Positions 1 to 64,000 of a DNA stretch of 64,000 nucleotides are shown one piece after another. The notes under the pieces are model-generated. The model was not told the origin of the DNA. It saw only the letters and a list, made by a program, of their open reading frames with translations, and did no database searches. Each line of letters starts with the position of its first letter. Position 1 is the stretch's first letter. The stretch spans positions 62,001 through 126,000 of the forward strand of contig JABJHR010000014.1 in the NCBI GenBank assembly GCA_018661705.1, written 5' to 3'. Source of the DNA: Candidatus Woesearchaeota archaeon. GTDB taxonomy: Archaea; Nanobdellota; Nanobdellia; Woesearchaeales; DSVV01. A program made the translations under genes and the position numbers.

Positions 1-768
1 GCACATAAAATTTTAAGTTTCTGTTTCCACTTATTAAAAAATCTAGGAATAATCATTTCTCCAATCATGCCAAAGTTTGCAGAAAAGTTACATAAACAAC
101 TTAATCTTAAAGATTTAAGTTGGGATGACATTCATTTTGATATGAAAACTCATAAAATTAACAAAGGAGAGATCTTAGTTAAGAAAATAGAAGACGAAGT
201 TAAGAAAATGATTCAGGAAAATGCCCCTCAAGATGCAGAATCCAAGAATAAAAAAGAAAAATCAGAAAACAATACTGATTCTGAGTTTATATTAGATTTA
301 AGAGTAGCTAAAATTGAATCAGTAGAGGATCATCCAGATGCAGACAGATTATATGTTGTAAAAATACATTTAGGGAAAGAAAAGAGACAATTAGTTGCAG
401 GATTAAAGAAATATTATTCAAAAGAAGACTTAACAGGTAAAAAAGTTGTTGTTGTTACTAATTTAGAACCTGTAAGACTTAAAGGAGTGAAAAGTGAAGG
501 TATGATGCTAGCTGCTGAGAAAAAGAAAGATGTTGTAGTGTTAGAAGCAGATGAATCTAAAATTGGAGATCAAGTTTATGTAGAAGGTATTAGTTTACCT
601 AAGAAATTCTCAACAATTACATTTGATGACTTCTTGAAGTATAAAATGAAAGTAAAGTATAGAAAAGTATTTTTAGTTGGAAATGAAGAAGCTGACAAAG
701 TTAAGTTCTTAAAAACTAAACATGAAGAAATTAAAGCAAATATTAATGATAATGCTAAAGTTTGTTAG
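1..768 (+). CDS. metG: Methionyl-tRNA synthetase, C-terminal part (cut by window edge)
   Basis: The ORF track starts at an internal ATG, but the frame is open to base 1 and reads as the end of a class I anticodon-binding domain (SPIMPKFAEKLHKQLNL), so the gene begins outside the window. After a lysine/glutamate-rich linker comes a C-terminal tRNA-binding OB domain (FILDLRVAKIESVEDHPDADRLYVV, then LEPVRLKGVKSEGMML), the EMAP/Arc1p-like module fused to many MetRS enzymes, where it increases tRNA affinity and supports dimerisation. About 60 further residues follow the OB domain. The enzyme charges tRNA-Met in the cytoplasm. The stop codon directly abuts the stop of the convergent membrane-protein gene. 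The active-site half cannot be seen here. Confidence 0.93.
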   Translation, partial: AHKILSFCFHLLKNLGIIISPIMPKFAEKLHKQLNLKDLSWDDIHFDMKTHKINKGEILVKKIEDEVKKMIQENAPQDAESKNKKEKSENNTDSEFILDLRVAKIESVEDHPDADRLYVVKIHLGKEKRQLVAGLKKYYSKEDLTGKKVVVVTNLEPVRLKGVKSEGMMLAAEKKKDVVVLEADESKIGDQVYVEGISLPKKFSTITFDDFLKYKMKVKYRKVFLVGNEEADKVKFLKTKHEEIKANINDNAKVC

Positions 769-1653
769 TTACTTTTTCTCAGATGAAGGTTTATTCATAA
801 ACTTAACTCCCAACAGCCCTGCAACCCCAATTAATATCAAAAACACACCAATCAAAAATACAACTAAGGGATAGATTTGTTTTATCATTATTGGTAGCAT
901 CATAAAGAATACTTTGCCCATATCTAAATCTGGACTACCTGAGGGCATGGAACCATCTTCACTAGGTAAAGCTTGGGACATTGTTTCCATTAAAGGAGTT
1001 GTATTAATTGGACTTATAGTTGTCCAAATTAAAAGAATTAAAAATGGAATTACTAACCAAATTCCAGTTCTTAAAAACATCTTTGCTACGTATCTTAAAT
1101 ATTCTTTTGGTTCATGCATAAAAAACAAGAACAATACTCCAAACAAGATTAAAACTAAGATTGGCAAAGAAATCTTAAATGGTTTCCAAATATTTTTTAT
1201 TTTAGTATAAATTGCAGTAATTGGTGAATCTGCTAAAGGTGAATTTTTATCTTCTAATAGTTTGTCTGTTTCTGGCATACCGCCACTCATAATGTCCATG
1301 AAACTTATGAAGAATTCTCTTTTAGGAATACTTGGATCATTAAAGTTATTGCAAACTTTAACAAGCATCATTGTTTGTTCACTTTCTTCTCCCCTTGATC
1401 CACTTTGTTTTAGTAATTCTTCTAAACTTACATCCAAAGAATCAGCTTGTGTTTGCATATCAGTTATTTTATCACAATAAAAAGAAATTTTATTATTCAA
1501 ATTTTCTTGGGCATCTTTATCGGCATATCCATAGATATCACCAAATGCTTCCTTAATATCAATGTTTGTAAAAGTTCCAAAAATTAGTGTAAATATACAT
1601 ATAGAAAGTAAGATTGAAATAATCCAAATACCTAGTTTCTTAAGGAATGCCAT
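769..1653 (-). CDS. Multi-pass membrane protein of unknown function
   Basis: A 294-residue protein that I do not recognise. There is one hydrophobic segment at residues 7-29, a soluble, probably extracytoplasmic region with two cysteines (about 30-155), then three strong membrane segments (about 161-180, 195-215 and 255-283) and a short basic tail. The soluble part is helical and acidic. It converges with the MetRS gene with no spacer, so the two transcripts must overlap. The upstream region contains a TATA-like stretch shared with the divergent gene at 1720. It could be a transporter accessory or envelope protein; nothing in the sequence decides this. Confidence 0.7.
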   Translation of the reverse strand: MAFLKKLGIWIISILLSICIFTLIFGTFTNIDIKEAFGDIYGYADKDAQENLNNKISFYCDKITDMQTQADSLDVSLEELLKQSGSRGEESEQTMMLVKVCNNFNDPSIPKREFFISFMDIMSGGMPETDKLLEDKNSPLADSPITAIYTKIKNIWKPFKISLPILVLILFGVLFLFFMHEPKEYLRYVAKMFLRTGIWLVIPFLILLIWTTISPINTTPLMETMSQALPSEDGSMPSGSPDLDMGKVFFMMLPIMIKQIYPLVVFLIGVFLILIGVAGLLGVKFMNKPSSEKK

Positions 1654-1700
1654 ATTAAGTGTAATAAGGCCCTATTATATAAAAAGGTTTTTAAATCCAG

Positions 1701-1730
1701 ATGCATTCCTTACCTTATCGTGACAACTGA
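1701..1730 (+). other. Possible leaderless upstream mini-ORF
   Basis: ATG at 1701 lies about 20-25 bases after a TATA-like box, the distance expected for a leaderless archaeal start. It encodes MHSLPYRDN and stops, overlapping the GTG proposed for the transglutaminase-like gene. It may be a regulatory upstream ORF, a sign that the main start is annotated wrongly, or chance. Confidence 0.25.
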
Positions 1731-2448
1731 AGCAGAGGATACACCAAATAATGGTAAGAAAGGTAAGAGAATAGAAGATCTTGTAAATTGGGGAAGAACA
1801 CAAATGATGGAAATTCGTGTTTTTAATCCAAATGATGATCCTGAAATAAGAAGCGATATACAAGGATTAGTTAATGATGGAAAATACCTTGGAAAATATC
1901 ATTTTATTGGAAGAGACAGAAGAATTAATAAAGGGATTTATTTGGGAGCACATCCAAGGGAAGCAATTTTAGTATTAAATAATGCAGAGCTCATAGTAAA
2001 AGCTTACGAAGAAGTTAAAAAAGAAATTTCTAGTAAAATTGGTGCGTATAATTATAGAGGATTAATACCATCCGCGATTTTTAATACTGTTAAATCTAAA
2101 TTAAGATATGACGAAATTGCAACAAAACAATTTGTAGAAGGATTTGTAACAGAAGATAAAAAAGAACCAGTGATTCCACTTGACCAATTTATTAATGAAG
2201 GATATGGGGTTTGCAGGCATATGGGATTATTTTGTGCAGTATTATTTGAAAAATTTATTGATGAAGGAATTCTAGTAGGAGACGTAAGTGTTGATAGAAA
2301 TAGTATTGGAATAATGGCACACGCATGGTGCAGGTATAAATCACTATCTAAAGAAGCAGTTATATTAGATGTTGCACAGAAATATATTGGACCTGCGTCT
2401 GCACATAATGCAAATTGGTTCTATGAAAGACCAGAAGATAGAAGATAA
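1720..2448 (+). CDS. Transglutaminase-like (cysteine-protease fold) protein
   Basis: About 242 residues with the three motifs of the transglutaminase-like superfamily in order: Cys in YGVCRHMGLF, His in MAHAWCRY, and Asp in VILDVAQ, spaced as in bacterial and archaeal Transglut_core proteins. No signal peptide or membrane segment, so it should be cytoplasmic; whether it is a peptidase, peptide N-glycanase-like or amidase enzyme is not visible. Start choice is uncertain. The listed GTG at 1720 has no clear ribosome site; an in-frame ATG ATG lies at 1804. A leaderless-type TATA box (TTATATAAA, 1674-1682) instead points to an out-of-frame ATG at 1701 that opens only nine codons, whose stop lies just inside this gene. 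Confidence 0.65.
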   Translation: MTTEAEDTPNNGKKGKRIEDLVNWGRTQMMEIRVFNPNDDPEIRSDIQGLVNDGKYLGKYHFIGRDRRINKGIYLGAHPREAILVLNNAELIVKAYEEVKKEISSKIGAYNYRGLIPSAIFNTVKSKLRYDEIATKQFVEGFVTEDKKEPVIPLDQFINEGYGVCRHMGLFCAVLFEKFIDEGILVGDVSVDRNSIGIMAHAWCRYKSLSKEAVILDVAQKYIGPASAHNANWFYERPEDRR

Positions 2449-2521
2449 GTTTTGATTTCTTTAAGAATATTCTAGAAAAGATTAAAAAAGTTAATGAACT
2501 ATATCTGCTTTAGACCCAAAG

Positions 2522-2610
2522 CAAAAAACAACAACCCTGGCACAGACGGACATTTTACTTTGTAAAATATCCTACTCGGTTTCACCTCGCCTGGCCAATG
2601 TTGTTTTTTG
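2522..2610 (+). repeat. F1 element copy 1 (three-way-junction repeat)
   Basis: The outer arms CAAAAAACAACA and TGTTGTTTTTTG are complementary and are followed inward by GGC/GCC. The core contains ACAGACGGAC, an arm closed by GGA/TCC with a long AT stem and TTT loop, then CCTACTC, a small hairpin GGT-TTC-ACC, and TCGCCTGGCC. The same order of conserved words and variable hairpins occurs at 4628, 26848 (reverse), 40769 and, more divergently, at 39064 (reverse). Lies between convergent genes. A half F2 element follows after about 20 bp. Confidence 0.85.
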
Positions 2611-2629
2611 TATAAGATAAATAAATTGA

Positions 2630-2673
2630 AAAACTCTACAACATTAGGGCGAAGCCAATGTCGCTCACGAAAG
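2630..2673 (+). repeat. F2 half element
   Basis: The sequence AACTCTACAACATTAGGGCG, followed by AAGCCAATG and a CTCACG end, matches the right half of the full F2 elements at 11144 and 18271, including the GGC-GAA-GCC mini-hairpin. No left half is present. It lies about 20 bp after F1 copy 1. Confidence 0.75.
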
Positions 2674-2726
2674 ATTTTAAAAAACAATAATTCTTTAATT
2701 CTCAAAAAATTAAGAAAAAATAAAAA

Positions 2727-3128
2727 CTACTTCTTTTTAGGAGCTTTCATCTTTTTGGTGATTCCTAGTTTCTTTCCGCAATGTTCGCATTCAAAAACAT
2801 AGGCTTTAACACCTTCAAAAGATTTTAGCTTGTAAAGAGTTATTGCTTCCCCTTCTTTTTTACAATGAGGGCATGTATAAGCAATTTCCATTTGACAAGT
2901 TTCTTCAAACTCTTCTTTTGGAACTGTATGTTGACATTCTGGACAAACATATTCTTTTGCTCTGATCTTTGCCTTTCCTGTTTTCTCATTAACAGGCTTG
3001 CCCATTTTTGCTTTGTGACATTCAAGACATTCTGGCCTGTAAACCCAAGCCATTGCTTTGCCTTCTCCCATTGCTCTCCTACTAAAATAAAATAAATCAT
3101 CCATATCTTCCGGTATTGTTAATCCCAT
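2727..3128 (-). CDS. Small protein with four CxxC zinc-binding knuckles
   Basis: A 133-residue protein with four CxxC pairs: CLECHK, CPECQH, CPHCKK and CEHCGK, enough for two zinc ribbons. The N-terminal part (PEDMDDLFYFSRRAMGEGKAMAWVYRPEC) and a lysine-rich tail suggest contact with nucleic acid or ribosomes. From memory, proteins of this layout are common in DPANN genomes with no assigned function. The start is well supported: AGGGGTGAA lies four bases before the ATG. No membrane segment, so cytoplasmic. Function unknown. Confidence 0.85.
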   Translation of the reverse strand: MGLTIPEDMDDLFYFSRRAMGEGKAMAWVYRPECLECHKAKMGKPVNEKTGKAKIRAKEYVCPECQHTVPKEEFEETCQMEIAYTCPHCKKEGEAITLYKLKSFEGVKAYVFECEHCGKKLGITKKMKAPKKK

Positions 3129-3145
3129 TGTTTCACCCCTGATGA

Positions 3146-3218
3146 AAGTAGGAGGTAATTAGTCTGAAGTAAGAAGTTCAATTGTTACTTCTTACTTCTT
3201 GTTTCCTACTTCTTCCTT
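3146..3218. repeat. Purine/pyrimidine-asymmetric inverted repeat
   Basis: The left arm is built of words such as GAAGTAAGAAGT and the right arm of ACTTCTTACTTC, forming a hairpin around TCAATTG. It lies just upstream of the zinc-ribbon gene and after the stop of the gene that precedes it on the minus strand. Similar words recur at 28046; related GT/AC-type repeats occur near 16044, 29286, 60500 and 61684. Confidence 0.65.
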
Positions 3219-3223
3219 TATTA

Positions 3224-3808
3224 TTATTTTTTCTTTCCTTTCTTCTTTGCTACTTTCTTTTTCACTGCTTTTTTCTTTACAGCTTTCTTTTTCACTGTTT
3301 TCTTTGCTACTTTCTTCTTTGCAACCTTCTTTTTCACTACTTTCTTTGCTGTTTTCTTTTTAGTTACTTTCTTCTTTACTGCTTTTTTTATAGGAGCTAC
3401 TGCACTTATTTTGTAACAAGACTTACAGTTTCCTAATTTATGCCCAACCATAGTTGAGAACACAATTACAACTAAAAAACCAATCCATAAAAAAAGACTA
3501 TTCAAGATCTCACTGAAGAAAAACATATATCCTTCAATAAAGAGCGTAATTATAAACTCTAAAACTAACCATATGACAACAAAATAAGCACCCAAAAAAA
3601 AACCTTCCTTTGTTGAAGGGAAAGTCTTCTTAAAATACAGGTTTGACAAAAATAGAGTAACTAATCCAATTAAAAATAAAGGAACCATACTAACAACAAA
3701 AAAATTGTTATTTATCCCTGGAATACTCATTAAAATAAATTTAATAATTATGATCACGGCCCATAATAGAACACCTAACAATGTTGCCCCTTTCCAATTT
3801 TTACACAT
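3224..3808 (-). CDS. Four-helix membrane protein with histone-H1-like lysine/alanine tail
   Basis: About 194 residues. Residues 1-135 contain four hydrophobic segments (roughly 8-28, 34-54, 68-92, 98-122). A short GHKLGNCKSCYK segment with two cysteines follows. The last 55 residues are a low-complexity tail of KKxVAKK-type repeats, very like the C-terminal domains of histone H1 and of some bacterial HU-like proteins. A cytoplasmic tail of this charge could tether DNA, RNA, ribosomes or acidic phospholipid to the membrane; that is inference. AGGGGTGGGA stands just before the ATG. The membrane part is not a family I recognise. The repeat tract would be prone to length changes. Confidence 0.75.
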   Translation of the reverse strand: MCKNWKGATLLGVLLWAVIIIIKFILMSIPGINNNFFVVSMVPLFLIGLVTLFLSNLYFKKTFPSTKEGFFLGAYFVVIWLVLEFIITLFIEGYMFFFSEILNSLFLWIGFLVVIVFSTMVGHKLGNCKSCYKISAVAPIKKAVKKKVTKKKTAKKVVKKKVAKKKVAKKTVKKKAVKKKAVKKKVAKKKGKKK

Positions 3809-3818
3809 ATTCCCACCC

Positions 3819-4022
3819 CTAATTTTTAAAAATATTTCTAAAGTATTTATTTATACTTGATTTTGACAAGTACAAACCAAAAAGAAGATAAAACCAACCA
3901 AGAACATAATAGATCCCAGCTAATGCTTGATGTAAGGAAAGAGATATAACACTAACTACAGTAATGATATAACTAAATATTACCATTTTCTTTCCTAAAT
4001 TTGAATATTCGTATTGTTTCAT
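3819..4022 (-). CDS. Small two-helix membrane protein
   Basis: About 67 residues with two membrane segments (about 14-33 and 38-56), a short tight turn and a basic tail. I start it at the ATG at 4022 (MKQYEYSNLGKKM) rather than the GTG two codons upstream, because a TATA-like TATAAATACT lies about 20 bases before that ATG, fitting a leaderless message. The stop lies 10 bases before the start of the lysine-tail membrane protein gene, so the two may be co-transcribed. Function unknown. Confidence 0.55.
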   Translation of the reverse strand: MKQYEYSNLGKKMVIFSYIITVVSVISLSLHQALAGIYYVLGWFYLLFGLYLSKSSINKYFRNIFKN

Positions 4023-4131
4023 GTACACTTAAAGTATTTATAGATATATTTAAGCCTTTCTATTTTAATATATAGATATATTACTTATCTAACCAAAAAA
4101 CTTTATAAACTCTAAAATAAATAAAATCAAT

Positions 4132-4398
4132 ATGTTATTAACAGCAGCATTATTTGGATTTATAGGAGGGTGGGCAAGAGCCTGCGTTGGTTATATGAAA
4201 TATAGTTATAAAAATAAAAAATCAAAATTCAAGCCTAGTGCATTTTTGTTAACATTCCTTGCTTCTGGAGTTATTGGATTATTTGCAGGGTTACTTGTTT
4301 CAACAAACTTTGCATTAGCATTATTAGCAGGTTATGCTGGAACAGATTTAATTGAAAATATTTACAAGATTAAAAAGAAAACAAAGGTGATAGTATAA
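4132..4398 (+). CDS. Small membrane protein, first gene of a two-gene operon
   Basis: An 88-residue protein with two hydrophobic segments (about 2-20 and 37-70) and a basic loop and tail; function not recognised. CTTTATAAA about 30 bases before the ATG with no ribosome site indicates a leaderless transcript. Its stop codon overlaps the ATG of the next gene by one base (TAATG), so the two are translationally coupled and probably act together in the membrane. Confidence 0.7.
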   Translation: MLLTAALFGFIGGWARACVGYMKYSYKNKKSKFKPSAFLLTFLASGVIGLFAGLLVSTNFALALLAGYAGTDLIENIYKIKKKTKVIV

Positions 4399-4604
4399 TG
4401 GTACAAGCAAAAGTAGTAGGAGGCGGTTTTGGAAATCATTTTGGAAGACGAATTAGTGGGATTGGTTTTGGATTAGTATTATTGATAATAGGAGTATTAT
4501 TTTTATTAAGAGATTTAGGATACATTACAACTAAAATAAGTTTTTGGACATATTTTTTCCTAGTAATTGGTGCATGGTGGGTATTGGGAAGATTGTTTAG
4601 ATAA
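4398..4604 (+). CDS. Small membrane protein with two predicted helices
   Basis: A 68-residue protein: a glycine-rich N-terminus (VVGGGFGNHFGRRISG), a helix at about 22-40 (GFGLVLLIIGVLFLLRDLGY), and a second helix at about 46-66. The layout resembles LiaF/DUF5668-type two-helix modules found in stress and envelope sensing proteins, but it is too short to assign. It is coupled to the preceding gene by a one-base overlap. F1 copy 2 follows after 23 bases. Confidence 0.65.
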   Translation: MVQAKVVGGGFGNHFGRRISGIGFGLVLLIIGVLFLLRDLGYITTKISFWTYFFLVIGAWWVLGRLFR

Positions 4605-4627
4605 GAAATTTGAATATGATGTATGAT

Positions 4628-4709
4628 CAAAAAACAACAACATAGGCACAGACGGACTTTTTCCAAAAGTCCTACTCGTCTTCGACTCGCCTGGCCTTAT
4701 TGTTTTTTG
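4628..4709 (+). repeat. F1 element copy 2 (three-way-junction repeat)
   Basis: Shortest and cleanest copy: outer arms CAAAAAACAACA and TTGTTTTTTG, GGC/GCC, ACAGAC, arm GGACTTTT-TCC-AAAAGTCC, CTACTC, hairpin GTC-TTC-GAC, TCGCCTGGCC. Relative to copy 1 the small hairpin changed from GGT/ACC to GTC/GAC, keeping all three pairs. Lies between convergent genes. Confidence 0.85.
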
Positions 4710-4725
4710 TATTAAAAAATTAATA

Positions 4726-4767
4726 ACAACGCTCTTAAACAATTGCGAATGCTATTTTCTCACTAAG
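4726..4767 (-). repeat. F2 half element
   Basis: The reverse complement starts CTTAGTGAGAAAATAGCATT and continues CGCAATTGTTTAAGAG, matching the left half of full F2 elements. It starts 17 bp after F1 copy 2. Read on the plus strand it has the same polarity as the half elements after copies 1 and 4. Confidence 0.75.
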
Positions 4768-4796
4768 AATTTCTCTTTTTTACAGACTTAAAGAAA

Positions 4797-5603
4797 TCAT
4801 GTATGTAAATATTGATTAAAAAACGTAGAAACATCATTATAAACTTGTAAATTTTTTCTTCCAGTCATTTCTGGTTTTTCGTCTCCAAAAACTTTTCCAG
4901 TGTAACCAAAATATCTAAATCCTGTTTTATTAAAACAATGGTTGCCCATAAATTGTACAACATTTTTTTCACCAAAAATGTCATTAAATACTTTTATTCG
5001 TTTAGGACTTTTCAATGTTCTATCTTGTTTTGCAATTGCAACCCTTATAGGAAGATCTATACCAGGATTACATTCTAACAAAGTTGGATGTGCTAAAGAA
5101 TGAATTCCAGATGATGCAGTTCCTCCAAAAGTATTAATATACCAACCAACCCATTCAATATCAGAAGCATCTAAAAAAGCACTTGCCATGTATAGAGCAT
5201 TTAATTTATCTTTAAACCCTGTATCTTGTGCAGCATAAGCAGAAATTGTTGCCCCCACTGAAAAACCAAAAAAACCAATTGAGTCATACCTATCAACAAC
5301 AGATTCAAGCACTGCTTTTTGATCCTCAATTGCCTTTAAAACAGAAAATTTTCCTTTTGATCCATGATGATCTTGAGATAGCGCTTGCCTAAACGGATCA
5401 AATTTATCTGTAAATTTATGGGCACGAAGAGAATATAATAAAACATCATGATGATCTGCAAGATGTTTTGCTAATGGGATAAACGCAGCTGCTCTGCCAC
5501 TTTGTCCATGCGCAATAACAACCAATGATTTATGGTTATCAGAAATTAATAAAGCATCTAAATCTATTTCATCATTTTGTATCACTGTAGGAGTATACTG
5601 CAT
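4797..5603 (-). CDS. Alpha/beta hydrolase
   Basis: 268 residues with the alpha/beta-hydrolase pattern: HGQSG oxyanion loop near residue 33, nucleophile serine in GFFGFSVGA near 113, a late aspartate in AIAKQDRTL, and histidine in GNHCFNK. No signal peptide, so probably a cytoplasmic esterase, thioesterase or lipase-like enzyme; the substrate cannot be read from sequence. The fold core is near complete, with a small cap around 140-175. It stands alone, between convergent small membrane genes with repeat elements and the hypothetical gene upstream. Confidence 0.8.
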   Translation of the reverse strand: MQYTPTVIQNDEIDLDALLISDNHKSLVVIAHGQSGRAAAFIPLAKHLADHHDVLLYSLRAHKFTDKFDPFRQALSQDHHGSKGKFSVLKAIEDQKAVLESVVDRYDSIGFFGFSVGATISAYAAQDTGFKDKLNALYMASAFLDASDIEWVGWYINTFGGTASSGIHSLAHPTLLECNPGIDLPIRVAIAKQDRTLKSPKRIKVFNDIFGEKNVVQFMGNHCFNKTGFRYFGYTGKVFGDEKPEMTGRKNLQVYNDVSTFFNQYLHT

Positions 5604-5674
5604 TTTAAGTAAGAAATAGCTTCGAATATATTAATATTGTTAAACAAAAGGCTAGATACTGCATTATAACCTAA

Positions 5675-6691
5675 TTAATTAGAAAAAGCCCTATAAATCT
5701 TGGGAGAATTAATAACTTCTTTCTCCATAGCTGGATGTCTCTTTAAATATGAAGCTAATCCAATTGAAGGTGTAATCTGTGGTGATGATGCTACTAATTT
5801 ATTATGAGTACTAATAAGATAACAATAGCTTAATAATCTATATGATAATGCCGAAAATATATCTACATTTATTTCTGGATGTGCAGCAATAACTTCCCCA
5901 CCAGTAATAAGACCTTTTGCTTGAGAATAATGATTTAAAAAATCAAATTTAGGAGTATTTTCATAAACATAATCTTTTAAGTACTTTGCTTTTTCCCCCA
6001 TAACCACTTTTGCAACTACCTCAACATGTGGTTGAGATAAAAAATGAAAAATATTTGATTCATCCAAATATTCTTCAAGTTCTTCGCCTAGTTCTTCATC
6101 TCCAGAAACATGCTCCATAAATTCATGAATATTATCTAAGTCATTTAATCCACTTATAATATCTTGAATTTCTTCTGCTTCTGGTTCAAGTGCTTGAAAT
6201 AATTCTGTTGCACAAACTAATGCAGAAGTTTCTGGGTTTGATCCTTTATAATGAAATAAAAAGATTTTTTCTACATCTCCCTTTTCTGTATATTCACCAC
6301 TAATCCCAGCACCATTAGCACTTGAAACAAATTTACTAATGCCTGATAATTCAATTAATTCATCTGAAGACATATCTCCGCCACGATAACCAGTTAATGC
6401 ATCTATAGTCATGCTCATCAAAGAATCACCATCTGTTGGAATAGCTCCCAAAGGAATCATTTTTGAACAATAACGATCAAATCTTTTAAAATAATTAAGA
6501 GCTGATGTAGAAAAATTAATATCTCCACTTTTTGCAAAAGCATTAAGATATATTCTTACTCTTTTAAAAAGAATATCAATACTTGCATCAGTAAAAGTTT
6601 GCATATGAGCATAATCTTCAAATAATTGAAATACCCTTTCCCCTAAGGATTTATGTCCAGATTTCACTAGTCTCTGCAGTTCAAGTTCCAT
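5675..6691 (-). CDS. Hypothetical cytoplasmic protein, mostly helical
   Basis: 338 residues, no signal peptide or membrane segment, predicted mostly helical, with a strongly acidic patch around residues 185-225 (EPEAEEIQDIISGLNDLD, then DEELGEELEEYLDE). I recognise no domain. It has its own start region with an AT-rich promoter-like stretch, and ends 70 bases from the hydrolase gene, so a shared transcript is possible. Only codon regularity and length support it as a real gene. Confidence 0.65.
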   Translation of the reverse strand: MELELQRLVKSGHKSLGERVFQLFEDYAHMQTFTDASIDILFKRVRIYLNAFAKSGDINFSTSALNYFKRFDRYCSKMIPLGAIPTDGDSLMSMTIDALTGYRGGDMSSDELIELSGISKFVSSANGAGISGEYTEKGDVEKIFLFHYKGSNPETSALVCATELFQALEPEAEEIQDIISGLNDLDNIHEFMEHVSGDEELGEELEEYLDESNIFHFLSQPHVEVVAKVVMGEKAKYLKDYVYENTPKFDFLNHYSQAKGLITGGEVIAAHPEINVDIFSALSYRLLSYCYLISTHNKLVASSPQITPSIGLASYLKRHPAMEKEVINSPKIYRAFSN

Positions 6692-6787
6692 TTATCAAAG
6701 AAAATAAGCCTTATTTATTAATATTCTGGCCAAAATAACCATTATCTTTATAAATTAAAAGGGAATTTCTGTGTATTAAACACATAC

Positions 6788-6937
6788 GCCTCCGTGGCTT
6801 AGCGGTACTTTACATAAGCAAAGGCTTGTGCAAAGCACTAGATAGCGCGGCATTGGTATATTTTGGACAAAGTACAAAATGCTTTGTTCCAAATAACAAA
6901 GATGCCGAGGTCCCGAGTTCAATTCTCGGCGGAGGCT
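6788..6937 (+). tRNA. tRNA-Thr (GGT) with two apparent introns
   Basis: Acceptor GCCTCCG pairs with CGGAGGC; T-arm CCGAG-TTCAATT-CTCGG; U73, usual for archaeal tRNA-Thr. The anticodon stem CGGCA/TGCCG encloses TTGGTA and A38, giving anticodon GGT, with a 43-nt intron at the canonical 37/38 site (about 6859-6901) that folds on itself (TTGGACAAAG against CTTTGTTCCAA). A second insertion of about 36 nt (about 6808-6843) interrupts the D-loop after AGCGGTA; it contains a strong hairpin (CATAAGC-AAAG-GCTTGTG). The D-stem becomes GCT/AGC once this is removed. Exact splice points of the D-loop insertion are not certain. Confidence 0.88.
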
Positions 6938-7016
6938 TTTATTGTCTATTTTCTAAATTTAAATTAGAATAAGTTGTAGTTAACAATCAACTTCAGTTTC
7001 CCATTCATGAATTAAT

Positions 7017-7595
7017 TTATTTTTTCCGTCGTGGAGCTTTTTCAAACTTAACTAAATCTTCTTCTGTTTTAATTCCTTCTTCTTCTTTTGCCATCTCTAA
7101 GAATTTATAGAAAATTTCTGTTGTTGCATTAACATCTGACATTGCACGGTGTGCTTGCTCATTAACAATTTCAAAATGTTCACATATGCAACTTAATTTT
7201 TTACTAGGTAAGTCCGGTAATAATCTATTTGCTAGTTTTCTTGTACACAATCTTTTATTTTCAATACCTACATCTAAATGTTGCCTTGCATTGTGTTCAA
7301 TAAAACCATAATCAAATGATGCATTATGTGCAATTATAGGAGCATTTCCTAAGAATTCAATAAACTCTGGAAGAACTTTATGAATCGGTTCTGCATCTTT
7401 GACCATATCATTAGTTATGCCTGTTAATCTAGTAATAAAAGAAGGAATTCTTTGTTTAGGATTAACTAAAGTTTGGAATTTACCAACTACTTTGTTCTTC
7501 TTTATTTTAACAGCAGCAATTTCTGTTATCCTATGCCTCTTTTTTGACAATCCAGTTGTTTCTAAATCCAAAACAACATACTCACCCATCACCAT
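7017..7595 (-). CDS. DnaQ-like 3'-5' exonuclease (DEDDh)
   Basis: 192 residues with all three DEDDh motifs: DLETTG near residue 10 (Asp and Glu metal ligands), HNASFD near 93, and HRAMSDV near 145 (catalytic His and Asp). This matches the proofreading epsilon-subunit/RNase T/oligoribonuclease superfamily. The protein stands alone, not fused to a polymerase, and carries a basic tail (RRKK). It probably trims single-stranded DNA or RNA 3' ends in repair or RNA turnover; the substrate cannot be told. The ATG at 7595 lies about 26 bases after a TATA-like stretch, consistent with a leaderless transcript. Confidence 0.9.
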   Translation of the reverse strand: MVMGEYVVLDLETTGLSKKRHRITEIAAVKIKKNKVVGKFQTLVNPKQRIPSFITRLTGITNDMVKDAEPIHKVLPEFIEFLGNAPIIAHNASFDYGFIEHNARQHLDVGIENKRLCTRKLANRLLPDLPSKKLSCICEHFEIVNEQAHRAMSDVNATTEIFYKFLEMAKEEEGIKTEEDLVKFEKAPRRKK

Positions 7596-7706
7596 CTATT
7601 ATTTTTAGTTATGAAGTTGTTTATATTGTTTTTGGTAGTTGAGTTTATATATTAAAAAGTCAAGAAAAGTTTAATGAAAAAATTTTGTCATTAAAAGAAA
7701 AAATTA

Positions 7707-7830
7707 TTAGTGACAGAATAGCATTCGCAATTGTTGAAGAGTATTATAATCTATTTTTTGCATCTAACTTATTAATCAAGGGTGGTTGGGTGGGGGCTCT
7801 TAGTGGGATGGTTGATCTGTTCTCACGAAA
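7707..7830 (+). repeat. F2 full element with G-rich right half
   Basis: The left half TTAGTGACAGAATAGCATTC, then GCAATTGTTGAAGAG, is shared with 11144 and 18271. The right half differs: GGGTGGTTGGGTGGGGGCTC to CTGTTCTCACG, shared only with 18838. The G runs fit a possible G-quadruplex (GGG-N5-GGG-N1-GGG with a further GGG). Ends are inverted (GTGA...TCAC). Together with AT-rich flanks it fills the roughly 300-bp gap between the divergent exonuclease gene and the gene at 7900. Confidence 0.7.
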
Positions 7831-7899
7831 TTTTAATGAATAAGATCCACATAAATCAAAACAACAAAGAATATAAACATAAACAAAAGCCAAACACCC

Positions 7900-8322
7900 A
7901 TGATAGAATTTAACCCAGACGGTAGTTTAAAAGTACCTGGACAAGTAGCAGAGAAGAAACAACAAGACACTTCTAAGATGCAAAACACCAGGTGTTTAGA
8001 AATCAGAAGGGAAATAATCAGCTTTACTTCTCCAAAGAAATGCAAATTATTCTTAAAGCTTTCTGAGAGACTTACAGATAATAGATTTGTTGAAAATCTT
8101 TACAAATATTTTCAAAGTGAGTCAGAGGTTCCTACAAAAATCATTAAGATCAATGAAAAAGAGTTTGAAGTAGAGATTGGAACTTGCTTTAGAAGATGTA
8201 GTGATTGTAATTCTTTGATTAACAAATACAAAGATTTCATGGACGGCTGTGTTATAGAACATAAAGGTAGTTGCTCATATCAACCAAATAAGAATTTCTG
8301 TTATGAAGATTACTTTGATTAA
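7900..8322 (+). CDS. Hypothetical cysteine-rich small protein
   Basis: 140 residues beginning MIEFNPDGSLKVPGQ, a lead-in I associate with uncharacterised DPANN proteins. The C-terminal half has six cysteines in a pattern suggesting a metal or redox site (CFRRCSDCN, then C-x8-C and a terminal cysteine). No signal peptide or membrane segment. A TATA-like GAATATAAACAT about 26 bases before the ATG indicates a leaderless message. Function unknown. Confidence 0.65.
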   Translation: MIEFNPDGSLKVPGQVAEKKQQDTSKMQNTRCLEIRREIISFTSPKKCKLFLKLSERLTDNRFVENLYKYFQSESEVPTKIIKINEKEFEVEIGTCFRRCSDCNSLINKYKDFMDGCVIEHKGSCSYQPNKNFCYEDYFD

Positions 8323-8344
8323 AAAAAGAAAGAAAATAAAAAAG

Positions 8345-9073
8345 TTATTCTTCAGCCAATGGCTCTGCTTCGTCCCCATCTACAGGGAATCCTGGAAGAG
8401 AAGGCGGATCCTCAGAATCTTTATTTTTCCTTTCAAATTCACAATTATTGTTAGCCTTCAATGCCACACTATATCCATTGATGTCATCATCAAAAAATAA
8501 CTCACTTACAGATGTAGATTCCCATTCTTGATTTTGTGAATCCCAAACATAAACCTTAGAAATATCGCAATCCCCCATACCTAATTCCTTAGTTGTCCAA
8601 AAATGAGGTGTCACAGTTACTAAATTCCAACCCTTAACAATTTTAAAGTCACGATCAGAATATTGTTCTAATTCTGCAACATTAGCTTTTAAATAAATAA
8701 GATCATCACCTTTAAAATAGAACCAAGAAGGCGTAAAATGAATATATCCTTCCTCATAGTAAGGGAATAAGTTTTGTTTTTCAGGTGGATTTTTTACAAA
8801 AGAAATTTTGAAATATTCCTTTTGTTTGGGAAGATACAAAAATCTATAGGGTCCAAAATTAGAAAAATCCTTCATTACATCAACGTCGTCTTGGTCCATA
8901 ATATCCCAATCATAATCAACAAAATCTAATAGTGGTTCTGGGAGTAAATTCCACCCCGGATGTAATTCAACTTCAAATTTATATTCTTCAGGTATATTCT
9001 GAGGGAAACTATAAACAGACAAAGAAAATAACAATATTAATACAATAAATATAATTAAACTGTTTTTTTTCAT
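8345..9073 (-). CDS. Secreted protein of unknown function
   Basis: I start this at the ATG at 9073 (MKKNSLIIFIVLILLFSLSV), preceded by GAGGA, rather than the TTG at 9082 in the ORF track. A clear signal peptide is followed by about 220 aromatic and aspartate-rich residues, probably beta-rich (two W-N-L motifs in PGWNLLPEP and KGWNLVTVT), and a proline/acid tail. It is the second gene of a pair with the lipoprotein upstream, whose stop lies 5 bases before this start; both proteins share PPSxPxxPV-type proline/acid segments. Probably an exported envelope protein. Confidence 0.7.
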   Translation of the reverse strand: MKKNSLIIFIVLILLFSLSVYSFPQNIPEEYKFEVELHPGWNLLPEPLLDFVDYDWDIMDQDDVDVMKDFSNFGPYRFLYLPKQKEYFKISFVKNPPEKQNLFPYYEEGYIHFTPSWFYFKGDDLIYLKANVAELEQYSDRDFKIVKGWNLVTVTPHFWTTKELGMGDCDISKVYVWDSQNQEWESTSVSELFFDDDINGYSVALKANNNCEFERKNKDSEDPPSLPGFPVDGDEAEPLAEE

Positions 9074-9078
9074 TTTTA

Positions 9079-9333
9079 TCAATCCTCTGGTAACGCTGGT
9101 GGTTGAATATTTTCTAAGGGACCTTTGGTGTTTTCAGATTCTGGTAAAACCTTAGGTAAAGAATCTTCGGATTCCACGTTTACTTCATTTTCAACAGGAA
9201 AAGAAGGCGGTGTTAAAACATCTTCTTTTTCATTTAAATCTATATTTTCATCTTGTTTTTCAACATAAACAACTTTTACACACCCAACAATAACAAAAAG
9301 TAAAATCAGTAATACTAAAATCATTTTTCTCAT
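9079..9333 (-). CDS. Small acidic lipoprotein
   Basis: 84 residues: basic start, hydrophobic stretch, then the lipobox-like VIVGC with the probable lipid-anchored cysteine at residue 18. The mature part is acidic and proline-rich, low complexity, with no folded domain visible. AGGTGATCTT precedes the ATG. It is transcribed with, and 5 bases upstream of, the secreted protein gene. Its composition resembles the lipoprotein gene at 63488. Function unknown; probably exposed on the outer face of the membrane. Confidence 0.75.
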   Translation of the reverse strand: MRKMILVLLILLFVIVGCVKVVYVEKQDENIDLNEKEDVLTPPSFPVENEVNVESEDSLPKVLPESENTKGPLENIQPPALPED

Positions 9334-9415
9334 AAGATCACCTAATTAAGAAATAGAGTTAGTTATATATAAATATTTTGTATTTTGATTAAAAAAAGAA
9401 AAAGAAAAAAACAAA

Positions 9416-11023
9416 TTAACTACATGCACCTGCTGGAACGTTTGGTGTTGTAGAAGCTGCAACTTCTGTATCGCATCCTTCTACATCATTATATTGGCAG
9501 AAATTGGTTTGGACAGTTGCTGCATCAATACCTGAAAACTTGTTTTGGTTATTAGCAATCCATGTTGGACTAGCACCAATACCAAGACCATTTGCAATCT
9601 TAATATCTTCGCTTAACAATTCTGCTCCTTGTTCACCATCAAAACAAGTTTCAACTGCTGTAACATCTACACTAAATTCTTCTGCACATGTTTTCCAGTT
9701 AACTCCTTTTACACCATTGGTGCTCCTGCAGTATAAATAGTCTAACCATGCATCAGGTGAATGTTCTTTAACACAAAGTTGAATAATGTTTTCATCTACT
9801 TCATATTGCCCATGCAAACTATCAAAACCATCTTGTACTTCATTTGCAATGTAATGAACTTCATAATCAACTGCATCTCCTAAGTTATCAACAACACCTT
9901 TCAATGCTTCAACACCTTTTCTACCGTATGGACAATCACTCATTATGAAAAGTTGTAGATTACCTTTTTCTTCTTCTCTGCAAACAAAGTCTTCTTTACA
10001 ACTATCATCATCACAATCAATGTTTCCATTCCCAGTATCATCAATTTCATTGTTACAAATTTCTTTTATTGGATCAAAACTAGCTCCAACCATTAATGAA
10101 AGATATTCACCTTGAGGTACAAGATACTGTTGAACAGCTGCATAACCTTCACCTTCCTTGACTGCTTGATCAAACAAGAATGCTGGAAGTACTTTTACGC
10201 CTGCTGTTTCAAATAATTCTTTTCCTTCTTCAGACATATAATCCAAAGCTGTGACTTCTAGTCCTGGAAAAATCCCTTTTAATTGAGAAACAACACCAGT
10301 TGCCGCTTGACATTCAGCACATCTTTTATCATTCAACATAATTAAATTAACTTTTGTTGGTTCTGGGATATCATTACAAGCTTCTGGCTTGTCTGATTCA
10401 AAAGCATTACAAATTGCTCTTAAAAAATCATTCTCTGTTCTTCCACCAGCATATGGCTGATCATTAAGGAAAATAGTTGGGCTACCTCTAGCACTAACAG
10501 CTGTAGCTTTTTTAGCTGATTCACTTAATAATTCTTTACCTTCATCCCCATCATAACATGCTTCAATTTTTGCAACATCTAATTCAGAAGATTTTGCACA
10601 TGCGTTCCAGTTACCAGGAATTGCTTGTGCATTTGCATTCATGCACACAACCATATCCATGTATTTATCAGGATAATATTCAGCTGCACATAACTGAGCA
10701 ATGTTTCCTAAAACTTCTGGCGTTCCATGTAAAGATTGAAATTGTCCAGGAGCTGTCTCGGTTACAATAAACTCTAGATTAAAATCAACTGCCCCTCCTA
10801 ATTGATCTAATACAGGTTTAACTGCATCCTCTACTTGAGTTCCATACGGACACTGACTCATAACATAAAAATCTAATTTAACTTGTTCTCCATCATAATC
10901 TGAACCACCACCTGGCATTTTCACCAGACTATAAGCAGAAACTAAACCTATTATTACAATAATAAGAACAGCTGGCACTAAAATATCATTTAAAGAAATA
11001 CCTCTCTTAAACATCTTTTTCAT
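9416..11023 (-). CDS. Membrane-anchored triple thioredoxin-fold protein (GILT/DsbA-like)
   Basis: 535 residues. Signal anchor at about 13-34, then a GILT-like domain (active-site CPYG at 58-61; SLHG..E..GNIAQLC resembling the GILT signature; cis-proline site RGSPTIFLN), a central thioredoxin-like domain with CAEC at 235-238, a short DDTGNGNIDCDDDSC calcium-like loop, and a second GILT-like domain (SDCPYG, then DSLHG..., ASPTWIANN). The outer domains have CPYG instead of CxxC, so they may act through a single cysteine or other cysteine pairs, while the central one keeps CxxC. Probably handles disulfides of exported, cysteine-rich proteins such as the 34-repeat protein. GGGGTGA precedes the ATG. 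Confidence 0.8.
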   Translation of the reverse strand: MKKMFKRGISLNDILVPAVLIIVIIGLVSAYSLVKMPGGGSDYDGEQVKLDFYVMSQCPYGTQVEDAVKPVLDQLGGAVDFNLEFIVTETAPGQFQSLHGTPEVLGNIAQLCAAEYYPDKYMDMVVCMNANAQAIPGNWNACAKSSELDVAKIEACYDGDEGKELLSESAKKATAVSARGSPTIFLNDQPYAGGRTENDFLRAICNAFESDKPEACNDIPEPTKVNLIMLNDKRCAECQAATGVVSQLKGIFPGLEVTALDYMSEEGKELFETAGVKVLPAFLFDQAVKEGEGYAAVQQYLVPQGEYLSLMVGASFDPIKEICNNEIDDTGNGNIDCDDDSCKEDFVCREEEKGNLQLFIMSDCPYGRKGVEALKGVVDNLGDAVDYEVHYIANEVQDGFDSLHGQYEVDENIIQLCVKEHSPDAWLDYLYCRSTNGVKGVNWKTCAEEFSVDVTAVETCFDGEQGAELLSEDIKIANGLGIGASPTWIANNQNKFSGIDAATVQTNFCQYNDVEGCDTEVAASTTPNVPAGACS

Positions 11024-11143
11024 TTACAATTCACCCCTTTAGTTTACTAATTTATTATTAATTTATACACTCAAGACATTTATCCTTTATATATTTTATT
11101 GAATAACTTATAGGGGCTTTTGTTATTAAAAGTAAGAAAAACC

Positions 11144-11232
11144 CTCGTGAAAAAAAAGCATCCGCAATTGTTGAAGAGTATTTCTCTGCAAATAACTCTA
11201 GAACACTAGGGCGAAGCCAATATAGCTCACTA
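11144..11232 (+). repeat. F2 full element
   Basis: Runs from CGTGAAAAAAAAGCATCCGC through AATTGTTGAAGAGTATT to AACACTAGGGCGAAGCC and a GCTCACTA end. Contains the GGC-GAA-GCC mini-hairpin and inverted GTGA/TCAC ends. Lies between two minus-strand surface-protein genes. Confidence 0.75.
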
Positions 11233-11299
11233 ATTTTTTAAATTATTTAGAAATAAGTAGTATCAAAAAAATAAGAAAAAAAAGAAAAAAGCTAAAAGC

Positions 11300-13630
11300 T
11301 TATTTTCTGCTTACTGCAACAATTAATCCAACAATAACCAGTATAACAACAAGAATTGCTGCTAATAACAAACCTAAATACAATGAACTGTCGAAGAAAC
11401 TATTATCATCGTCAGCATCTACTGTAGTTGTGGTTTGTGTAGGTGTGTTTGTTGGAGTTGATGTTACAATAACTTCAACATCATCATCATCATCGCCACT
11501 GTCTTGAGTTGTATCTGTAGTTGTGGTAGATGTTTGAGATCCGCCGCAAGGTACAATTGTCAAAACAGCTGAAGCTGTTTCAATGTCGTCATCATCGTTA
11601 TAGTAAGCTTTTCCAGTAACTACATATGTTTTTTCAACTGCATTTGCTGGAACATTCAAAGAGAATGTTTTCTTAAAGTAGGTATCATCATCATCTGAAT
11701 TTCCTTCTTCAAGTTCGAATAATTCAATCTCTTCAATGTTTAACTCATCTTGTGAGATAACTAATTGAACATCTTCATCATGCCCACCAGTGTTTAATAA
11801 CTTAACAGATAAGTCTAAGTTATTATTATTACAACTAAGTGTGGAAGGGCTTAATGTGAATGTTTTAAACTTAAGTTTGTTGTTTTCTTTCTCAACTTTA
11901 ACAGTGAAATCAACAAAATCAGCTTCGTAGAAAGCACCAGTGTCTTTATCGTAACCAACTGCTTCTATTGTTCCTGAATAAGTTCCTTCTTCAGCATCTA
12001 ATGGAACATTGATTGTGAAATCTTCTTCAGATTTATCACCATCATCAAGGTTTTCATAGTCTTTATCAAGATCATGATCTCCCTCATCTCCCATTTCTGC
12101 TAATGTTAAGGTTACTTCAATATCTTCTACTTCGAAATCATTTTCGTCATCCTTTTCGCAAGTATTTTTAACCTCAACTGTGAATTTTAACTTATCACCA
12201 GGTTCAACTTCATCAATTGATCCGCCGTTTTCATCAAGACCTGAGTCTTTATCATCAGCATCTTCTCCTGCATAAGCTTTAACATCATAAATTTCGATGC
12301 ATGAAGGTCTTTTGACTTGTAATTTAAAGTCATCAGTTACTTCAAGTTGTTCACCTGAAAGAGTGTATGTAGCTTTTACAGTGAAATAATAATAACCTTC
12401 ATCAAGTTCGCTAGGTGTCCATGATACAACTTTGTTAGCAAAACTCATACCAGCAGGAACTGCTAATGTAGGTGCTTTTGCTAATAATTGATATGACACT
12501 GGCAAATTACTTGGGTTATTAAGCTTTGATTCAACATTTAAACTAAATGTTTCACCATAAATAACAGTTTGATCAGCTATGTTTAAGGAAGGTGCTGCAG
12601 GTGTTGAAACTGTAATAGTATATTCTTCTGTTACTGTTTCTATACCAGGAGCACTAATTTCTAACTTAACATTGTCTGAACCAGCCTCTGTTGGTTTACC
12701 TGAAAGAGTAATACCATCCTTATCTCCGCCTTGCATATTTAACCATTCTGGTTTATTAACAAATTGGTAGTTAGGAAGAACATCATCAGGGTTTGAGATT
12801 GCTAGATTGTATTCATAATCTACATCAACTGTAGCAGTTGTTACTTCTGTAGATGTAATTGCAATACCATCAGCATTATCATTTGTAACTAAAAAACAGA
12901 TATTATCTGTATCTTTTCCGCCATTTTTGTCTGTAACTTGGATTGTACAACAAGCATCATTACTGTTTGTGTTTGCATAATCAGCAGCAGGTGTGTATTT
13001 AAACTCACTACCATCTGATGCAACATTACAGTTTACTTTACTTGTATCTTCGCTTGTTACAACAAATACGAAACCATCAACATCTTCATCATCTGAAACA
13101 TAACTTAACATGAATTTGTTCCATGCTGTTTCTCCAGAATCTTCTTCAATTGTTTCTGAATCATCGCCTGCAAAGTTAAGTACAGGTTCGTTATTTCCTA
13201 CTGAAAGAGATGCAGTTTTTGTATTTTCATAATTTAAATCTGCGTCAACAGGATCTTGCCATACTGCTTCTACAACACAATCAACTGAGTTTCCTACTTC
13301 TAAACTAGGATCAGCCATTTCAGCTGTAATTGTTGTACTTAATTCAAAATTATCTAATGAATCATCAACAGCAACAATTTCATTGTTTACTTTCCATGTT
13401 ACAGTTACGTCTAAGCTACCTAAATCATCCTGAACTAATGAATTAGTTGAGAATAACTTAAAGTTACAAACAGGTGTACTGTCATGGAATAATTCAACAT
13501 CTCCACCAACGCCATCAGTAATTTTGATGTCTGCGCCAATTAAAAGATCTGTAGCAGCGCTAACAGCCATTAAACTAACTAAAAAGACCGCTAATACCGC
13601 AATTAATTTTCCAATTGCATTTAATCTCAT
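11300..13630 (-). CDS. Large secreted, C-terminally anchored S-layer-like protein
   Basis: 776 residues, very acidic. Signal peptide (AVLAVFLVSLMAVSA), then beta-sandwich-type segments including cadherin/Ig-like putative domains around 240-440 (LPNYQFVNKPEWL, VSYQLLAKAPTLAVPAGM) and later CARDB-like segments, then a Thr/Asp-rich linker suited to O-glycosylation (TTTTDTTQDSGDDDDD), and a final membrane helix with a short basic end (VSRK). This is the usual layout of archaeal surface-layer or cell-wall glycoproteins. A strong ribosome site (GGAGG) and a leader of about 140 nt suggest high expression. I infer the main cell-surface protein, but it could be an adhesin. Confidence 0.8.
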   Translation of the reverse strand: MRLNAIGKLIAVLAVFLVSLMAVSAATDLLIGADIKITDGVGGDVELFHDSTPVCNFKLFSTNSLVQDDLGSLDVTVTWKVNNEIVAVDDSLDNFELSTTITAEMADPSLEVGNSVDCVVEAVWQDPVDADLNYENTKTASLSVGNNEPVLNFAGDDSETIEEDSGETAWNKFMLSYVSDDEDVDGFVFVVTSEDTSKVNCNVASDGSEFKYTPAADYANTNSNDACCTIQVTDKNGGKDTDNICFLVTNDNADGIAITSTEVTTATVDVDYEYNLAISNPDDVLPNYQFVNKPEWLNMQGGDKDGITLSGKPTEAGSDNVKLEISAPGIETVTEEYTITVSTPAAPSLNIADQTVIYGETFSLNVESKLNNPSNLPVSYQLLAKAPTLAVPAGMSFANKVVSWTPSELDEGYYYFTVKATYTLSGEQLEVTDDFKLQVKRPSCIEIYDVKAYAGEDADDKDSGLDENGGSIDEVEPGDKLKFTVEVKNTCEKDDENDFEVEDIEVTLTLAEMGDEGDHDLDKDYENLDDGDKSEEDFTINVPLDAEEGTYSGTIEAVGYDKDTGAFYEADFVDFTVKVEKENNKLKFKTFTLSPSTLSCNNNNLDLSVKLLNTGGHDEDVQLVISQDELNIEEIELFELEEGNSDDDDTYFKKTFSLNVPANAVEKTYVVTGKAYYNDDDDIETASAVLTIVPCGGSQTSTTTTDTTQDSGDDDDDVEVIVTSTPTNTPTQTTTTVDADDDNSFFDSSLYLGLLLAAILVVILVIVGLIVAVSRK

Positions 13631-13795
13631 TTTTTGTCCTCCGTTTAAGTTTTAAAAACCGAATATAAGTTCGTTATAGCTAAAACTCCACAGATTGCCC
13701 GTGTAAGTGTTATATAGCTAACTCTATCCCCTCTTTTAAGATACCACCTAATTTTTAACCCCTTTTACTAGTATTATATATTATATAGGGCCAAA
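13631..13795 (-). promoter_or_regulatory. Promoter and long 5' leader of the S-layer-like gene
   Basis: The minus strand carries TATATAATATATAATAC (about 13772-13788), then roughly 120-140 nt of leader, and GGAGG five to seven bases before the ATG. Most other genes here are leaderless or have short leaders, so this long, strongly SD-marked leader stands out and suits an abundant, regulated message. Confidence 0.5.
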
Positions 13796-13879
13796 TACAC
13801 CCAATATGATATTATTCAAGAGTAGTCACTACCATATATAAAGTTTTCGAAGATTACAACTAAAACACACAACACAACC

Positions 13880-14356
13880 TTATTTTATCTTCTGTACAAA
13901 ATCCTTAACTCTTTGCATATGCTCATCAAAATCCTTTGCAACTTCTTTTGTCTTAAATGTCAAAGTTGCTTTTGGCTCTTTCCCAGATATTTCTGCCATA
14001 TGCAAGAATGCCTTATCATCACCATTTCCACCCATTGTACAAAAGAATGCTACATTTTGAAAATGGCCAGAAAACTTAGAAAGATATGATCTTATTGGAC
14101 TTGCCATTGTCCATGCCCAGATTGGTGTTCCAATTACAACTAAATCATAATCAGAAGGATCTTTCTTAACTTCCTCAATCTTTGGCAGTTTCTTCATAGA
14201 AGATTCTTTACCTGCTTTAAGATAACCTAATGGCCCTTTGTAATTAGTTTTAGAATGAATTTCCTCAATATCTGCTTTTATCAAAGAAGCAATAGTTTCT
14301 GCTACTTTTTTTGTAATGCCAGTTCTTGAATGATATACTATTAGTGTTTTCATCAT
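13880..14356 (-). CDS. Flavodoxin-like FMN protein
   Basis: 158 residues. The phosphate-binding loop for FMN is near the start (YHSRTGITKKVAETIA), followed by the flavodoxin-type GTPIWAWTMASPIRSYL loop and FCTMGGNGDDK near 105. Length and motifs fit the flavodoxin / protoporphyrinogen-oxidase-like family that carries electrons in the cytoplasm. Its ATG has GAGGT upstream and lies 6 bases after the stop of the DUF1648 gene, so the two form an operon. Redox partner not visible here. Confidence 0.88.
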   Translation of the reverse strand: MMKTLIVYHSRTGITKKVAETIASLIKADIEEIHSKTNYKGPLGYLKAGKESSMKKLPKIEEVKKDPSDYDLVVIGTPIWAWTMASPIRSYLSKFSGHFQNVAFFCTMGGNGDDKAFLHMAEISGKEPKATLTFKTKEVAKDFDEHMQRVKDFVQKIK

Positions 14357-14362
14357 AATACC

Positions 14363-15001
14363 TCACTTCTTTCTATACTCCAAATACGAATAAACAAACA
14401 AAAACAAGGCAGTAAATAATACAGGCACTAAAACTAACCAAATTGCAATTTCCTGGAAAAACAAACCAAAAAAAGCAATTATCCCACATGTCTTAAACAT
14501 TTTCCCACCTAATTGATGAGTTTTCTTCCATACTTTATCACTGCTTAAAGTCCATGGAGTTCTAATTCCAACAAACCAATTTCTTTCTGCATTTTTTAAT
14601 AAATAACCAATATAGAAAAACAACACACCCATTGCAGCAACCATCATCACAGACATATTAAACACATAACCAAGATTCCAAAGCAATGTCAAAAGATAGA
14701 TATACAACAAAAACCCCAGCAAAACAACAACAAACCAATCATAGTAAGCTCTAAATTTTACAAAGTTCTTTTTGAGTGGATCAATGCTTGGTAGCAATAA
14801 AAATAATCCAAACATGAAAATGGAAAGAATTGGCATTAAGAACAATCCCCAGAATTTACTCATATTACCATCAACTTCTCCTTTTGCATTCCAATGGGAT
14901 GCCATTTGATCAGGCATTGATGGATAATAATAAAACGCAAGCACAAAAGAAACAACAATAAATAATACACTTAACCAGAACGCTAGTTTAGACATTTTCA
15001 T
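14363..15001 (-). CDS. DUF1648/SdpI-like membrane protein
   Basis: About 212 residues with six predicted membrane segments. The N-terminal YPSMPDQMASHWNAKGEVDG is the DUF1648 signature, and the C-terminal half (FVGIRTPWTLSSDKVWKKTH) is the SdpI-like part. The family includes the Bacillus SdpI immunity/signalling protein; in archaea the role is unknown. I start at the ATG at 15001 because GAGGGTGAT lies just before it; the ORF track start nine codons upstream has no such site. Co-transcribed with the flavodoxin gene downstream. Confidence 0.82.
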   Translation of the reverse strand: MKMSKLAFWLSVLFIVVSFVLAFYYYPSMPDQMASHWNAKGEVDGNMSKFWGLFLMPILSIFMFGLFLLLPSIDPLKKNFVKFRAYYDWFVVVLLGFLLYIYLLTLLWNLGYVFNMSVMMVAAMGVLFFYIGYLLKNAERNWFVGIRTPWTLSSDKVWKKTHQLGGKMFKTCGIIAFFGLFFQEIAIWLVLVPVLFTALFLFVYSYLEYRKK

Positions 15002-15054
15002 AGTATCACCCTCTTTTATGAAACACATTAATAATTTAATACATTAAATCAAGT

Positions 15055-16008
15055 TCATTTCAACGTTGTAATTGGTCTGCTTTGAAGCACATACAATTTA
15101 CCTTTCTCAATACTCCATTCAATATCAACAGGGAATTTGTAATGTTTTTCCAGCTTAATTATAATATTGGCAACTTCTTTTATTTGTTTCTCTGTTAATT
15201 TCTGAGTTTTGCCCGTTTCCTCAGGTATATTTTGCCATTTGTTTTCAACACCTGCAACTGTATCAACCTTAACAAGCATTTTTTGTTGCGTGTTAACAGA
15301 AATATCTTCAATCACACCCTCTTTTTTCTTAACAACATAACTATCAGGTGTAATTTGTCCAGAAACAATTGCCTCTCCTAATCCAAAACCAGCTTCTATT
15401 ATTAATTGATTTCTATCTTCTGTTACAGGATGCACTGAAAAACCAATTCCTGAAACTTCAGGTTCAATCATTTTCTGAACAACAACTGCTACTGAAATCT
15501 TTTCACCATGCAATCCTTTTTCAAATCTATAAAAAATAGCTCTTGGAGTAAATAATGATGCCCAACATTTTCTAACATTTTCTAATAAATCTTTTTTTGT
15601 TGTATTTAGAAAAGTATCTAATTGACCAGCCCAAGCAGCTCTTGCACTATCTTCAGCTGTTGCAGAACTTCGAACAGCAACAAACTTTGTACCTAAACTA
15701 TTAAACTCTTCAACAATTTCATCTGCAATATCTTTTGGAATCTCAGTATTATTAATCAGGGCTTGTATTTTTTCAGAAGCATTTTCAATTGTATGCATTA
15801 CTTCTTTATCAACTTCATCTAACGCCGCACCTACTTCAACAATTAAATCAGTTTCATCTAAGAATCTATCAAAAGCATCTGCTATTACAACAAAACCAGG
15901 TGGCACATTAAATCCTGCTTTAGTCATTTCCCCTAAAGAAGCTCCTTTACCACCAGCAAGATTAACATCTTTTTTAGTAATATCTGAAAAATCCTTAATA
16001 TGTTTCAT
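15055..16008 (-). CDS. Stand-alone PEP synthase/PPDK ATP-binding domain protein
   Basis: 317 residues match only the N-terminal ATP-grasp domain of phosphoenolpyruvate synthase and pyruvate phosphate dikinase: NLAGGKGASLGEMTKAGFNVPPGF, VRSSATAEDSARAAWAGQLDT, GIGFSVHPVT, and the closing DIEWSIEKGKLYVLQSRPIT. The phosphohistidine and PEP-binding domains (about 450 residues more in full enzymes) are absent and no downstream ORF supplies them; the next gene is the DUF1648 gene. It may work with separately encoded partner domains or phosphorylate something else. A TTTAAATAA box about 27 bases before the ATG suggests a leaderless message. Confidence 0.87.
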   Translation of the reverse strand: MKHIKDFSDITKKDVNLAGGKGASLGEMTKAGFNVPPGFVVIADAFDRFLDETDLIVEVGAALDEVDKEVMHTIENASEKIQALINNTEIPKDIADEIVEEFNSLGTKFVAVRSSATAEDSARAAWAGQLDTFLNTTKKDLLENVRKCWASLFTPRAIFYRFEKGLHGEKISVAVVVQKMIEPEVSGIGFSVHPVTEDRNQLIIEAGFGLGEAIVSGQITPDSYVVKKKEGVIEDISVNTQQKMLVKVDTVAGVENKWQNIPEETGKTQKLTEKQIKEVANIIIKLEKHYKFPVDIEWSIEKGKLYVLQSRPITTLK

Positions 16009-16043
16009 GTTTACTCATTTGAATATTTTGATTTATTTAAATT

Positions 16044-16190
16044 TTATGGGTAATGAGTATTGAGTTGTGGGTAATAAGTTGGTAATGGGCAGGTAATGAA
16101 TATTGGGGTTTTGAGCATTGCTTCTTTTTCTCAGAACTAATTAACTCAGAACCAACCCATAACTCACCACCCACAACTACTTACATCTAT
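16044..16190. repeat. GT/AC-rich imperfect inverted repeat
   Basis: The left arm consists of GGGTAATGAGT and GTTGTGGGTAATAAGTTGG type words, the right arm of CCAACCCATAACTCACC and CCACAACTACTTAC. The arms are imperfectly complementary and separated by a CTTTTTCTCAGA core. The core and right arm resemble the repeat at 61684 (AACTAATTAACTCAGA against ATACTAATTAACCCATA). It fills the gap between divergent genes. Confidence 0.65.
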
Positions 16191-16236
16191 AATTTCATAT
16201 AAAACTTTATATACATCCCAACATATATGCATAATT

Positions 16237-18183
16237 ATGCAATTTATGAACTTTACGTTAGACAAATTCCAAGAAGAAGCAGTTAATGCTATTGATAAGA
16301 ATAAATCAGTGCTTGTATCTGCGCCAACTGGTTCTGGAAAAACATTAATTGCTGATTATGCAATAGATAAAGCACTAAAAGGAAATAAGAGAATAATATA
16401 TACTGCTCCAATTAAAGCATTATCTAATCAAAAATATAAAGACTTCACAGAGCAATATGGTGCAGATAAGATTGGGTTAATGACCGGTGATATTGTAATT
16501 AACACAGAAGCACAAGTTCTGATAATGACAACTGAAGTTTACAGAAACATGGCAATTATCAAAGATCCAATGCTAGATGATGTATTATATTGTATCATGG
16601 ATGAGATTCATTTTATCAGTGATGTTGAAAGAGGTCATGTTTGGGAAGAATCAATTATTTTTAGTGATAATAAAACAAGATTTATTTTTTTGTCTGCAAC
16701 AATTCCTAATTCAGTAGAATTTGCATCTTGGGTAGGAAAAATTAAAAAACATAAAGTTGAAATAATTAGATATGACCACAGACCAGTTCCATTAAAAATT
16801 GTGTTTTACGATACAGACCTTGGAATAACAACATTAGACAAAATAAAAGAACAAAAAAAATTAGATAAATATCCCAGATATGGTCATTCTAGGAAAAGAC
16901 AACGTTTTGCACAAAAAATAGAACCACCAAATTATGTTGATGTTGTTCAAGACCTTAAACATAAAGATAAACTACCTTGCATATTTTTTGTTTTCTCTAG
17001 AAAAAAAACACAAGATTATGCATTTAAATTAGCAAAAAAATATAATTATCTTACTGAAGAAGAAAAGAAAGAATTATCAAGCATTGTTAGTGCAGAATTC
17101 ATAAAAATTAGTGCAGAAGTTGCATCATTAAATTCTACAAAAACTTTAAGACAATGTTTAGGCAAAGGTGTTGCATTTCATCATGCAGGATTATTACCAG
17201 ATGTTAAACATGTTGTTGAAAAGTTGTTTGCAAAAGGTTTACTAAAAGTATTATTTGCAACTGAAACTTTCGCAGTTGGAATTAACATGCCTGCTAAAAC
17301 AGTTTGTTTTGATGGGCTTAGAAAATATACAGGAACAGGGTTTAGATATCTAAACTCAAAAGAATTTTTTCAGATTTCTGGAAGAGCTGGAAGAAGAGGA
17401 ATGGATAAAGAAGGACTTTCTATTTCATTAATTCACAGAAGAAGTGCAGACATTGAAAAAATCAAAGAATTTACTGAGAAAGATATTTTACCATTAAAAT
17501 CTCAGTTCCGAATTTCATATAATACTGTTTTAAACATGATTAATTTACACAATGAAAAAGAAATTGAACAAATTTTAATGAAAAACTTTTTTACATTCCA
17601 AGAACTAGGAAAAAGAGCAAGTGGAACATATGTTTTAAGACAAATTAAAGCAAGATATGAAAGATTAGTTAGGACACTAAGAAAATTAGGCTACACAAAT
17701 AAAAACGGACTTACAGAGTTAGGATTATTCACATCAAAAATTTATTCTGATGAATTAGAAGTTTCACAATTGTTTGCTGCTGATTTTGATTTTAAGTTTG
17801 ATGAATACACAATTTTGCTTGCAATTGGAGCGTTAGTCTATGAAGAACGAAAAGGAACAACATTTTATAATTTGTTTCCATCTCAAAAATTAAGCAAACT
17901 AGCAATAGCAATAAAAAATCACCCTATTTTAAAAAAAGGGAAATGGTCTAAAAACATAAACAATATGTCTGCTATAGTCCAACCATGTTTTGAACAAAAG
18001 TCATTCATTACAATTCTTAAAAATACAAACATGCTTGAAGGAGACTTAATCAGAATAATGATGCAAATGTTAGACAAGCTTGAACAACTTGAAAGAGCAT
18101 CAATGGACCATAATTTCACGGCACTGGTTAGAAATTCTAAATATTTAGTTAGAGAATCACTAAAAGGAATACATATATTTTAG
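16237..18183 (+). CDS. Ski2-like DExH-box RNA helicase
   Basis: 648 residues with superfamily 2 motifs in order: Q-like FTLDKFQEEAV, Walker A APTGSGKT (about 30-37), APIKALSNQKYKDF (Ia), MTTEVYRNM, DEIHF (motif II), LSATIPN (III), FVFSRKKTQ (IV), ATETFAVGINMPAK (V) and QISGRAGRRGMDKEG (VI). The AGRRG form and the helical C-terminal region resemble the Ski2/Mtr4 family, which feeds RNA to the exosome, more than Hel308 DNA helicases. It lacks the Mtr4 arch insertion. TTTATATA about 24-30 bases before the ATG supports this start. Likely job: RNA unwinding in decay or processing. Confidence 0.85.
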   Translation: MQFMNFTLDKFQEEAVNAIDKNKSVLVSAPTGSGKTLIADYAIDKALKGNKRIIYTAPIKALSNQKYKDFTEQYGADKIGLMTGDIVINTEAQVLIMTTEVYRNMAIIKDPMLDDVLYCIMDEIHFISDVERGHVWEESIIFSDNKTRFIFLSATIPNSVEFASWVGKIKKHKVEIIRYDHRPVPLKIVFYDTDLGITTLDKIKEQKKLDKYPRYGHSRKRQRFAQKIEPPNYVDVVQDLKHKDKLPCIFFVFSRKKTQDYAFKLAKKYNYLTEEEKKELSSIVSAEFIKISAEVASLNSTKTLRQCLGKGVAFHHAGLLPDVKHVVEKLFAKGLLKVLFATETFAVGINMPAKTVCFDGLRKYTGTGFRYLNSKEFFQISGRAGRRGMDKEGLSISLIHRRSADIEKIKEFTEKDILPLKSQFRISYNTVLNMINLHNEKEIEQILMKNFFTFQELGKRASGTYVLRQIKARYERLVRTLRKLGYTNKNGLTELGLFTSKIYSDELEVSQLFAADFDFKFDEYTILLAIGALVYEERKGTTFYNLFPSQKLSKLAIAIKNHPILKKGKWSKNINNMSAIVQPCFEQKSFITILKNTNMLEGDLIRIMMQMLDKLEQLERASMDHNFTALVRNSKYLVRESLKGIHIF

Positions 18184-18270
18184 AGTTAGTTTAAAATATT
18201 ATTAAAAAATAAAATTCTAATGAAAAATAGATAATAGTAAAAACAAAATTCTAAAAAAATAAAGAAAAAA

Positions 18271-18363
18271 CTTAGTGAAAAAAGTAGCATCCGCAATTGT
18301 TGAAGAGTATTACACTGCATGTCACTCTTCAACACTGGGTCCGAAGGACATGTCACTCACGAG
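18271..18363 (+). repeat. F2 full element
   Basis: Most regular copy: CTTAGTGAAAAAAGTAGCAT, CCGCAATTGTTGAAGAGTAT, then ACTCTTCAACACTGGGTCCG, AAGGACATGTCACTCACGAG. TGAAGAGT pairs with ACTCTTCA. The mini-hairpin is GTCC-GAA-GGAC here but GGC-GAA-GCC in the other copies, so pairing is kept. Lies between convergent genes. Confidence 0.8.
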
Positions 18364-18463
18364 TTATTCTAAGTTTTAACTATTAAATTATAAACACCAT
18401 TAGAAATATCTTAACAAAAATCAACAAAATAATAATTTAAAAAAAGAAATAAAAATAAAAAAA

Positions 18464-18736
18464 TTACTCAAACTCTAATTCTACACCAGATGTTTTTGTT
18501 GTAATTAAATTATATAGGAAAGCTCCTACACCACCTACAACAAATCCAAATATTACGTAGAGAATTGGCAGATAAATAAAATCCCATCCTAACCAAAATG
18601 TGCTATCAAAGATTGATAATACTAAATATACTACATCAACAAGTAATGCAACAATTAGCATTAAAATAGCATAGATTTTTGCTAGTGGAAGAATTCCAAT
18701 TTTTTTCAAAACCATAATATTTCCTTTTTTTGCCAT
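18464..18736 (-). CDS. Small DUF3566-like membrane protein
   Basis: About 90 residues from the ATG at 18736, which has AGGGGTG six bases upstream; the GTG start in the ORF track overlaps that site. Two membrane segments (about 13-40 and 48-80) and a C-terminal ETTKTSGVELEFE-like end (TTKTSGVELEFE). The alternating hydrophobic layout and the GGVELE-type ending resemble the DUF3566 group of small archaeal and actinobacterial membrane proteins, whose role is unknown. The match is from memory and moderate. Confidence 0.65.
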   Translation of the reverse strand: MAKKGNIMVLKKIGILPLAKIYAILMLIVALLVDVVYLVLSIFDSTFWLGWDFIYLPILYVIFGFVVGGVGAFLYNLITTKTSGVELEFE

Positions 18737-18837
18737 ATTTTTCACCCCTTTTTTGATAATAATAATAATCTTATATTATTACTCTTATTTGCCATATTTA
18801 TATATTTTTTGCCAATTTTATGCTGAAGTTACATAAA

Positions 18838-18890
18838 AGGGCGGTGGATGGGGGCTCCTAGAGGGATGGTTAATCTGTTTTCACTAATTA
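18838..18890 (+). repeat. F2 half element, G-rich type
   Basis: GGGCGGTGGATGGGGGCTCC, then TAGAGGGATGGTTAATCTG and TTTTCACTAA. Closely matches the right half at 7779-7830 but has no left half. Lies between a minus-strand gene start and uppS. Confidence 0.7.
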
Positions 18891-18944
18891 TATACGCCAC
18901 TAAGATAAGCAAAATTTAAATAAACTAATTCATTAACTAATATT

Positions 18945-19652
18945 ATGGACATAGAAACAAGACAAGCAAAACACATTGCTATGATTATGGATGGAAACAG
19001 AAGATATGCTAAAAAACTCCATTTACCAGCTGGTGTTGGCCATGAAAAAGGAGCTGAAAAATTAAGTAATGTAATTAAATGGTGTTTGGAAGCAGAAATT
19101 AAAGAATTAACATTATACGCGTTTTCTATGCAAAATTTTCACAGAAAACAAGAAGAAGTTGAAGGATTATTCAAATTATTCAGGAAACATTTTGCAAAGC
19201 TTAATGATGATAAAAGTATTATAGAAAAAAAAATAAGAATCAAAGTTGTTGGTAGAAAACATTTATTTCCTAATGACATACAAGAATCAATAGCAAAAAT
19301 TGAAGAAAAAACAAAACAACATGATAATTTAACAATAAATTTTGCAATGGCATATGGGGGCAGAGAAGAAATCGTTGATGCTGCAAGAAAAATCGCAAGT
19401 GAAATTAAACATAATGAAATAACTGCAGAAGAGATTGATAATGAAACATTTGCAAATCACCTTTATTTTAAGTCTGATCCTGATTTAGTAATTAGAACTG
19501 GGGGAGATTATCGAACATCTAACTTTCTACCTTGGCAAACTGTTTATTCTGAATGGTTTTTCACCCAAAGTTTATGGCCAGAACTAAACAAAGAAGAATT
19601 TCTTGACATCTTAAACCAATTTAATAATAGAGAAAGAAGATTTGGGAAGTAA
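18945..19652 (+). CDS. uppS: Cis-prenyltransferase (polyprenyl diphosphate synthase)
   Basis: 235 residues with the family motifs: HIAMIMDGNRRYAKK (catalytic aspartate, pyrophosphate binding), GHEKGAEKL, TLYAFSMQNFHRKQEEV, and the C-terminal RTGGDYRTSNFLPWQTVYSEWFF. It adds isopentenyl diphosphate units in cis to make long polyprenyl carriers (dolichyl-type in archaea) used for N-glycan or wall-sugar assembly at the membrane. Its substrate is the product of the mevalonate genes 6-21 kb downstream. The C-terminal RxGxxxxxSNF active site is complete. TTTAAATAA about 28 bases before the ATG fits a leaderless start. Confidence 0.93.
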   Translation: MDIETRQAKHIAMIMDGNRRYAKKLHLPAGVGHEKGAEKLSNVIKWCLEAEIKELTLYAFSMQNFHRKQEEVEGLFKLFRKHFAKLNDDKSIIEKKIRIKVVGRKHLFPNDIQESIAKIEEKTKQHDNLTINFAMAYGGREEIVDAARKIASEIKHNEITAEEIDNETFANHLYFKSDPDLVIRTGGDYRTSNFLPWQTVYSEWFFTQSLWPELNKEEFLDILNQFNNRERRFGK

Positions 19653-19798
19653 GATAGTAAATTCTATATTAAACTTAATAAACCCCATATTAAAAAAAAT
19701 AAATTTAATATTTGATTAGGTTAATTTTATATATCTCTTAGGTCTATCTATAAATTGGATACAATATCCTTCTAAATAGTTAATGCTAAGGTGTGGAA

Positions 19799-22700
19799 AT
19801 GGTAAAAAATCTATATACAAAAAAGGCTCTTGTTTTAATAGTTGTATTTCTCATGTTTACAATGTTATTAACAACAGCTGTTTCTGCCAAAACCATAAAA
19901 GAAAATAAATCAAACAAATTTTTGCAAGAATTATTATCAAAAGATAACGTTGAAATAATTAAAGGTTCCACTAATAAAGAATTAGATCAGCCATTAGATA
20001 AAAAAAAGGAAAAATCAAGCACATGGGAAAAAATACAAAAAGAAAAGCAAAAAGAAAAAGAAAAAATTAAAGCAAAGAAAGAAAAAGCAAAGAAAAAATT
20101 AAAAAAAGAGCAAGAAAAAGAGAAGAAAAGAATTGAATATGAAATTGAAAAAGCAAAACAAAGATTAGAAAAAAGATTAAAAGGAAAAAGATTAACTGCA
20201 GATGATCTGAAAAAGGCACTTGCTAAAAGCAGATTAATTGCAAAATTAAGAGCAGAACTATTTTTGTCTGATGATATTAAAGAAGCCATAATTGAAGAAA
20301 TAAAAGAAGAAACAGAATTTCTTGTAGATGAATTAAAGCAAATAAATGTAACCCCTGAAACAAAACCATCTTCAGTAACTCCAATCATCCCTGTTGTTGA
20401 GCCTGAGCCAGAACCATTAGATGTTGTGGATAAGAAAAAAAAGAAGAAAAGTGGTGGCGGAGGCGGTGGAAGTAGTTCAGCACCACCAAACAATCCAACA
20501 CCACCAACACCAACAAGTGTTGCTGGCTGTACAGACGAAAATTATTTAGAATATAATCCTGATGCAGAAGCAGACGATGGAAGCTGTGAAACACTTATTG
20601 TTTTAGGTTGCATGGATGCAGAAGCAGATAATTATAACGTAAATGCCAATAAAGACGATGATTCATGTGAATACTTAGGTTGCACAGATGCAAACGCAAA
20701 TAATTTTGATCCTAACGTTAACAAAGATGATAATTCATGCCAATATTTAGGATGTACAGATGAAGAAGCAGATAACTTTGATCCAACAGCCAATGTAAAT
20801 GATGGAAGCTGTGAATTTCTAGGATGTACAGATGCAAACGCAGACAACTTTGATCCAAACGCAAACAAAGATGATAATTCATGTTTATATTCTGGATGCA
20901 TGGATGAAGATGCAAATAATTTTGATCCACAAGCAAATGTCGACGATGACAGTTGCGAATATTTAGGATGTACAGATGTAAACGCAGATAACTTTGATCC
21001 AAACGCTAACGTTGATGATGAATCATGTCAATTTCTTGGATGCACAGATGTAAACGCAGATAATTTTGATGTAAACGCAAATGTAAATGATGGAAGTTGT
21101 GAATATTTAGGTTGCACTGATCCTGCTGCGAATAATTTTGATGAAAATGCAAATACCAATGATGGGAGCTGCACTTATGATATATTTGGTTGCATGGATC
21201 CCAATGCAAAAAATTTTAACCCATTTGCAAATGTCGATGATAATAGCTGCGAATATGATGTTCTTGGTTGTATGGATCCAAACGCAGACAACTTTGATGC
21301 AGAAGCAAATATTGATGATGATAGTTGTGAGTATTTAGGATGCATTAATCCAGAAGCGGATAATTTTGATGAAAATGCAAATGTAGATGATGGAAGTTGT
21401 CAATTTTCCGGATGTATGAATCCAAACGCAGATAACTTTGATCCAAACGCTAATGTAAATGATGGAAGCTGTGAATTTCTAGGATGTACAGATGCAAACG
21501 CAGACAACTTTGATCCTAACGCAAACAAAGATGATAATTCATGTTTATATTCTGGATGCATGGATGCAAACGCAAATAATTTTAATCCACAAGCAAATGT
21601 CGACGATGACAGTTGCGAATATTTGGGATGTACAGATGCAAACGCAGACAACTTTGATCCAAACGCTAACAAAGATGATAATTCATGTCAATATTTAGGA
21701 TGTACAGATCCTGAAGCATTTAATTTTGATCCTAACGCTAATGTAAATGATGGAAGTTGTATTGCAGTAATTGAAGGATGCATGGATGAAAATTATTTAG
21801 AATATGATGCAGATGCAAACACTAACAAAGAAGATATGTGTGTAACTTTAATTGTTTATGGGTGCACAGATCCAGATTATTTAGAGTATAATGCAAATGC
21901 TAATATCGACGATGAAAGTTGTGCCACATTAATTGTTGAAGGCTGCATGGATCAAGAAGCATTTAATTACAATCCATTAGCAAATACTGAAGACAACAGT
22001 TGTATTCCAGTAGTAGAAGGATGCATGGATCAAGAAGCATTTAATTACAATCCATTAGCAAATACTGAAGACAACAGTTGCGTTCCTGTAGTAGAAGGAT
22101 GCATGGATCAAGAAGCATTTAATTACAATCCATTAGCAAATACTGAAGACAACAGTTGTATTCCAGTAGTAGAAGGATGCACAGATGAAGAAGCATTTAA
22201 TTACAATCCATTAGCAAATACTGACGATGGAAATTGTATTCCGGTAGTAGAAGGATGCACAGATGAAGAAGCATTTAATTACAATCCATTAGCTAATACT
22301 GATGATGGTAGTTGTATTCCGGTAGTAGAAGGATGTATGGATGAAAATGCAAATAACTACAATCCTTTAGCAAATATTGATGATGACTCCTGCACTTATG
22401 ATATTCTTGGTTGCATGGATGAAGATGCAAATAATTACAATCCTTTAGCAAATATTGATGATGGTAGTTGCATTTCTGTTGTTAATGGATGCACAGACGA
22501 AGAGGCATTTAATTACAATCCATTAGCAAATACTGACGATGGTAGTTGCATTTCTGTTGTTAATGGATGCACAGACGAAGAGGCATTTAATTACAATCCA
22601 TTAGCAAATACTGACGATGGTAGTTGCATTCCTGTTATTAATGGATGCACAGATGAAGATGCTTTCAATTATAATCCTTTAGCAAATACGGATGATGGAA

Positions 22701-24448
22701 GTTGTATAGCAGTTGTTAATGGATGCACAGATGTAAATGCAAACAATTACAATGAAAATGCTAATGTTGATGACGACAGTTGCACTTATGATCTTCTTGG
22801 ATGTACAGATGCAAACGCAAACAACTTTAATCCATTAGCAAATGTGGATGATGGAACTTGTACGTATGACGTTGAAGGTTGCACAGATGCAAACGCCAAC
22901 AACTTTAATCCATTAGCAAATGTCGATGATGGAACTTGTACGTATGATGTTGAAGGATGCACAGATGCAAACGCCGATAACTTTAATCCAAACGCTAATG
23001 TCGATGACGGATCATGTATTTATTCTGGCTGTATGGATCAACTTGCATTAAATTATAATGCACAAGCAACAATTGATGACAACAGTTGTGAATATAAATA
23101 TCCTTGGCACGAAAATATTTTAACAACATATTTTTGGGTTGGTGAAGCACCAGGTGAAGAAAATAGTTGGGTAGATAATTTTGGGAGTGCTTGGGATAGT
23201 AAATGGATGGAACATTTTGGGGGAGTAGATGATCCTGATTGTAGAGACGGATATCATCCTTGCACATTTACCCCATTAGAAAATCCGTTTTATTGTGCTT
23301 TGCCTTATTCAGACTTTGACGACGAAGGACCAAAAGCAGACAGAGCAGATGTTGTCCCGTGGTTTGGTGATATTGAAAATGTAGACAACCAAAAATCAGT
23401 TATAAAAAACAGATGGATAAGAATTAAATTTAATGATGAATATGCATATTGTCAATGGAGCGATGCTGGTCCAGGAAGTAATGATGACACAGCTTATGTT
23501 TTTGGAGATTCTCAACCAGTTCATTGGGATGAAATTGGATTAGACACAAGTCCCGCCATCAGAGATTATTTAGGAATGGATGGGATGGACTTAGCAGACT
23601 GGCAATTTGTTGATGACCAAGATGTTCCAGACGGACCTTGGACAGACACCATAACAACAACAAGCACTTGCTGGATATATGGTGGAAGCCCTTGCCAAGA
23701 AGAAGACACATTGTTTAATCACAATGTAAATACTGTATTTAATAATGAAGCAAAAGACAGAAAATATTTTGTTTATGAACCAGCCGCATGTAAAAATGAA
23801 GATACTGATTGCCCATTATTATTTATGTTCCATGGTTTAGGAGGAACTGCTGCAGGCGTTACAGGAAACACTTATGGTTGGCAACAAACTGCAGATGATA
23901 ATAACTTTATGGTTGCATTTCCTGATTCATTAACTTTAGAAGCAAAAAACTTTGGAGATTTTTCAGATCCAGCGGGAAAACATTGGGATATAACTCCATT
24001 AATATTTTCAGAAACACAAGACACTAAATTTGTAGAAGAAATGATTACAGAAATTGATTCAATCTATGGGGTTGATGAAACAAAAATATTTACAACAGGC
24101 CATTCTTATGGGGGGTATTTTAGTTATTATCTAAACTTCGTATTAAATAATAAATTCAAGGCGTTTGGTAGCCATTCTGCAGGTTTAATTCCGTATGATA
24201 TTTTAGGATTTACAGTCTATTGGCCAGCTGAACCAAAAAACATATTACAAAATGGAAATACCCCTGCAATCATTATCCATTCCAGTGATGACACAATTGC
24301 CCCACCATTATTTGCAACAACTTTAGAATCACAAATGATTGCAAAACACCATATCCCAGTTCAAAGAATTGATCTAACAAACAAAAACCACAATTGGGAT
24401 AAAACTAAAAACCAAGTGCAATGGGATTTCTTTTTAGCAAATAGTTAA
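19799..24448 (+). CDS. Giant secreted protein: 34 Cys-Asp repeats plus C-terminal esterase
   Basis: About 1549 residues from the ATG at 19799 (AAGGTG five bases upstream; the ORF track uses a GTG two codons earlier). Order: signal peptide, a charged coiled-coil of K/E repeats (about 55-170), GGGGGGSSS/proline linker, 34 tandem units of GC(T/M)DxxAxNxxPxAxxDDxSC (about residues 243-1098), an aromatic-rich domain (YFWVGEAPGEENSW... QWSDAGPGSND) seen in secreted bacterial proteins, and a PHB-depolymerase/feruloyl-esterase-like alpha/beta hydrolase (FMFHGLGG; GHSYGGYFSYY; HSSDDTIAPP; NHNWD). Probably a long calcium-binding or disulfide-stiffened stalk carrying an extracellular esterase. Its stop overlaps the convergent gene by four bases. 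Confidence 0.85.
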   Translation: MVKNLYTKKALVLIVVFLMFTMLLTTAVSAKTIKENKSNKFLQELLSKDNVEIIKGSTNKELDQPLDKKKEKSSTWEKIQKEKQKEKEKIKAKKEKAKKKLKKEQEKEKKRIEYEIEKAKQRLEKRLKGKRLTADDLKKALAKSRLIAKLRAELFLSDDIKEAIIEEIKEETEFLVDELKQINVTPETKPSSVTPIIPVVEPEPEPLDVVDKKKKKKSGGGGGGSSSAPPNNPTPPTPTSVAGCTDENYLEYNPDAEADDGSCETLIVLGCMDAEADNYNVNANKDDDSCEYLGCTDANANNFDPNVNKDDNSCQYLGCTDEEADNFDPTANVNDGSCEFLGCTDANADNFDPNANKDDNSCLYSGCMDEDANNFDPQANVDDDSCEYLGCTDVNADNFDPNANVDDESCQFLGCTDVNADNFDVNANVNDGSCEYLGCTDPAANNFDENANTNDGSCTYDIFGCMDPNAKNFNPFANVDDNSCEYDVLGCMDPNADNFDAEANIDDDSCEYLGCINPEADNFDENANVDDGSCQFSGCMNPNADNFDPNANVNDGSCEFLGCTDANADNFDPNANKDDNSCLYSGCMDANANNFNPQANVDDDSCEYLGCTDANADNFDPNANKDDNSCQYLGCTDPEAFNFDPNANVNDGSCIAVIEGCMDENYLEYDADANTNKEDMCVTLIVYGCTDPDYLEYNANANIDDESCATLIVEGCMDQEAFNYNPLANTEDNSCIPVVEGCMDQEAFNYNPLANTEDNSCVPVVEGCMDQEAFNYNPLANTEDNSCIPVVEGCTDEEAFNYNPLANTDDGNCIPVVEGCTDEEAFNYNPLANTDDGSCIPVVEGCMDENANNYNPLANIDDDSCTYDILGCMDEDANNYNPLANIDDGSCISVVNGCTDEEAFNYNPLANTDDGSCISVVNGCTDEEAFNYNPLANTDDGSCIPVINGCTDEDAFNYNPLANTDDGSCIAVVNGCTDVNANNYNENANVDDDSCTYDLLGCTDANANNFNPLANVDDGTCTYDVEGCTDANANNFNPLANVDDGTCTYDVEGCTDANADNFNPNANVDDGSCIYSGCMDQLALNYNAQATIDDNSCEYKYPWHENILTTYFWVGEAPGEENSWVDNFGSAWDSKWMEHFGGVDDPDCRDGYHPCTFTPLENPFYCALPYSDFDDEGPKADRADVVPWFGDIENVDNQKSVIKNRWIRIKFNDEYAYCQWSDAGPGSNDDTAYVFGDSQPVHWDEIGLDTSPAIRDYLGMDGMDLADWQFVDDQDVPDGPWTDTITTTSTCWIYGGSPCQEEDTLFNHNVNTVFNNEAKDRKYFVYEPAACKNEDTDCPLLFMFHGLGGTAAGVTGNTYGWQQTADDNNFMVAFPDSLTLEAKNFGDFSDPAGKHWDITPLIFSETQDTKFVEEMITEIDSIYGVDETKIFTTGHSYGGYFSYYLNFVLNNKFKAFGSHSAGLIPYDILGFTVYWPAEPKNILQNGNTPAIIIHSSDDTIAPPLFATTLESQMIAKHHIPVQRIDLTNKNHNWDKTKNQVQWDFFLANS
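20525..23089 (+). repeat. 34-unit coding tandem repeat (about 72-84 bp per unit)
   Basis: I count 34 units, each with two cysteines and the core NxxPxAxxDDxSC. Units 20-22 (about 21950-22165) are almost identical at DNA level, differing by a few bases, as are units 27-28 (about 22487-22640) and 31-32. This indicates recent unequal recombination or slippage, so the unit number probably varies between strains. Antisense ORFs in this region are artefacts of the repeat composition. Confidence 0.92.
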
Positions 24449-25242
24449 ATCATCTTTTTCTTAACAAATAAATGCACACCATAACCAATTAACCAAGAAC
24501 CTAATAAAGAAACAATTGTTCCCAAGATTAAACCAAGTGGAACAAAACTAAATCTTACAAATACAACAAAAGCAATTACGCTTACTCCTGTAAGTATTGC
24601 TACTTTCATGACAGCAGATGAAAAATCCTTACCATGTGCAAAATGTGTTACAATTATTGTTCCAAGAAACGCTGCTGGGAACATTGCAAATACTCCTCCT
24701 AAGACAGGTCCAGAAACTTTTGCAAGTAAAACAGCAATTGCAATAATTATTCCAGTCATTGAACCCCTAAATAACAACATTGGCAAAGTATGTTTTAATT
24801 TTCTTTTTGATTCTGATTTTATTTTCAAAACTTTTTCAAGTACGTAGTATGAAACAATTAAAACAAACACTAAAACTATCATTGATATCCAAAAGCTTCT
24901 AAAATCTGTAGAATAAACACCTAAGGACAATACAAACCAAACTAATAATAATGAACCTAAAGCTAACCAAAAATTAATTTTCCTAACAAGAGAAAGATAT
25001 ACAAGCATAGATAAATAAATCACCGCCCCAATCAAAGGAGATAAAGTAGTTGCTTCAGCAGCCGCATTTGTTGATTGAGTCCAGCCAATAAAGAAAAAAG
25101 TAATTAATGCTGTTGATGGAAGTCCAGCAATTATTCCACCTAACTTAGTCCCACATTTTTCAGCAACAACAGTTGCATAAGTAATCCATGCACCACCTAT
25201 AATGAATGATAAGATTAATTTTAGCAGGAATATTTGCTCCAT
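24445..25242 (-). CDS. Multi-pass membrane protein
   Basis: 265 residues with about eight hydrophobic segments. The opening (SFIIGGAWITYATVVAEKCGTKLGGIIAGLPSTAL) and the repeated SPLIGA / SGPVLGGVFAMFPAAFLGT pattern in the second half suggest two related halves in inverted or tandem order, as in the DUF3147-like membrane family. No catalytic motif seen. Possibly a small transporter or exporter; function unknown. Its stop overlaps the end of the giant esterase gene by four bases. Confidence 0.72.
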   Translation of the reverse strand: MEQIFLLKLILSFIIGGAWITYATVVAEKCGTKLGGIIAGLPSTALITFFFIGWTQSTNAAAEATTLSPLIGAVIYLSMLVYLSLVRKINFWLALGSLLLVWFVLSLGVYSTDFRSFWISMIVLVFVLIVSYYVLEKVLKIKSESKRKLKHTLPMLLFRGSMTGIIIAIAVLLAKVSGPVLGGVFAMFPAAFLGTIIVTHFAHGKDFSSAVMKVAILTGVSVIAFVVFVRFSFVPLGLILGTIVSLLGSWLIGYGVHLFVKKKMI

Positions 25243-25369
25243 ACCTTATATTTCATATTAGAATCATATATAAATCTTACCAAAACCTTTATAATACCTA
25301 TATATTACCTAGTATATTAATTATTATAGGGGTGTATTAGTTCAGAGAGACAATAGAGGTGTCAATATC

Positions 25370-26833
25370 TTGGAATTAGATAATGAGAAACTAAAAGAGA
25401 TAAAAGAAGCTGTTAAGAGTGGAAATATTAAACTTTACCAATTAGAAGAGTATATTTTTGAAACTTTATTTAATTCTGATGCTGAGCAATTTAAACAAGC
25501 AGTTGAAACAGCAGAAAACCTAAGAGCAGAAATAATAGAAGAAGAATTAGGAACAACTTTAGACAAAATAAAAGATTCTGATAAATATAAAGAAAAAGAT
25601 TTCATTAATACTTCTAAATTAAAAGAAGGAAATATTGTAAAAGGTACAGAATTAAAAATAGGAACTGCAAAAATCCCATTAAGTATTGCTGGCCCAGTTA
25701 AAATAAAAACAAATAATTTTGAAAATAGTTTTTATGTTCCAATTGCAACAAATGAAGCTGCATTAATTGCGGGATTAAACCGAGGTTTTAAAGCAACAAA
25801 CCAATCAGATGGAATTAAAACTTCAGTTACATATAATGGAATGACAAGAGCACCATTATTAGAAGCAAATGATATTTATAATGCACAAAAGTTTGCAAAT
25901 AGCATTAACGATGGAAAGTACAATCAATTATTTGAAAGGGTTGTAAAAGAAAATGCAGAATATTCTTCTTTTATGGATGCAAAAGCATTTCAAATACAAA
26001 ATAAAATTTGGTTACGATTAAAGTTTAATACTGGAGAAGCAATGGGAATGAATTCTGCAGTAAAATACACAACCTTAATCATGAAAGAACTTCTTGATCA
26101 AAATAAACATCCAGAAAATAAAGATATAAAATTAATTGCATTAAGTGGAAATCTTTGTTGTGATAAAAAATCCGCATCAATCAATATAACAGAAGGTCGA
26201 GGATATAAGGCAGAAGCAACAATTATAATTTCAAAAGAAAAGATAAAAGAAATATTTAACACAACTCCTGAAAAAATAATCAAACTAAATTTTTGGAAAA
26301 ATCATTTCGGCAGCAGTTTAGCAGGTTCTGTTACAGGACTAAATGCAAACGCTGCAAATACAATTGCTGCAATCTTTGCTGCAACTGGTCAAGATTTAGC
26401 GCAAGTTGTTGAGTCTTCTACTTGTTATACTTTTGCTGCCCCTGTTCCTGAAAAACAATGTGAAAATTTAGGTTATGAAAAAGGCGCATTAAAGTTTAGT
26501 GTTACTCTACCTTGCTTAGAAATAGGTACAATTGGTGGGGGAACTCAATTTGGAACTGCAAAAGAAGCAATTAACACAATTTTTGCATTAATCACAAAAG
26601 AACTAGCTAATACAAACAATGCAAATAAAGACGAGCTACTTATAGAAGATTTGAATAAATATATAAATCATGAGGGGACAAAAAACCCTAAATCAATAAT
26701 CTTCGCACAAGTTATTGCTGCCGCAGTTTTATCACAAGAATTAAATTTATTAGCTGTACTTGCAAATGAATATGCATTATGTAATTGTCATATGGCACTA
26801 GCAAGAGGAGAAGTTGAGAGTGAGAGAGAATAA
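25370..26833 (+). CDS. hmgA: HMG-CoA reductase
   Basis: 487 residues, class I. Catalytic positions are visible: Glu in PIATNEAALIAG, Lys in LCCDKKSASIN, Asp in ATGQDLAQVVESS, and His in CNCHMALARGE. It reduces HMG-CoA to mevalonate with NAD(P)H in the cytoplasm, the committed step of isoprenoid and archaeal lipid synthesis. An N-terminal extension of about 60 helical residues precedes the catalytic core. The start is a TTG with GAGGTG upstream; no better ATG lies before the conserved region. First gene of the upper mevalonate cluster, followed by F1 copy 3 and HMG-CoA synthase. Confidence 0.95.
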   Translation: MELDNEKLKEIKEAVKSGNIKLYQLEEYIFETLFNSDAEQFKQAVETAENLRAEIIEEELGTTLDKIKDSDKYKEKDFINTSKLKEGNIVKGTELKIGTAKIPLSIAGPVKIKTNNFENSFYVPIATNEAALIAGLNRGFKATNQSDGIKTSVTYNGMTRAPLLEANDIYNAQKFANSINDGKYNQLFERVVKENAEYSSFMDAKAFQIQNKIWLRLKFNTGEAMGMNSAVKYTTLIMKELLDQNKHPENKDIKLIALSGNLCCDKKSASINITEGRGYKAEATIIISKEKIKEIFNTTPEKIIKLNFWKNHFGSSLAGSVTGLNANAANTIAAIFAATGQDLAQVVESSTCYTFAAPVPEKQCENLGYEKGALKFSVTLPCLEIGTIGGGTQFGTAKEAINTIFALITKELANTNNANKDELLIEDLNKYINHEGTKNPKSIIFAQVIAAAVLSQELNLLAVLANEYALCNCHMALARGEVESERE

Positions 26834-26847
26834 ATTATAATTAATTA

Positions 26848-26952
26848 GAAAATAACAACAAGGCCAGGCGAGTTGAAAGCTTGCTTGAAACGAGTAGGAT
26901 TTTTTGAACAGAGTGAAAAAAGTCCGTCTGTGCCATTATTGTTGTTGTTTTC
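26848..26952 (-). repeat. F1 element copy 3 (three-way-junction repeat)
   Basis: In reverse orientation: GAAAACAACAACAATAATGGC, ACAGACGGAC, T-rich arm closed by AAAAAATCC, CTACTC, a longer hairpin GTTTCAAGC-AA-GCTTTCAAC (GTT/AAC and AAGC/GCTT with an internal loop), TCGCCTGGCC, then GTTGTTATTTTC. Lies antisense between two co-oriented mevalonate genes, so it would be in the hmgA or HMG-CoA synthase transcript only as its complement. Confidence 0.85.
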
Positions 26953-26991
26953 TACATCAAGATCATCAAAAAAATAAAGGTTTACCACAAA

Positions 26992-28047
26992 ATGATAAAA
27001 AAACTCAATATTGGAATTACTGGATTCGGTTGTTACATTCCGAGATTTAGAATTAGAACAGATGACATAGCTGTAGCTAATAACCAAAATGTTGAGTTAA
27101 TTAAAGGAGCTCTTCTTATCAACGAAAAAACAGTTCCTAACAAAGATGAAGATGCAATTACAATTTCTGTAGAAGCTTCTAAAACCGCATTATTAAGAGC
27201 AGGTGTTTCACCAAAAATGTTAACTGCGATTTACATGGGGAGTGAATCACATCCTTATGCTGTTAAATCAAGCAGTGCAATAATTGGTGAAGTTTTGGGT
27301 GTTGGAGAAAATTTTATGGCTGCAGATACAGAGTTTGCATGCAAAGCAGGAACAGCTGCACTACAAATGATAAGTGGAATGGTTGAAGGAGAATTAATTA
27401 ATTATGGTTTAGCAATTGGTGCAGACACATCACAAGGATCACCAGGAGATGCATTAGAATATAGTGCTGCTGCTGGAGGCGCTGCTCTTATTATTGGAAA
27501 AAATAAATCTGAAATTTGTGCAAATATTTTATACACATTATCAAGAACTTCTGACACTCCTGATTTTTGGAGACGAAACAAACAGCAATATCCTTCACAC
27601 ATGGGAAGATTTACTGGAGAAGAAGCATATTTTAAGCATGTAATTTCTACAACAGAAGCAATGTTAAATGAAACTGGTTTTAAAATTTTAGACTTTGATC
27701 ATGTTGTTTTACATCAACCAAATGGGAAATTCCCATTAAAGGCAGCAAAAGCATTAGGAGCATCAAGAGAACAATTAAAATACGGCATTGTTGTACATGA
27801 TATTGGTAATACTTATTCAGGAAGTTCATTATTAGGATTAGTTAATGTTCTAGAAAATGCACAACCTGGTCAAAAAATACTATTAACATCATATGGATCA
27901 GGAAGTGGATCAGACTGTTTTATTATTGAAACCACTGAAAATATCTTAGAAAAGCAGAAAATAGGCAAAAGATTAATAAATTACTTGAGTGATAAGCAGT
28001 ATGTTAACTATAATCAGTATCGACAGATGGTTAAAATGATACATTGA
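26992..28047 (+). CDS. Hydroxymethylglutaryl-CoA synthase, archaeal type
   Basis: 351 residues, the short archaeal form. Thiolase-fold motifs: GITGFGCYIPRFRI at the start, ADTEFACKAGTAALQM with the acyl-accepting cysteine, HQPNGKFPLKAA with the active-site histidine, and the glycine-rich GSGSGSDCFIIE end. It condenses acetoacetyl-CoA with acetyl-CoA. It is followed by thiolase and DUF35 genes, the trio known in methanogens to form one complex that channels acetoacetyl-CoA. Lies 39 bases after F1 copy 3. Confidence 0.93.
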   Translation: MIKKLNIGITGFGCYIPRFRIRTDDIAVANNQNVELIKGALLINEKTVPNKDEDAITISVEASKTALLRAGVSPKMLTAIYMGSESHPYAVKSSSAIIGEVLGVGENFMAADTEFACKAGTAALQMISGMVEGELINYGLAIGADTSQGSPGDALEYSAAAGGAALIIGKNKSEICANILYTLSRTSDTPDFWRRNKQQYPSHMGRFTGEEAYFKHVISTTEAMLNETGFKILDFDHVVLHQPNGKFPLKAAKALGASREQLKYGIVVHDIGNTYSGSSLLGLVNVLENAQPGQKILLTSYGSGSGSDCFIIETTENILEKQKIGKRLINYLSDKQYVNYNQYRQMVKMIH

Positions 28048-28100
28048 GGAAAGTTGGAAGTAAGAGGTAGGAAGTAAGAAGTAAAAGAACTTCATACCTT
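28046..28100. repeat. Purine-rich repeat words
   Basis: GGAAGTAAGAGGTAGGAAGTAAGAAGT followed by a short GAAGT/ACTTC hairpin. Same word set as at 3146. Lies between HMG-CoA synthase and thiolase genes. Confidence 0.5.
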
Positions 28101-28126
28101 TAATATTATGCCACTTATATTAAAAA

Positions 28127-29287
28127 ATGGAAAAAATTGGAATAATTGGAGTTGGAGCAACAAAGTTCGGTGAACTTTGGAAGCATGGATTAAGAGACCT
28201 TTTAGCAGAGTCCCAACTAAAAGCAATAGAAGATGCAGGTATTAGTGAAAGACAAATTGATATGATTTTTACAGGAAATATGTGTTCTAGTGATTTTTCT
28301 GGCCAAAGCCATCTTGGTAGTATGGCTGCTGAAATTTTAAACGTAAATGTTCCTTCAATAAAAGTAGAAGCTGCTTGTGCTTCAGGAAGTGTTGCATTAA
28401 GACAAGGTTTGCAAGCAATTAAATCAGGAGAAGCAGATATTGTTCTTGTTAATGGAGTAGAAAAAATGACAGATGTTCAAACAAGACAAGCAACTACTGG
28501 ATTAATGGGGGCAGGTGACGAAGAATGGGAAGGCTTTAATGGCTTAACTTTCTGCGGACTTTATGCCATGATTGCTAGAGCTTACATGCACAAATACAAA
28601 CTAACAAGAGAACAATTAGCTATGGTGAGTGTTAAAAACCATAAACACGCTACTTTAAATCCAATTGCTCATTTTCATAATGAAATTACAGTTGATCAAG
28701 TTCTAAACTCATCAATTATTGCAGATCCTTTAACATTATTAGATTGTTCACCAATTACAGATGGAGGTGCTTCTTTAATTTTAGCAAAAGAAGAGATTGC
28801 TAAGAAATTTGAATCTCCAATTTGGGCATTAGGAAGTGGACAAGCAAATGACACATTAAGTTTACATGCTCGTAAATCATTAACAGAAATTCCTGCTACC
28901 ACACATGCTGCACAACGAGCATTAATGCAAGCAAAAATAGGAATTGATAAAATAGATGTTACAGAAGTTCACGATTGTTTTTCAATTGCAGAAGTTATGG
29001 CAATCGAAGATTTAGGATTAGTGCCAAGAGGCGATGCAGGAAAAATAATGGAAGAAGGCTTAACTTATTTTGATGGCAAAATCCCAGTTAATAGTTGCGG
29101 AGGTCTAAAAGCATGTGGACATCCAATAGGAGCAACTGGAATAAAACAAGTTTGGGAAATTGTTAAACAACTTAGGGGAGAGGCTGGTAAGAGACAGATT
29201 CATAACGCAAACATTGGATTAACACACAACGTAGGTGGAACTGGAAGTACAGTTGTTGTAAATGTTTTTGGAAGAGAAAGAGGTTAA
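28127..29287 (+). CDS. Acetyl-CoA C-acetyltransferase (archaeal thiolase)
   Basis: 386 residues of the SCP2-thiolase-like group typical of archaea. Nucleophile cysteine in VEAACASGSVALRQG near residue 86, HDCFSIAEV for the central histidine, and KACGHPIGATG near the C-terminus with the second His; the late GGTGST loop is complete. It joins two acetyl-CoA to make acetoacetyl-CoA for the adjacent HMG-CoA synthase. The reaction is uphill, and the complex with HMG-CoA synthase and the DUF35 protein is what makes it productive in known archaea. Confidence 0.93.
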   Translation: MEKIGIIGVGATKFGELWKHGLRDLLAESQLKAIEDAGISERQIDMIFTGNMCSSDFSGQSHLGSMAAEILNVNVPSIKVEAACASGSVALRQGLQAIKSGEADIVLVNGVEKMTDVQTRQATTGLMGAGDEEWEGFNGLTFCGLYAMIARAYMHKYKLTREQLAMVSVKNHKHATLNPIAHFHNEITVDQVLNSSIIADPLTLLDCSPITDGGASLILAKEEIAKKFESPIWALGSGQANDTLSLHARKSLTEIPATTHAAQRALMQAKIGIDKIDVTEVHDCFSIAEVMAIEDLGLVPRGDAGKIMEEGLTYFDGKIPVNSCGGLKACGHPIGATGIKQVWEIVKQLRGEAGKRQIHNANIGLTHNVGGTGSTVVVNVFGRERG

Positions 29288-29355
29288 AAAGTTTGTAGTT
29301 GGTGGTTTGTAGTTAGTAGTAGCTAATAAATTACAACAAACAACTCACAACAGAC
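29286..29355. repeat. GT/AC-rich inverted repeat
   Basis: GTTTGTAGTTGGTGGTTTGTAG on the left and TTACAACAAACAACTCACAAC on the right, able to pair imperfectly around AGCTAATAA. Lies between thiolase and DUF35 genes. Confidence 0.55.
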
Positions 29356-29365
29356 ATCTAATAAA

Positions 29366-29776
29366 ATGCATAGACAAAGCCCAATACTAAGATGGAGAAG
29401 ATATCCTGAAAGATATCGTTTAGAAGGAAACAAATGTCTTGAATGTAGTCAGATTTATTTTCCAAAAAAAGAATTATGTGAATGTGGGTGTAAAAGTTTT
29501 GTTAATTATAAATTAAAAGGAGAAGGAAAAATATTAACATTCACAGAAATTAAATCTTCCCCTGAAGAATTCTCTGAAATGACACCTTACTGTGTTGGAA
29601 TTATTGAACTAGAAGACGGCCCAAAAATAACTGCACAAATAGCAGACGCAGATGTCACATGTCTTAAAGTAGGAGACAAAGTAGAATCTACTTTTAGAAA
29701 GTTCACAGCAGTTGGAGATAGTGGTGTTATCCATTATGGATTGAAGTTCAAGAAAGCAAAAAGTTCTATTAATTAA
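29366..29776 (+). CDS. DUF35 zinc-ribbon/OB-fold scaffold protein
   Basis: 136 residues. N-terminal rubredoxin-like ribbon with CLECSQIYFPKKELCECGC, then an OB-fold (GEGKILTFTEIKSSPEEF, PYCVGIIELEDGPKITAQI, VGDKVESTF). In methanogenic archaea the DUF35 protein bridges acetoacetyl-CoA thiolase and HMG-CoA synthase and shares their CoA-binding site; the order thiolase-DUF35 here supports the same role. Last gene of the upper mevalonate cluster, ending 10 bases from the convergent Lrp-like gene. Confidence 0.92.
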   Translation: MHRQSPILRWRRYPERYRLEGNKCLECSQIYFPKKELCECGCKSFVNYKLKGEGKILTFTEIKSSPEEFSEMTPYCVGIIELEDGPKITAQIADADVTCLKVGDKVESTFRKFTAVGDSGVIHYGLKFKKAKSSIN

Positions 29777-29786
29777 CTCTATTTTT

Positions 29787-30761
29787 CTATTCAAAAACAC
29801 ATTTAGGAGGACCAATAGAAATAAACTCTTTATGAAATAAGGATATTTCCATTATTCTATTATCTGGAAATGCTTCCTCAACTCCTAATAACACATTTTT
29901 TAATTTATAGGGATCTTCAACAAATATTCCAAACTCAATAAAAGGATCACCAACATACTCTGCAATAAAACTTACTTGAGAATGTTGCTTTAAGTAAGAT
30001 AGAAGTTTTTCTCTTTCATCAACCTTTTTATTTTTTGAGAAAATACTGTATTGAAACAATCCAATCTTAGAAACATCAACAAAAATTGAATAATTTCGGA
30101 TAATTTTAGAATTTTCTAATTGTTTTATTCGCTTTGCAACTGCAGGAGCTGTTAATTTTACTTTTTTAGCTAATTCAACACATTCAATTCTAGAATTTGT
30201 TGCTAATTCTTTCAATAAAATCTTATCTTTATTATCAATAAGGTAATTTGATATTTTTGTTTGTTTTCCAGAGAAGAATTTTGTGTTGAAATATTTTTCA
30301 TATAAGAAAGTATTCTTCCTATGTAAAGTAAATCTGTAATTAATAATATCATTTTTGAATTTATCATATAGAATTAAAAATTTCTCATCTAATTCTTGAT
30401 TTGTCTTCCCAATTATTGACAAGCCAAACCCCCAAACTCCTGAATGCTCTGCCACCCAAGAGACAGAATCAGATGCATCCAGAAATTGTTTAAAGTTTTT
30501 TTCTTTGTGTGATTTTATGTTGAGAAAAACAGCTGCTCCAATAAAACCTAATTTTTCTATGTCTATTTCTGTAACAAAATCCAATATAATTTTGTCTTTC
30601 TTTAGTTTGTTTATTCTGTAAGTAATTACTTCTCTTGATGCTTTTATTTTCTTAGCTAATTTTGTTAATGGAATTCTTGAATTTCTAATTAGTTCTGACA
30701 GTATTTTGGCATCTAATTTATCTAAACAGCAATTTTCATTCGTTTTTGATTTATTGCCCAT
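29787..30761 (-). CDS. Double-HTH Lrp/AsnC-like transcription regulator
   Basis: 324 residues with two complete Lrp-type units. The first helix-turn-helix is LDAKILSELIRNSRIPLTKLAKKIKASREVITYRI (about 17-52), the second is KILLKELATNSRIECVELAKKVKLTAPAVAKRIKQL (about 175-211). Each is followed by a region resembling the AsnC ligand/dimer domain (VAEHSGVWGFGLSIIG; FIAEYVGDPFIEFGIF). Normal Lrp proteins are 140-170 residues and dimerise, so this is a covalent tandem. It is divergent from the queuosine-salvage gene and convergent with the mevalonate cluster; either could be its target. Confidence 0.88.
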   Translation of the reverse strand: MGNKSKTNENCCLDKLDAKILSELIRNSRIPLTKLAKKIKASREVITYRINKLKKDKIILDFVTEIDIEKLGFIGAAVFLNIKSHKEKNFKQFLDASDSVSWVAEHSGVWGFGLSIIGKTNQELDEKFLILYDKFKNDIINYRFTLHRKNTFLYEKYFNTKFFSGKQTKISNYLIDNKDKILLKELATNSRIECVELAKKVKLTAPAVAKRIKQLENSKIIRNYSIFVDVSKIGLFQYSIFSKNKKVDEREKLLSYLKQHSQVSFIAEYVGDPFIEFGIFVEDPYKLKNVLLGVEEAFPDNRIMEISLFHKEFISIGPPKCVFE

Positions 30762-30867
30762 ATTTACATAAATAAAGTATACTAGTTTATAAAGTTTATT
30801 ATTGTAAAATATTTATAAGAAAGTCTTATATAATCTAAGTTAGTTCTTATTAAGAGGGGGTAAAAAA

Positions 30868-31818
30868 ATGAATCCAGTAACACAAACAATAGAAGCAATA
30901 GTAAAAACCATAGGTACAGAAGAGTTCGAGAACACAGGAGATGTAAAAATCAATAGAGAAAAACTTGATGAATTCTGTACAAATTTTGATTATAAAAAAG
31001 CAAAATATTGGATGGATGATTGCCCAATAGATTTATCCTGGATGGACGAACAAGATAAATTAGCTTTTCTCTTTGTTTTTAACTCAAGTAGTTTTAGTTA
31101 TTGGAATGATCCAGAATGGAAAGCAGAAGGTTATGAATATGAAATGTATAGAGGAACATGGAATATGCTTTTTGCTTTAAACAAAGCTATTAAAAATAAT
31201 AGGCAATTGCTTGATCCAAATTATTTATCTACAATCAATGAGGAAGAATTAGGAATTATACTTAAAGGAAATATTAAAATACCATTATTAAAAGAAAGAG
31301 CAGCAATCTTAAGAGAATTAGGAAAAGGTGTTGTTGAAAGTTTTAACAGCGATTTCAATGAAGTATTAATGACTGCAAATTATGATGCAATTGAATTTGT
31401 CAAACTAATGGTTTCTGAATTTCCAACTTTTAATGATTCATCTGTCTATAAAGGACACAAAGTTTGTTTTTACAAAAGAGCACAATTATTAGCTTCAGAT
31501 ATATCAAATGGCTTTACTGATCTTAGCAATTCAGATAAATTAACTGCATTAGCTGATTACATAGAACCAATGGCATTACGGCAACTAAGAATTTTTGAAT
31601 ATTCACCAAGATTAGCACACATTGTAAATAATAAAATAGAAATCCCTAGCAAAAGTGAAATGGAGAATGAAATCAGAATAAAAAATGTTTACACTGCAAA
31701 ATTAATCTCTAAAAGAACAGGATTAACACAAATGCAAATAAATGATGCACTATGGAATATGAAATCCATTATTTCAGACATTTACAAACATCATAGGACA
31801 AGAGGATGTAATTATTAA
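30868..31818 (+). CDS. qng1: Queuosine salvage nucleosidase Qng1 homologue (DUF2419)
   Basis: 316 residues that align with the DUF2419/Qng1 family along almost the whole length: FLFVFNSSSFSYWNDPEW, the GTWNMLFALNKAIKNN stretch, IPLLKERAAILRELGKG, FPTFNDSSVYKGHKVCFYKRAQLLASDI (with the conserved aspartate), LTALADYIEPMALRQL and NEIRIKNVYTAKLI. Qng1 releases queuine from queuosine 5'-monophosphate in eukaryotes and some bacteria. Archaea normally make archaeosine from preQ0, so the substrate here could be queuosine- or archaeosine-derived nucleotides from scavenged RNA. AGAGGGGGT before the ATG supports the start. Confidence 0.87.
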   Translation: MNPVTQTIEAIVKTIGTEEFENTGDVKINREKLDEFCTNFDYKKAKYWMDDCPIDLSWMDEQDKLAFLFVFNSSSFSYWNDPEWKAEGYEYEMYRGTWNMLFALNKAIKNNRQLLDPNYLSTINEEELGIILKGNIKIPLLKERAAILRELGKGVVESFNSDFNEVLMTANYDAIEFVKLMVSEFPTFNDSSVYKGHKVCFYKRAQLLASDISNGFTDLSNSDKLTALADYIEPMALRQLRIFEYSPRLAHIVNNKIEIPSKSEMENEIRIKNVYTAKLISKRTGLTQMQINDALWNMKSIISDIYKHHRTRGCNY

Positions 31819-31855
31819 TTTATTAAAAAAATTAAAAACACAAATTAAAAAAACT

Positions 31856-32878
31856 TCAAACTTCTTTATCTAAAACTTCCCTATTAAGTTCAAGGTTTTC
31901 CCCTGTATACAATACAGACCCAACTTTTTTAAAACCCGAGAAAGGCTTCCCAATACTTTCTAAGTATTTCATTGCTTCATTAGCTATTTCCCCATTATCA
32001 CATGGAAATACTGAACCTGTATGTTGGTCCGTCATTAATTGATAAATTTGCAATGCTCTTGTAAAACTTTTTCTTTGATTAAATCCAGATTCAAAAGTAT
32101 GATTACCTAAAACATTATTAATCAACAAATGTGTAGATTCATGATATGCTTTTAAAAAAGGAGTAGCATCTTCTTGAAGCGGCATAACTGCTAAATCTAT
32201 ATTTCCTTGATAAACATGCACTGCAGGATGTTTATAACCAGTATCAACAACTTCTTTTATTGATTTTCCTGAATAAAAAGCAGATAAAAGCACATTATGT
32301 AAAGAGTAATCATGCCCACCATTTCCTGGAATTTTAATTGGAAGATTCATGTTTCCAGTAGGGGTTCCATCTTCTATATTTTTAAAATCAAACTCTGTAG
32401 ATAATACAGCAGAAAGCTTTTCACCTTTAGTATAACCATTCAAAAACATAGCAGAATGTGATACTAACATACTAACTTTATATTCCACATCTTTAAATGA
32501 CGTTGTAAAACCAATCCTATTGGTTGGCTCAACTGTTTGTTCTAATCCATTAAGAATAGGTTGAAAATGTTCTTGTAACATTTCCCACATTTCACCAGAC
32601 AAACTAGAAATATATTGGAATCTTTCTTTTTCTTCATTACTAGGGCCACTATAACATCTTTCAAAATGTTCTGGATTCAGAAACTTCAAGAACATCATCA
32701 TATCGAATCGGGAATTATCCTGCATTGTTCTAGAAAGATCAGCAAGAGATTCATAGGCTCTTTTAAATTCACCATCACCAACATCAAAATAAAATGCCCT
32801 AGGAGGATTCTTACCAAATCCACCATCTGCATTAAGATTTTTTCCACTAACACCTAAATCAGATATTCCATGTACCAT
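31856..32878 (-). CDS. Hypothetical protein with HExxH zinc-peptidase-like motif
   Basis: 340 residues, no signal peptide. Most striking is HESTHLLINNVLG near residue 233, an HExxH motif as in zincin metallopeptidases; a glutamate that could be the third ligand follows in NEAMKYLE or FESGF, but this is not certain. The rest (N-terminal 220 residues) is not recognised and reads as a folded soluble protein. GGGGTAA lies before the ATG. It may be a cytoplasmic metallopeptidase or a coincidental motif. Confidence 0.6.
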   Translation of the reverse strand: MVHGISDLGVSGKNLNADGGFGKNPPRAFYFDVGDGEFKRAYESLADLSRTMQDNSRFDMMMFLKFLNPEHFERCYSGPSNEEKERFQYISSLSGEMWEMLQEHFQPILNGLEQTVEPTNRIGFTTSFKDVEYKVSMLVSHSAMFLNGYTKGEKLSAVLSTEFDFKNIEDGTPTGNMNLPIKIPGNGGHDYSLHNVLLSAFYSGKSIKEVVDTGYKHPAVHVYQGNIDLAVMPLQEDATPFLKAYHESTHLLINNVLGNHTFESGFNQRKSFTRALQIYQLMTDQHTGSVFPCDNGEIANEAMKYLESIGKPFSGFKKVGSVLYTGENLELNREVLDKEV

Positions 32879-33008
32879 AATTATTACCCCATTACAGATA
32901 TAAGATAAGAAATAAAGTATTTAAGTTTTATGGTAATATAGAACAAGCAATGAAATGAAATTCAACTAAATAGAATAAAACAGAATTAAAATTTAATTCA
33001 TTAAATCA

Positions 33009-34091
33009 CTAACAATACTTCTCAACTAACTCCCTAGCTATCTTCCTCAATTTAGGAATTCCAATTAAATCAGGATTAGCAGGGATAATTGCTCCTTTTA
33101 GATGGTCTGTTCTTCCTGCAGTTGCTGCATATTGTAAGGCACCTTTCATTACTTCAGTCATGTAAGCTGGAACTCTTTCTGAATGAGATAAATCCTGCAT
33201 TACTTTTAATGTTCCGTGTTCATGGCTTGCATCTCTATCTAAATCAACAACAAAAGTTGCAGCTGCATATCTTCTTCCTAATTCAATTGCAGAAAATGCT
33301 TCAATAAGTGTCATTCCAACAATGTCTCCATATTTTTCTCTTACTACACCCTCTGCTTCTGTACTAAATCTATCCCCAGGAATAATAACAGCAACACCCT
33401 TTTCATGAACAGCATTAAAATAATTATTAGCTTTTGCTTTATACGAGAATAAAGCACTTAATCCTTTATCAATCAAGGGCCTTGGATTAACATGAACAAT
33501 TAATCCCATACCAAATACACTGTCAAACTTTCCAGATTCATCTTTAACATCATGAGGAACAACTAAATCATAAACTTGTACTTCAAAAGGAATCTCCATC
33601 CCTAATTTTGCAGCCACTGAATCAACTTTTTTTACAACAGATTTGGGCATGTACTTTCTAAAAGCTGTTCCTAATTTATCCATAAGGCCTGAATTTAAAC
33701 TTCCAACAGCACTTGTTGCTAAGAAAACGGCATTATCAACTTTATCATCTGGAAGAAAATCTCTAACTAACATTTCTCCCGCTAAAATATTTGCTTTATA
33801 TTGTGTAACAGATGGCCCGTATCTTTGTTCATGGCCATGCCTTGGAATAAAAAAAACATTCCCTATTTGTTGATATTCTACAACCCCAGGTCCTAAACCC
33901 TCTGGAAAATTAATTTGTAATTCTGCTGCTTTATCAACAACTCTTGTTTCTTTATATCCAGTATCAATTGTTTTCCATTCAACATCATCAAAAATTGGAC
34001 ATTCATCCACTCCAGAACCACCAAATATTACTATAGCCCTATCATCCATTCCCATTAATTCTTCAAGATTGGGTGCAGGACAGTTTTTCAT
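33009..34091 (-). CDS. MTAP/PNP-family nucleoside phosphorylase
   Basis: About 360 residues. Motifs of the hexameric/trimeric purine nucleoside and methylthioadenosine phosphorylase family: IFGGSGVDEC near the start, RHGHEQRYGPSVTQYKANILA, TSAVGSLNSG, GDRFSTEAEGVV, and VGMTLIEAFSAIELG. The family splits nucleosides such as methylthioadenosine with phosphate. At 360 residues it is longer than the usual 260-290, with extra sequence in the middle (about 165-200) and at the end. I begin at the ATG at 34091 because a TATAA box lies about 27-34 bases upstream; the listed GTG at 34115 would lie inside that spacing. Confidence 0.8.
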   Translation of the reverse strand: MKNCPAPNLEELMGMDDRAIVIFGGSGVDECPIFDDVEWKTIDTGYKETRVVDKAAELQINFPEGLGPGVVEYQQIGNVFFIPRHGHEQRYGPSVTQYKANILAGEMLVRDFLPDDKVDNAVFLATSAVGSLNSGLMDKLGTAFRKYMPKSVVKKVDSVAAKLGMEIPFEVQVYDLVVPHDVKDESGKFDSVFGMGLIVHVNPRPLIDKGLSALFSYKAKANNYFNAVHEKGVAVIIPGDRFSTEAEGVVREKYGDIVGMTLIEAFSAIELGRRYAAATFVVDLDRDASHEHGTLKVMQDLSHSERVPAYMTEVMKGALQYAATAGRTDHLKGAIIPANPDLIGIPKLRKIARELVEKYC

Positions 34092-34217
34092 ATTAAAATC
34101 TAAAAAACTTACCACTTATAAAGATTTATAGACTTCATTGAATATGTTTGAAAATTGTCAAGAACCATCGGTCAATAGACAAGGAGTATATTCACGACAT
34201 ATTAAAAGATAGAATTA

Positions 34218-36908
34218 TTAACGTTTAGACAAATAACTAATTTCAGAGTTAATTCTAGAAAGCATTTGTTGCTGTTTTTTAGTTTTAGGCATCCTCATAT
34301 GTTTTCTAGAATAACTAAATTGTGATATTGCTTTTTTTGCCCAATCTCTTTGTCCAGTTAAATTATACACAAAGGAAGCACCTTCAGCAGCATAAAAAGC
34401 AAGTTCTGTTGCTTTTTGTAGATCATTTGCATCAACACATTTTTCTTGCTCAGTAAATTCTAATCCTGCTAATTGTTTTAATGCAGAATCATAAATAAAA
34501 ATTCCCAAATCAACAAAATGTGCTTTAACTCCTTCTGTAATAGAATCATTAATATTCCCCATCAAACCAAATATTTTTCTTGCATCCACTACAAGTGCAT
34601 AATATTGTTCACTTATTTTTTCATAATCTTTTGTTGCTTCACATGTTCTTGTCGCATTGTAATTTGCAGTTAATGCTTTTTCCCAAACGCTTAATTTAGC
34701 AATTGAAGATTCAGACACTTTAATTAAAAACTTTAAAGCCCTACGAGATTTTCTATAAAAATCCATACAAACATCATAATTATCAACAAGAGAATGCAAG
34801 GTAGAATTTGTTAAATCTATTAATTCATGTGCAACATTTTTTCTTGCAAGAATACTTGAACTATGCGGCTGCAACATTTCTTCAAGTTGAGACGCCCTAT
34901 TAATCTTATCTTGTAATCTAGATTCATGACCTAATCTTATTAAAACTGCTGGTTCAAATACTTCTCCAAACTCATCTCTTTTTTCCCCCAATGCATTCAT
35001 AACTACAACCCCTACGTTATTAACATTAGGTTCTCCTTTTGTTGTTTCTTCTTTTCCATTAGTTGTTCTTGTTTTTCTATTACCTGTTTCTTCATCACCA
35101 TCATCATGCATCCCACTCCTAATTAAATGTTCTGGAGTATAACCTAAAGAAGAATAAAACTCTTCTGCCCATTCACAAGTTTCTTTTATTGAATATGCTT
35201 GTCTTATGACTGCTTTAGATATTTTAAGCATTTTATCTTCAAGCCGTGATAATATTCGAGTATTTCCTATAGCTTCTCTTACTGATTTCGCATAAGATTC
35301 AAATGCTTTTTTTGCATTTGAAATATCCTGATTTTGATCAAAAAGTTCATGATAAGTTTCAGCAATAAGTTCATATTGTAAACCTAGATTACCAAGATTC
35401 TTTTCTAAAGTAAGTCTAATTAAATTTTCCATAGCATCAATTGCCATGTCTGCAAATCTTTGATTATAACCAAGACTAAGGACTTTATTGCAAAACTTTC
35501 CCATTACAAGATAAGTTTTACTTGCATGTTTTGGATCAACATCTTCCAACATTATAGCAGATTTAATAGAATCTTCGTAACATTTATCTGCTGTGCTTCG
35601 AAAACCATTTTTATAAGCTTCTTCGCTTACTTCCGCATCCTGCAATAAGAAAAAAAGACCTTCAGCCATTGTAGAAGCAAAACCAAGTGAATATGCAAGA
35701 TGTTTTTTATGTCTCTCTTCAGATAAAACATCAGGAAATCTGTTAAATATTCTTTCTGCAAGTTTATATCCTGCCCTTGCTTTTGCTTTCCAAGTTATAA
35801 CTTCAGAAATGTGGTCTCTGTGTTCAGCAATAAACCTTGCCATGTCTCCAATAACACAAGCATTGTAAAAAGAAAGTTCAGGATTAATTTCTGGACCTAA
35901 AGCAAGAGCTTTTGAATAGAATTTGTAACCAATAAAAGCTGCACTAAGAAGATTATCTTTTTCTGCTGGATCTACTTTTTTTCTTTTACTTGGCCCAAAC
36001 AATTCAACAATTGATTTACCATATTCACCGACATGATTATAAATAAAAAAAAGAATTGATTTATCTTCAAATTGTTCTGCAAAATTAACAGCCATAAGAT
36101 GAGAATCAGTTGCTTTTGTTATCCATTCTTTATTTTTAAGTAAAATAACTGCCTCTAAAGCAATTTCAGCAGCATTTCTGTAATAAACAGAAGCCAATTT
36201 AGGATTGGTTATACTCAATGTTTGAGCACACTTAAAATAATCATTAAAACATTTTTCAATCCATTTTTTGGCGTGATCTTTCTGATCATATTCTTTTCCA
36301 TTTTCTTCTGCTTCTTGTTCATTTTTTACATCACCAATGTACATAATTCGTTGAAAAATATATTTAGCAGCTTCTGCAGCAAAACCAAATGCATGTGCAG
36401 CATGATCAACATCAATTATTTGACATAATTCAGCTGATCGTTTGTAACCTTTATACCATTTCTTTGCCCAAAATAAATCAGCTGTTTCTTTAAATAAAAG
36501 TCCTGCAGCATCTGCTTTGTAAGCATGAAGATGTGCTTCCATCTTAGCAAGATCAGGTGAAATTTCTGTAATATCTACATTTCCTCTTTCTTGTTCTAAT
36601 TTTTCAATACCTTCGTTGCAATAATCATAAAGCTTATTAAAAAGAATATGATCAATACCTAATGGTTTTTCAGCAGTACCATCATTCCCTTCCCAAAGCT
36701 CATTTTTTTCCTGTTCTTCTTTAAACAACCTTGTAGCTACTTTTGTTATTTTTTTGATAAATTCAACACTTTCATGATCAACTGAATCATTTTCAACCAT
36801 ATATTCTAGAATTAAAGGAATTGTTTCTGCTTTGCCACCTTCAGAACTCCAGTTATGATATTCCCATTCAACTAATAAATCAAGCCTTTCTTTCTGATCA
36901 CTATCCAT
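34218..36908 (-). CDS. Large alpha-helical repeat-like protein, unknown
   Basis: 896 residues, rich in alanine, lysine and glutamate with regular helix pairs resembling TPR-type solenoids (for example AAEAAKYIFQRI, YRNAAEIALEAVILL, FYAAEGASFVYNL). A polar linker near residues 600-625 (DDGDEETGNRKTRTTNGKEE) splits it into two helical halves. No enzyme motif, no signal peptide, no membrane segment. Likely a scaffold or protein-protein interaction platform in the cytoplasm. Single gene between the phosphorylase and the divergent mevalonate kinase; TATAAATAG upstream. Confidence 0.7.
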   Translation of the reverse strand: MDSDQKERLDLLVEWEYHNWSSEGGKAETIPLILEYMVENDSVDHESVEFIKKITKVATRLFKEEQEKNELWEGNDGTAEKPLGIDHILFNKLYDYCNEGIEKLEQERGNVDITEISPDLAKMEAHLHAYKADAAGLLFKETADLFWAKKWYKGYKRSAELCQIIDVDHAAHAFGFAAEAAKYIFQRIMYIGDVKNEQEAEENGKEYDQKDHAKKWIEKCFNDYFKCAQTLSITNPKLASVYYRNAAEIALEAVILLKNKEWITKATDSHLMAVNFAEQFEDKSILFFIYNHVGEYGKSIVELFGPSKRKKVDPAEKDNLLSAAFIGYKFYSKALALGPEINPELSFYNACVIGDMARFIAEHRDHISEVITWKAKARAGYKLAERIFNRFPDVLSEERHKKHLAYSLGFASTMAEGLFFLLQDAEVSEEAYKNGFRSTADKCYEDSIKSAIMLEDVDPKHASKTYLVMGKFCNKVLSLGYNQRFADMAIDAMENLIRLTLEKNLGNLGLQYELIAETYHELFDQNQDISNAKKAFESYAKSVREAIGNTRILSRLEDKMLKISKAVIRQAYSIKETCEWAEEFYSSLGYTPEHLIRSGMHDDGDEETGNRKTRTTNGKEETTKGEPNVNNVGVVVMNALGEKRDEFGEVFEPAVLIRLGHESRLQDKINRASQLEEMLQPHSSSILARKNVAHELIDLTNSTLHSLVDNYDVCMDFYRKSRRALKFLIKVSESSIAKLSVWEKALTANYNATRTCEATKDYEKISEQYYALVVDARKIFGLMGNINDSITEGVKAHFVDLGIFIYDSALKQLAGLEFTEQEKCVDANDLQKATELAFYAAEGASFVYNLTGQRDWAKKAISQFSYSRKHMRMPKTKKQQQMLSRINSEISYLSKR

Positions 36909-37055
36909 ATATATATTAGAATCCTATATCTATTTATATATTTTATTAGATATTACCATTAAATAGTGATTAAATCACAAGATCATTGCATAATATTGTC
37001 AAAAGAGAAAGTCAAACCTCGAAATCCTTATAAAACCCAAAAAATACCCGAAAGT

Positions 37056-37970
37056 ATGGCAAAAGCACCAGGTAAAATAATACTTTTTGGAGAACATTTT
37101 GTTGTTCATGGAAGTTATGCAATTTCTGCAGCAATTGATAGGTTTAGTGAGGTTAAAGTTGAAACAAACAAAAAACAATTGTCTGAAACAAAAAAAATAT
37201 CAGTAACATACAATAATGAAACCGTAAGAACAGAAAGCAAATTATGTATGGGAGTAAAAAACATATTAAATTATTTAAAATTAAATGAAAATCTAAACAT
37301 AACAATTAACTCAACAATAAAAGGAAGTGGTTTAGGAAGTAGTGCTGCATTCTGTGTTGCTTTTGCAAAAGAATTAAATGAAAAATTTGATTTAAAACTA
37401 GAAAACCCAGACATCAACATTGCAGCATATGAAGGAGAAAAAGCATTCCATGGTAATCCTTCGGGAGTAGACAACACAACAAGTTTGTATGAAGGAATTT
37501 TATTATTTAACAAGGACATTAAAACTCAACTTTTGGATCATTCCACCATAGAAGTAAAAGAAAAAATAAAATTAATTTTAGTAAACACAGGTAAAAAAAC
37601 AAACACAATCAAAATAGTTGAAGAAGTTAAAAAAATAAAAGAACTAGATCAAGAAAAGTTCAAACATTATATTGCAGAAATAAATCATTTAGTTGATGAT
37701 GCAAAAGATGCAATTTTAAACCATGACCTCCCATACATTGGACAATTAATGCTCTTTAATCAAGCATTATTAGAAAAAATTGGAGTTTCAACACCAGAAA
37801 TTAGAACAATTATAACAACAGGCATTAATAACGGTGCATTAGGTGGAAAAATAACTGGAGCTGGTGGAGGAGGAAATGTCATATTACTGTACGACGATGA
37901 AAAGAATAAGGAAAAGATTATAAATGAGTTAAATAATAAAGGATATGAGAGTTTTAGTATTGAAATTTGA
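37056..37970 (+). CDS. mvk: Mevalonate kinase
   Basis: About 304 residues of the GHMP kinase family: APGKIILFGEHFVVHG at the start, the ATP loop GSGLGSSAAFCVAFA, HGNPSGVDNTTS with the catalytic aspartate, and GGKITGAGGGGNVILL near the end. Phosphorylates mevalonate at C5. I place the start at the ATG at 37056 (MAKAPGK), since a CTTATAAAA box about 26 bases upstream fits leaderless transcription; the listed GTG adds 30 unlike residues. First gene of the lower mevalonate cluster, followed by the decarboxylase. Confidence 0.93.
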   Translation: MAKAPGKIILFGEHFVVHGSYAISAAIDRFSEVKVETNKKQLSETKKISVTYNNETVRTESKLCMGVKNILNYLKLNENLNITINSTIKGSGLGSSAAFCVAFAKELNEKFDLKLENPDINIAAYEGEKAFHGNPSGVDNTTSLYEGILLFNKDIKTQLLDHSTIEVKEKIKLILVNTGKKTNTIKIVEEVKKIKELDQEKFKHYIAEINHLVDDAKDAILNHDLPYIGQLMLFNQALLEKIGVSTPEIRTIITTGINNGALGGKITGAGGGGNVILLYDDEKNKEKIINELNNKGYESFSIEI

Positions 37971-38024
37971 TAATAAAATTATGAAAGAGAAGAAAAAAAT
38001 CATAAAAATAAATTTTAATAAAAG

Positions 38025-39029
38025 GTGAATAAAATCAAAGCAACAGCAATCGCACACCCAAATATTGCATTAATCAAATATTGGGGTAAAAGAAATGATG
38101 AATTAAAAATCCCAACTGTTTCTAGTATTTCTGTAACTCTTGACAATCTTTATACAAAAACAACTGTTGAGTTTAATGAAAAATTTGAAGAAGATAAATT
38201 CTCACTAAATGATAAAACAGTTACTGGCGGAGTAGTATTAAAACGAGTTATTGAACTTCTTGATTTAATCAGAAAACATTCAAAAAAAAATCAGTTTGCA
38301 AAAGTTGTAAGTGAAAATAATTTTCCAGATGCAGCTGGATTAGCAAGCAGTAGTTCTGCTTTTGCTGCATTAACAATGGCAGGATGCAACGCCATAGGTT
38401 ATGGCATAAATAAAAAAGAAATGTCAATAATTGCCAGACAAGGTTCAGGATCAGCATGCAGAAGTATTTTTGGTGGATTTGTTGAATGGAAAAAAGGTAA
38501 AAAAGACGATGGCACTGATAGTTTTGCGGAACAAATTGCAGACGAAAAGCATTGGGAAGACTTCAGAATAATTGTTTTAATTGTAAATCCAAAAGAAAAG
38601 AAAATTAAATCAACAGAAGGAATGAAAATTAGTGTTAATTCATCTGAGTTGTATGAAGCTTGGATAAAAGCAAGTGAAAATGATGCTGGAAAAATTAAAC
38701 AATATCTTTTGGAGAAAAATTTAACAGAAACAGGAAAAATTGCAGAACAAAATTGTTTACGAATGCATTCTGTCATGATCAGTTCAGACCCTTCATTAAT
38801 TTATTGGAATCCTGAAACAGTTACATTAATAGATAAAATTCAAGCAATGCAAAGTAATGGATTAGATTTACATTTTACAATTGATGCTGGCCCAAACATA
38901 AAAATTATTTGCCAGGAAAAAGATGTTGAAAAAATTCTAAACTGTTTAGAACAAGCACCATTTATTCATGATTTTGTTGTATGTAGCCCAGGTAAAGGCG
39001 CTGAAATAGTAGATGATCATTTGTTTTAA
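38025..39029 (+). CDS. mvaD: Diphosphomevalonate decarboxylase
   Basis: 334 residues with the family's signature: AHPNIALIKYWGKRNDELKIPTVSSISVTLDN, the serine/alanine-rich DAAGLASSSSAFAAL, RQGSGSACRSIFGGFVEWKKG, and TIDAGPNIKII with the catalytic aspartate. ATP-dependent decarboxylation of mevalonate 5-diphosphate to isopentenyl diphosphate. Start is a GTG (VNKIKATAIAHPN) with AAAGG close upstream. Most archaea lack this classical enzyme and use modified mevalonate routes, so its presence beside phosphomevalonate kinase is notable. Confidence 0.93.
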   Translation: MNKIKATAIAHPNIALIKYWGKRNDELKIPTVSSISVTLDNLYTKTTVEFNEKFEEDKFSLNDKTVTGGVVLKRVIELLDLIRKHSKKNQFAKVVSENNFPDAAGLASSSSAFAALTMAGCNAIGYGINKKEMSIIARQGSGSACRSIFGGFVEWKKGKKDDGTDSFAEQIADEKHWEDFRIIVLIVNPKEKKIKSTEGMKISVNSSELYEAWIKASENDAGKIKQYLLEKNLTETGKIAEQNCLRMHSVMISSDPSLIYWNPETVTLIDKIQAMQSNGLDLHFTIDAGPNIKIICQEKDVEKILNCLEQAPFIHDFVVCSPGKGAEIVDDHLF

Positions 39030-39063
39030 TTGTTTTAATATTCTTTATTGATTTTATGTTTTT

Positions 39064-39174
39064 AAAAATCCAATAACAAAGATGCAGACAGACCGGGGGT
39101 TGTCCCTTACGGGGTGGTCTGTAGGACAAAGCAAAGCTTTGGCCGTCTGCCATCATTATTGTTGTTGGATTTTT
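39064..39174 (-). repeat. F1 element copy 5, divergent
   Basis: In reverse orientation the sequence reads AATCCAACAACAATAATGAT, GGCAGACGG, arm CAAAG-CTTTG, TCCTACAGACC, a GC-rich arm closed by GGTCTGT, then CTGCATC and an outer TTGTTATTGGATTTTT arm. It keeps CAGACGG, TCCTAC and the three-arm plan but has a different outer stem and a longer third arm. Lies antisense between the decarboxylase and phosphomevalonate kinase genes. The 60-codon ORF across it is an artefact. Confidence 0.65.
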
Positions 39175-39250
39175 TATAAGCAATTGGTTCATCAGAATAA
39201 AACACCATCATTCAACAAACTATTTAAACACAAAAAAATTACAAACCCAT

Positions 39251-40396
39251 ATGATTACAATTAAAGCACCAGGTAAATTAATGTTAGCAGGAGAATGGGC
39301 TGTTTTAGAGACTGGTAAGCCAAGCATTGTTGCTGCTGTTGATAAGTATGTAGAATGTTCAATCGAAGAAACTAATTCTTCATCCATACAAATTCCAGGG
39401 ATGGAAAAAATAGAATTTGTTTTTGAAAAAGATAAATTAAGATTTAGAAAAATCTTAACTTCTGGTGAAAAAGAAAAATTATTATTTGCAAAAAACACAA
39501 TTGAAGTTTTCTTAACTTTCATGGAAGAAAATGCAAATCCAATTGAAAGTTTCAATATTAAAACAAAAAACCACAATACAACCATTACAATTCCAAACGG
39601 TAGTGACTCTGAAGGAACTGAAAAAAAGATAGGTTTTGGTAGTAGTGCCGCTACTTGCGTTGCAATTGGAACTGCAATTATGAAAAGTTACGATTATGAC
39701 GTCACTGAAGAAAAACACAAAGAAATTATTTTCAAGCTTGCAAGTATTGCGCATTTTACTGCCCAAGAATTTAGAGGAAGTTGTTTTGATGTAGCGGCCT
39801 CAACATATGGTGGAGTTATAATATACAAAGCGTTTAATGGACTTTGGCTAAAAAATGAAATAAAAAGAAAAGTTTCATTAACAGAAATCTTAAATGGCGA
39901 CTGGCCGCATTTGAAGATAAAACCAATAACACTCCCAGAAAATCTTAAAATATTGTGTTGTTACACTTCTACTTCTGCAGACACTAGAAAGATGATTGCG
40001 AAAATGGAAAAATTCAGAGAAAATAATTATGATGAATACATGGAACTAATAGATGAGTTTGAAGAAGCTGTTAACTCAATAATTGATGCACTTGGATTTG
40101 GTAATCCAAATGAGATCAAAATGATGTGGCACAAAAATCAATCATGTCTTAAAGAGCTTGACGAGAAAAGCAAGATTGGAATTCTAACGCCAGAACTTAA
40201 AAAACTAATTGAAATCGCAAATAAACATGACTGCGTTGGTAAAATAAGTGGTGCAGGTGGTGGTGATTCAGGAATTGCAATCTGTTTTAATGAAGAAAAC
40301 TGTAAAAAAATAAAAAAAGAATGGAAAGAATCTAAACTTTACTTAATAGATATTAAAATAAGTGAAAATAAAATAATAAATGAAAAAGAAGAATAA
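39251..40396 (+). CDS. mvaK2: Phosphomevalonate kinase, bacterial (MvaK2) type
   Basis: 381 residues, GHMP kinase family: APGKLMLAGEWAVLETGKPSIVAAVD, IGFGSSAATCVAIGTA, RGSCFDVAASTYGGVIIYKAFN, LCCYTSTSADTRKM and GKISGAGGGDSGIAI. The sequence around GEWAVLE, CYTSTSAD and GGDSGIA matches phosphomevalonate kinase rather than mevalonate kinase. Converts mevalonate 5-phosphate to the diphosphate. Together with the decarboxylase this makes the classical eukaryote/bacteria-type pathway. CTATTTAAA about 27 bases before the ATG fits a leaderless start. Confidence 0.9.
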   Translation: MITIKAPGKLMLAGEWAVLETGKPSIVAAVDKYVECSIEETNSSSIQIPGMEKIEFVFEKDKLRFRKILTSGEKEKLLFAKNTIEVFLTFMEENANPIESFNIKTKNHNTTITIPNGSDSEGTEKKIGFGSSAATCVAIGTAIMKSYDYDVTEEKHKEIIFKLASIAHFTAQEFRGSCFDVAASTYGGVIIYKAFNGLWLKNEIKRKVSLTEILNGDWPHLKIKPITLPENLKILCCYTSTSADTRKMIAKMEKFRENNYDEYMELIDEFEEAVNSIIDALGFGNPNEIKMMWHKNQSCLKELDEKSKIGILTPELKKLIEIANKHDCVGKISGAGGGDSGIAICFNEENCKKIKKEWKESKLYLIDIKISENKIINEKEE

Positions 40397-40399
40397 AAT

Positions 40400-40675
40400 T
40401 TACTTTACAACTTTCTTAAACTTAGCTAAAAAGTCACTATTTTTCTTTTCAAGTCTTTTACAAGCATCTTGAAGAATTTTTTGTGGAGCTTTACCTGTTG
40501 ATTCAACCGTAATTCTTGGAATTCCAACTTGTGGGTGTTCAATATGATAACCACCAACTTTAGTATCTTTATCATTCCAAATTTCCTTTTTTAAGGCATT
40601 ACACATAGCATGACCTTCTCCTTTTAATTCAACTACAAGAGTTTTTTTTGATGATTCAATAACATTTATTTCCAT
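40400..40675 (-). CDS. rpoL: RNA polymerase subunit L (Rpo11)
   Basis: 91 residues, the normal size. Matches archaeal RpoL, counterpart of eukaryotic Rpb11/Rpc19: LVVELKGEGHAMCNALKKEIWNDK (the alpha-like dimerisation motif), YHIEHPQVGIPRITVES, then a lysine-rich final helix. It pairs with subunit D to nucleate assembly of the polymerase. AGGTGGT lies before the ATG. Convergent with phosphomevalonate kinase, three bases apart. Confidence 0.93.
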   Translation of the reverse strand: MEINVIESSKKTLVVELKGEGHAMCNALKKEIWNDKDTKVGGYHIEHPQVGIPRITVESTGKAPQKILQDACKRLEKKNSDFLAKFKKVVK

Positions 40676-40768
40676 TTTACCACCTGTGATTATGATCTAA
40701 GAAACATATAGGTCATTTATAAAGTTTATCATCGTTTGGAGTTTATAGAGTGGAAAAAGATAAAGTAG

Positions 40769-40906
40769 CAAAAAACAACAACAATGGCACAGACGGACTT
40801 CCTGAAAATATGAAATTTTCAGGCCTTCAAATTAAAATTTGAAGTTATCCAAAAGTCCTATTCGCCTCAAGCAAGCTTTCGGCTCATCTGGCCTTGTTGT
40901 TTTTTG
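40769..40906 (+). repeat. F1 element copy 4 (longest copy)
   Basis: Outer arms CAAAAAACAACAACA and GTTGTTTTTTG; GGC/GCC; ACAGAC; arm GGACTT/AAGTCC that has gained two inner hairpins (CCTGAAAAT...ATTTTCAGG and CTTCAAATT...AATTTGAAG); CTATTC; hairpin GCCTCAAGC-AA-GCTTTCGGC. Compared with copy 3, GTT/AAC at the base of this hairpin has become GCC/GGC. Lies between divergent rpoL and the deacetylase-like gene. Confidence 0.85.
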
Positions 40907-40924
40907 TATTAAAATTAAGAATTA

Positions 40925-40967
40925 AAACACTTTTCAACACTGGCGGATGCTTCTTTTTTTCACTTAG
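40925..40967 (-). repeat. F2 half element
   Basis: Reverse complement CTAAGTGAAAAAAAGAAGCA, then TCCGCCAGTGTTGAAAAGTG: the F2 left-half pattern with two changes. About 19 bp after F1 copy 4, as after copies 1 and 2. Confidence 0.7.
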
Positions 40968-41007
40968 ATTTGACCTATAAAACTAAAGATTAACACATAA
41001 GAAAAAA

Positions 41008-41098
41008 CAATGACCTTCATGTTACGCCAACTTTTGCTGCCTTAGCATTTTGTTACTTGCGACATTGCCTAAATTTTAACATGAAGGTCCTGCTTTGG
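41008..41098 (+). ncRNA. Candidate small structured RNA
   Basis: GACCTTCATGTTA at the start pairs perfectly with TAACATGAAGGTC at the end (13 bp), enclosing about 53 nt with smaller pairings. A CTATAAAAC box lies about 28 bases before the stem, as for an archaeal promoter, so the stem would begin at the 5' end of a transcript. No long ORF crosses it sensibly. It lies in the 632-bp gap between rpoL and the deacetylase-like gene, which also holds F1 copy 4, a half F2 element, and further downstream short hairpins (ATACCC/GGGTAT and GTATAC pairs near 41140-41172). I do not recognise an RNA family. A short leaderless reading frame (ATG at 41010, 11 codons) is an alternative. Confidence 0.4.
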
Positions 41099-41307
41099 TT
41101 TTCACCAACACCTCGATTTCCCGAAACTATACAAACATACCCAATAGGGGAAGGGTATACGATTTTGTATACTAAGATACAAGTCATATTTAAATGTTTT
41201 GATTTAACACACAAAACAAGAATTAAGAACCACCAAAAAGTAATAAATAGGGAAAATAATAAAAAGAACTAGCAATACCCATACAATATTACATAAAAAA
41301 CAATAAA

Positions 41308-42273
41308 ATGAAATTAATATACAACAAAATATTCCTTGAACATGAAACAGGAACACATCCAGAAAACAAAGCAAGATTATTAGCGTTCCAAGGAATTGAA
41401 GAAACTCCTTTATCTGAAATTCCAAATGGTGAACAATTTCTTAGATTAGTTCATGGTAGAAGACATATAAGAAGAGTACAAGAAGCAAGTGTTAATGAAA
41501 TTCCTTTTGATTTAGACACTTTAGCATCTATTGGAAGCTATGAAGCAGCATATTATGCAGTAGGAGCAACCTTAAAAGCAGCACAACAAGGGGATTTTGC
41601 ATTAGTAAGACCACCCGGCCATCATGCAACTGCAGACAAAGCAATGGGTTTTTGTTTGTTTAACAATATGGCTGTTGTTGCAGCATATCTAAAAAAACAA
41701 GGTAAAAGAGTAGCTATTCTCGACATAGATGGACATTTTGGAAATGGAACATACGATATTTTTGAAAAAAACAAAGATGTTTTTTATTTTTCTTGCCATG
41801 AATTCCCAAATTTTCCAGGATCAGGAGATACTGAGGATATTGGAAAAGGAAAAGCAAAAGGCACAAAAATTTCAATGCCCCTTCCATATGACTCTGGAGA
41901 TGACATTTTCCTCGACAGCATTAAAACAGCGTTACCATTTATCAAAGAATTTAATCCAGATATAATTGGAATCTCAGCAGGATTTGATGGACACCATGCA
42001 GATCCTCTTCTTTCATTAAGATACAGCGCAATCGGATACCATGAAGTTGGAAAATTACTAAAAGAAGAATTTACTAGTCAAGGAATTCCTGTGTTTGCAA
42101 CATTAGAAGGGGGTTATAATGTAGAATATCTTCCAAGATGCGCAAATAATTTTGTTGCAGGAATTAATGGACAAACTGCAAGTTATCAAGAAGCTTCAAC
42201 AATCTCTGCAACAAATATAAAAGAAATGTACGAAGCCAGAAAACAAGAAGTTTTAAAAAGATTAAAGTCATGA
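41308..42273 (+). CDS. Histone deacetylase-family zinc hydrolase
   Basis: 321 residues. Zinc and catalytic motifs of the arginase/deacetylase fold: RPPGHHAT (His pair), LDIDGHFGNGTYDIF (metal Asp and His; the second His of the usual HHGNGT is Phe), SAGFDGHHADPL (metal Asp), and LEGGYN (tyrosine). This superfamily removes acetyl groups from lysines or polyamines; in archaea, targets may be Alba-like chromatin proteins or acetylpolyamines. Cytoplasmic, no signal peptide. The leader contains hairpins, but no clear TATA box at leaderless distance. Confidence 0.9.
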   Translation: MKLIYNKIFLEHETGTHPENKARLLAFQGIEETPLSEIPNGEQFLRLVHGRRHIRRVQEASVNEIPFDLDTLASIGSYEAAYYAVGATLKAAQQGDFALVRPPGHHATADKAMGFCLFNNMAVVAAYLKKQGKRVAILDIDGHFGNGTYDIFEKNKDVFYFSCHEFPNFPGSGDTEDIGKGKAKGTKISMPLPYDSGDDIFLDSIKTALPFIKEFNPDIIGISAGFDGHHADPLLSLRYSAIGYHEVGKLLKEEFTSQGIPVFATLEGGYNVEYLPRCANNFVAGINGQTASYQEASTISATNIKEMYEARKQEVLKRLKS

Positions 42274-42323
42274 GAATTCTTAGAGATAATAATTAATTAA
42301 AATATCAAATTAGAGGTGAAACA

Positions 42324-42755
42324 ATGAAAAAGTCATTAATAATTATTATTATATTGTTAAATACAATATTAATTTCTGCAGAAGAACTTACAAAAGAAGA
42401 AGTATGGGAACAAGTACAGGATTTCAAAGGACAAAAAGTTTTTGCACCACTAGACAAGTATTATAGTAATGAAATTGCAAATGTTGTTTTCTTAGATACT
42501 GAAGAAAGGATTTATGGAATTCTAGAAGATGGAGAACTAACAACAGTAGAACTAGGAGAACATGAAGATCCAACAATGGTTGTAGAAATTGATTCCTTTA
42601 ACACAATTAATAGTATATTAAACAGCGAGAACCCAATTGATCAATTTGTCGAGGAAAAAGACGACAAAACAATTATATTCAAACCACAAGGATTTATTAA
42701 AAAAGCAAAATATTATGTTGCAATCGCAGCATTGAAAGTCTTTGGTTGGTTTTAG
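42324..42755 (+). CDS. Small secreted or membrane-linked protein
   Basis: 143 residues: signal peptide (IIIIILLNTILISA), then a mixed alpha/beta domain. The end, FNTINSILNSENPIDQFVEEKD followed by IIFKPQGFIKKAKYYVAIAALKVFGWF, is weakly reminiscent of the SCP2 sterol-carrier fold, but the family assignment is a guess. GAGGTGAAACA before the ATG fixes the start. Lies 50 bases after the deacetylase gene, so perhaps co-transcribed. Confidence 0.65.
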   Translation: MKKSLIIIIILLNTILISAEELTKEEVWEQVQDFKGQKVFAPLDKYYSNEIANVVFLDTEERIYGILEDGELTTVELGEHEDPTMVVEIDSFNTINSILNSENPIDQFVEEKDDKTIIFKPQGFIKKAKYYVAIAALKVFGWF

Positions 42756-42799
42756 ATTTTTTTTAATTAGATAGCAGAATAATAATTAAACAATAAAAA

Positions 42800-43429
42800 T
42801 CACATCTTAAAAAACTTCCAACACCCAACACTTATTCTTTCAATTTTCTTTTTATGAAATTTCATTGATGCCCTAAGTGGAAAATTAAATTCATGAATTA
42901 ATTTAGAATTAATTTTATGATCCCTAGATAACGCAGAAATAAAATCCTTAGAAGTTGTCTTATGAAAACTATAAATAGTAGAAGCAATTGTAAATGCTTT
43001 TTCTAAAAATTGTTTGTCAACATGCTTTTCTCGTGTACCAAAAGGAGGATTTTGAATAACAACATCTGCTTTAACTTGTACATGATACTCCTTATTAATC
43101 TCCTCAACATTCTTATTTAATAGTTTATATTTTCTAACAGGAATTTCAAGATCTGCAATATTTTGTGCCAGTATTTCCAAAGCTTCCTTGTCAATATCAA
43201 TAAAATAAACAAATCTCGCACCTAATAAAATTGCTCCAAGTCCCAAAATACCAGTTCCACAACCAAGATCTACAACTATTTTGTTTTCTATATTTCCTTG
43301 CATGTAAGCATCCCAAAGAACAGTAGCAGCGACCTCACTATCAGTAGGATATTGCTCAAGTTTTGTTTTTGCATTGGAAAAAACCAATAACTTACTCAAT
43401 TGTACAGATAGTCCTGATTTTGAAACCAT
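42800..43429 (-). CDS. METTL5-like RNA N6-adenine methyltransferase
   Basis: About 209 residues from the ATG at 43429. SAM-binding IVVDLGCGTGILGLGAILLG and the amino-methyltransferase motif NPPFGTREKHVD, with the opening SKLLVFSNAKTKLEQYPTDSEVAATVLWDAYMQG, matches the METTL5/archaeal homologue family that methylates adenine in small-subunit rRNA. The ORF track adds 80 unlike residues; an AAATATTTAATG promoter-like box about 30 bases before the ATG supports the shorter form. It is the neighbour, divergently, of the 16S gene, a plausible substrate. Confidence 0.85.
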   Translation of the reverse strand: MVSKSGLSVQLSKLLVFSNAKTKLEQYPTDSEVAATVLWDAYMQGNIENKIVVDLGCGTGILGLGAILLGARFVYFIDIDKEALEILAQNIADLEIPVRKYKLLNKNVEEINKEYHVQVKADVVIQNPPFGTREKHVDKQFLEKAFTIASTIYSFHKTTSKDFISALSRDHKINSKLIHEFNFPLRASMKFHKKKIERISVGCWKFFKM

Positions 43430-43805
43430 GTGAAACCAAAAACATGCAGACATTAAATATTTTGTGGCATTAATCATGATAAGAACCATGATATCATAAA
43501 AATCTGTCATGAGTGTTAAACCCCATACAAAAATTCTTGATGAAATTTTTGTGCATAACTGTGTATGGTTTTCTATCACCAGTATATAATATAGTAAACT
43601 AAGTACAATATGAATAGCGAAACCTTTATAAACAACCTCAAATCTTTCAAGATTGCTTAATTCAAGCATCTATCCTCTCCCAAAATTCTCTTTTTAATCA
43701 AAGAGTCAATGTGAGTGCTTTATACTCAAAATAAAGTATGATTTAAGGGTTATCAATGCAATAAAGACCAATAATTTCTTTAAGTTAAAGCAAACCATAC
43801 CAAAT
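43430..43805. promoter_or_regulatory. rRNA operon promoter region and leader
   Basis: This 376-bp gap holds the promoter of the METTL5-like gene (reverse), a 9-bp hairpin ACAAAAATT...AATTTTTGT at 43527-43552, and on the plus strand CGAAAC-CTTTATAAA (43618-43632), a good BRE plus TATA match that would start rRNA transcription near 43655. A second AT box, GCTTTATACTC, lies near 43716. No coding frame here looks real. Confidence 0.5.
43745..43768 (+). other. 16S rRNA processing stem, 5' arm
   Basis: AAGGGTTATCA and AAAGAC pair with TGATAACCCTT and GTCTTT at 45393-45411, forming the long stem that brackets archaeal 16S rRNA and presents the bulge-helix-bulge cut by the splicing endonuclease. Confidence 0.8.
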
Positions 43806-45279
<1,474 letters not shown>

Positions 45280-45325
45280 ATAATTAGAGCGTGAAGCTCG
45301 TCGATAAAATTATCGATGGGCCCGA

Positions 45326-45364
45326 ACGCAGATTAGTAAATTTCGGTTTACGAAATCTGCGTTT
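45326..45364 (+). other. Hairpin in the 16S-tRNA spacer
   Basis: AACGCAGATTAGTAAA-TTTCGG-TTTACGAAATCTGCGTT is a near-perfect long hairpin between the 16S end and the processing stem. Possibly a processing signal. Confidence 0.55.
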
Positions 45365-45392
45365 AAATCACCTCTTACATTTTTGTGTGTTA

Positions 45393-45411
45393 GTCTTTTT
45401 TGATAACCCTT
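45393..45411 (+). other. 16S rRNA processing stem, 3' arm
   Basis: GTCTTTTTTGATAACCCTT is complementary to the 5' arm at 43745-43768, closing the 16S precursor stem just before the tRNA-Ala gene. Confidence 0.8.
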
Positions 45412-45422
45412 ATTTTTTATTC

Positions 45423-45529
45423 GGGCTTGTAGCTCAGTCTGGTAGAGCACCGCCCTTGCAAGTTTAAGTAAGTGCAATTGCTTTACCAAAGACAGGCGGG
45501 GGCCTCGGGTTCGAATCCCGACGAGTCCA
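45423..45529 (+). tRNA. tRNA-Ala (TGC) with a 33-nt intron
   Basis: Acceptor GGGCTTG/CGAGTCC with A73, D-stem GCTC/GAGC, T-arm TCGGG-TTCGAAT-CCCGA. Anticodon stem CCGCC/GGCGG holds CTTGCA and A38, giving TGC. An intron of about 33 nt (45461-45493) sits at the canonical 37/38 position. The D-loop is normal. The place between 16S and 23S is standard for archaea, though an intron in this copy is less common. Confidence 0.92.
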
Positions 45530-45606
45530 TTTAACATTAATTTGTTAAATATTTGCTCAATATTCTTAATATTGGGTGAAGGTCAAATCAGTTTATGATA
45601 ATGAGA

Positions 45607-45626
45607 CCATGCATAGGGGATACATA
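45607..45626 (+). other. 23S rRNA processing stem, 5' arm
   Basis: ACCAT and ATAGGGGATACA pair with TGTATCCCCTAT and ATGGT at 48541-48558, the precursor stem that brackets archaeal 23S rRNA. Confidence 0.8.
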
Positions 45627-45631
45627 CTTCA

Positions 45632-48537
45632 CGTTATTAGGTGGATAGTTTGGCTCAGTAAGATGAAGAAGGACGTGACAAGCTACGAAATGTCTCGGCG
45701 AGGTGCAGGTAACCGTTGAACCGAGAATCTCCGAATGTGACTTCACTTTGAATCTGTAAAGATGAGTAACGCAGGGAATTGAAACATCTTAGTACCTGCA
45801 GGAAAAGAAATCAAAAGAGATGCTGTTATTAAGGGCGACTGAAAGCAGCACAAGGCAAACTGAATCCTTTGCAGTAATGTAAAGGAGATGTGGTGTGGCC
45901 ATCGTTATAAACCATTTTTGTGAATTGAAGTTTTCTGGAAAGTCATACCATAGAGGGTGAAAGTCCCGTAAGTAAAACAAAGATGGTTTTAGGTGGTACC
46001 TCGAGTAGTATTCATCGGATATTGAATATGAATGTGGGAGTATCAACTTCCAACCTTAAATACTCACTGAGTCCGATAGCAAAGGAGTACCGTGAGGGAA
46101 AACTGAAAAGAACCCTTAACAGGGAGTTAAAAGAACTTGAAACCTAATAACTATAGCAAGGTAGGGCTCTACGGAGTTCTGCCGTGCGTTTAGAATAACG
46201 TACCAGGGAGTAAATCTATGTGGCGAAGATAATCTTATACAAGAGTATCTATAGCGAAAGCAAAACCTTGCAGATTCGAGAAGGGGGGTACTAACCTGCC
46301 TTAAGTCACATGGATCTGACCCGAAGCGGGACGATCTATCCTTGAATAAGATGAAATGTAGGTCAAACTGCATGGAGGTCTGAAGGAGTGCTACGTGCAA
46401 GTGCTTCTCTAATTTGAGGTTAGGGGTGAAAAGCCAATCGAGTTCCGTGATAGCTGGTTCCTACCAAAGTTGGCCAAAGTCAAGCCTTGAGTCAGATAGC
46501 ATAGACGGTAGAGCTACGGATTGGGGGCTCAGGGGAAGAAATTCCTCGGTTCCTTGTCCAACTCCGAATGTTTATGCATCGTAGCTCAGGAGACGCGTAT
46601 ACGGGGTAAGCTTGTATACGGAGAGGGGAACAACCCAGACTATAGTTAAGGCCCCTAAACGCTAACTAAGTGTTAACGGGTGAAGAGTGTTCATTCACAC
46701 AGACAGCAAGGAGGTTGGCTTAGAAGCAGCCACCCTATAATAAGTGCGTAACAGCTTACTTGTCAAGTGGATGAGCCTCGAAAATGGACGGGGCTAAGTT
46801 AGCTGCCGATACTATAGACCATCTAAAAGATGAGTGGTAGGTAGGCGTTCTGGTTGGGCAGAAGGTTTTACAAGAGTAAGACTGGACCGATTAGAAATGA
46901 AAATCCTGGTGGTAGTAGGATCTTAGCAGAGTGAGAATCTCTGTCACCGAAAGGGCAAGGGTTCCTTGACAATGTCGATCAATCAAGGGTTAGTTAATCC
47001 TAACTGTTCTCATAACTTGAGAAACGGGAAAGGGAAACAGGTTAATATTCCTGTACTATTAAAGTAAACGTGGTAACACAAGTTTAATTCCTGACGCTTT
47101 TGGTTAGGCTAACACAAATTATCTTTTGTGCTAATTAGAATAAATTAATGGAGTATCATAACGATGAGAAATTAATTAAGTCTAAGAATGGTGCTCTTTG
47201 AGCATTTAGCTGATACCATGAGCCCATGAAAAGGGAATTGAAAATGATCTTTAATATTTATACCCAGAACCAGCACTGGTGCCCCTAGGTGAGAAGCCTA
47301 AGGTGTGAAGGTTTAATCTGACTAAGGGAATTCGGCAAATTAGCCCCGTGCCTTTGGTATAAGGGGTTCCTGTAATTGTTTCTGTATAGAGGCGATTGTA
47401 GGATGCAAATATTAGGGTGGTCCGACTGTTTAACAAAAACATAGCTTTCTGCTAGCCTGTAAAGGTGTGTACAGAAGGTGAAGTCTGCCCAGTGCCCGTA
47501 CTTTAAACTCCTTTTCAAGGGAGCTAAGAGCGGGTAAACGGCGGGAGTAACTATAACTCTCTTAAGGTAGCGAAATGCCTTGCCGTTTGAATGACGGCTT
47601 GCATGAATGGCTTAACGAGATCACCGCTGTCCCTAGTCAGAATCCTCCGAACACCCTTTTCTGGTGCAAAGGCCAGAGATTTCCAGTGGGAAGTGAAGAC
47701 CCCGTGAAACTTTACTGTAGCCTGTAATTGTGATGTGAGTTTTGTTGTATAGCGTAGATGGGAGTTGTTATGTTCTGGTCGCCAGATCAGGAATAGACGT
47801 CAGTGAAACACCATCCATCAAAACTTATGTTGCTAACTAGCTCAAAGCTAGGACAGTTATAGGTGGACAGTTTGGCTGGGGTGGCACCCTGCTGAAATTG
47901 TATCAGTAGGGCCCAATGGTTAGCTCAAGTCGGTCAGAAATCGACTGGAGAGTGCAAGGGCAAAAGCTAGCCTGATTGGATCTTCACTAATTCAAGATCT
48001 AAAAACGAAAGTTTGGCCTAGCGAACTCCTATACCTCATTGATGGAGGTTAGGAATGACAAAAAAGTTACTCCGGGGATAACAGAGTTGTCGCGCCCGAG
48101 AGCTCATATTCATGTTTGCACTTGCAAATATGATAGAGTAAATCGACGGCGCGGTTTGCTACATCGATGTCGGCTCTTCCTATCCTGGTCGTGCAGAAGC
48201 GACCAAGGGTGCGGGTGTTCACCGATTAAAAGGGATCGTGAGCTGGGTTCAGAACGCTGTGAGGCAGTTTGTTTAATATCTACTGGAAATGTTGGAAATT
48301 TGAAAGGAAGAATCTTCTAGTACGAGAGGAACGAAGGTTCGGAGCCACTGGTCCACCGGTTATCTGATAAGGTAAGCCGGGCAGCTACGCTCTAGAGGAT
48401 AAGTACTGAAAGCATCTAAGTACGAAACCTTCCTTGAAAAGAAATTTCTTGAACTCTCATAAAAGATGAGGTTAATGGATACGGTGTGTAAGTACCAAGG
48501 TAACGAGGTATTTAGCATGCGTACCCCAATCGTTCAT
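45632..48537 (+). rRNA. rrl: 23S ribosomal RNA
   Basis: About 2.9 kb. Recognised by the 5' GGATAGTTTGGCTCAG region, CTCTTAAGGTAGCGAAATGC, GACCCCGTGAAACTTTACTG, GGGGATAACAGAG and CGATGTCGGCTC at the peptidyl-transferase centre, and the sarcin-ricin AGTACGAGAGGAAC. Bounded by the processing stem. A 34-nt insertion at 48110-48143 interrupts the helix 89 loop (see findings). No 5S rRNA gene follows in this window, so it must be elsewhere. Exact ends are estimates. Confidence 0.96.
48110..48143 (+). other. 34-nt insertion in 23S rRNA helix 89 loop
   Basis: Conserved GAGAGCTCATAT is normally followed at once by CGACGG. Here TCATGTTTGCACTTGCAAAT and ATGATAGAGTAAAT lie between. The insert pairs with itself and its flank (TTTGC-ACTT-GCAAA, then TCATA/TATGA). 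It may be a short intron removed by the splicing endonuclease or a permanent expansion. Confidence 0.75.
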
Positions 48538-48540
48538 ACT

Positions 48541-48580
48541 TGTATCCCCTATTATGGTTATCATTTTTTTTTCTTTTTTA
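48541..48580 (+). terminator. 23S processing stem 3' arm and T-rich terminator
   Basis: TGTATCCCCTATTATGGT completes the 23S precursor stem. It is followed by a tract of about 16 pyrimidines (TCATTTTTTTTTCTTTTTT), the usual form of archaeal intrinsic termination. Confidence 0.7.
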
Positions 48581-48790
48581 AAAAACTATAAGTCTAGCGT
48601 TAGCTATATTATTAACCACGTTTTATAGAAAAAATGTCTGAAAAAAATTCAACAGTTCCAAATATTTTCCAATCTACTTATAAATAAATTGTAGTATTTC
48701 CGGAAAACCTTAACTTCCCCATATTATTCTCGAAAATTTTTCGGAAAAAGTTAAGAAAAATATATTAAGGCTACATCCCACTAAGTTTTT

Positions 48791-49207
48791 ATGAAAAAAA
48801 TACTTGTTATGAGAAAACCTGTTACATCAAGAAATAGAAAAACAAATTATAAGAATCTAATTGTATGGAAATTAGCATATAACTTAGTTTTAGATTTTTA
48901 TGATATTGCAGAGTCCCTTCCAGAGTATGAAGAAAGAAACATTGCAGACCAGATGAGAAGAGCTTCTACGTCACTTCCATTGAATATTGCAGAGGGTGCA
49001 AGTTCTTCATTCAAGAAAGTATTTTTTAGTCAATTAAATTATGCATATGGTTCTGCAAAAGAATTAGAGGTACTACTAATGTTATGCAGAGATCGCAAAT
49101 ATATTAGTTCTGAGCAGTTTTTAGAGTTAAACGAAAAACTTGATAAGTTTAGATGCTATACTTACAGATTAATGATGAGAATAGAAAAAGAGTTACTATA
49201 TAGATAA
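48791..49207 (+). CDS. S23-type four-helix bundle protein
   Basis: 138 residues matching the four-helix-bundle/S23 family (TIGR02436-like): NLIVWKLAYNLVLDFYDIAESLPEYEE, ADQMRRASTSLPLNIAEGASSS, FFSQLNYAYGSAKELEVLLML and a last amphipathic helix. The family was named from ORFs found inside intervening sequences of bacterial 23S rRNA; it forms pentamers of unknown function. Here it lies about 230 bp after the 23S gene. ATATATTAAGG about 25 bases before the ATG suggests its own leaderless promoter. Its leader contains CTTAACTT/AAGTTAAG and TTCCGG repeats (48695-48755). Confidence 0.88.
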   Translation: MKKILVMRKPVTSRNRKTNYKNLIVWKLAYNLVLDFYDIAESLPEYEERNIADQMRRASTSLPLNIAEGASSSFKKVFFSQLNYAYGSAKELEVLLMLCRDRKYISSEQFLELNEKLDKFRCYTYRLMMRIEKELLYR

Positions 49208-49283
49208 AAAAGTATGTGTCCCTGGTTAATAATTTTAGATTAACAAAAAAAAAGAATTAAAAAGCTCATTATAACAGTTAATA

Positions 49284-50369
49284 TTATTTCTTTTTATGCA
49301 ATTCAATTGTTTGTGTTGGGAATGCAAAATTAAGTCTTGCCTTGTTAAATCTGGTTAAGATCTCATGATTAATTTTATGTTTAGTTGTATATATTGTTTC
49401 CCAGTTTCCTTTTGCATCAATAAAATAGATTACTTTAATATTAAGTGAGAAATCAGCGAATTCATCAAAATAAACACTTGCATCTTTCACATTTACATTT
49501 TTATTCTTCTTCAGCACATCTTTAATTATTTGTATCCCTTTTTCAACTTGTGCAGGTTTTGTGTCGTATGTTAATCCTAGTGTAAACTTTATTTTTCTTG
49601 CAGGTTCTCTTGTTATGTTCTCGATAAAACCATCCGCAAATTTGGCATTAGGAATTGTAACTTGTGTTCCATCTAATGTTTTTAATTTAGTTGTTCTAAG
49701 ATCAATTTTTCTTATTGTCCCATCAAAACCACCAATTTTAATTCGATCTCCAATTCTAAATGGTTTATCTGTAAAAACAGCTACCCCACCAAATAAATTT
49801 GCTAAAAGATCTTTTGCTGCAAGGGCAAATGCTAATCCTCCTAGTCCAAGACCTGCTAAGATTGAGTTAATATTGTAACCAAATTTATCAAGAATCATTA
49901 AACCAGCAATAATTATAATAAAGATTCTTACTAACTTTCTAATAATTGGAACAAGATGATCATCAAGATCACTTTTTGTTTTTGTTGTTAATGGTAAAAG
50001 ATAATATTTAATAACATTATCTAAAAATCTAATCAATATCCAAGCAACACCTATAATAACTAAAACATGGGTAATACTACTGAATACCTTCAATGCTACT
50101 TCAGATAAATTCAAATAAGTGTATCCATAATAAAATCCAATAATTGAGATAAACCAAATAAATGGTGCACCAAATGCTTCTACTAACATATCATCAAATT
50201 TAGTTTCAGTTTTTGCTGCAAATTTATGCACAACATTTTTTATAATAAAATGTAATATTTTTCCTAATATTGCTGTTGCTAAAATAATACCCAAAAAGAG
50301 AACAAACCTCCAAACGGGTCTATTTAATATCTCTAACATGAGAATATTATTAATTATTTCCATTGACAT
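49284..50369 (-). CDS. MscS-family mechanosensitive channel
   Basis: 361 residues: membrane segments at about 20-40, 65-85, 90-110 and 145-165, the pore-lining helix (GLGLGGLAFALAAKDLLANLFGG), and the beta domain with FTDKPFRIGDRIKIGGFDGTIRKIDLRTTKLKTLDGTQVTIPNAKF, the MscS signature. A C-terminal alpha/beta domain follows. Opens under membrane tension to release solutes on osmotic downshock. Length fits small archaeal MscS proteins with one or two extra N-terminal helices. Confidence 0.93.
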   Translation of the reverse strand: MSMEIINNILMLEILNRPVWRFVLFLGIILATAILGKILHFIIKNVVHKFAAKTETKFDDMLVEAFGAPFIWFISIIGFYYGYTYLNLSEVALKVFSSITHVLVIIGVAWILIRFLDNVIKYYLLPLTTKTKSDLDDHLVPIIRKLVRIFIIIIAGLMILDKFGYNINSILAGLGLGGLAFALAAKDLLANLFGGVAVFTDKPFRIGDRIKIGGFDGTIRKIDLRTTKLKTLDGTQVTIPNAKFADGFIENITREPARKIKFTLGLTYDTKPAQVEKGIQIIKDVLKKNKNVNVKDASVYFDEFADFSLNIKVIYFIDAKGNWETIYTTKHKINHEILTRFNKARLNFAFPTQTIELHKKK

Positions 50370-50497
50370 GAATATTCCTAAGTATTAAGTGATATAAAAA
50401 GCTTCTGGTATTTTTAGTGTAACTTAATTATTAAAAAGTAATAAAACCTTGTTTTTTGAGAAATTTTATATAGTTGAAATACAACAAAACACAAGAG

Positions 50498-51166
50498 ATG
50501 GTTAAAAAAAAGAAAAAAGGGGATAAAAAAGGTTTATTAAAGTATTCTGCACCTAATTTTTTAATTTGTAAAAGTGGTCCAGAACCTGAGTTTATATCTT
50601 TCTTAAGTGAAGTAAAAAATCGAGGTAAGCTTTTAGATGTTGGTTGTGGAATTGGTTTAGAATCAGATTATGCTCAGAAATTAGGTTTTGAAGTTGTTGC
50701 GATAGACAATAATTATTCTTGTATTAAAAAAGCAAAAGAAATTAATCATAGAGTTGATTTTAAGCAAATGGATATTTTTAATTTTGTTAAAAAAGTACCA
50801 AAAAATGAGTTTTCAGTTGTCCTTGATAGTAAGTTTAGTAATAGATTAACATTAGGACATCTCAAAAGATATTATAAAAATATTGCAAAAGCACTTCAAC
50901 ATAATGGGCTCATGTACTTACAAGTTTTATCTACAGAGGATACATATTGTAAAAAGCATTGTCCAAAAAGAAAGTGGACTAAAATTAAAGATGTTTATAT
51001 TAGATTTTTTTCTAAGAAGGAATTAATTAAATTATTAAGATTAACTGGGTTAAAAGTTGAACAATTCAAGATTGTTAAGCAGAAGTCAACAACTGGAGAA
51101 AACGAAGAGAGACAGGAAGAAACGTATTATGTGATTATTGCAAAACAAACAATAAAAAAATGGTAA
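50498..51166 (+). CDS. SAM-dependent methyltransferase
   Basis: About 222 residues with a class I Rossmann fold: GKLLDVGCGIGLESDYAQK (motif I), VVAIDNNYSCIKKAK, VDFKQMDIFNF and a post-core SVVLDSKFSNRLTLGHLKRYY. The lysine-rich N-terminus (MVKKKKKGDKKG) suggests nucleic acid or ribosome contact. Substrate unknown; it lacks the NPPY/F motif of N6-adenine enzymes. I start at the ATG at 50498, since TTTTATATA lies about 28 bases upstream; the listed TTG lies inside that spacing. Confidence 0.8.
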   Translation: MVKKKKKGDKKGLLKYSAPNFLICKSGPEPEFISFLSEVKNRGKLLDVGCGIGLESDYAQKLGFEVVAIDNNYSCIKKAKEINHRVDFKQMDIFNFVKKVPKNEFSVVLDSKFSNRLTLGHLKRYYKNIAKALQHNGLMYLQVLSTEDTYCKKHCPKRKWTKIKDVYIRFFSKKELIKLLRLTGLKVEQFKIVKQKSTTGENEERQEETYYVIIAKQTIKKW

Positions 51167-51206
51167 TATTAATGCCAGAGTAAGAGATTATAGTTGAATT
51201 CTAATT

Positions 51207-53693
51207 TTATGCCAGAACTCTACTAGTATGTTCTGTTTTCCCGATTCTAACAATATGTTCTGCAAAGCTTTCAATTTTAGATTCATGACTAACAATAATT
51301 ACTTGCGCAATATTCAATTCATCTAAAACATCTTTTATTTTATCTAGTTGTTCTTGAGAAAAACCATCAGTTGGTTCATCTAAAACAATAATTTCTTTTG
51401 TGTTTATGGTTGTAATAAAAGAATTAATAACTTTGTTAAGAGCTAATCGATAAGCTAGTGCAACTGCGCTTCTTTCACCACCACTTAGATTTTCAACTGA
51501 GGTTTCGTATCCGTTTTGGATGATGATAGGGCTAAAGTCTTCATTTAGTCTTGCACTAAGATTTTCATCTTCCATTAACATATCAAACCAATTAATAAAC
51601 AACTCATTAAATTCGTGATATAATTTAATCATGATGTGCCGTTCCATGGTATTCATTAAGTTTGAGAAGAAATTATCAATCCATGAGACTAGTTTATCAA
51701 TGTCATCAATCTTAAGCTTTGCTTGCTCTTTATTTTTAATCTCATCAGAAATTTGTAGTGATCTTTGTTCAAGATTTTCGATTTGTTTTTTTGTTAAACT
51801 GAGATTTAGCTCTAACTCTTTTTCTTTTTTTTGTTGACTAACAACTTCTTGTTTTAAAAGACTATTTTTGTCTTCTATTTCCGCAAAAGCAGTAATTTTC
51901 TTTTCTAAATCTTCAATTAAACTTTTAGTGGTTTGAATATCTTCTGAAAATTTTGTTAAGGATTCTTTTATATTTTGTAATTCTTGGCTTTTTTCTTGAT
52001 AGCTCTTTTCCATTAGCTCTTTTTGTTTTATTCTATTCTCATATTCATTAATTTTAGTTAAAATTTCTTTTCGTTGATTAATTTTGTCTTGTAATAACCG
52101 AGGATCTTTATTTTCTAAATCAGCTTTTTTTTCATTTAATTGATTTCTAATTTTCACTAATTCCTCCAGAATTGCTTGTTTTTTTGATAACTCTTGATTT
52201 TGTTCTTGAATATTTTTAAATTCTGCCTTTAATTTTTCAATAAGTTTCTCTTTTTCACGAAGTTGTTCTATTAAATTATTTTTATCTTCTATTTCTTTTA
52301 CTCTTTCTTTTCTTTCAACTTCCATTTCAGTTATTTCCTTATTAAAATCTTTAATAGTTTGATTTTCTGTTATTACGATTTCATCCTTGTGATTAGAACC
52401 AATATTTTGAAGACAAAGAGGACATTTGTCTATATCAACAATATCATTTTTTAATTTATTTGCTTTATCAATACCAATTTCATTTTCTTTAATTTTAAGA
52501 TTAAGTTCATGAATAGCTTTTTCCATACTTTTTAATTCATTCATTAAGATTGATTTTTTTTCAATTTCTTTTTCAATTGACTCCATTTCTTGTTTCTTTT
52601 TTACTATATCTTTTGCTGCTTCTCTTTTTTCTTTTATTTCCGAGGAAAGTTGTTCTATTTTTGAATTATTAAATTCTATTTCTTTTGTTAAGTGAATTTT
52701 ATCAGATTTTATTATTTCTAGAAGGTCTTCTTCTTCCTTAAGAGCTTTTTCAAGAATAGATTTGTTTACTTCTTCTGGTTTGATAATCTTAAATTCTGCA
52801 ATTTCTGTTTCTAATGATTTTATTTGATTAAGCAGTCGTGTAGATTTATCCTCATTATCTTGTTTTTGTTGAATGTAATTCTTATGTTTCACTTCGTTAA
52901 TTGCAAATTGATTTTTTAGTTCATGAAATTCTTTAATTTGTTGCTCTATTTTCAAGAGTTCGTCTGTTTTATTTTTCAATTCCGCAGTTGTTTTTTCCAA
53001 TTCAGGTAAAAGTTGTTTTATTTTTTCTTGATGAACACTTTTTTGTTGAATAACTTCTTCATATTGCTTCTTTTTTTCTTCAAGATCACTTGATTTCCCA
53101 ATTAAAATTGCTTTTCTATTTTTCAGACTTTTTTGAATATGGTAAGAATTATGATTGATTCGTTTATATTTATCAATGTCAAATACTTTTCTTAATGTAT
53201 CTAATCTTACATTCACATTTTCAAATAAAATTTGTTTCATTTGTTCTTGTGGCGTATAAACAGTGTATCTATAGATTATATCTGTTGCTTTTGTAATCAT
53301 TTCTTGTGGATAACCTAATAAATTAAGAACTCTTGTCTTTAACTCAACAGGTGTGCATTCTGTTTTGAGGTTATCTACTATAATATAACCAGATTCTTGT
53401 TTAACTTGGTTTGCTCTTCTTAGATTTCGTTTAATAATAACATTGCTTTCTGTGTTACCTTTTTTGATACTGAAATGTAGTTCAACACTTCCTTCATGTT
53501 TCCCATGCCTTAGAAGAAGATCTCCAGTGATTGTTTTTCTACTGAGTCCAAATAAAGCAAATTCCACTGCGAGAAGTAATGTTGTTTTTCCTGATCCAAT
53601 ATCTCCACTAAGCAAAACAATGCCTTTTGGAAAATTAATCTCCTCATCTTTATAGGAACGAATGTTATGAAGTTTTAGTTTTTTCAGGAACAT
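51207..53693 (-). CDS. rad50: Rad50-like SMC ATPase
   Basis: About 828 residues from the ATG at 53693 (MFLKKLKLHNIRSYKDEEINF). Walker A GDIGSGKTTLLLA near residue 33, long coiled coils on both sides of a zinc-hook CPLC (about 420), ABC signature LSGGERSAVALAYRLALNK, and Walker B EIIVLDEPTDGFS with a D-loop. Rad50 pairs with Mre11 nuclease to tether and process DNA breaks; archaea usually place mre11 next to rad50, often with herA-nurA. None is adjacent here, so it is an orphan in this locus. An ATATAAACC box about 30 bases before the ATG supports the shorter start. Confidence 0.88.
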   Translation of the reverse strand: MFLKKLKLHNIRSYKDEEINFPKGIVLLSGDIGSGKTTLLLAVEFALFGLSRKTITGDLLLRHGKHEGSVELHFSIKKGNTESNVIIKRNLRRANQVKQESGYIIVDNLKTECTPVELKTRVLNLLGYPQEMITKATDIIYRYTVYTPQEQMKQILFENVNVRLDTLRKVFDIDKYKRINHNSYHIQKSLKNRKAILIGKSSDLEEKKKQYEEVIQQKSVHQEKIKQLLPELEKTTAELKNKTDELLKIEQQIKEFHELKNQFAINEVKHKNYIQQKQDNEDKSTRLLNQIKSLETEIAEFKIIKPEEVNKSILEKALKEEEDLLEIIKSDKIHLTKEIEFNNSKIEQLSSEIKEKREAAKDIVKKKQEMESIEKEIEKKSILMNELKSMEKAIHELNLKIKENEIGIDKANKLKNDIVDIDKCPLCLQNIGSNHKDEIVITENQTIKDFNKEITEMEVERKERVKEIEDKNNLIEQLREKEKLIEKLKAEFKNIQEQNQELSKKQAILEELVKIRNQLNEKKADLENKDPRLLQDKINQRKEILTKINEYENRIKQKELMEKSYQEKSQELQNIKESLTKFSEDIQTTKSLIEDLEKKITAFAEIEDKNSLLKQEVVSQQKKEKELELNLSLTKKQIENLEQRSLQISDEIKNKEQAKLKIDDIDKLVSWIDNFFSNLMNTMERHIMIKLYHEFNELFINWFDMLMEDENLSARLNEDFSPIIIQNGYETSVENLSGGERSAVALAYRLALNKVINSFITTINTKEIIVLDEPTDGFSQEQLDKIKDVLDELNIAQVIIVSHESKIESFAEHIVRIGKTEHTSRVLA

Positions 53694-53865
53694 GAAATCA
53701 GGATGTTGTGATGGTTTATATTGATTGTTAAGATTAAGATATAGTAAAAGAACAGAGACATAAAACGAGAAATTAGTCAATTTCTTAAGAGATTAGTCAA
53801 AATTACCTTATTGACCCATATATGTCATTAGGTTTATAAGTAATGAATGTCTCCTAATACAAATC

Positions 53866-53970
53866 ATGACATCTAACAGAGTAGATCAATACGGGGAAGA
53901 TGATCCATTTACTTTTAAGAATATTTTAATTCTAATTTCTGTTGTTGTTGTGATTATGCTGTTGTTCTAA
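53866..53970 (+). CDS. 34-residue single-helix membrane microprotein
   Basis: Too short for the ORF track. ATG at 53866 opens MTSNRVDQYGEDDPFTFKNI followed by the hydrophobic LILISVVVVIMLLF and stop. A GTTTATAAG box lies about 30 bases upstream, the leaderless distance used by other genes here. A soluble acidic N-terminus and a C-terminal membrane helix suit a small tail-anchored regulator or subunit. Not recognised. Confidence 0.5.
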   Translation: MTSNRVDQYGEDDPFTFKNILILISVVVVIMLLF

Positions 53971-53997
53971 AATCAGATATGACCTTTTATCATATTC

Positions 53998-54807
53998 TTA
54001 ACTACCATTAGTTATAGAATATAAATTATCGCAAGTTTCAAAGCTAGATTGTTGTAATTCCTGATATAAGCTTTGTGTTACTGACATTAATTCAAGCCTA
54101 TTTTGAATAAGAGCATTTGTATCATTTACAACCAAAGCAGTAATTGGATCAGAAGGTTGTGTTTCTATAAAGCCCATTACCTTTGATAACGCCTTTAAAT
54201 CACTTTGTAATGTACAAGTTATATTTTCCAGTAAATCAAGATATTGATGATTAGTTTCTCTAGCTAAATCACTCATTTCTTCAATATCACCTTCTTCGTG
54301 ATACTTTTGCATTAATTTATAGTTTGACTCAACTGTATCAAGAAGGGTTATTGCACTACGAACAGCATAAGCATGGCTTTCTCCAAGACCATTGTCATAT
54401 TCTTTTTCAAGAGTATCAAATATTTTGATATAACCTTGAAAATGTTCTGGTGCAACAGTTTCTGATTCCTGGCCTAAATCCAACAACAAATGAAGACTTT
54501 TAAATGAATCAATAAAATTACCAGAAGGCATCAAATAATCCACTATAATGTAATTTCTCATAGCATCTGACTCTTCTGTAAATATTTCCATTAAATCATT
54601 TGCTTGATGAGAAGGACCATATAAAGGATCATCTCCCACAACTAAATTCTCCCCATTATTAACTTCTGGCCCAGATAAAACTTCTTCTAATCGAAAATTT
54701 TGAGTTGAAGTATCATTTGGTTTAGTTATAACATAATCATCTTGAGCAAATGCACCACCAAGTATTAATCTCCCAACAATCCCTAACACAATTATAGTAT
54801 TATTCAT
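53998..54807 (-). CDS. Secreted protein of unknown function
   Basis: About 269 residues. Signal peptide (NNTIIVLGIVGRLILGGAFAQ) then a helical domain with no recognised motif, three cysteines and many acidic residues (CTLQSDLKALSKVMGF). I start at the ATG at 54807, since GGGGATGTG lies upstream and includes the GTG listed in the ORF track. It is probably extracellular or membrane-associated. Neighbours give no hint. Confidence 0.62.
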   Translation of the reverse strand: MNNTIIVLGIVGRLILGGAFAQDDYVITKPNDTSTQNFRLEEVLSGPEVNNGENLVVGDDPLYGPSHQANDLMEIFTEESDAMRNYIIVDYLMPSGNFIDSFKSLHLLLDLGQESETVAPEHFQGYIKIFDTLEKEYDNGLGESHAYAVRSAITLLDTVESNYKLMQKYHEEGDIEEMSDLARETNHQYLDLLENITCTLQSDLKALSKVMGFIETQPSDPITALVVNDTNALIQNRLELMSVTQSLYQELQQSSFETCDNLYSITNGS

Positions 54808-54913
54808 AAATATCACATCCCCATTATTATTTTTATTGTTATTATTTAAGAACTAGTAGATATTATAGATATATAAAAGAAAGTAGTAGCGGTAAGGACA
54901 ACATTAACCAAAA

Positions 54914-55285
54914 TTAAGGATTAGTTATTTCTTGGTATACTTTTTTTATTAAATCTATTATTATGTCAGGCATTGTATCTTCAAAAGTTTTTTCTCCAGG
55001 TATATTTTCCCCATCATAAAGTCCAACATAACTTAGTGTTTTTTCTTTATCAACTCCAACAATAAAAGTCCGGCCTTTTCTTTTACGCCACTCAAATCCA
55101 ATATCACCTGCGGGCTCGGGGCAAATATCCGGAGTTGGCACATCTTCAGGCAAAAGTTTAAGAAAAGATACTGCATATTGGTAAGTGACTTCATCTATTG
55201 GCTCAGCACCATAACCACCCCAGTTTGAAGATAAGCAATCCTTGTATACTTTTTCAAGCTCAGAAAGTGCTTTTTCTAATTCCAT
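54914..55285 (-). CDS. Small conserved hypothetical protein, bacterial-like
   Basis: 123 residues. The pattern SNWGGYGAEPIDEVTYQYAVSFLKLLPEDVPTPDICPEPAGDIGFEWRKRKGRTFIVGVD with LSYVGLYDG recalls a small family I know from bacterial genomes (NWDGYGA... FL..LP...P.P.....G.i.FEW), often near mobile or defence genes, with no assigned function. Here it stands alone. Probable lateral acquisition, but base composition matches the surroundings. Confidence 0.65.
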   Translation of the reverse strand: MELEKALSELEKVYKDCLSSNWGGYGAEPIDEVTYQYAVSFLKLLPEDVPTPDICPEPAGDIGFEWRKRKGRTFIVGVDKEKTLSYVGLYDGENIPGEKTFEDTMPDIIIDLIKKVYQEITNP

Positions 55286-55368
55286 ACTACCAAAGAAATA
55301 GATGGTTGTATAAAAAATGAGTGATTATGTTTTATATAAGTGAAAAAAGTCTGAATTTAAAACCAACC

Positions 55369-57129
55369 TTACCTCAATTTAATATTCCTTGCCAAATGCC
55401 TCTTTATTTTAGGAAGTGAAGCATGGTTAACTAGTCTTATCATATCCCAAGGTTTAGCTTGCCAATTTCCTTTTGAGATATAATCACCAACATTAATTCT
55501 TTTTCTTACAGCCGCTAATAATATTGCATTTAGATCTCCTCCCCTTTTATATGCATCAAAAACAAAATCTCCTGCTGAAGTATCTCCTGTGTTTAAAACT
55601 CCTTCAAGAATATGAGGTGTTGGGTCAAATGAATTTAATTTGAATGAAATTTCCCTAGGAAGCTTTGCTCTAACAGCAGCGTTAAATTCTGCAGCAATAG
55701 CACTTAATTTATGAGGGCCAATCATACCAAACTCTTCAAACGGAGTTCCAGGATGTGGCATTAAAGGATACATATCAATTCTAATCTCTCCTCGGCCTTT
55801 ATGTTGCTTAAGTGTAGCTGCCGTTCTATGAATTAGATCAACATATTCCATTCTATCTGCAATTGTTTCTGTTGGAATTCCCACAATACAATACATTCTA
55901 ACTTCAGTAAATGCTTTTTCTGCAATAACTCTTTCAATATTAGGCATCATTTCTGCATTTTTAATTGTTTTAAGTAAGATTTTGTTTCTTAAAAAATCAC
56001 TTCCTGTTTCAGGAGCAATGTGTAAATATTCTTGATCTAAAAATTCTTCTATCTTATCAATATCATCTATTCTTACTGACCTAATAACTGGTTTTGCAGT
56101 TTTTAAGTTCGCTTTTGCCCATTCTAGAATTTCTTTAAGATCAGCAGGATCATAATTTGTTGAGGAAGCTCCTGCAAGAACAACTTTTTCAACACCCATA
56201 TCATCAAACTCTTGAAGATAACGCATAACTTGTTCTTTTGCATTTGATCTGTACTTCCCTCTAATGTTTGCCATCTGACAAAAACCACATTTGTATTTAC
56301 ACGAATAATCAATAAAAGCAAATGCTTCTTTTCCTTTCTTCATAATTAAACTTGCTCTTCTAAAATCAGGTAAATTACCAATTACTTGTTGTTCAACAAA
56401 ACCTTGAGAATTACCATTATAGATTACATCAACAAGTTCTCCAGCATCATTATATTTTCTTTCTGTAAATTCTGGAACATAAACACCAGGAATATCTGCA
56501 ACCAGATGTAATAATGTTTTTCTATCTTTTCCATTAGTTACTGATTGCCATGCTTCATATCTCTCTGCAATCCTCGGCATTGCTTCATCGCCATCACCAA
56601 TAACAAAAGCATCAACATAATTCTCAAAAGGAGCAGGATTTAAAACACCCATGTGTCCTGCAACAACTAAAGGTTGTCTTTGCTGTGTTTCATTTCTTTT
56701 TTTTCTTTCTTCTCTATTAACTGATAGCCCACTTAATTCTAACAAATTAAATAATCCCATAATTAAAGAAGGGTTTGAGATACTAACACCTAAAATATCT
56801 GCACTTGCAATGTTTTCATGAGAATATAATGTTTTTAATCCGTTTTGTTCTGCATCCGCCATTACATTTGGAAATGGCAGGTAACCAAAATCAACATTAA
56901 AAGAAGTTTGTCTAGCAACTTCATTTGCAACAATATGCATTCCTGAACCACGCCAAAACGCATAAGGAATATCTGGCATTGCCATAACCATGTTTAATCC
57001 ATCTGAGTTGTAACCCAATTTATCTTGTCTAAGGTCTGGACTAACTAAAAGCTTTTGTGTTAAGTTTTGATTATAAGTTTTTTGATCTGTTATTTCTCTC
57101 ACTATTTTCTCACCATACAATTTCTTCAT
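55369..57129 (-). CDS. Radical SAM protein with Rossmann-like N-terminal domain
   Basis: 586 residues. Cluster motif CKYKCGFC (CxxxCxxC) near residue 275 in the radical SAM barrel, followed by EFLDQEYLHIAPETGSDFLRNKI and GIPTETIADRMEY. The N-terminal 250 residues (LGVSISNPSLIMGLFNLLELSG, VAGHMGVLNPAPFENYVDAFVIGDGDEAMPRI) look like the B12-binding-type Rossmann domain of YgiQ/TIGR03960-like radical SAM enzymes, without an obvious DxHxxG base-off cobalamin site. The start overlaps the cyclic-nucleotide-binding gene by 20 bases, implying coupled translation. Substrate unknown. Confidence 0.85.
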   Translation of the reverse strand: MKKLYGEKIVREITDQKTYNQNLTQKLLVSPDLRQDKLGYNSDGLNMVMAMPDIPYAFWRGSGMHIVANEVARQTSFNVDFGYLPFPNVMADAEQNGLKTLYSHENIASADILGVSISNPSLIMGLFNLLELSGLSVNREERKKRNETQQRQPLVVAGHMGVLNPAPFENYVDAFVIGDGDEAMPRIAERYEAWQSVTNGKDRKTLLHLVADIPGVYVPEFTERKYNDAGELVDVIYNGNSQGFVEQQVIGNLPDFRRASLIMKKGKEAFAFIDYSCKYKCGFCQMANIRGKYRSNAKEQVMRYLQEFDDMGVEKVVLAGASSTNYDPADLKEILEWAKANLKTAKPVIRSVRIDDIDKIEEFLDQEYLHIAPETGSDFLRNKILLKTIKNAEMMPNIERVIAEKAFTEVRMYCIVGIPTETIADRMEYVDLIHRTAATLKQHKGRGEIRIDMYPLMPHPGTPFEEFGMIGPHKLSAIAAEFNAAVRAKLPREISFKLNSFDPTPHILEGVLNTGDTSAGDFVFDAYKRGGDLNAILLAAVRKRINVGDYISKGNWQAKPWDMIRLVNHASLPKIKRHLARNIKLR

Positions 57130-59497
57130 TTTTATTATATGAAAATGCTAAAAATAATCCAACTGCAATAAAGTCAGCTGCTAAACCTTTTCCCATTTCT
57201 TGATAATGTGGCTGTTCAAAAACTTGATTATAAGCAGCAACAACTCTTTGATTTAAATCTCCAGAAGTATTTTGAATTACGTCATAAACTTTTCTAATGT
57301 CTGGAAAACCTTGAACAAATTGTCTGTTATGAACAATTGAATTTAAATTTTTGGAATCTTCTGCATCTTTTAATTCTGCAGCATAATAATCAAAAACATT
57401 AGTAACCGGATGCATACCAACATTTCTTTCAACTCTACTTAAGATATATGCAAACTGTTTCATATTAATTAAGGATGAAACATCTTCTTCAGTTGTATTT
57501 TGTAATAATTCTGTTGCCTTATCAAATAAAAAATCAACAGGTTTCTCACAATAAGGATCACAAATTGCCATTGTTGCAATTAATGGAAATCCAAACTCAA
57601 TAATTCCTTGATTAAGTCTGCCCCCTCTTCTATTTAATTTACTAAGCACTTGCATGTTATAACACGCATCATAAAGTAATCCTGGTTGTTTAATATCTTG
57701 ACCTTCTTCACAAGTTTTACCGTGTTTTTTTTGATAGTTCTCAACTCTTGATAACAATTCAAAGATTGCAGGACCCATATTAACTCCAGCAACAACAAAC
57801 TGATCTAATTTTTGAAACTGAGATAAATCCCAATATCTTGTTGTACAACCTTCTTTATTAAATAAAGGTTCAAGTGCACATGCTTTTTGAAAATCAACCG
57901 CAACTTGCGCCATTGTTGTTCGAAAACCTTTTACAATAATTCCTGCAAAAGTTTGGTTTACAATTTCATTAATACCAGGAGTTGCTTGATAAACATTTAA
58001 ATCTACAAATTTATGATCTGTTTCTGTATCTTGAGATAATTTAATTTGTTTTTCTTTTGCATATGCTTTAACAGCTTCAATTTTATTTTGTCCGAGTTTT
58101 ATTCCTGTTTCATTGTTAAGTGCAGCCTCTTGTTCAATTGCTTTGTAGTATAGTTGAATTGCCAATTCACAATCTACTTTTGTAATTTTTCTTGTAGGAT
58201 GTTGAGCAAGAATCATATCTCCTAGTGTCAAGTAATGCTCAGAAGAAGATTCTGCTTTTTCCATGATATCAGTTAAAAATTTCCTATTTCTATAAATATG
58301 TTCGGGATTCCATTTTCCAAAATAAAGCATCCCAGCTAATAATCCTTTATTCATCATACGATCTCGAAGTTTTGCATAATCTTCTGTTTGAAAATCTAAT
58401 ATTTCAAATAATTGTGGATCTATTTTATAACACATATCGGCTTTTACTAAGGATTCATAAGCTGTCCTAAGATTTTCCATTCTATTTGCAAATGGTTTTC
58501 TTGTAAATCTTGTATGGCCTGGACCACTTTCATTTGCATGAATTGCTGCTGTCATCAAAGTAGTAGCATCCCCCACTGCATATTCAAGTGAATTCATTAT
58601 TTTTCCAACAGAGGTAACTTTTTTGTCTTCAAATGGAACTTTAAAATTAAATATACCTGATTCATGTGCTTGAAGATGTGCGTAAGTATGACGTCCTAAT
58701 GATAATTCAATTCTTTCAATAGAATTTCCTTTTTCAACTTGTTCTGCAGCCCATCTAAGAAATCCATTTGTGTTATCAATAAATTTAACTCTTGATCTCA
58801 TTATGTTAACAACATAAGTCATTAATGCCATTGCTCTAGGCAAATTTGTTTCATCATAAATCATATCTTGAAATTCTTCACTAGAAACATAGTTTACTTT
58901 AACTTCATCTTTTGCATACAAACTTGCACTTCTTACATTCCCATCAATAATTGCCATTTCACCAAAAATATTTCCTGATCCTAAGGTTGCAATTTTTTTA
59001 TTTCCAGATCTTTCTTCAAGAATAACATCAACTTCTCCTTTTTCAATAATGTAAATTGCCTCTCCGGGATCACCTTGTCTAAATATTCTTTGTCTTGGTT
59101 CAAAGGTTGTAGAATGTGCAAATAACATTTCTGCTATTTCCTCTAACGCCCCTTTTAATTCTTCCTGGGTTGGTTCATCTGTAAATTCTTTTTCATGTTC
59201 TACTGTTTGATCTGATAATAACCAAGCTTTAGAAACAATATTTCTACTAATAGTTCCTTTTTCAATTAATTCTAATAACTCAGAATGTTCTGCATTAATT
59301 CCCCTAAGCAATTTTGGAAAACTTTGATATTCCTGTTTTAGAAGTAAATATTCTTCTATTAATCTAGAATCATCTAATACTTCTTCTAATCTAAAAGTTA
59401 AAGATGGTAAATCACCAACCCTAGTATATTGTGTAAGTTTCTCTAAAACAAGATCACTTAAACTACCATTTTCAGATAATTGAATTACTTTCCCCAT
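57110..59497 (-). CDS. Cyclic-nucleotide-binding domain protein with large unknown C-terminus
   Basis: About 795 residues from the ATG at 59497 (MGKVIQLSENG; TATA-like TTTATAAATG some 24-30 bases upstream). A CAP-family cNMP-binding domain lies at about 130-235: IFRQGDPGEAIYIIEKGEVDVIL and phosphate cassette FGEMAIIDGNVRSAS with its conserved Arg. N-terminal 120 residues are helical. The remaining 550 residues match nothing I recognise, but contain conserved-looking stretches (HTRFTRKPFANRMENL, RWAAEQVEKG, LSKLNRRGGRLNQGIIEFG, AICDPYCEKPVDFLF). Coupled to the radical SAM gene by a 20-base overlap. Cyclic nucleotide signalling in archaea is little known, so this pair stands out. Confidence 0.78.
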   Translation of the reverse strand: MGKVIQLSENGSLSDLVLEKLTQYTRVGDLPSLTFRLEEVLDDSRLIEEYLLLKQEYQSFPKLLRGINAEHSELLELIEKGTISRNIVSKAWLLSDQTVEHEKEFTDEPTQEELKGALEEIAEMLFAHSTTFEPRQRIFRQGDPGEAIYIIEKGEVDVILEERSGNKKIATLGSGNIFGEMAIIDGNVRSASLYAKDEVKVNYVSSEEFQDMIYDETNLPRAMALMTYVVNIMRSRVKFIDNTNGFLRWAAEQVEKGNSIERIELSLGRHTYAHLQAHESGIFNFKVPFEDKKVTSVGKIMNSLEYAVGDATTLMTAAIHANESGPGHTRFTRKPFANRMENLRTAYESLVKADMCYKIDPQLFEILDFQTEDYAKLRDRMMNKGLLAGMLYFGKWNPEHIYRNRKFLTDIMEKAESSSEHYLTLGDMILAQHPTRKITKVDCELAIQLYYKAIEQEAALNNETGIKLGQNKIEAVKAYAKEKQIKLSQDTETDHKFVDLNVYQATPGINEIVNQTFAGIIVKGFRTTMAQVAVDFQKACALEPLFNKEGCTTRYWDLSQFQKLDQFVVAGVNMGPAIFELLSRVENYQKKHGKTCEEGQDIKQPGLLYDACYNMQVLSKLNRRGGRLNQGIIEFGFPLIATMAICDPYCEKPVDFLFDKATELLQNTTEEDVSSLINMKQFAYILSRVERNVGMHPVTNVFDYYAAELKDAEDSKNLNSIVHNRQFVQGFPDIRKVYDVIQNTSGDLNQRVVAAYNQVFEQPHYQEMGKGLAADFIAVGLFLAFSYNKNEEIVW

Positions 59498-59624
59498 ATA
59501 AGTAGGTAATATAAGTGCATTTATAAATATAGGGGGCAATTGTTACTAATAAGTGGTTTTTGAGTAGAATGGAACAAAACAGAATAAAATTAAATAAAAT
59601 AAAGGAAAGAAAAAATTTAAGCTG

Positions 59625-60491
59625 TCAAACTAAACTTGCAGCACCCACAATACCTGCTCCTTTTAGTTCTGTTCTTACAATTTTACATGCGGGAACAAAA
59701 CTTCTTTTGTTCATTTCTCTGACCATTGTTTTGTTAAAAAACCGCCATGCACCAGCAATTTGGCCACCAAGAACAATTACTTCTGGATCAAATGCATTTA
59801 CAAAATTAGCCAATGCAACTCCTAACATTTCTCCGTATGCTTCAAATGTTTTTTTCGCTTTTCTATTATTTCGTTCCGCAGCTAAGAAAATATCTAAAGG
59901 ATCATTAACTTTTAACCCAAAACTTTTTGCAATCTTAATTAAACCCCTTGTTGAAATAAATTCTTCAACACAACCTTGATTACCACACCTACACTTTGTA
60001 CCTTTGTAATGAAGAGTTGTATGTCCTAATTCAGATGCATTTCCATTTCCCAAATAAAGTTTACCTTTAAAAATTAGTGCACTTCCAATGCCTGTTCCTA
60101 AAGTTAAACAAAGAAAATTCTTATATTTTCTTCCATAACCAAACTTTGCTTCTGCTATTGCAAAACAATTTGCATCATTATCAAGCTTTGTTTTTTTCTT
60201 AAACTTAGATTTAATAATCCCCGCTAAAGGTACATCATGTAAAGGTAAATTAGGAGTATCAATAACAACACCGTCATATGGATCTACAACACCCGCAACC
60301 CCAACACCAATTGCTGTTGTTTGTTTAGAAAATAGTTTATCAATAACCGTAAATATATTTTCAAGAACTTCATCTCTACCTGCTTTTGCATTTGTTAAAA
60401 TCTTTGTCTTATCTATAATCTTACCACGATTATCAATTACTCCTGCCTTAATATAAGTTCCACCAACATCAACACCAATTGTGTACGACAT
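59625..60491 (-). CDS. ROK-family sugar kinase (glucokinase-like)
   Basis: 288 residues. ATP-binding GVDVGGTYIKAGVID at the start, GVGVAGVVDPYDG, LDNDANCFAIAEA with the catalytic aspartate, TLGTGIGSALIFKG, and the ROK zinc site GHTTLHYKGTKCRCGNQGCVEEF. Phosphorylates a hexose, probably glucose or N-acetylglucosamine/mannosamine. A strong AAAGGAGGT ribosome site precedes the ATG. Placed after the phosphoglucose/phosphomannose isomerase gene on the same strand, suggesting a sugar-entry pair. Confidence 0.9.
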   Translation of the reverse strand: MSYTIGVDVGGTYIKAGVIDNRGKIIDKTKILTNAKAGRDEVLENIFTVIDKLFSKQTTAIGVGVAGVVDPYDGVVIDTPNLPLHDVPLAGIIKSKFKKKTKLDNDANCFAIAEAKFGYGRKYKNFLCLTLGTGIGSALIFKGKLYLGNGNASELGHTTLHYKGTKCRCGNQGCVEEFISTRGLIKIAKSFGLKVNDPLDIFLAAERNNRKAKKTFEAYGEMLGVALANFVNAFDPEVIVLGGQIAGAWRFFNKTMVREMNKRSFVPACKIVRTELKGAGIVGAASLV

Positions 60492-60499
60492 ATTAACCT

Positions 60500-60592
60500 C
60501 CTTTGTGAAGGTTTGAAAGGTTTGAAGGGTCGGAAAGGTTTGAAAGTGTAATCCTTTTTAACCTTTAATACCTTTATTACCTTTAAAACCAG
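60500..60592. repeat. AGGTTTGAA/TTAAACCT-type repeat
   Basis: GAAGGTTTGAAAGGTTTGAAG repeats on the left and AACCTTTAATACCTTTATTACC on the right can form an imperfect stem. Lies between the isomerase and kinase genes. Confidence 0.6.
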
Positions 60593-60597
60593 TTATT

Positions 60598-61581
60598 TTA
60601 TTCTTTTAACATATCCTTTAATTTCTCAATAATTTCAACTGGCCCTGCATCAACACCATATTCTTTAGCAAGATGCACACTTGTTAAATCACCCATCATA
60701 ATTGCTGAAAATAATTTAGTTAATTTATCTGGACCAGAAATTCCAATTTCAGTAACAGGAACATTATAATGCTTAACTAAACTTTTTGTAATCTTAATTC
60801 TTTTTTTAATATGTTTATTATCTTCTTGATCTTTCAGAAAGATTACATGAAAATCCGCTAATCTTTTGGTATATCCAACTAACTCATTATGATTTAGTTC
60901 TGGAAGAATATTACAGAAAGCATGGATTTTAGTATTTTCATTAAATTCACATTTCCATCTATATGCAACAACAGCTAAATTATGTGAAGCATAAATTAAA
61001 GGAATTTTTCCAACTAAACTTTTTGCAAGATCTTTTGCAGCATTATCTAACATTGGTTTTTTTAATGCTAAAACTGTATTTTTTATGAACTCTGTTTGTT
61101 TAGGAATCAAATTTGAATTTTCTAACATCCTTAACATAGCAAAGAATGAATAACAGATAGCATTTCTTGGTTGCAAACCACCAGGTAAAGTAATAAATGG
61201 TTGATTTTTCTTAGTAAATAACTCTTTTATTTTTCCACCAGTTGCCATTCCTACAACTTTGCACTTCTTTTTCAATGCATCCCTATATGCAGAAATTGTT
61301 TCTTCTGTGTTTCCTGAATATGAACTTACAATTACTAAAGTATCCTCATCTACCCAGCTTGGAAGTTGATAATCTCTGTTTACTTCAATCCTTAAATCCT
61401 TCATATCTGATAAATATGTCTTAAGAACATCACCAGCAATGGCGCTTCCACCCATCCCTGCAATTACAATTGAATTTACTAGAGAATCTACTTTGAAATC
61501 TTTAACTATAGAAATTGCCTCAACTATATGCTTAGGCATATCCAATACAACTTGCCTAATATCTTTATCTGAACCCATCAT
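60598..61581 (-). CDS. Bifunctional phosphoglucose/phosphomannose isomerase
   Basis: 327 residues of the SIS-domain archaeal family: IAGMGGSAIAGDVL, VSSYSGNTEETISAYRDALKK (phosphosugar-binding serines), and the C-terminal ELNHNELVGYT with Glu and His used in isomerisation, then LAKEYGVDAGPVEIIEKLK. Interconverts glucose-6-P or mannose-6-P and fructose-6-P. With the ROK kinase it provides the first two steps of hexose use or mannose supply for glycans. Start MMGSDKD; either ATG is possible. Confidence 0.9.
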   Translation of the reverse strand: MMGSDKDIRQVVLDMPKHIVEAISIVKDFKVDSLVNSIVIAGMGGSAIAGDVLKTYLSDMKDLRIEVNRDYQLPSWVDEDTLVIVSSYSGNTEETISAYRDALKKKCKVVGMATGGKIKELFTKKNQPFITLPGGLQPRNAICYSFFAMLRMLENSNLIPKQTEFIKNTVLALKKPMLDNAAKDLAKSLVGKIPLIYASHNLAVVAYRWKCEFNENTKIHAFCNILPELNHNELVGYTKRLADFHVIFLKDQEDNKHIKKRIKITKSLVKHYNVPVTEIGISGPDKLTKLFSAIMMGDLTSVHLAKEYGVDAGPVEIIEKLKDMLKE

Positions 61582-61683
61582 AACCCCACTTTTTCATTAA
61601 TATTATAATATTATAATCGTATATATATATTACTTTATATAGATTGTTGTGATTTAGGCTATAATTAAGTGTAAAATATAGTT

Positions 61684-61830
61684 TTAAGTAAGTAGTTTGA
61701 AGTTTGTAGTGGATTATCAGTAAGTAGTTTTGAGTCTTACTGTGTTTTCTCAATACTAATTAACCCATAACCAAACCTCACAACCAATCCACACATAACC
61801 AACTCATTACCCATTACCCACTAACAAAAA
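61684..61830. repeat. GT/AC-rich imperfect inverted repeat
   Basis: AAGTAGTTTGAAGTTTGTAG on the left; CCATAACCAAACCTCACAACC and CATTACCCATTACCCACTAAC on the right. Shares its centre and right arm with the repeat at 16044. It takes up most of the 381-bp gap between the isomerase and L15e genes; both lie between divergent genes. Confidence 0.65.
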
Positions 61831-61867
61831 CTCAAAATCAGGATAATTACACACATACTTCAGTAAC

Positions 61868-61962
61868 CTTTATAAAGGGTAACTCAATCCATTGGTGTAA
61901 CAGAGATGTGGGCGTCACTTGCCTGAATCTGTTATGATTAATAAAATAATGGATGTGAAAAC
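61868..61962 (+). promoter_or_regulatory. Promoter and structured leader of the L15e gene
   Basis: CTTTATAAAGGG (61869-61880) is a TATA box. The leader then folds AACAGA...TCTGTT around GGC...GCC and contains a seven-codon leaderless-position ORF (ATG at 61906, MWASLA, stop at 61926) before GGATGTG and the L15e ATG. Structure or translation of this leader could regulate the ribosomal protein. Confidence 0.45.
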
Positions 61963-62541
61963 ATGGGATTATACAAATATGTTAGAGAGCTTTGGAAAAA
62001 GCCACAGGATTCTTTAGGAGATTTGTGGAAGCAAAGACTTTTCATTTGGAGAAGAGAGCCTGCTACAGTTAGAATTGAAAGACCTACAAGGATTGATAGA
62101 GCAAGAAGTTTAGGTTATAAGGCAAAGCCTGGTTTTATTGTTGTTAGACAACGTCTAAAAAGAGGAGGACGTATGAGAGAAAGACCAAGCGGTGGAAGAA
62201 AACCTAAAAGATATACAAGAAGAAAGAATGTAGGTAAATCATATCAGCAAGTTGCTGAAGAAAGAGCAGCTAGAAAATTTATTAATTGTGAAGTTCTTAA
62301 CAGTTATTGGGTAGCACAAGATGGAATATCTTATTGGTATGAAATTATTTTAGTTGATAAAAGCCATCCAGTAATTAAAAAAGACAAAAACATAAAATGG
62401 ATTGCTGAGCCACAACATAGAAATAGAGTTTTTAGAGGCTTAACTTCATCTGGTAAGAAAAGCAGAGGTATGCTGAATAAGGGTATCGGTGCTGAAAAAA
62501 TCAGACCAAGTTTAAACGCTAATAAAGGGCGAGCTAAATAA
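61963..62541 (+). CDS. rpl15e: Ribosomal protein L15e
   Basis: 192 residues, the typical length. [14 protein letters not shown] at the start, [34 protein letters not shown] and the basic [15 protein letters not shown] and [18 protein letters not shown] regions match archaeal/eukaryotic L15e of the large subunit. Very basic, as expected for binding 23S rRNA. GGATGTG lies eight bases upstream of the ATG. Followed by a T-rich terminator. Confidence 0.96.
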
Positions 62542-62544
62542 AGC

Positions 62545-62575
62545 TTTTTTATTTTATTCTTTTTTATTTTATTTG
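62545..62575 (+). terminator. T-rich terminator after L15e
   Basis: GCTTTTTTATTTTATTCTTTTTTATTTTATTT directly after the stop codon; no strong hairpin, typical of archaeal termination. The next gene starts 11 bases later and may read through. Confidence 0.6.
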
Positions 62576-62585
62576 GGACAGAAAC

Positions 62586-63419
62586 ATGAATAGCAGAAAC
62601 GAAGATTTTGACATAAGAATTTTAGAAGCACATCTTATAACACAAGCAGAGTTTGATGCTTGTAGATTACCAGAGGACAATCTTGAAGAATTAATTATTG
62701 GAAATATCCAAGGTGTTGGTGGCCATATTTATACCGTTTCTCTTCAAAGAAATAATGAAGGTAATTCTCCAATTATTGAAGTTAAAACTCAATCTAAAGA
62801 AAGTTTTCCAAAGCATTTTAGAAGAGAAGAAGGAGAAAAATTAGCAGCTCAAACACTTTTAGATTTTAGTCTTGGATTAAGAAGAATCACAGGAGGTTAT
62901 ATTAAAGTTTCACCTCATGGTGTTATTTATGGTGGAGGAGAAATTCCATTTACAATTAATGGTGAATTACAAAGTCATAATCTTAAAGAAGGACCTATGA
63001 AAACGCAGATAAATTTATCTGACAAAATATTTAGAAACCAAGATGAAATATTAGATGTATATCACAAATTTGTACAAGAGTTTTATCCAGGCAAAAGTTT
63101 CTTAGATGGCGTTGCACCAAACGGATGCATTGATTATTGCGGATTTAAAAAAATATGGAAAAGAGAATTCAAAAAAACAAATCCTTGGCATCATCCAGCT
63201 ATACTTTTTGCAGGTTATCTTGGTGCCCTTAATGTTGATATTCCAGTAGCAATGAAAATCAATAAAGGTTCAATAATGACTCTTACAGGATATTTGAGAG
63301 AAAAAGCATCACATAGTGAACCAATAGTTCAAAGAGCAACATATAAACGGTTGAAAGAAACAGATGTAATTAATTCTGGATTACCAGAAAGAAGGTATGT
63401 CATGTTAAGAGAAAATTAA
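62586..63419 (+). CDS. Hypothetical protein
   Basis: 277 residues, soluble, no signal or membrane segment, family not recognised. Conserved-looking stretches are GGYIKVSPHGVIYGGGEIPF, GVAPNGCIDYCGFKKIW and NPWHHPAILFAGYLGAL. The cysteine pair CIDYC plus histidine pair WHH could form a metal site, which is speculative. It follows the L15e gene after 44 bases on the same strand. Confidence 0.65.
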   Translation: MNSRNEDFDIRILEAHLITQAEFDACRLPEDNLEELIIGNIQGVGGHIYTVSLQRNNEGNSPIIEVKTQSKESFPKHFRREEGEKLAAQTLLDFSLGLRRITGGYIKVSPHGVIYGGGEIPFTINGELQSHNLKEGPMKTQINLSDKIFRNQDEILDVYHKFVQEFYPGKSFLDGVAPNGCIDYCGFKKIWKREFKKTNPWHHPAILFAGYLGALNVDIPVAMKINKGSIMTLTGYLREKASHSEPIVQRATYKRLKETDVINSGLPERRYVMLREN

Positions 63420-63487
63420 AAAACACATAAACAAGAAAAAACTATTAAATAAAAGAAAGATAAAATTAAAAAAATATTTGTTTTGAA

Positions 63488-63742
63488 TTACCAATCTAAA
63501 TTTTCTAACTCGTCTAAGTCTCCATCAATTTCGTCTAATTCTTCATCAGAAAAATCATCTTCAAGAGTTTCAACTTCTTCTAAATCTTGAGTTGTTTCCT
63601 GTGTTTCAGAAAGACCTTCAACTGGTTGAACATCTGTTTCCTCACGCATTGCTGGTTCTCCATCATTATCTGGAGAAAAAGTTTGACAACCAACAAAAGC
63701 AACAACAAACAACAATAACATAATTGCAAATATCTTCTTCAT
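63488..63742 (-). CDS. Small acidic lipoprotein
   Basis: 84 residues: signal peptide ending in the lipobox FVGC (cysteine 19), then an acidic, threonine/glutamate-rich disordered tail with repeated DEL/DLE units. GAGGTG precedes the ATG. Similar in size and style to the lipoprotein gene at 9079, hinting at a family of such surface proteins. Function unknown. Confidence 0.72.
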   Translation of the reverse strand: MKKIFAIMLLLFVVAFVGCQTFSPDNDGEPAMREETDVQPVEGLSETQETTQDLEEVETLEDDFSDEELDEIDGDLDELENLDW

Positions 63743-63852
63743 ACTAACACCTCGTTTATTGATATTATTTTTTTAATTTAGTTGTATATATAGTTTGTGT
63801 ATTTGTTTGCTGGAAAATTATATAAATAAACAAGCATTTTTCTTATCTAAAT

Positions 63853-63959
63853 GGACCTGTGGCCCAGTCTGGAAAGTTCATCTTGGACAAATAGGGCGAT
63901 TGCCTCCTACATATTTTGAAGAAAGCAATAGGTCGGGAGTTCGAATCTCCCCAGGTCCG
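63853..63959 (+). tRNA. tRNA-Arg (CCT) with two apparent introns
   Basis: Acceptor GGACCTG/CAGGTCC, G73; D-stem GCCC/GGGC; T-arm GGGAG-TTCGAAT-CTCCC. Anticodon stem ATTGC/GCAAT encloses CTCCTA and A38, giving CCT, with a short 14-nt insertion at 37/38 (63910-63923). A second insertion of about 18 nt sits in the D-loop after AGTCTGGA (about 63874-63891), containing GTTC-ATCTT-GGAC. It resembles the D-loop insertion of tRNA-Thr at 6788. Exact splice points uncertain. Confidence 0.85.
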
Positions 63960-64000
63960 TTTATTTTTTCTATTTCTTGTTGTTCTTTCTACTACTACAC

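Follow-up and report, generated by a model that had tools for sequence, protein, structure and literature searches.

Two adjacent genes on the minus strand of a 64,000-nucleotide stretch of a Candidatus Woesearchaeota contig (hereafter the window) encode a protein that carries both a cNMP-binding domain and a CitG-like domain (gene A) and a radical SAM protein (gene B). We favor, at a probability of roughly 40%, the reading that A is a cyclic-nucleotide-responsive enzyme of the ribosyl-transfer type which, with B as its radical SAM partner, acts on a nucleotide-derived small molecule. The domain identities are firm, and to these we add, by inference, the ribosyl transfer, the cyclic nucleotide ligand and the pathway shared by A and B. 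Both genes are real, and both open reading frames were confirmed on the strand and at the positions given in a preliminary description of this DNA. The features are:

57110 to 59497, minus strand: gene A, 795 residues from ATG 59497 (open reading frame, Pfam, relatives)
59120 to 59497, minus strand: N-terminal ~125 residues of A, predicted helical, orphan
58859 to 59107, minus strand: cNMP-binding domain (PF00027, E 4e-19, 68.8 bits; PDB matches PKA/PKG/CRP)
58922 to 58966, minus strand: phosphate-binding cassette FGEMAIIDGNVRSAS, which lines up with the cassettes (FGE...R(S/T)A) found in PKA/PKG structures
57890 to 58828, minus strand: middle ~305 residues of A, orphan, mostly helical
57116 to 57907, minus strand: CitG-superfamily-like C-terminal domain of A, ~265 residues, all-helical (family profiles, AlphaFold)
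57110 to 57114, minus strand: GGTGA, which includes the stop codon of A; likely Shine-Dalgarno sequence of gene B
55369 to 57102, minus strand: gene B, radical SAM protein, 577 residues from GTG 57102 (profiles, homologue N-termini)
56473 to 56943, minus strand: Radical_SAM_N2 domain of B, Rossmann-like (PF19864, E 7.6e-26)
56278 to 56301, minus strand: CKYKCGFC, the CX3CX2C iron-sulfur motif of the radical SAM core; C277, C281 and C284 are invariant in 7 homologues

Gene A runs from an N-terminal helical region through the cNMP-binding domain and an orphan middle to the CitG-like C-terminal domain. A TATA-like, A/T-rich tract, seen by eye, precedes ATG 59497, and the protein would be 809 residues long if translation started at TTG 59539. 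The N-terminal ~125 residues gave no significant Pfam match and no relatives, and their AlphaFold helices are of low confidence. The roughly 550 residues that had been described as unknown have to be divided: the ~305-residue middle is indeed an orphan, while the ~265 residues at the C-terminus belong to a CitG-superfamily domain. The middle has no confident Pfam match, no relatives in the host order, and none in 84,980 species by a pattern search that is sensitive to close relatives only. AlphaFold placed a TPR-like helical stretch in it (model residues ~440-490, pLDDT ~82-90); the rest of the middle was not confident.

The C-terminal domain is, by sequence profiles, firmly placed as a distant relative of CitG (ATP:dephospho-CoA triphosphoribosyl transferase), the enzyme that joins the ribose of ATP to the dephospho-CoA hydroxyl with release of adenine. 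It aligns over its full length with 15 relatives at 22-40% identity, and the copy in gene A keeps all invariant and nearly invariant positions of the family; one alignment, in which MAFFT had put cNMP fragments on the CitG domain, was discarded. PF01874 (CitG) was matched individually by 12 of 13 family members (best E 7.6e-12), among them L021 and L023, which at 42.8 and 28.6 bits both lie above the cut-off of 27. Gene A itself is the sole non-matcher, and its membership in the superfamily follows from its 35-40% identity to members that do match. The top PDB match of the family profile was 3h9p, a 'putative triphosphoribosyl-dephospho-CoA synthase' (E 2e-5 to 3e-5); comparison of the profile with genuine bacterial CitG/MdcB was not significant, and the NCBIfam CitG/MdcB models did not match the domain. 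A six-frame search of 343 genomes of the phylum returned no canonical PF01874 at the search threshold, a search that must be insensitive because divergent members are known in that phylum.

AlphaFold modeled the CitG-like domain with a pLDDT of ~80-98 over most of its length, and the model of whole A was confident mainly in this domain and the helical stretch before it. A PDB search with the whole-A model gave nothing usable and did not return CitG, so that CitG membership rests on the sequence profiles. Like CitG and MdcB, the domain is all-helical and about 260 residues long; in the profile alignment its Glu-(n)-Lys-x-Gly stretch matches the position of E...PKPG in CitG, and its N..G and (G)xAD motifs look similar by eye. 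Unlike CitG, the domain lacks the NTHKG histidine, no CitX/MdcG or acyl-carrier partner was recognised among the neighbours of A in the window, and the domain is fused to a cNMP domain.

Elsewhere the domain is found free-standing or with HD hydrolases: HD-CitG fusions occur in 9 genomes and separate HD genes adjoin the domain in 3 more, where the HD assignment comes from Pfam for 2 of these proteins and from the motif for the rest. The fusions, from Woesearchaeota, Paceibacteria and Bdellovibrionales, have the same C-terminal domain as A at 35-40% identity and share all conserved positions with it, but they carry an N-terminal HD hydrolase where A has the cNMP domain and the orphan middle, with no detectable HD. 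A hidden HD domain in the middle of A was considered and rejected (hhalign against the HD parts of 6 fusions, probability 0.2%). In Paceibacteria, an HD-CitG fusion lies among genes for nadA, nadC, NAD kinase, NAPRTase and ADP-ribosylglycohydrolase; this NAD-cluster context is known from bacteria with the HD form and not from this archaeon. The HD/CitG-like family, which spans Woesearchaeota, Patescibacteria, Bdellovibrionales and Bacilli, is apparently undescribed; searches of a collection of papers returned nothing on it. The NAD-gene link in Paceibacteria makes a function of the family testable.

The cNMP-binding domain is the sole PF00027 match in the genome and lies far above chance, with 68.8 bits against a curated cut-off of 27.5 (73.7 bits at genome level), and its best PDB matches are cNMP domains of the PKA/PKG type. 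The complete cassette with its conserved Arg, noted in the preliminary description, was borne out: FGEMAIIDGNVRSAS contains Glu180 and Arg189 (795-residue numbering), and its Gly-Glu ... Arg-Ser-Ala is intact. Cyclic nucleotide binding is absent from many CRP-fold domains, and the non-binding members of the cNMP fold usually lose the cassette Glu and Arg; because the cassette of A is intact, binding of a cyclic nucleotide is a plausible prediction. Other members of the host order carry cNMP domains in small proteins of ~160-190 residues, and the domain is therefore rare in the order, not unique. A weak NCBIfam match to family 2B encapsulin was confined to the cNMP part of A and was rejected. 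The lack of a cyclase nearby, as described before, holds locally. At the genome level no class III cyclase was matched and no confident cyclase was found; a CYTH protein of the genome scored 46.1 bits with the model for class IV adenylate cyclases, short of its curated cut-off of 57.95.

Gene B was correctly recognised earlier as a radical SAM protein with an additional N-terminal domain (PF19864, 8e-26; PF04055, E 1e-13, 52 bits against a cut-off of 29.5). The Radical_SAM_N2 fold type is that of B12-type and MiaB-type radical SAM enzymes. Residues 45-534 match TIGR03960 in the same two-domain order (E 6.5e-49), but at 166.9 bits B stays far under the cut-off of 462.3. The AlphaFold model (pTM 0.79) had MgmA, AprD4, CysS, MiaB and TsrM as Foldseek neighbours; MgmA, CysS, TsrM and MiaB are its nearest solved folds (E 2e-11 to 3e-7), but the TM-scores are low (0.36-0.57), as are the identities (12-15%). 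A DxHxxG motif for cobalamin binding was not seen in B by eye.

The two genes had been described as overlapping by 20 bases, which requires ATG 57129 as the start codon of B (giving 586 residues). This ATG has no Shine-Dalgarno sequence, whereas GGTGA stands 7 nt upstream of GTG 57102; such 5-mers occur upstream of 7 of the 45 genes in the window (16%) versus 1.9% of random positions. Aligned homologues of B also begin near the residue of GTG 57102. Because both the Shine-Dalgarno placement and the homologue starts favor GTG 57102, the overlap is probably a start-codon artefact and the likely gap between A and B is 7 nt.

Put together, our preferred reading is that A would be a ligand-gated small-molecule enzyme whose C-terminal domain comes from a branch of the CitG superfamily that is divergent and associated with HD domains. 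The cNMP domain, which takes the place of the HD hydrolase usual with this domain, probably makes the reaction sensitive to a cyclic nucleotide. Gene B would share its message with A, and its product, built like B12-type or MiaB-type enzymes, probably acts on the nucleotide-derived substrate or product of A. The preliminary description had suggested a second-messenger-controlled radical SAM system; the coupling of a cNMP protein gene to a radical SAM gene stands, but such a system as a whole is not supported. The more likely direct target of any cyclic nucleotide control is the CitG-like domain rather than the separate radical SAM protein, because that domain is fused to the cNMP domain. Domains of the cNMP type mostly regulate transcription factors, channels or kinases, and a fusion to a CitG-like enzyme, if true, would be an unusual second-messenger control of coenzyme or nucleotide chemistry; to our knowledge, almost nothing is known of signalling in such archaea. 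A more specific version is doubtful: a cyclic-nucleotide-gated CitG-superfamily ribosyltransferase and its radical SAM partner would make or remodel a nucleotide-type cofactor, so that in a DPANN archaeon a second messenger would switch coenzyme chemistry directly, within a wider HD/CitG-like enzyme family that would serve NAD-type nucleotide metabolism in Patescibacteria and Woesearchaeota.

The preliminary description had named as refuting its reading either a pairing that is not conserved or a cNMP domain that has lost ligand binding, and the first of these is the case: A and B occur together in one genome only, none of 353 genomes of the host order has a full-length A, and orthologues of B in 3 genomes (35-36% identity) have an MBL hydrolase and an IucA/IucC-like synthetase as neighbours but no A. 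These data fit a chance neighbourhood, in which two accessory genes, independent of each other and each in an unrelated pathway, happen to be co-transcribed in one genome. We regard this as somewhat unlikely, since the ~7 nt spacing and a Shine-Dalgarno sequence drawn from the end of A imply translational coupling, and since CitG-like genes directly adjoin or overlap radical SAM genes in 2 other genomes (L079 and L020). The radical SAM proteins at these two loci are not close relatives of B. Adjacency was seen at 3 of about 19 loci, where a back-of-envelope estimate that assumes ~1.3% of genes to be radical SAM would predict roughly 0.5, a suggestive, modest excess.

It is unlikely that the cNMP domain is instead structural (for dimerisation or docking) or binds another ligand, with the CitG-like domain constitutive or under the orphan middle. 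The general behavior of CRP-fold domains and the missing confident cyclase would agree with this, but the cassette Glu and Arg are kept and the flanks are PKA/PKG-like. Far less probable is an immunity-like role for A, as a sensor-effector in which a cyclic nucleotide turns on an ATP- or NAD-consuming CitG-like domain. Like Pycsar effectors, A fuses a cNMP sensor to a domain that putatively uses nucleotides; its cNMP part is matched by PADLOC models of Pycsar effectors (PycTIR 5e-10), and in other genomes the CitG-like domain occurs with NAD genes. Those matches span only the generic cNMP domain, though, and unlike Pycsar, A has no pyrimidine cyclase partner and an effector domain from another family; no cyclase gene adjoins A, the genome has no class III cyclase, nothing in the vicinity was recognised as defence-related, and searches of phages, plasmids and viral contigs turned up no related domain. 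Those same three sources gave no CitG-like match, and an origin of the genes from a virus, phage or plasmid was rejected; the GC and GC3 of A and B are those of their neighbour genes.

The architecture of gene A, the cNMP-binding protein encoded directly upstream of the radical SAM gene B, is real and unusual. The cNMP domain is certain from its sequence, and its phosphate-binding cassette, complete as had been described, retains Gly-Glu and Arg-Ser. About half of the ~550 residues previously considered unknown could be explained by a CitG-like C-terminal part, while our searches turned up no relatives of either the ~305-residue middle or the ~125-residue N-terminal region. Comparison ruled out an HD domain as the identity of the middle. 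In the AlphaFold model of A, one helical stretch near residues 440-490 and the CitG-like domain were confident and the remainder was poor.

Searching the phylum with A returned counterparts of residues ~545-808, alone or otherwise fused, at 27-49% identity. Pfam CitG was matched directly by three relatives (L021, 6.6e-11; L023, 1.4e-6; L020, 2.5e-5), two of which exceeded the curated cut-off, and 12 of 13 family members individually matched PF01874. A six-member profile matched the putative triphosphoribosyl-dephospho-CoA synthase 3h9p at 2e-5. The window copy does not itself reach PF01874; it nevertheless agrees with the family at each of the 11 invariant and each of the 13 near-invariant positions in a 16-member alignment. 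No NCBIfam CitG model matched the domain, and profile comparison with genuine bacterial CitG/MdcB gave one short aligned stretch in the expected register but no significance. We therefore file the domain, on sequence grounds, as a divergent branch of the CitG superfamily rather than CitG itself.

Scanning 84,980 species yielded ten CitG-like loci, spanning Woesearchaeota, Parcubacteria, Moranbacteria, Bdellovibrionales and Bacilli; four further loci, all from Paceibacteria, came out of a class search. The commonest architecture, present in nine genomes, joins an HD hydrolase and the CitG-like domain in one protein of 485-547 residues; a separate HD gene adjoins the domain in L020, L076 and L077 (by HD motif in the latter two). 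The L021 protein combines it with a domain resembling sugar-phosphate nucleotidyltransferases. Two Paceibacteria loci (L070, L097) place the CitG-like gene alongside nadA, nadC, NAD kinase, NAPRTase and ADP-ribosylglycohydrolase by Pfam, and L098 has a truncated C-terminal CitG-like fragment in a similar NAD-metabolism-like setting. These three Paceibacteria clusters combine ADP-ribosylglycohydrolase, NAPRTase or nadA with an HD/CitG-like gene. Such surroundings suggest a role in the metabolism of nucleotides or coenzymes, and the HD/CitG-like family with its NAD-cluster context is a more general result than the window pair.

The pair lies in an archaeal genome of 1.65 Mb and shares the base composition of neighbouring genes:

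59497-57110, minus strand: gene A
57129 or 57102 (start) to 55369 (end), minus strand: gene B

GTG 57102 appears better placed than 57129 as the start of B: GGTGA, partly made of A's stop, sits 7 nt upstream, and the N-termini of aligned B homologues begin around this GTG. SD-type 5-mers precede 7 of 45 window genes, leaving out one window-edge artefact, versus 1.9% of random positions. With this start the 20-base overlap in the preliminary description becomes a 7-base gap; the coupling stands. B is followed on its own strand by two orphans without a confident Pfam match, a 123-aa gene just beyond it (54914-55285) and a secreted-looking 272-aa one (53998-54816).

The assignment of B as a radical SAM protein with a Rossmann-like N-terminal domain was borne out by a Radical_SAM_N2 domain and a CX3CX2C motif whose cysteines (C277, C281, C284) are invariant in seven homologues. 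Its AlphaFold model (pTM 0.79) resembles MgmA, AprD4, CysS, MiaB and TsrM; given these resemblances and its relatives, B probably modifies a small molecule, a peptide or RNA. The closest relatives (35-36% identity) all come from a single family of the order, where three genomes carry them, and in 3/3 an MBL-fold hydrolase, B and an IucA/IucC-like synthetase follow one another, with no A homologue beside them; in one, an HD_5-domain gene follows on the opposite strand. This shared operon (L053:9283-14721, L054:7144-11002, L055:7602-11450), whose last product is siderophore-synthetase-like, may represent a small-molecule pathway of DPANN archaea. Nearby lie a ~550-aa protein, in which Pfam recognises a TIM barrel and an AAA kinase for L053, and a double Lrp/AsnC regulator that is divergent. 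Distant B relatives also occur in two different families within a conserved five-gene cluster (L056:7197-12189, L060:7827-12741) of NUDIX, thymidylate-kinase-like, B-like radical SAM, amidohydrolase and second radical SAM genes, the last with SPASM in L056.

The A-B pairing is not conserved: across all 353 genomes of the order, full-length A occurs only in the window's genome, and genomes carrying close B relatives are without it. Two other CitG-like genes abut radical SAM genes directly: at L079 the CitG-like gene overlaps a B12-type radical SAM gene by 4 bases, and at L020 the CitG-like gene comes after a radical SAM gene and an HD gene within a single operon. This adjacency is a suggestive hint at pairing; the radical SAM proteins involved belong to subfamilies other than B's. 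Since the A-B architecture is a singleton, the earlier proposal of a second-messenger-controlled radical SAM "system" is weak.

CitG transfers ribosyl from ATP to a dephospho-CoA hydroxyl, releasing the base. By the proposed mechanism, binding of a cyclic nucleotide to A's cNMP domain would act as the switch for the CitG-like domain. The latter would take (phospho)ribosyl from ATP or a related nucleotide and attach it to an acceptor nucleotide hydroxyl with release of the base, and B would act earlier or later on the same molecule. A genome search found no class III cyclase; a CYTH protein, scoring below the class IV cyclase cut-off, is the only candidate cAMP source found.

Elsewhere, in two genera of the order, a small stand-alone cNMP-binding protein overlaps an AI-2E family transporter gene by 4 bases (L067:6537-8065, L068:6089-7632), in what looks like a cNMP-regulated transporter pair. 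ARAGORN with bacterial settings reported no tRNA at three window positions: 6788-6960 and 63853-63960, tRNA-like and intron-containing by eye with approximate end coordinates, and 45423-45529, a 107-base Rfam tRNA between the 16S and 23S genes that looks intron-containing. The window also encodes a secreted-looking 1551-aa protein (19793-24448), in which dozens of GCTD-A-NYNP-AN-DDGSC repeats precede an esterase-like C-terminus.
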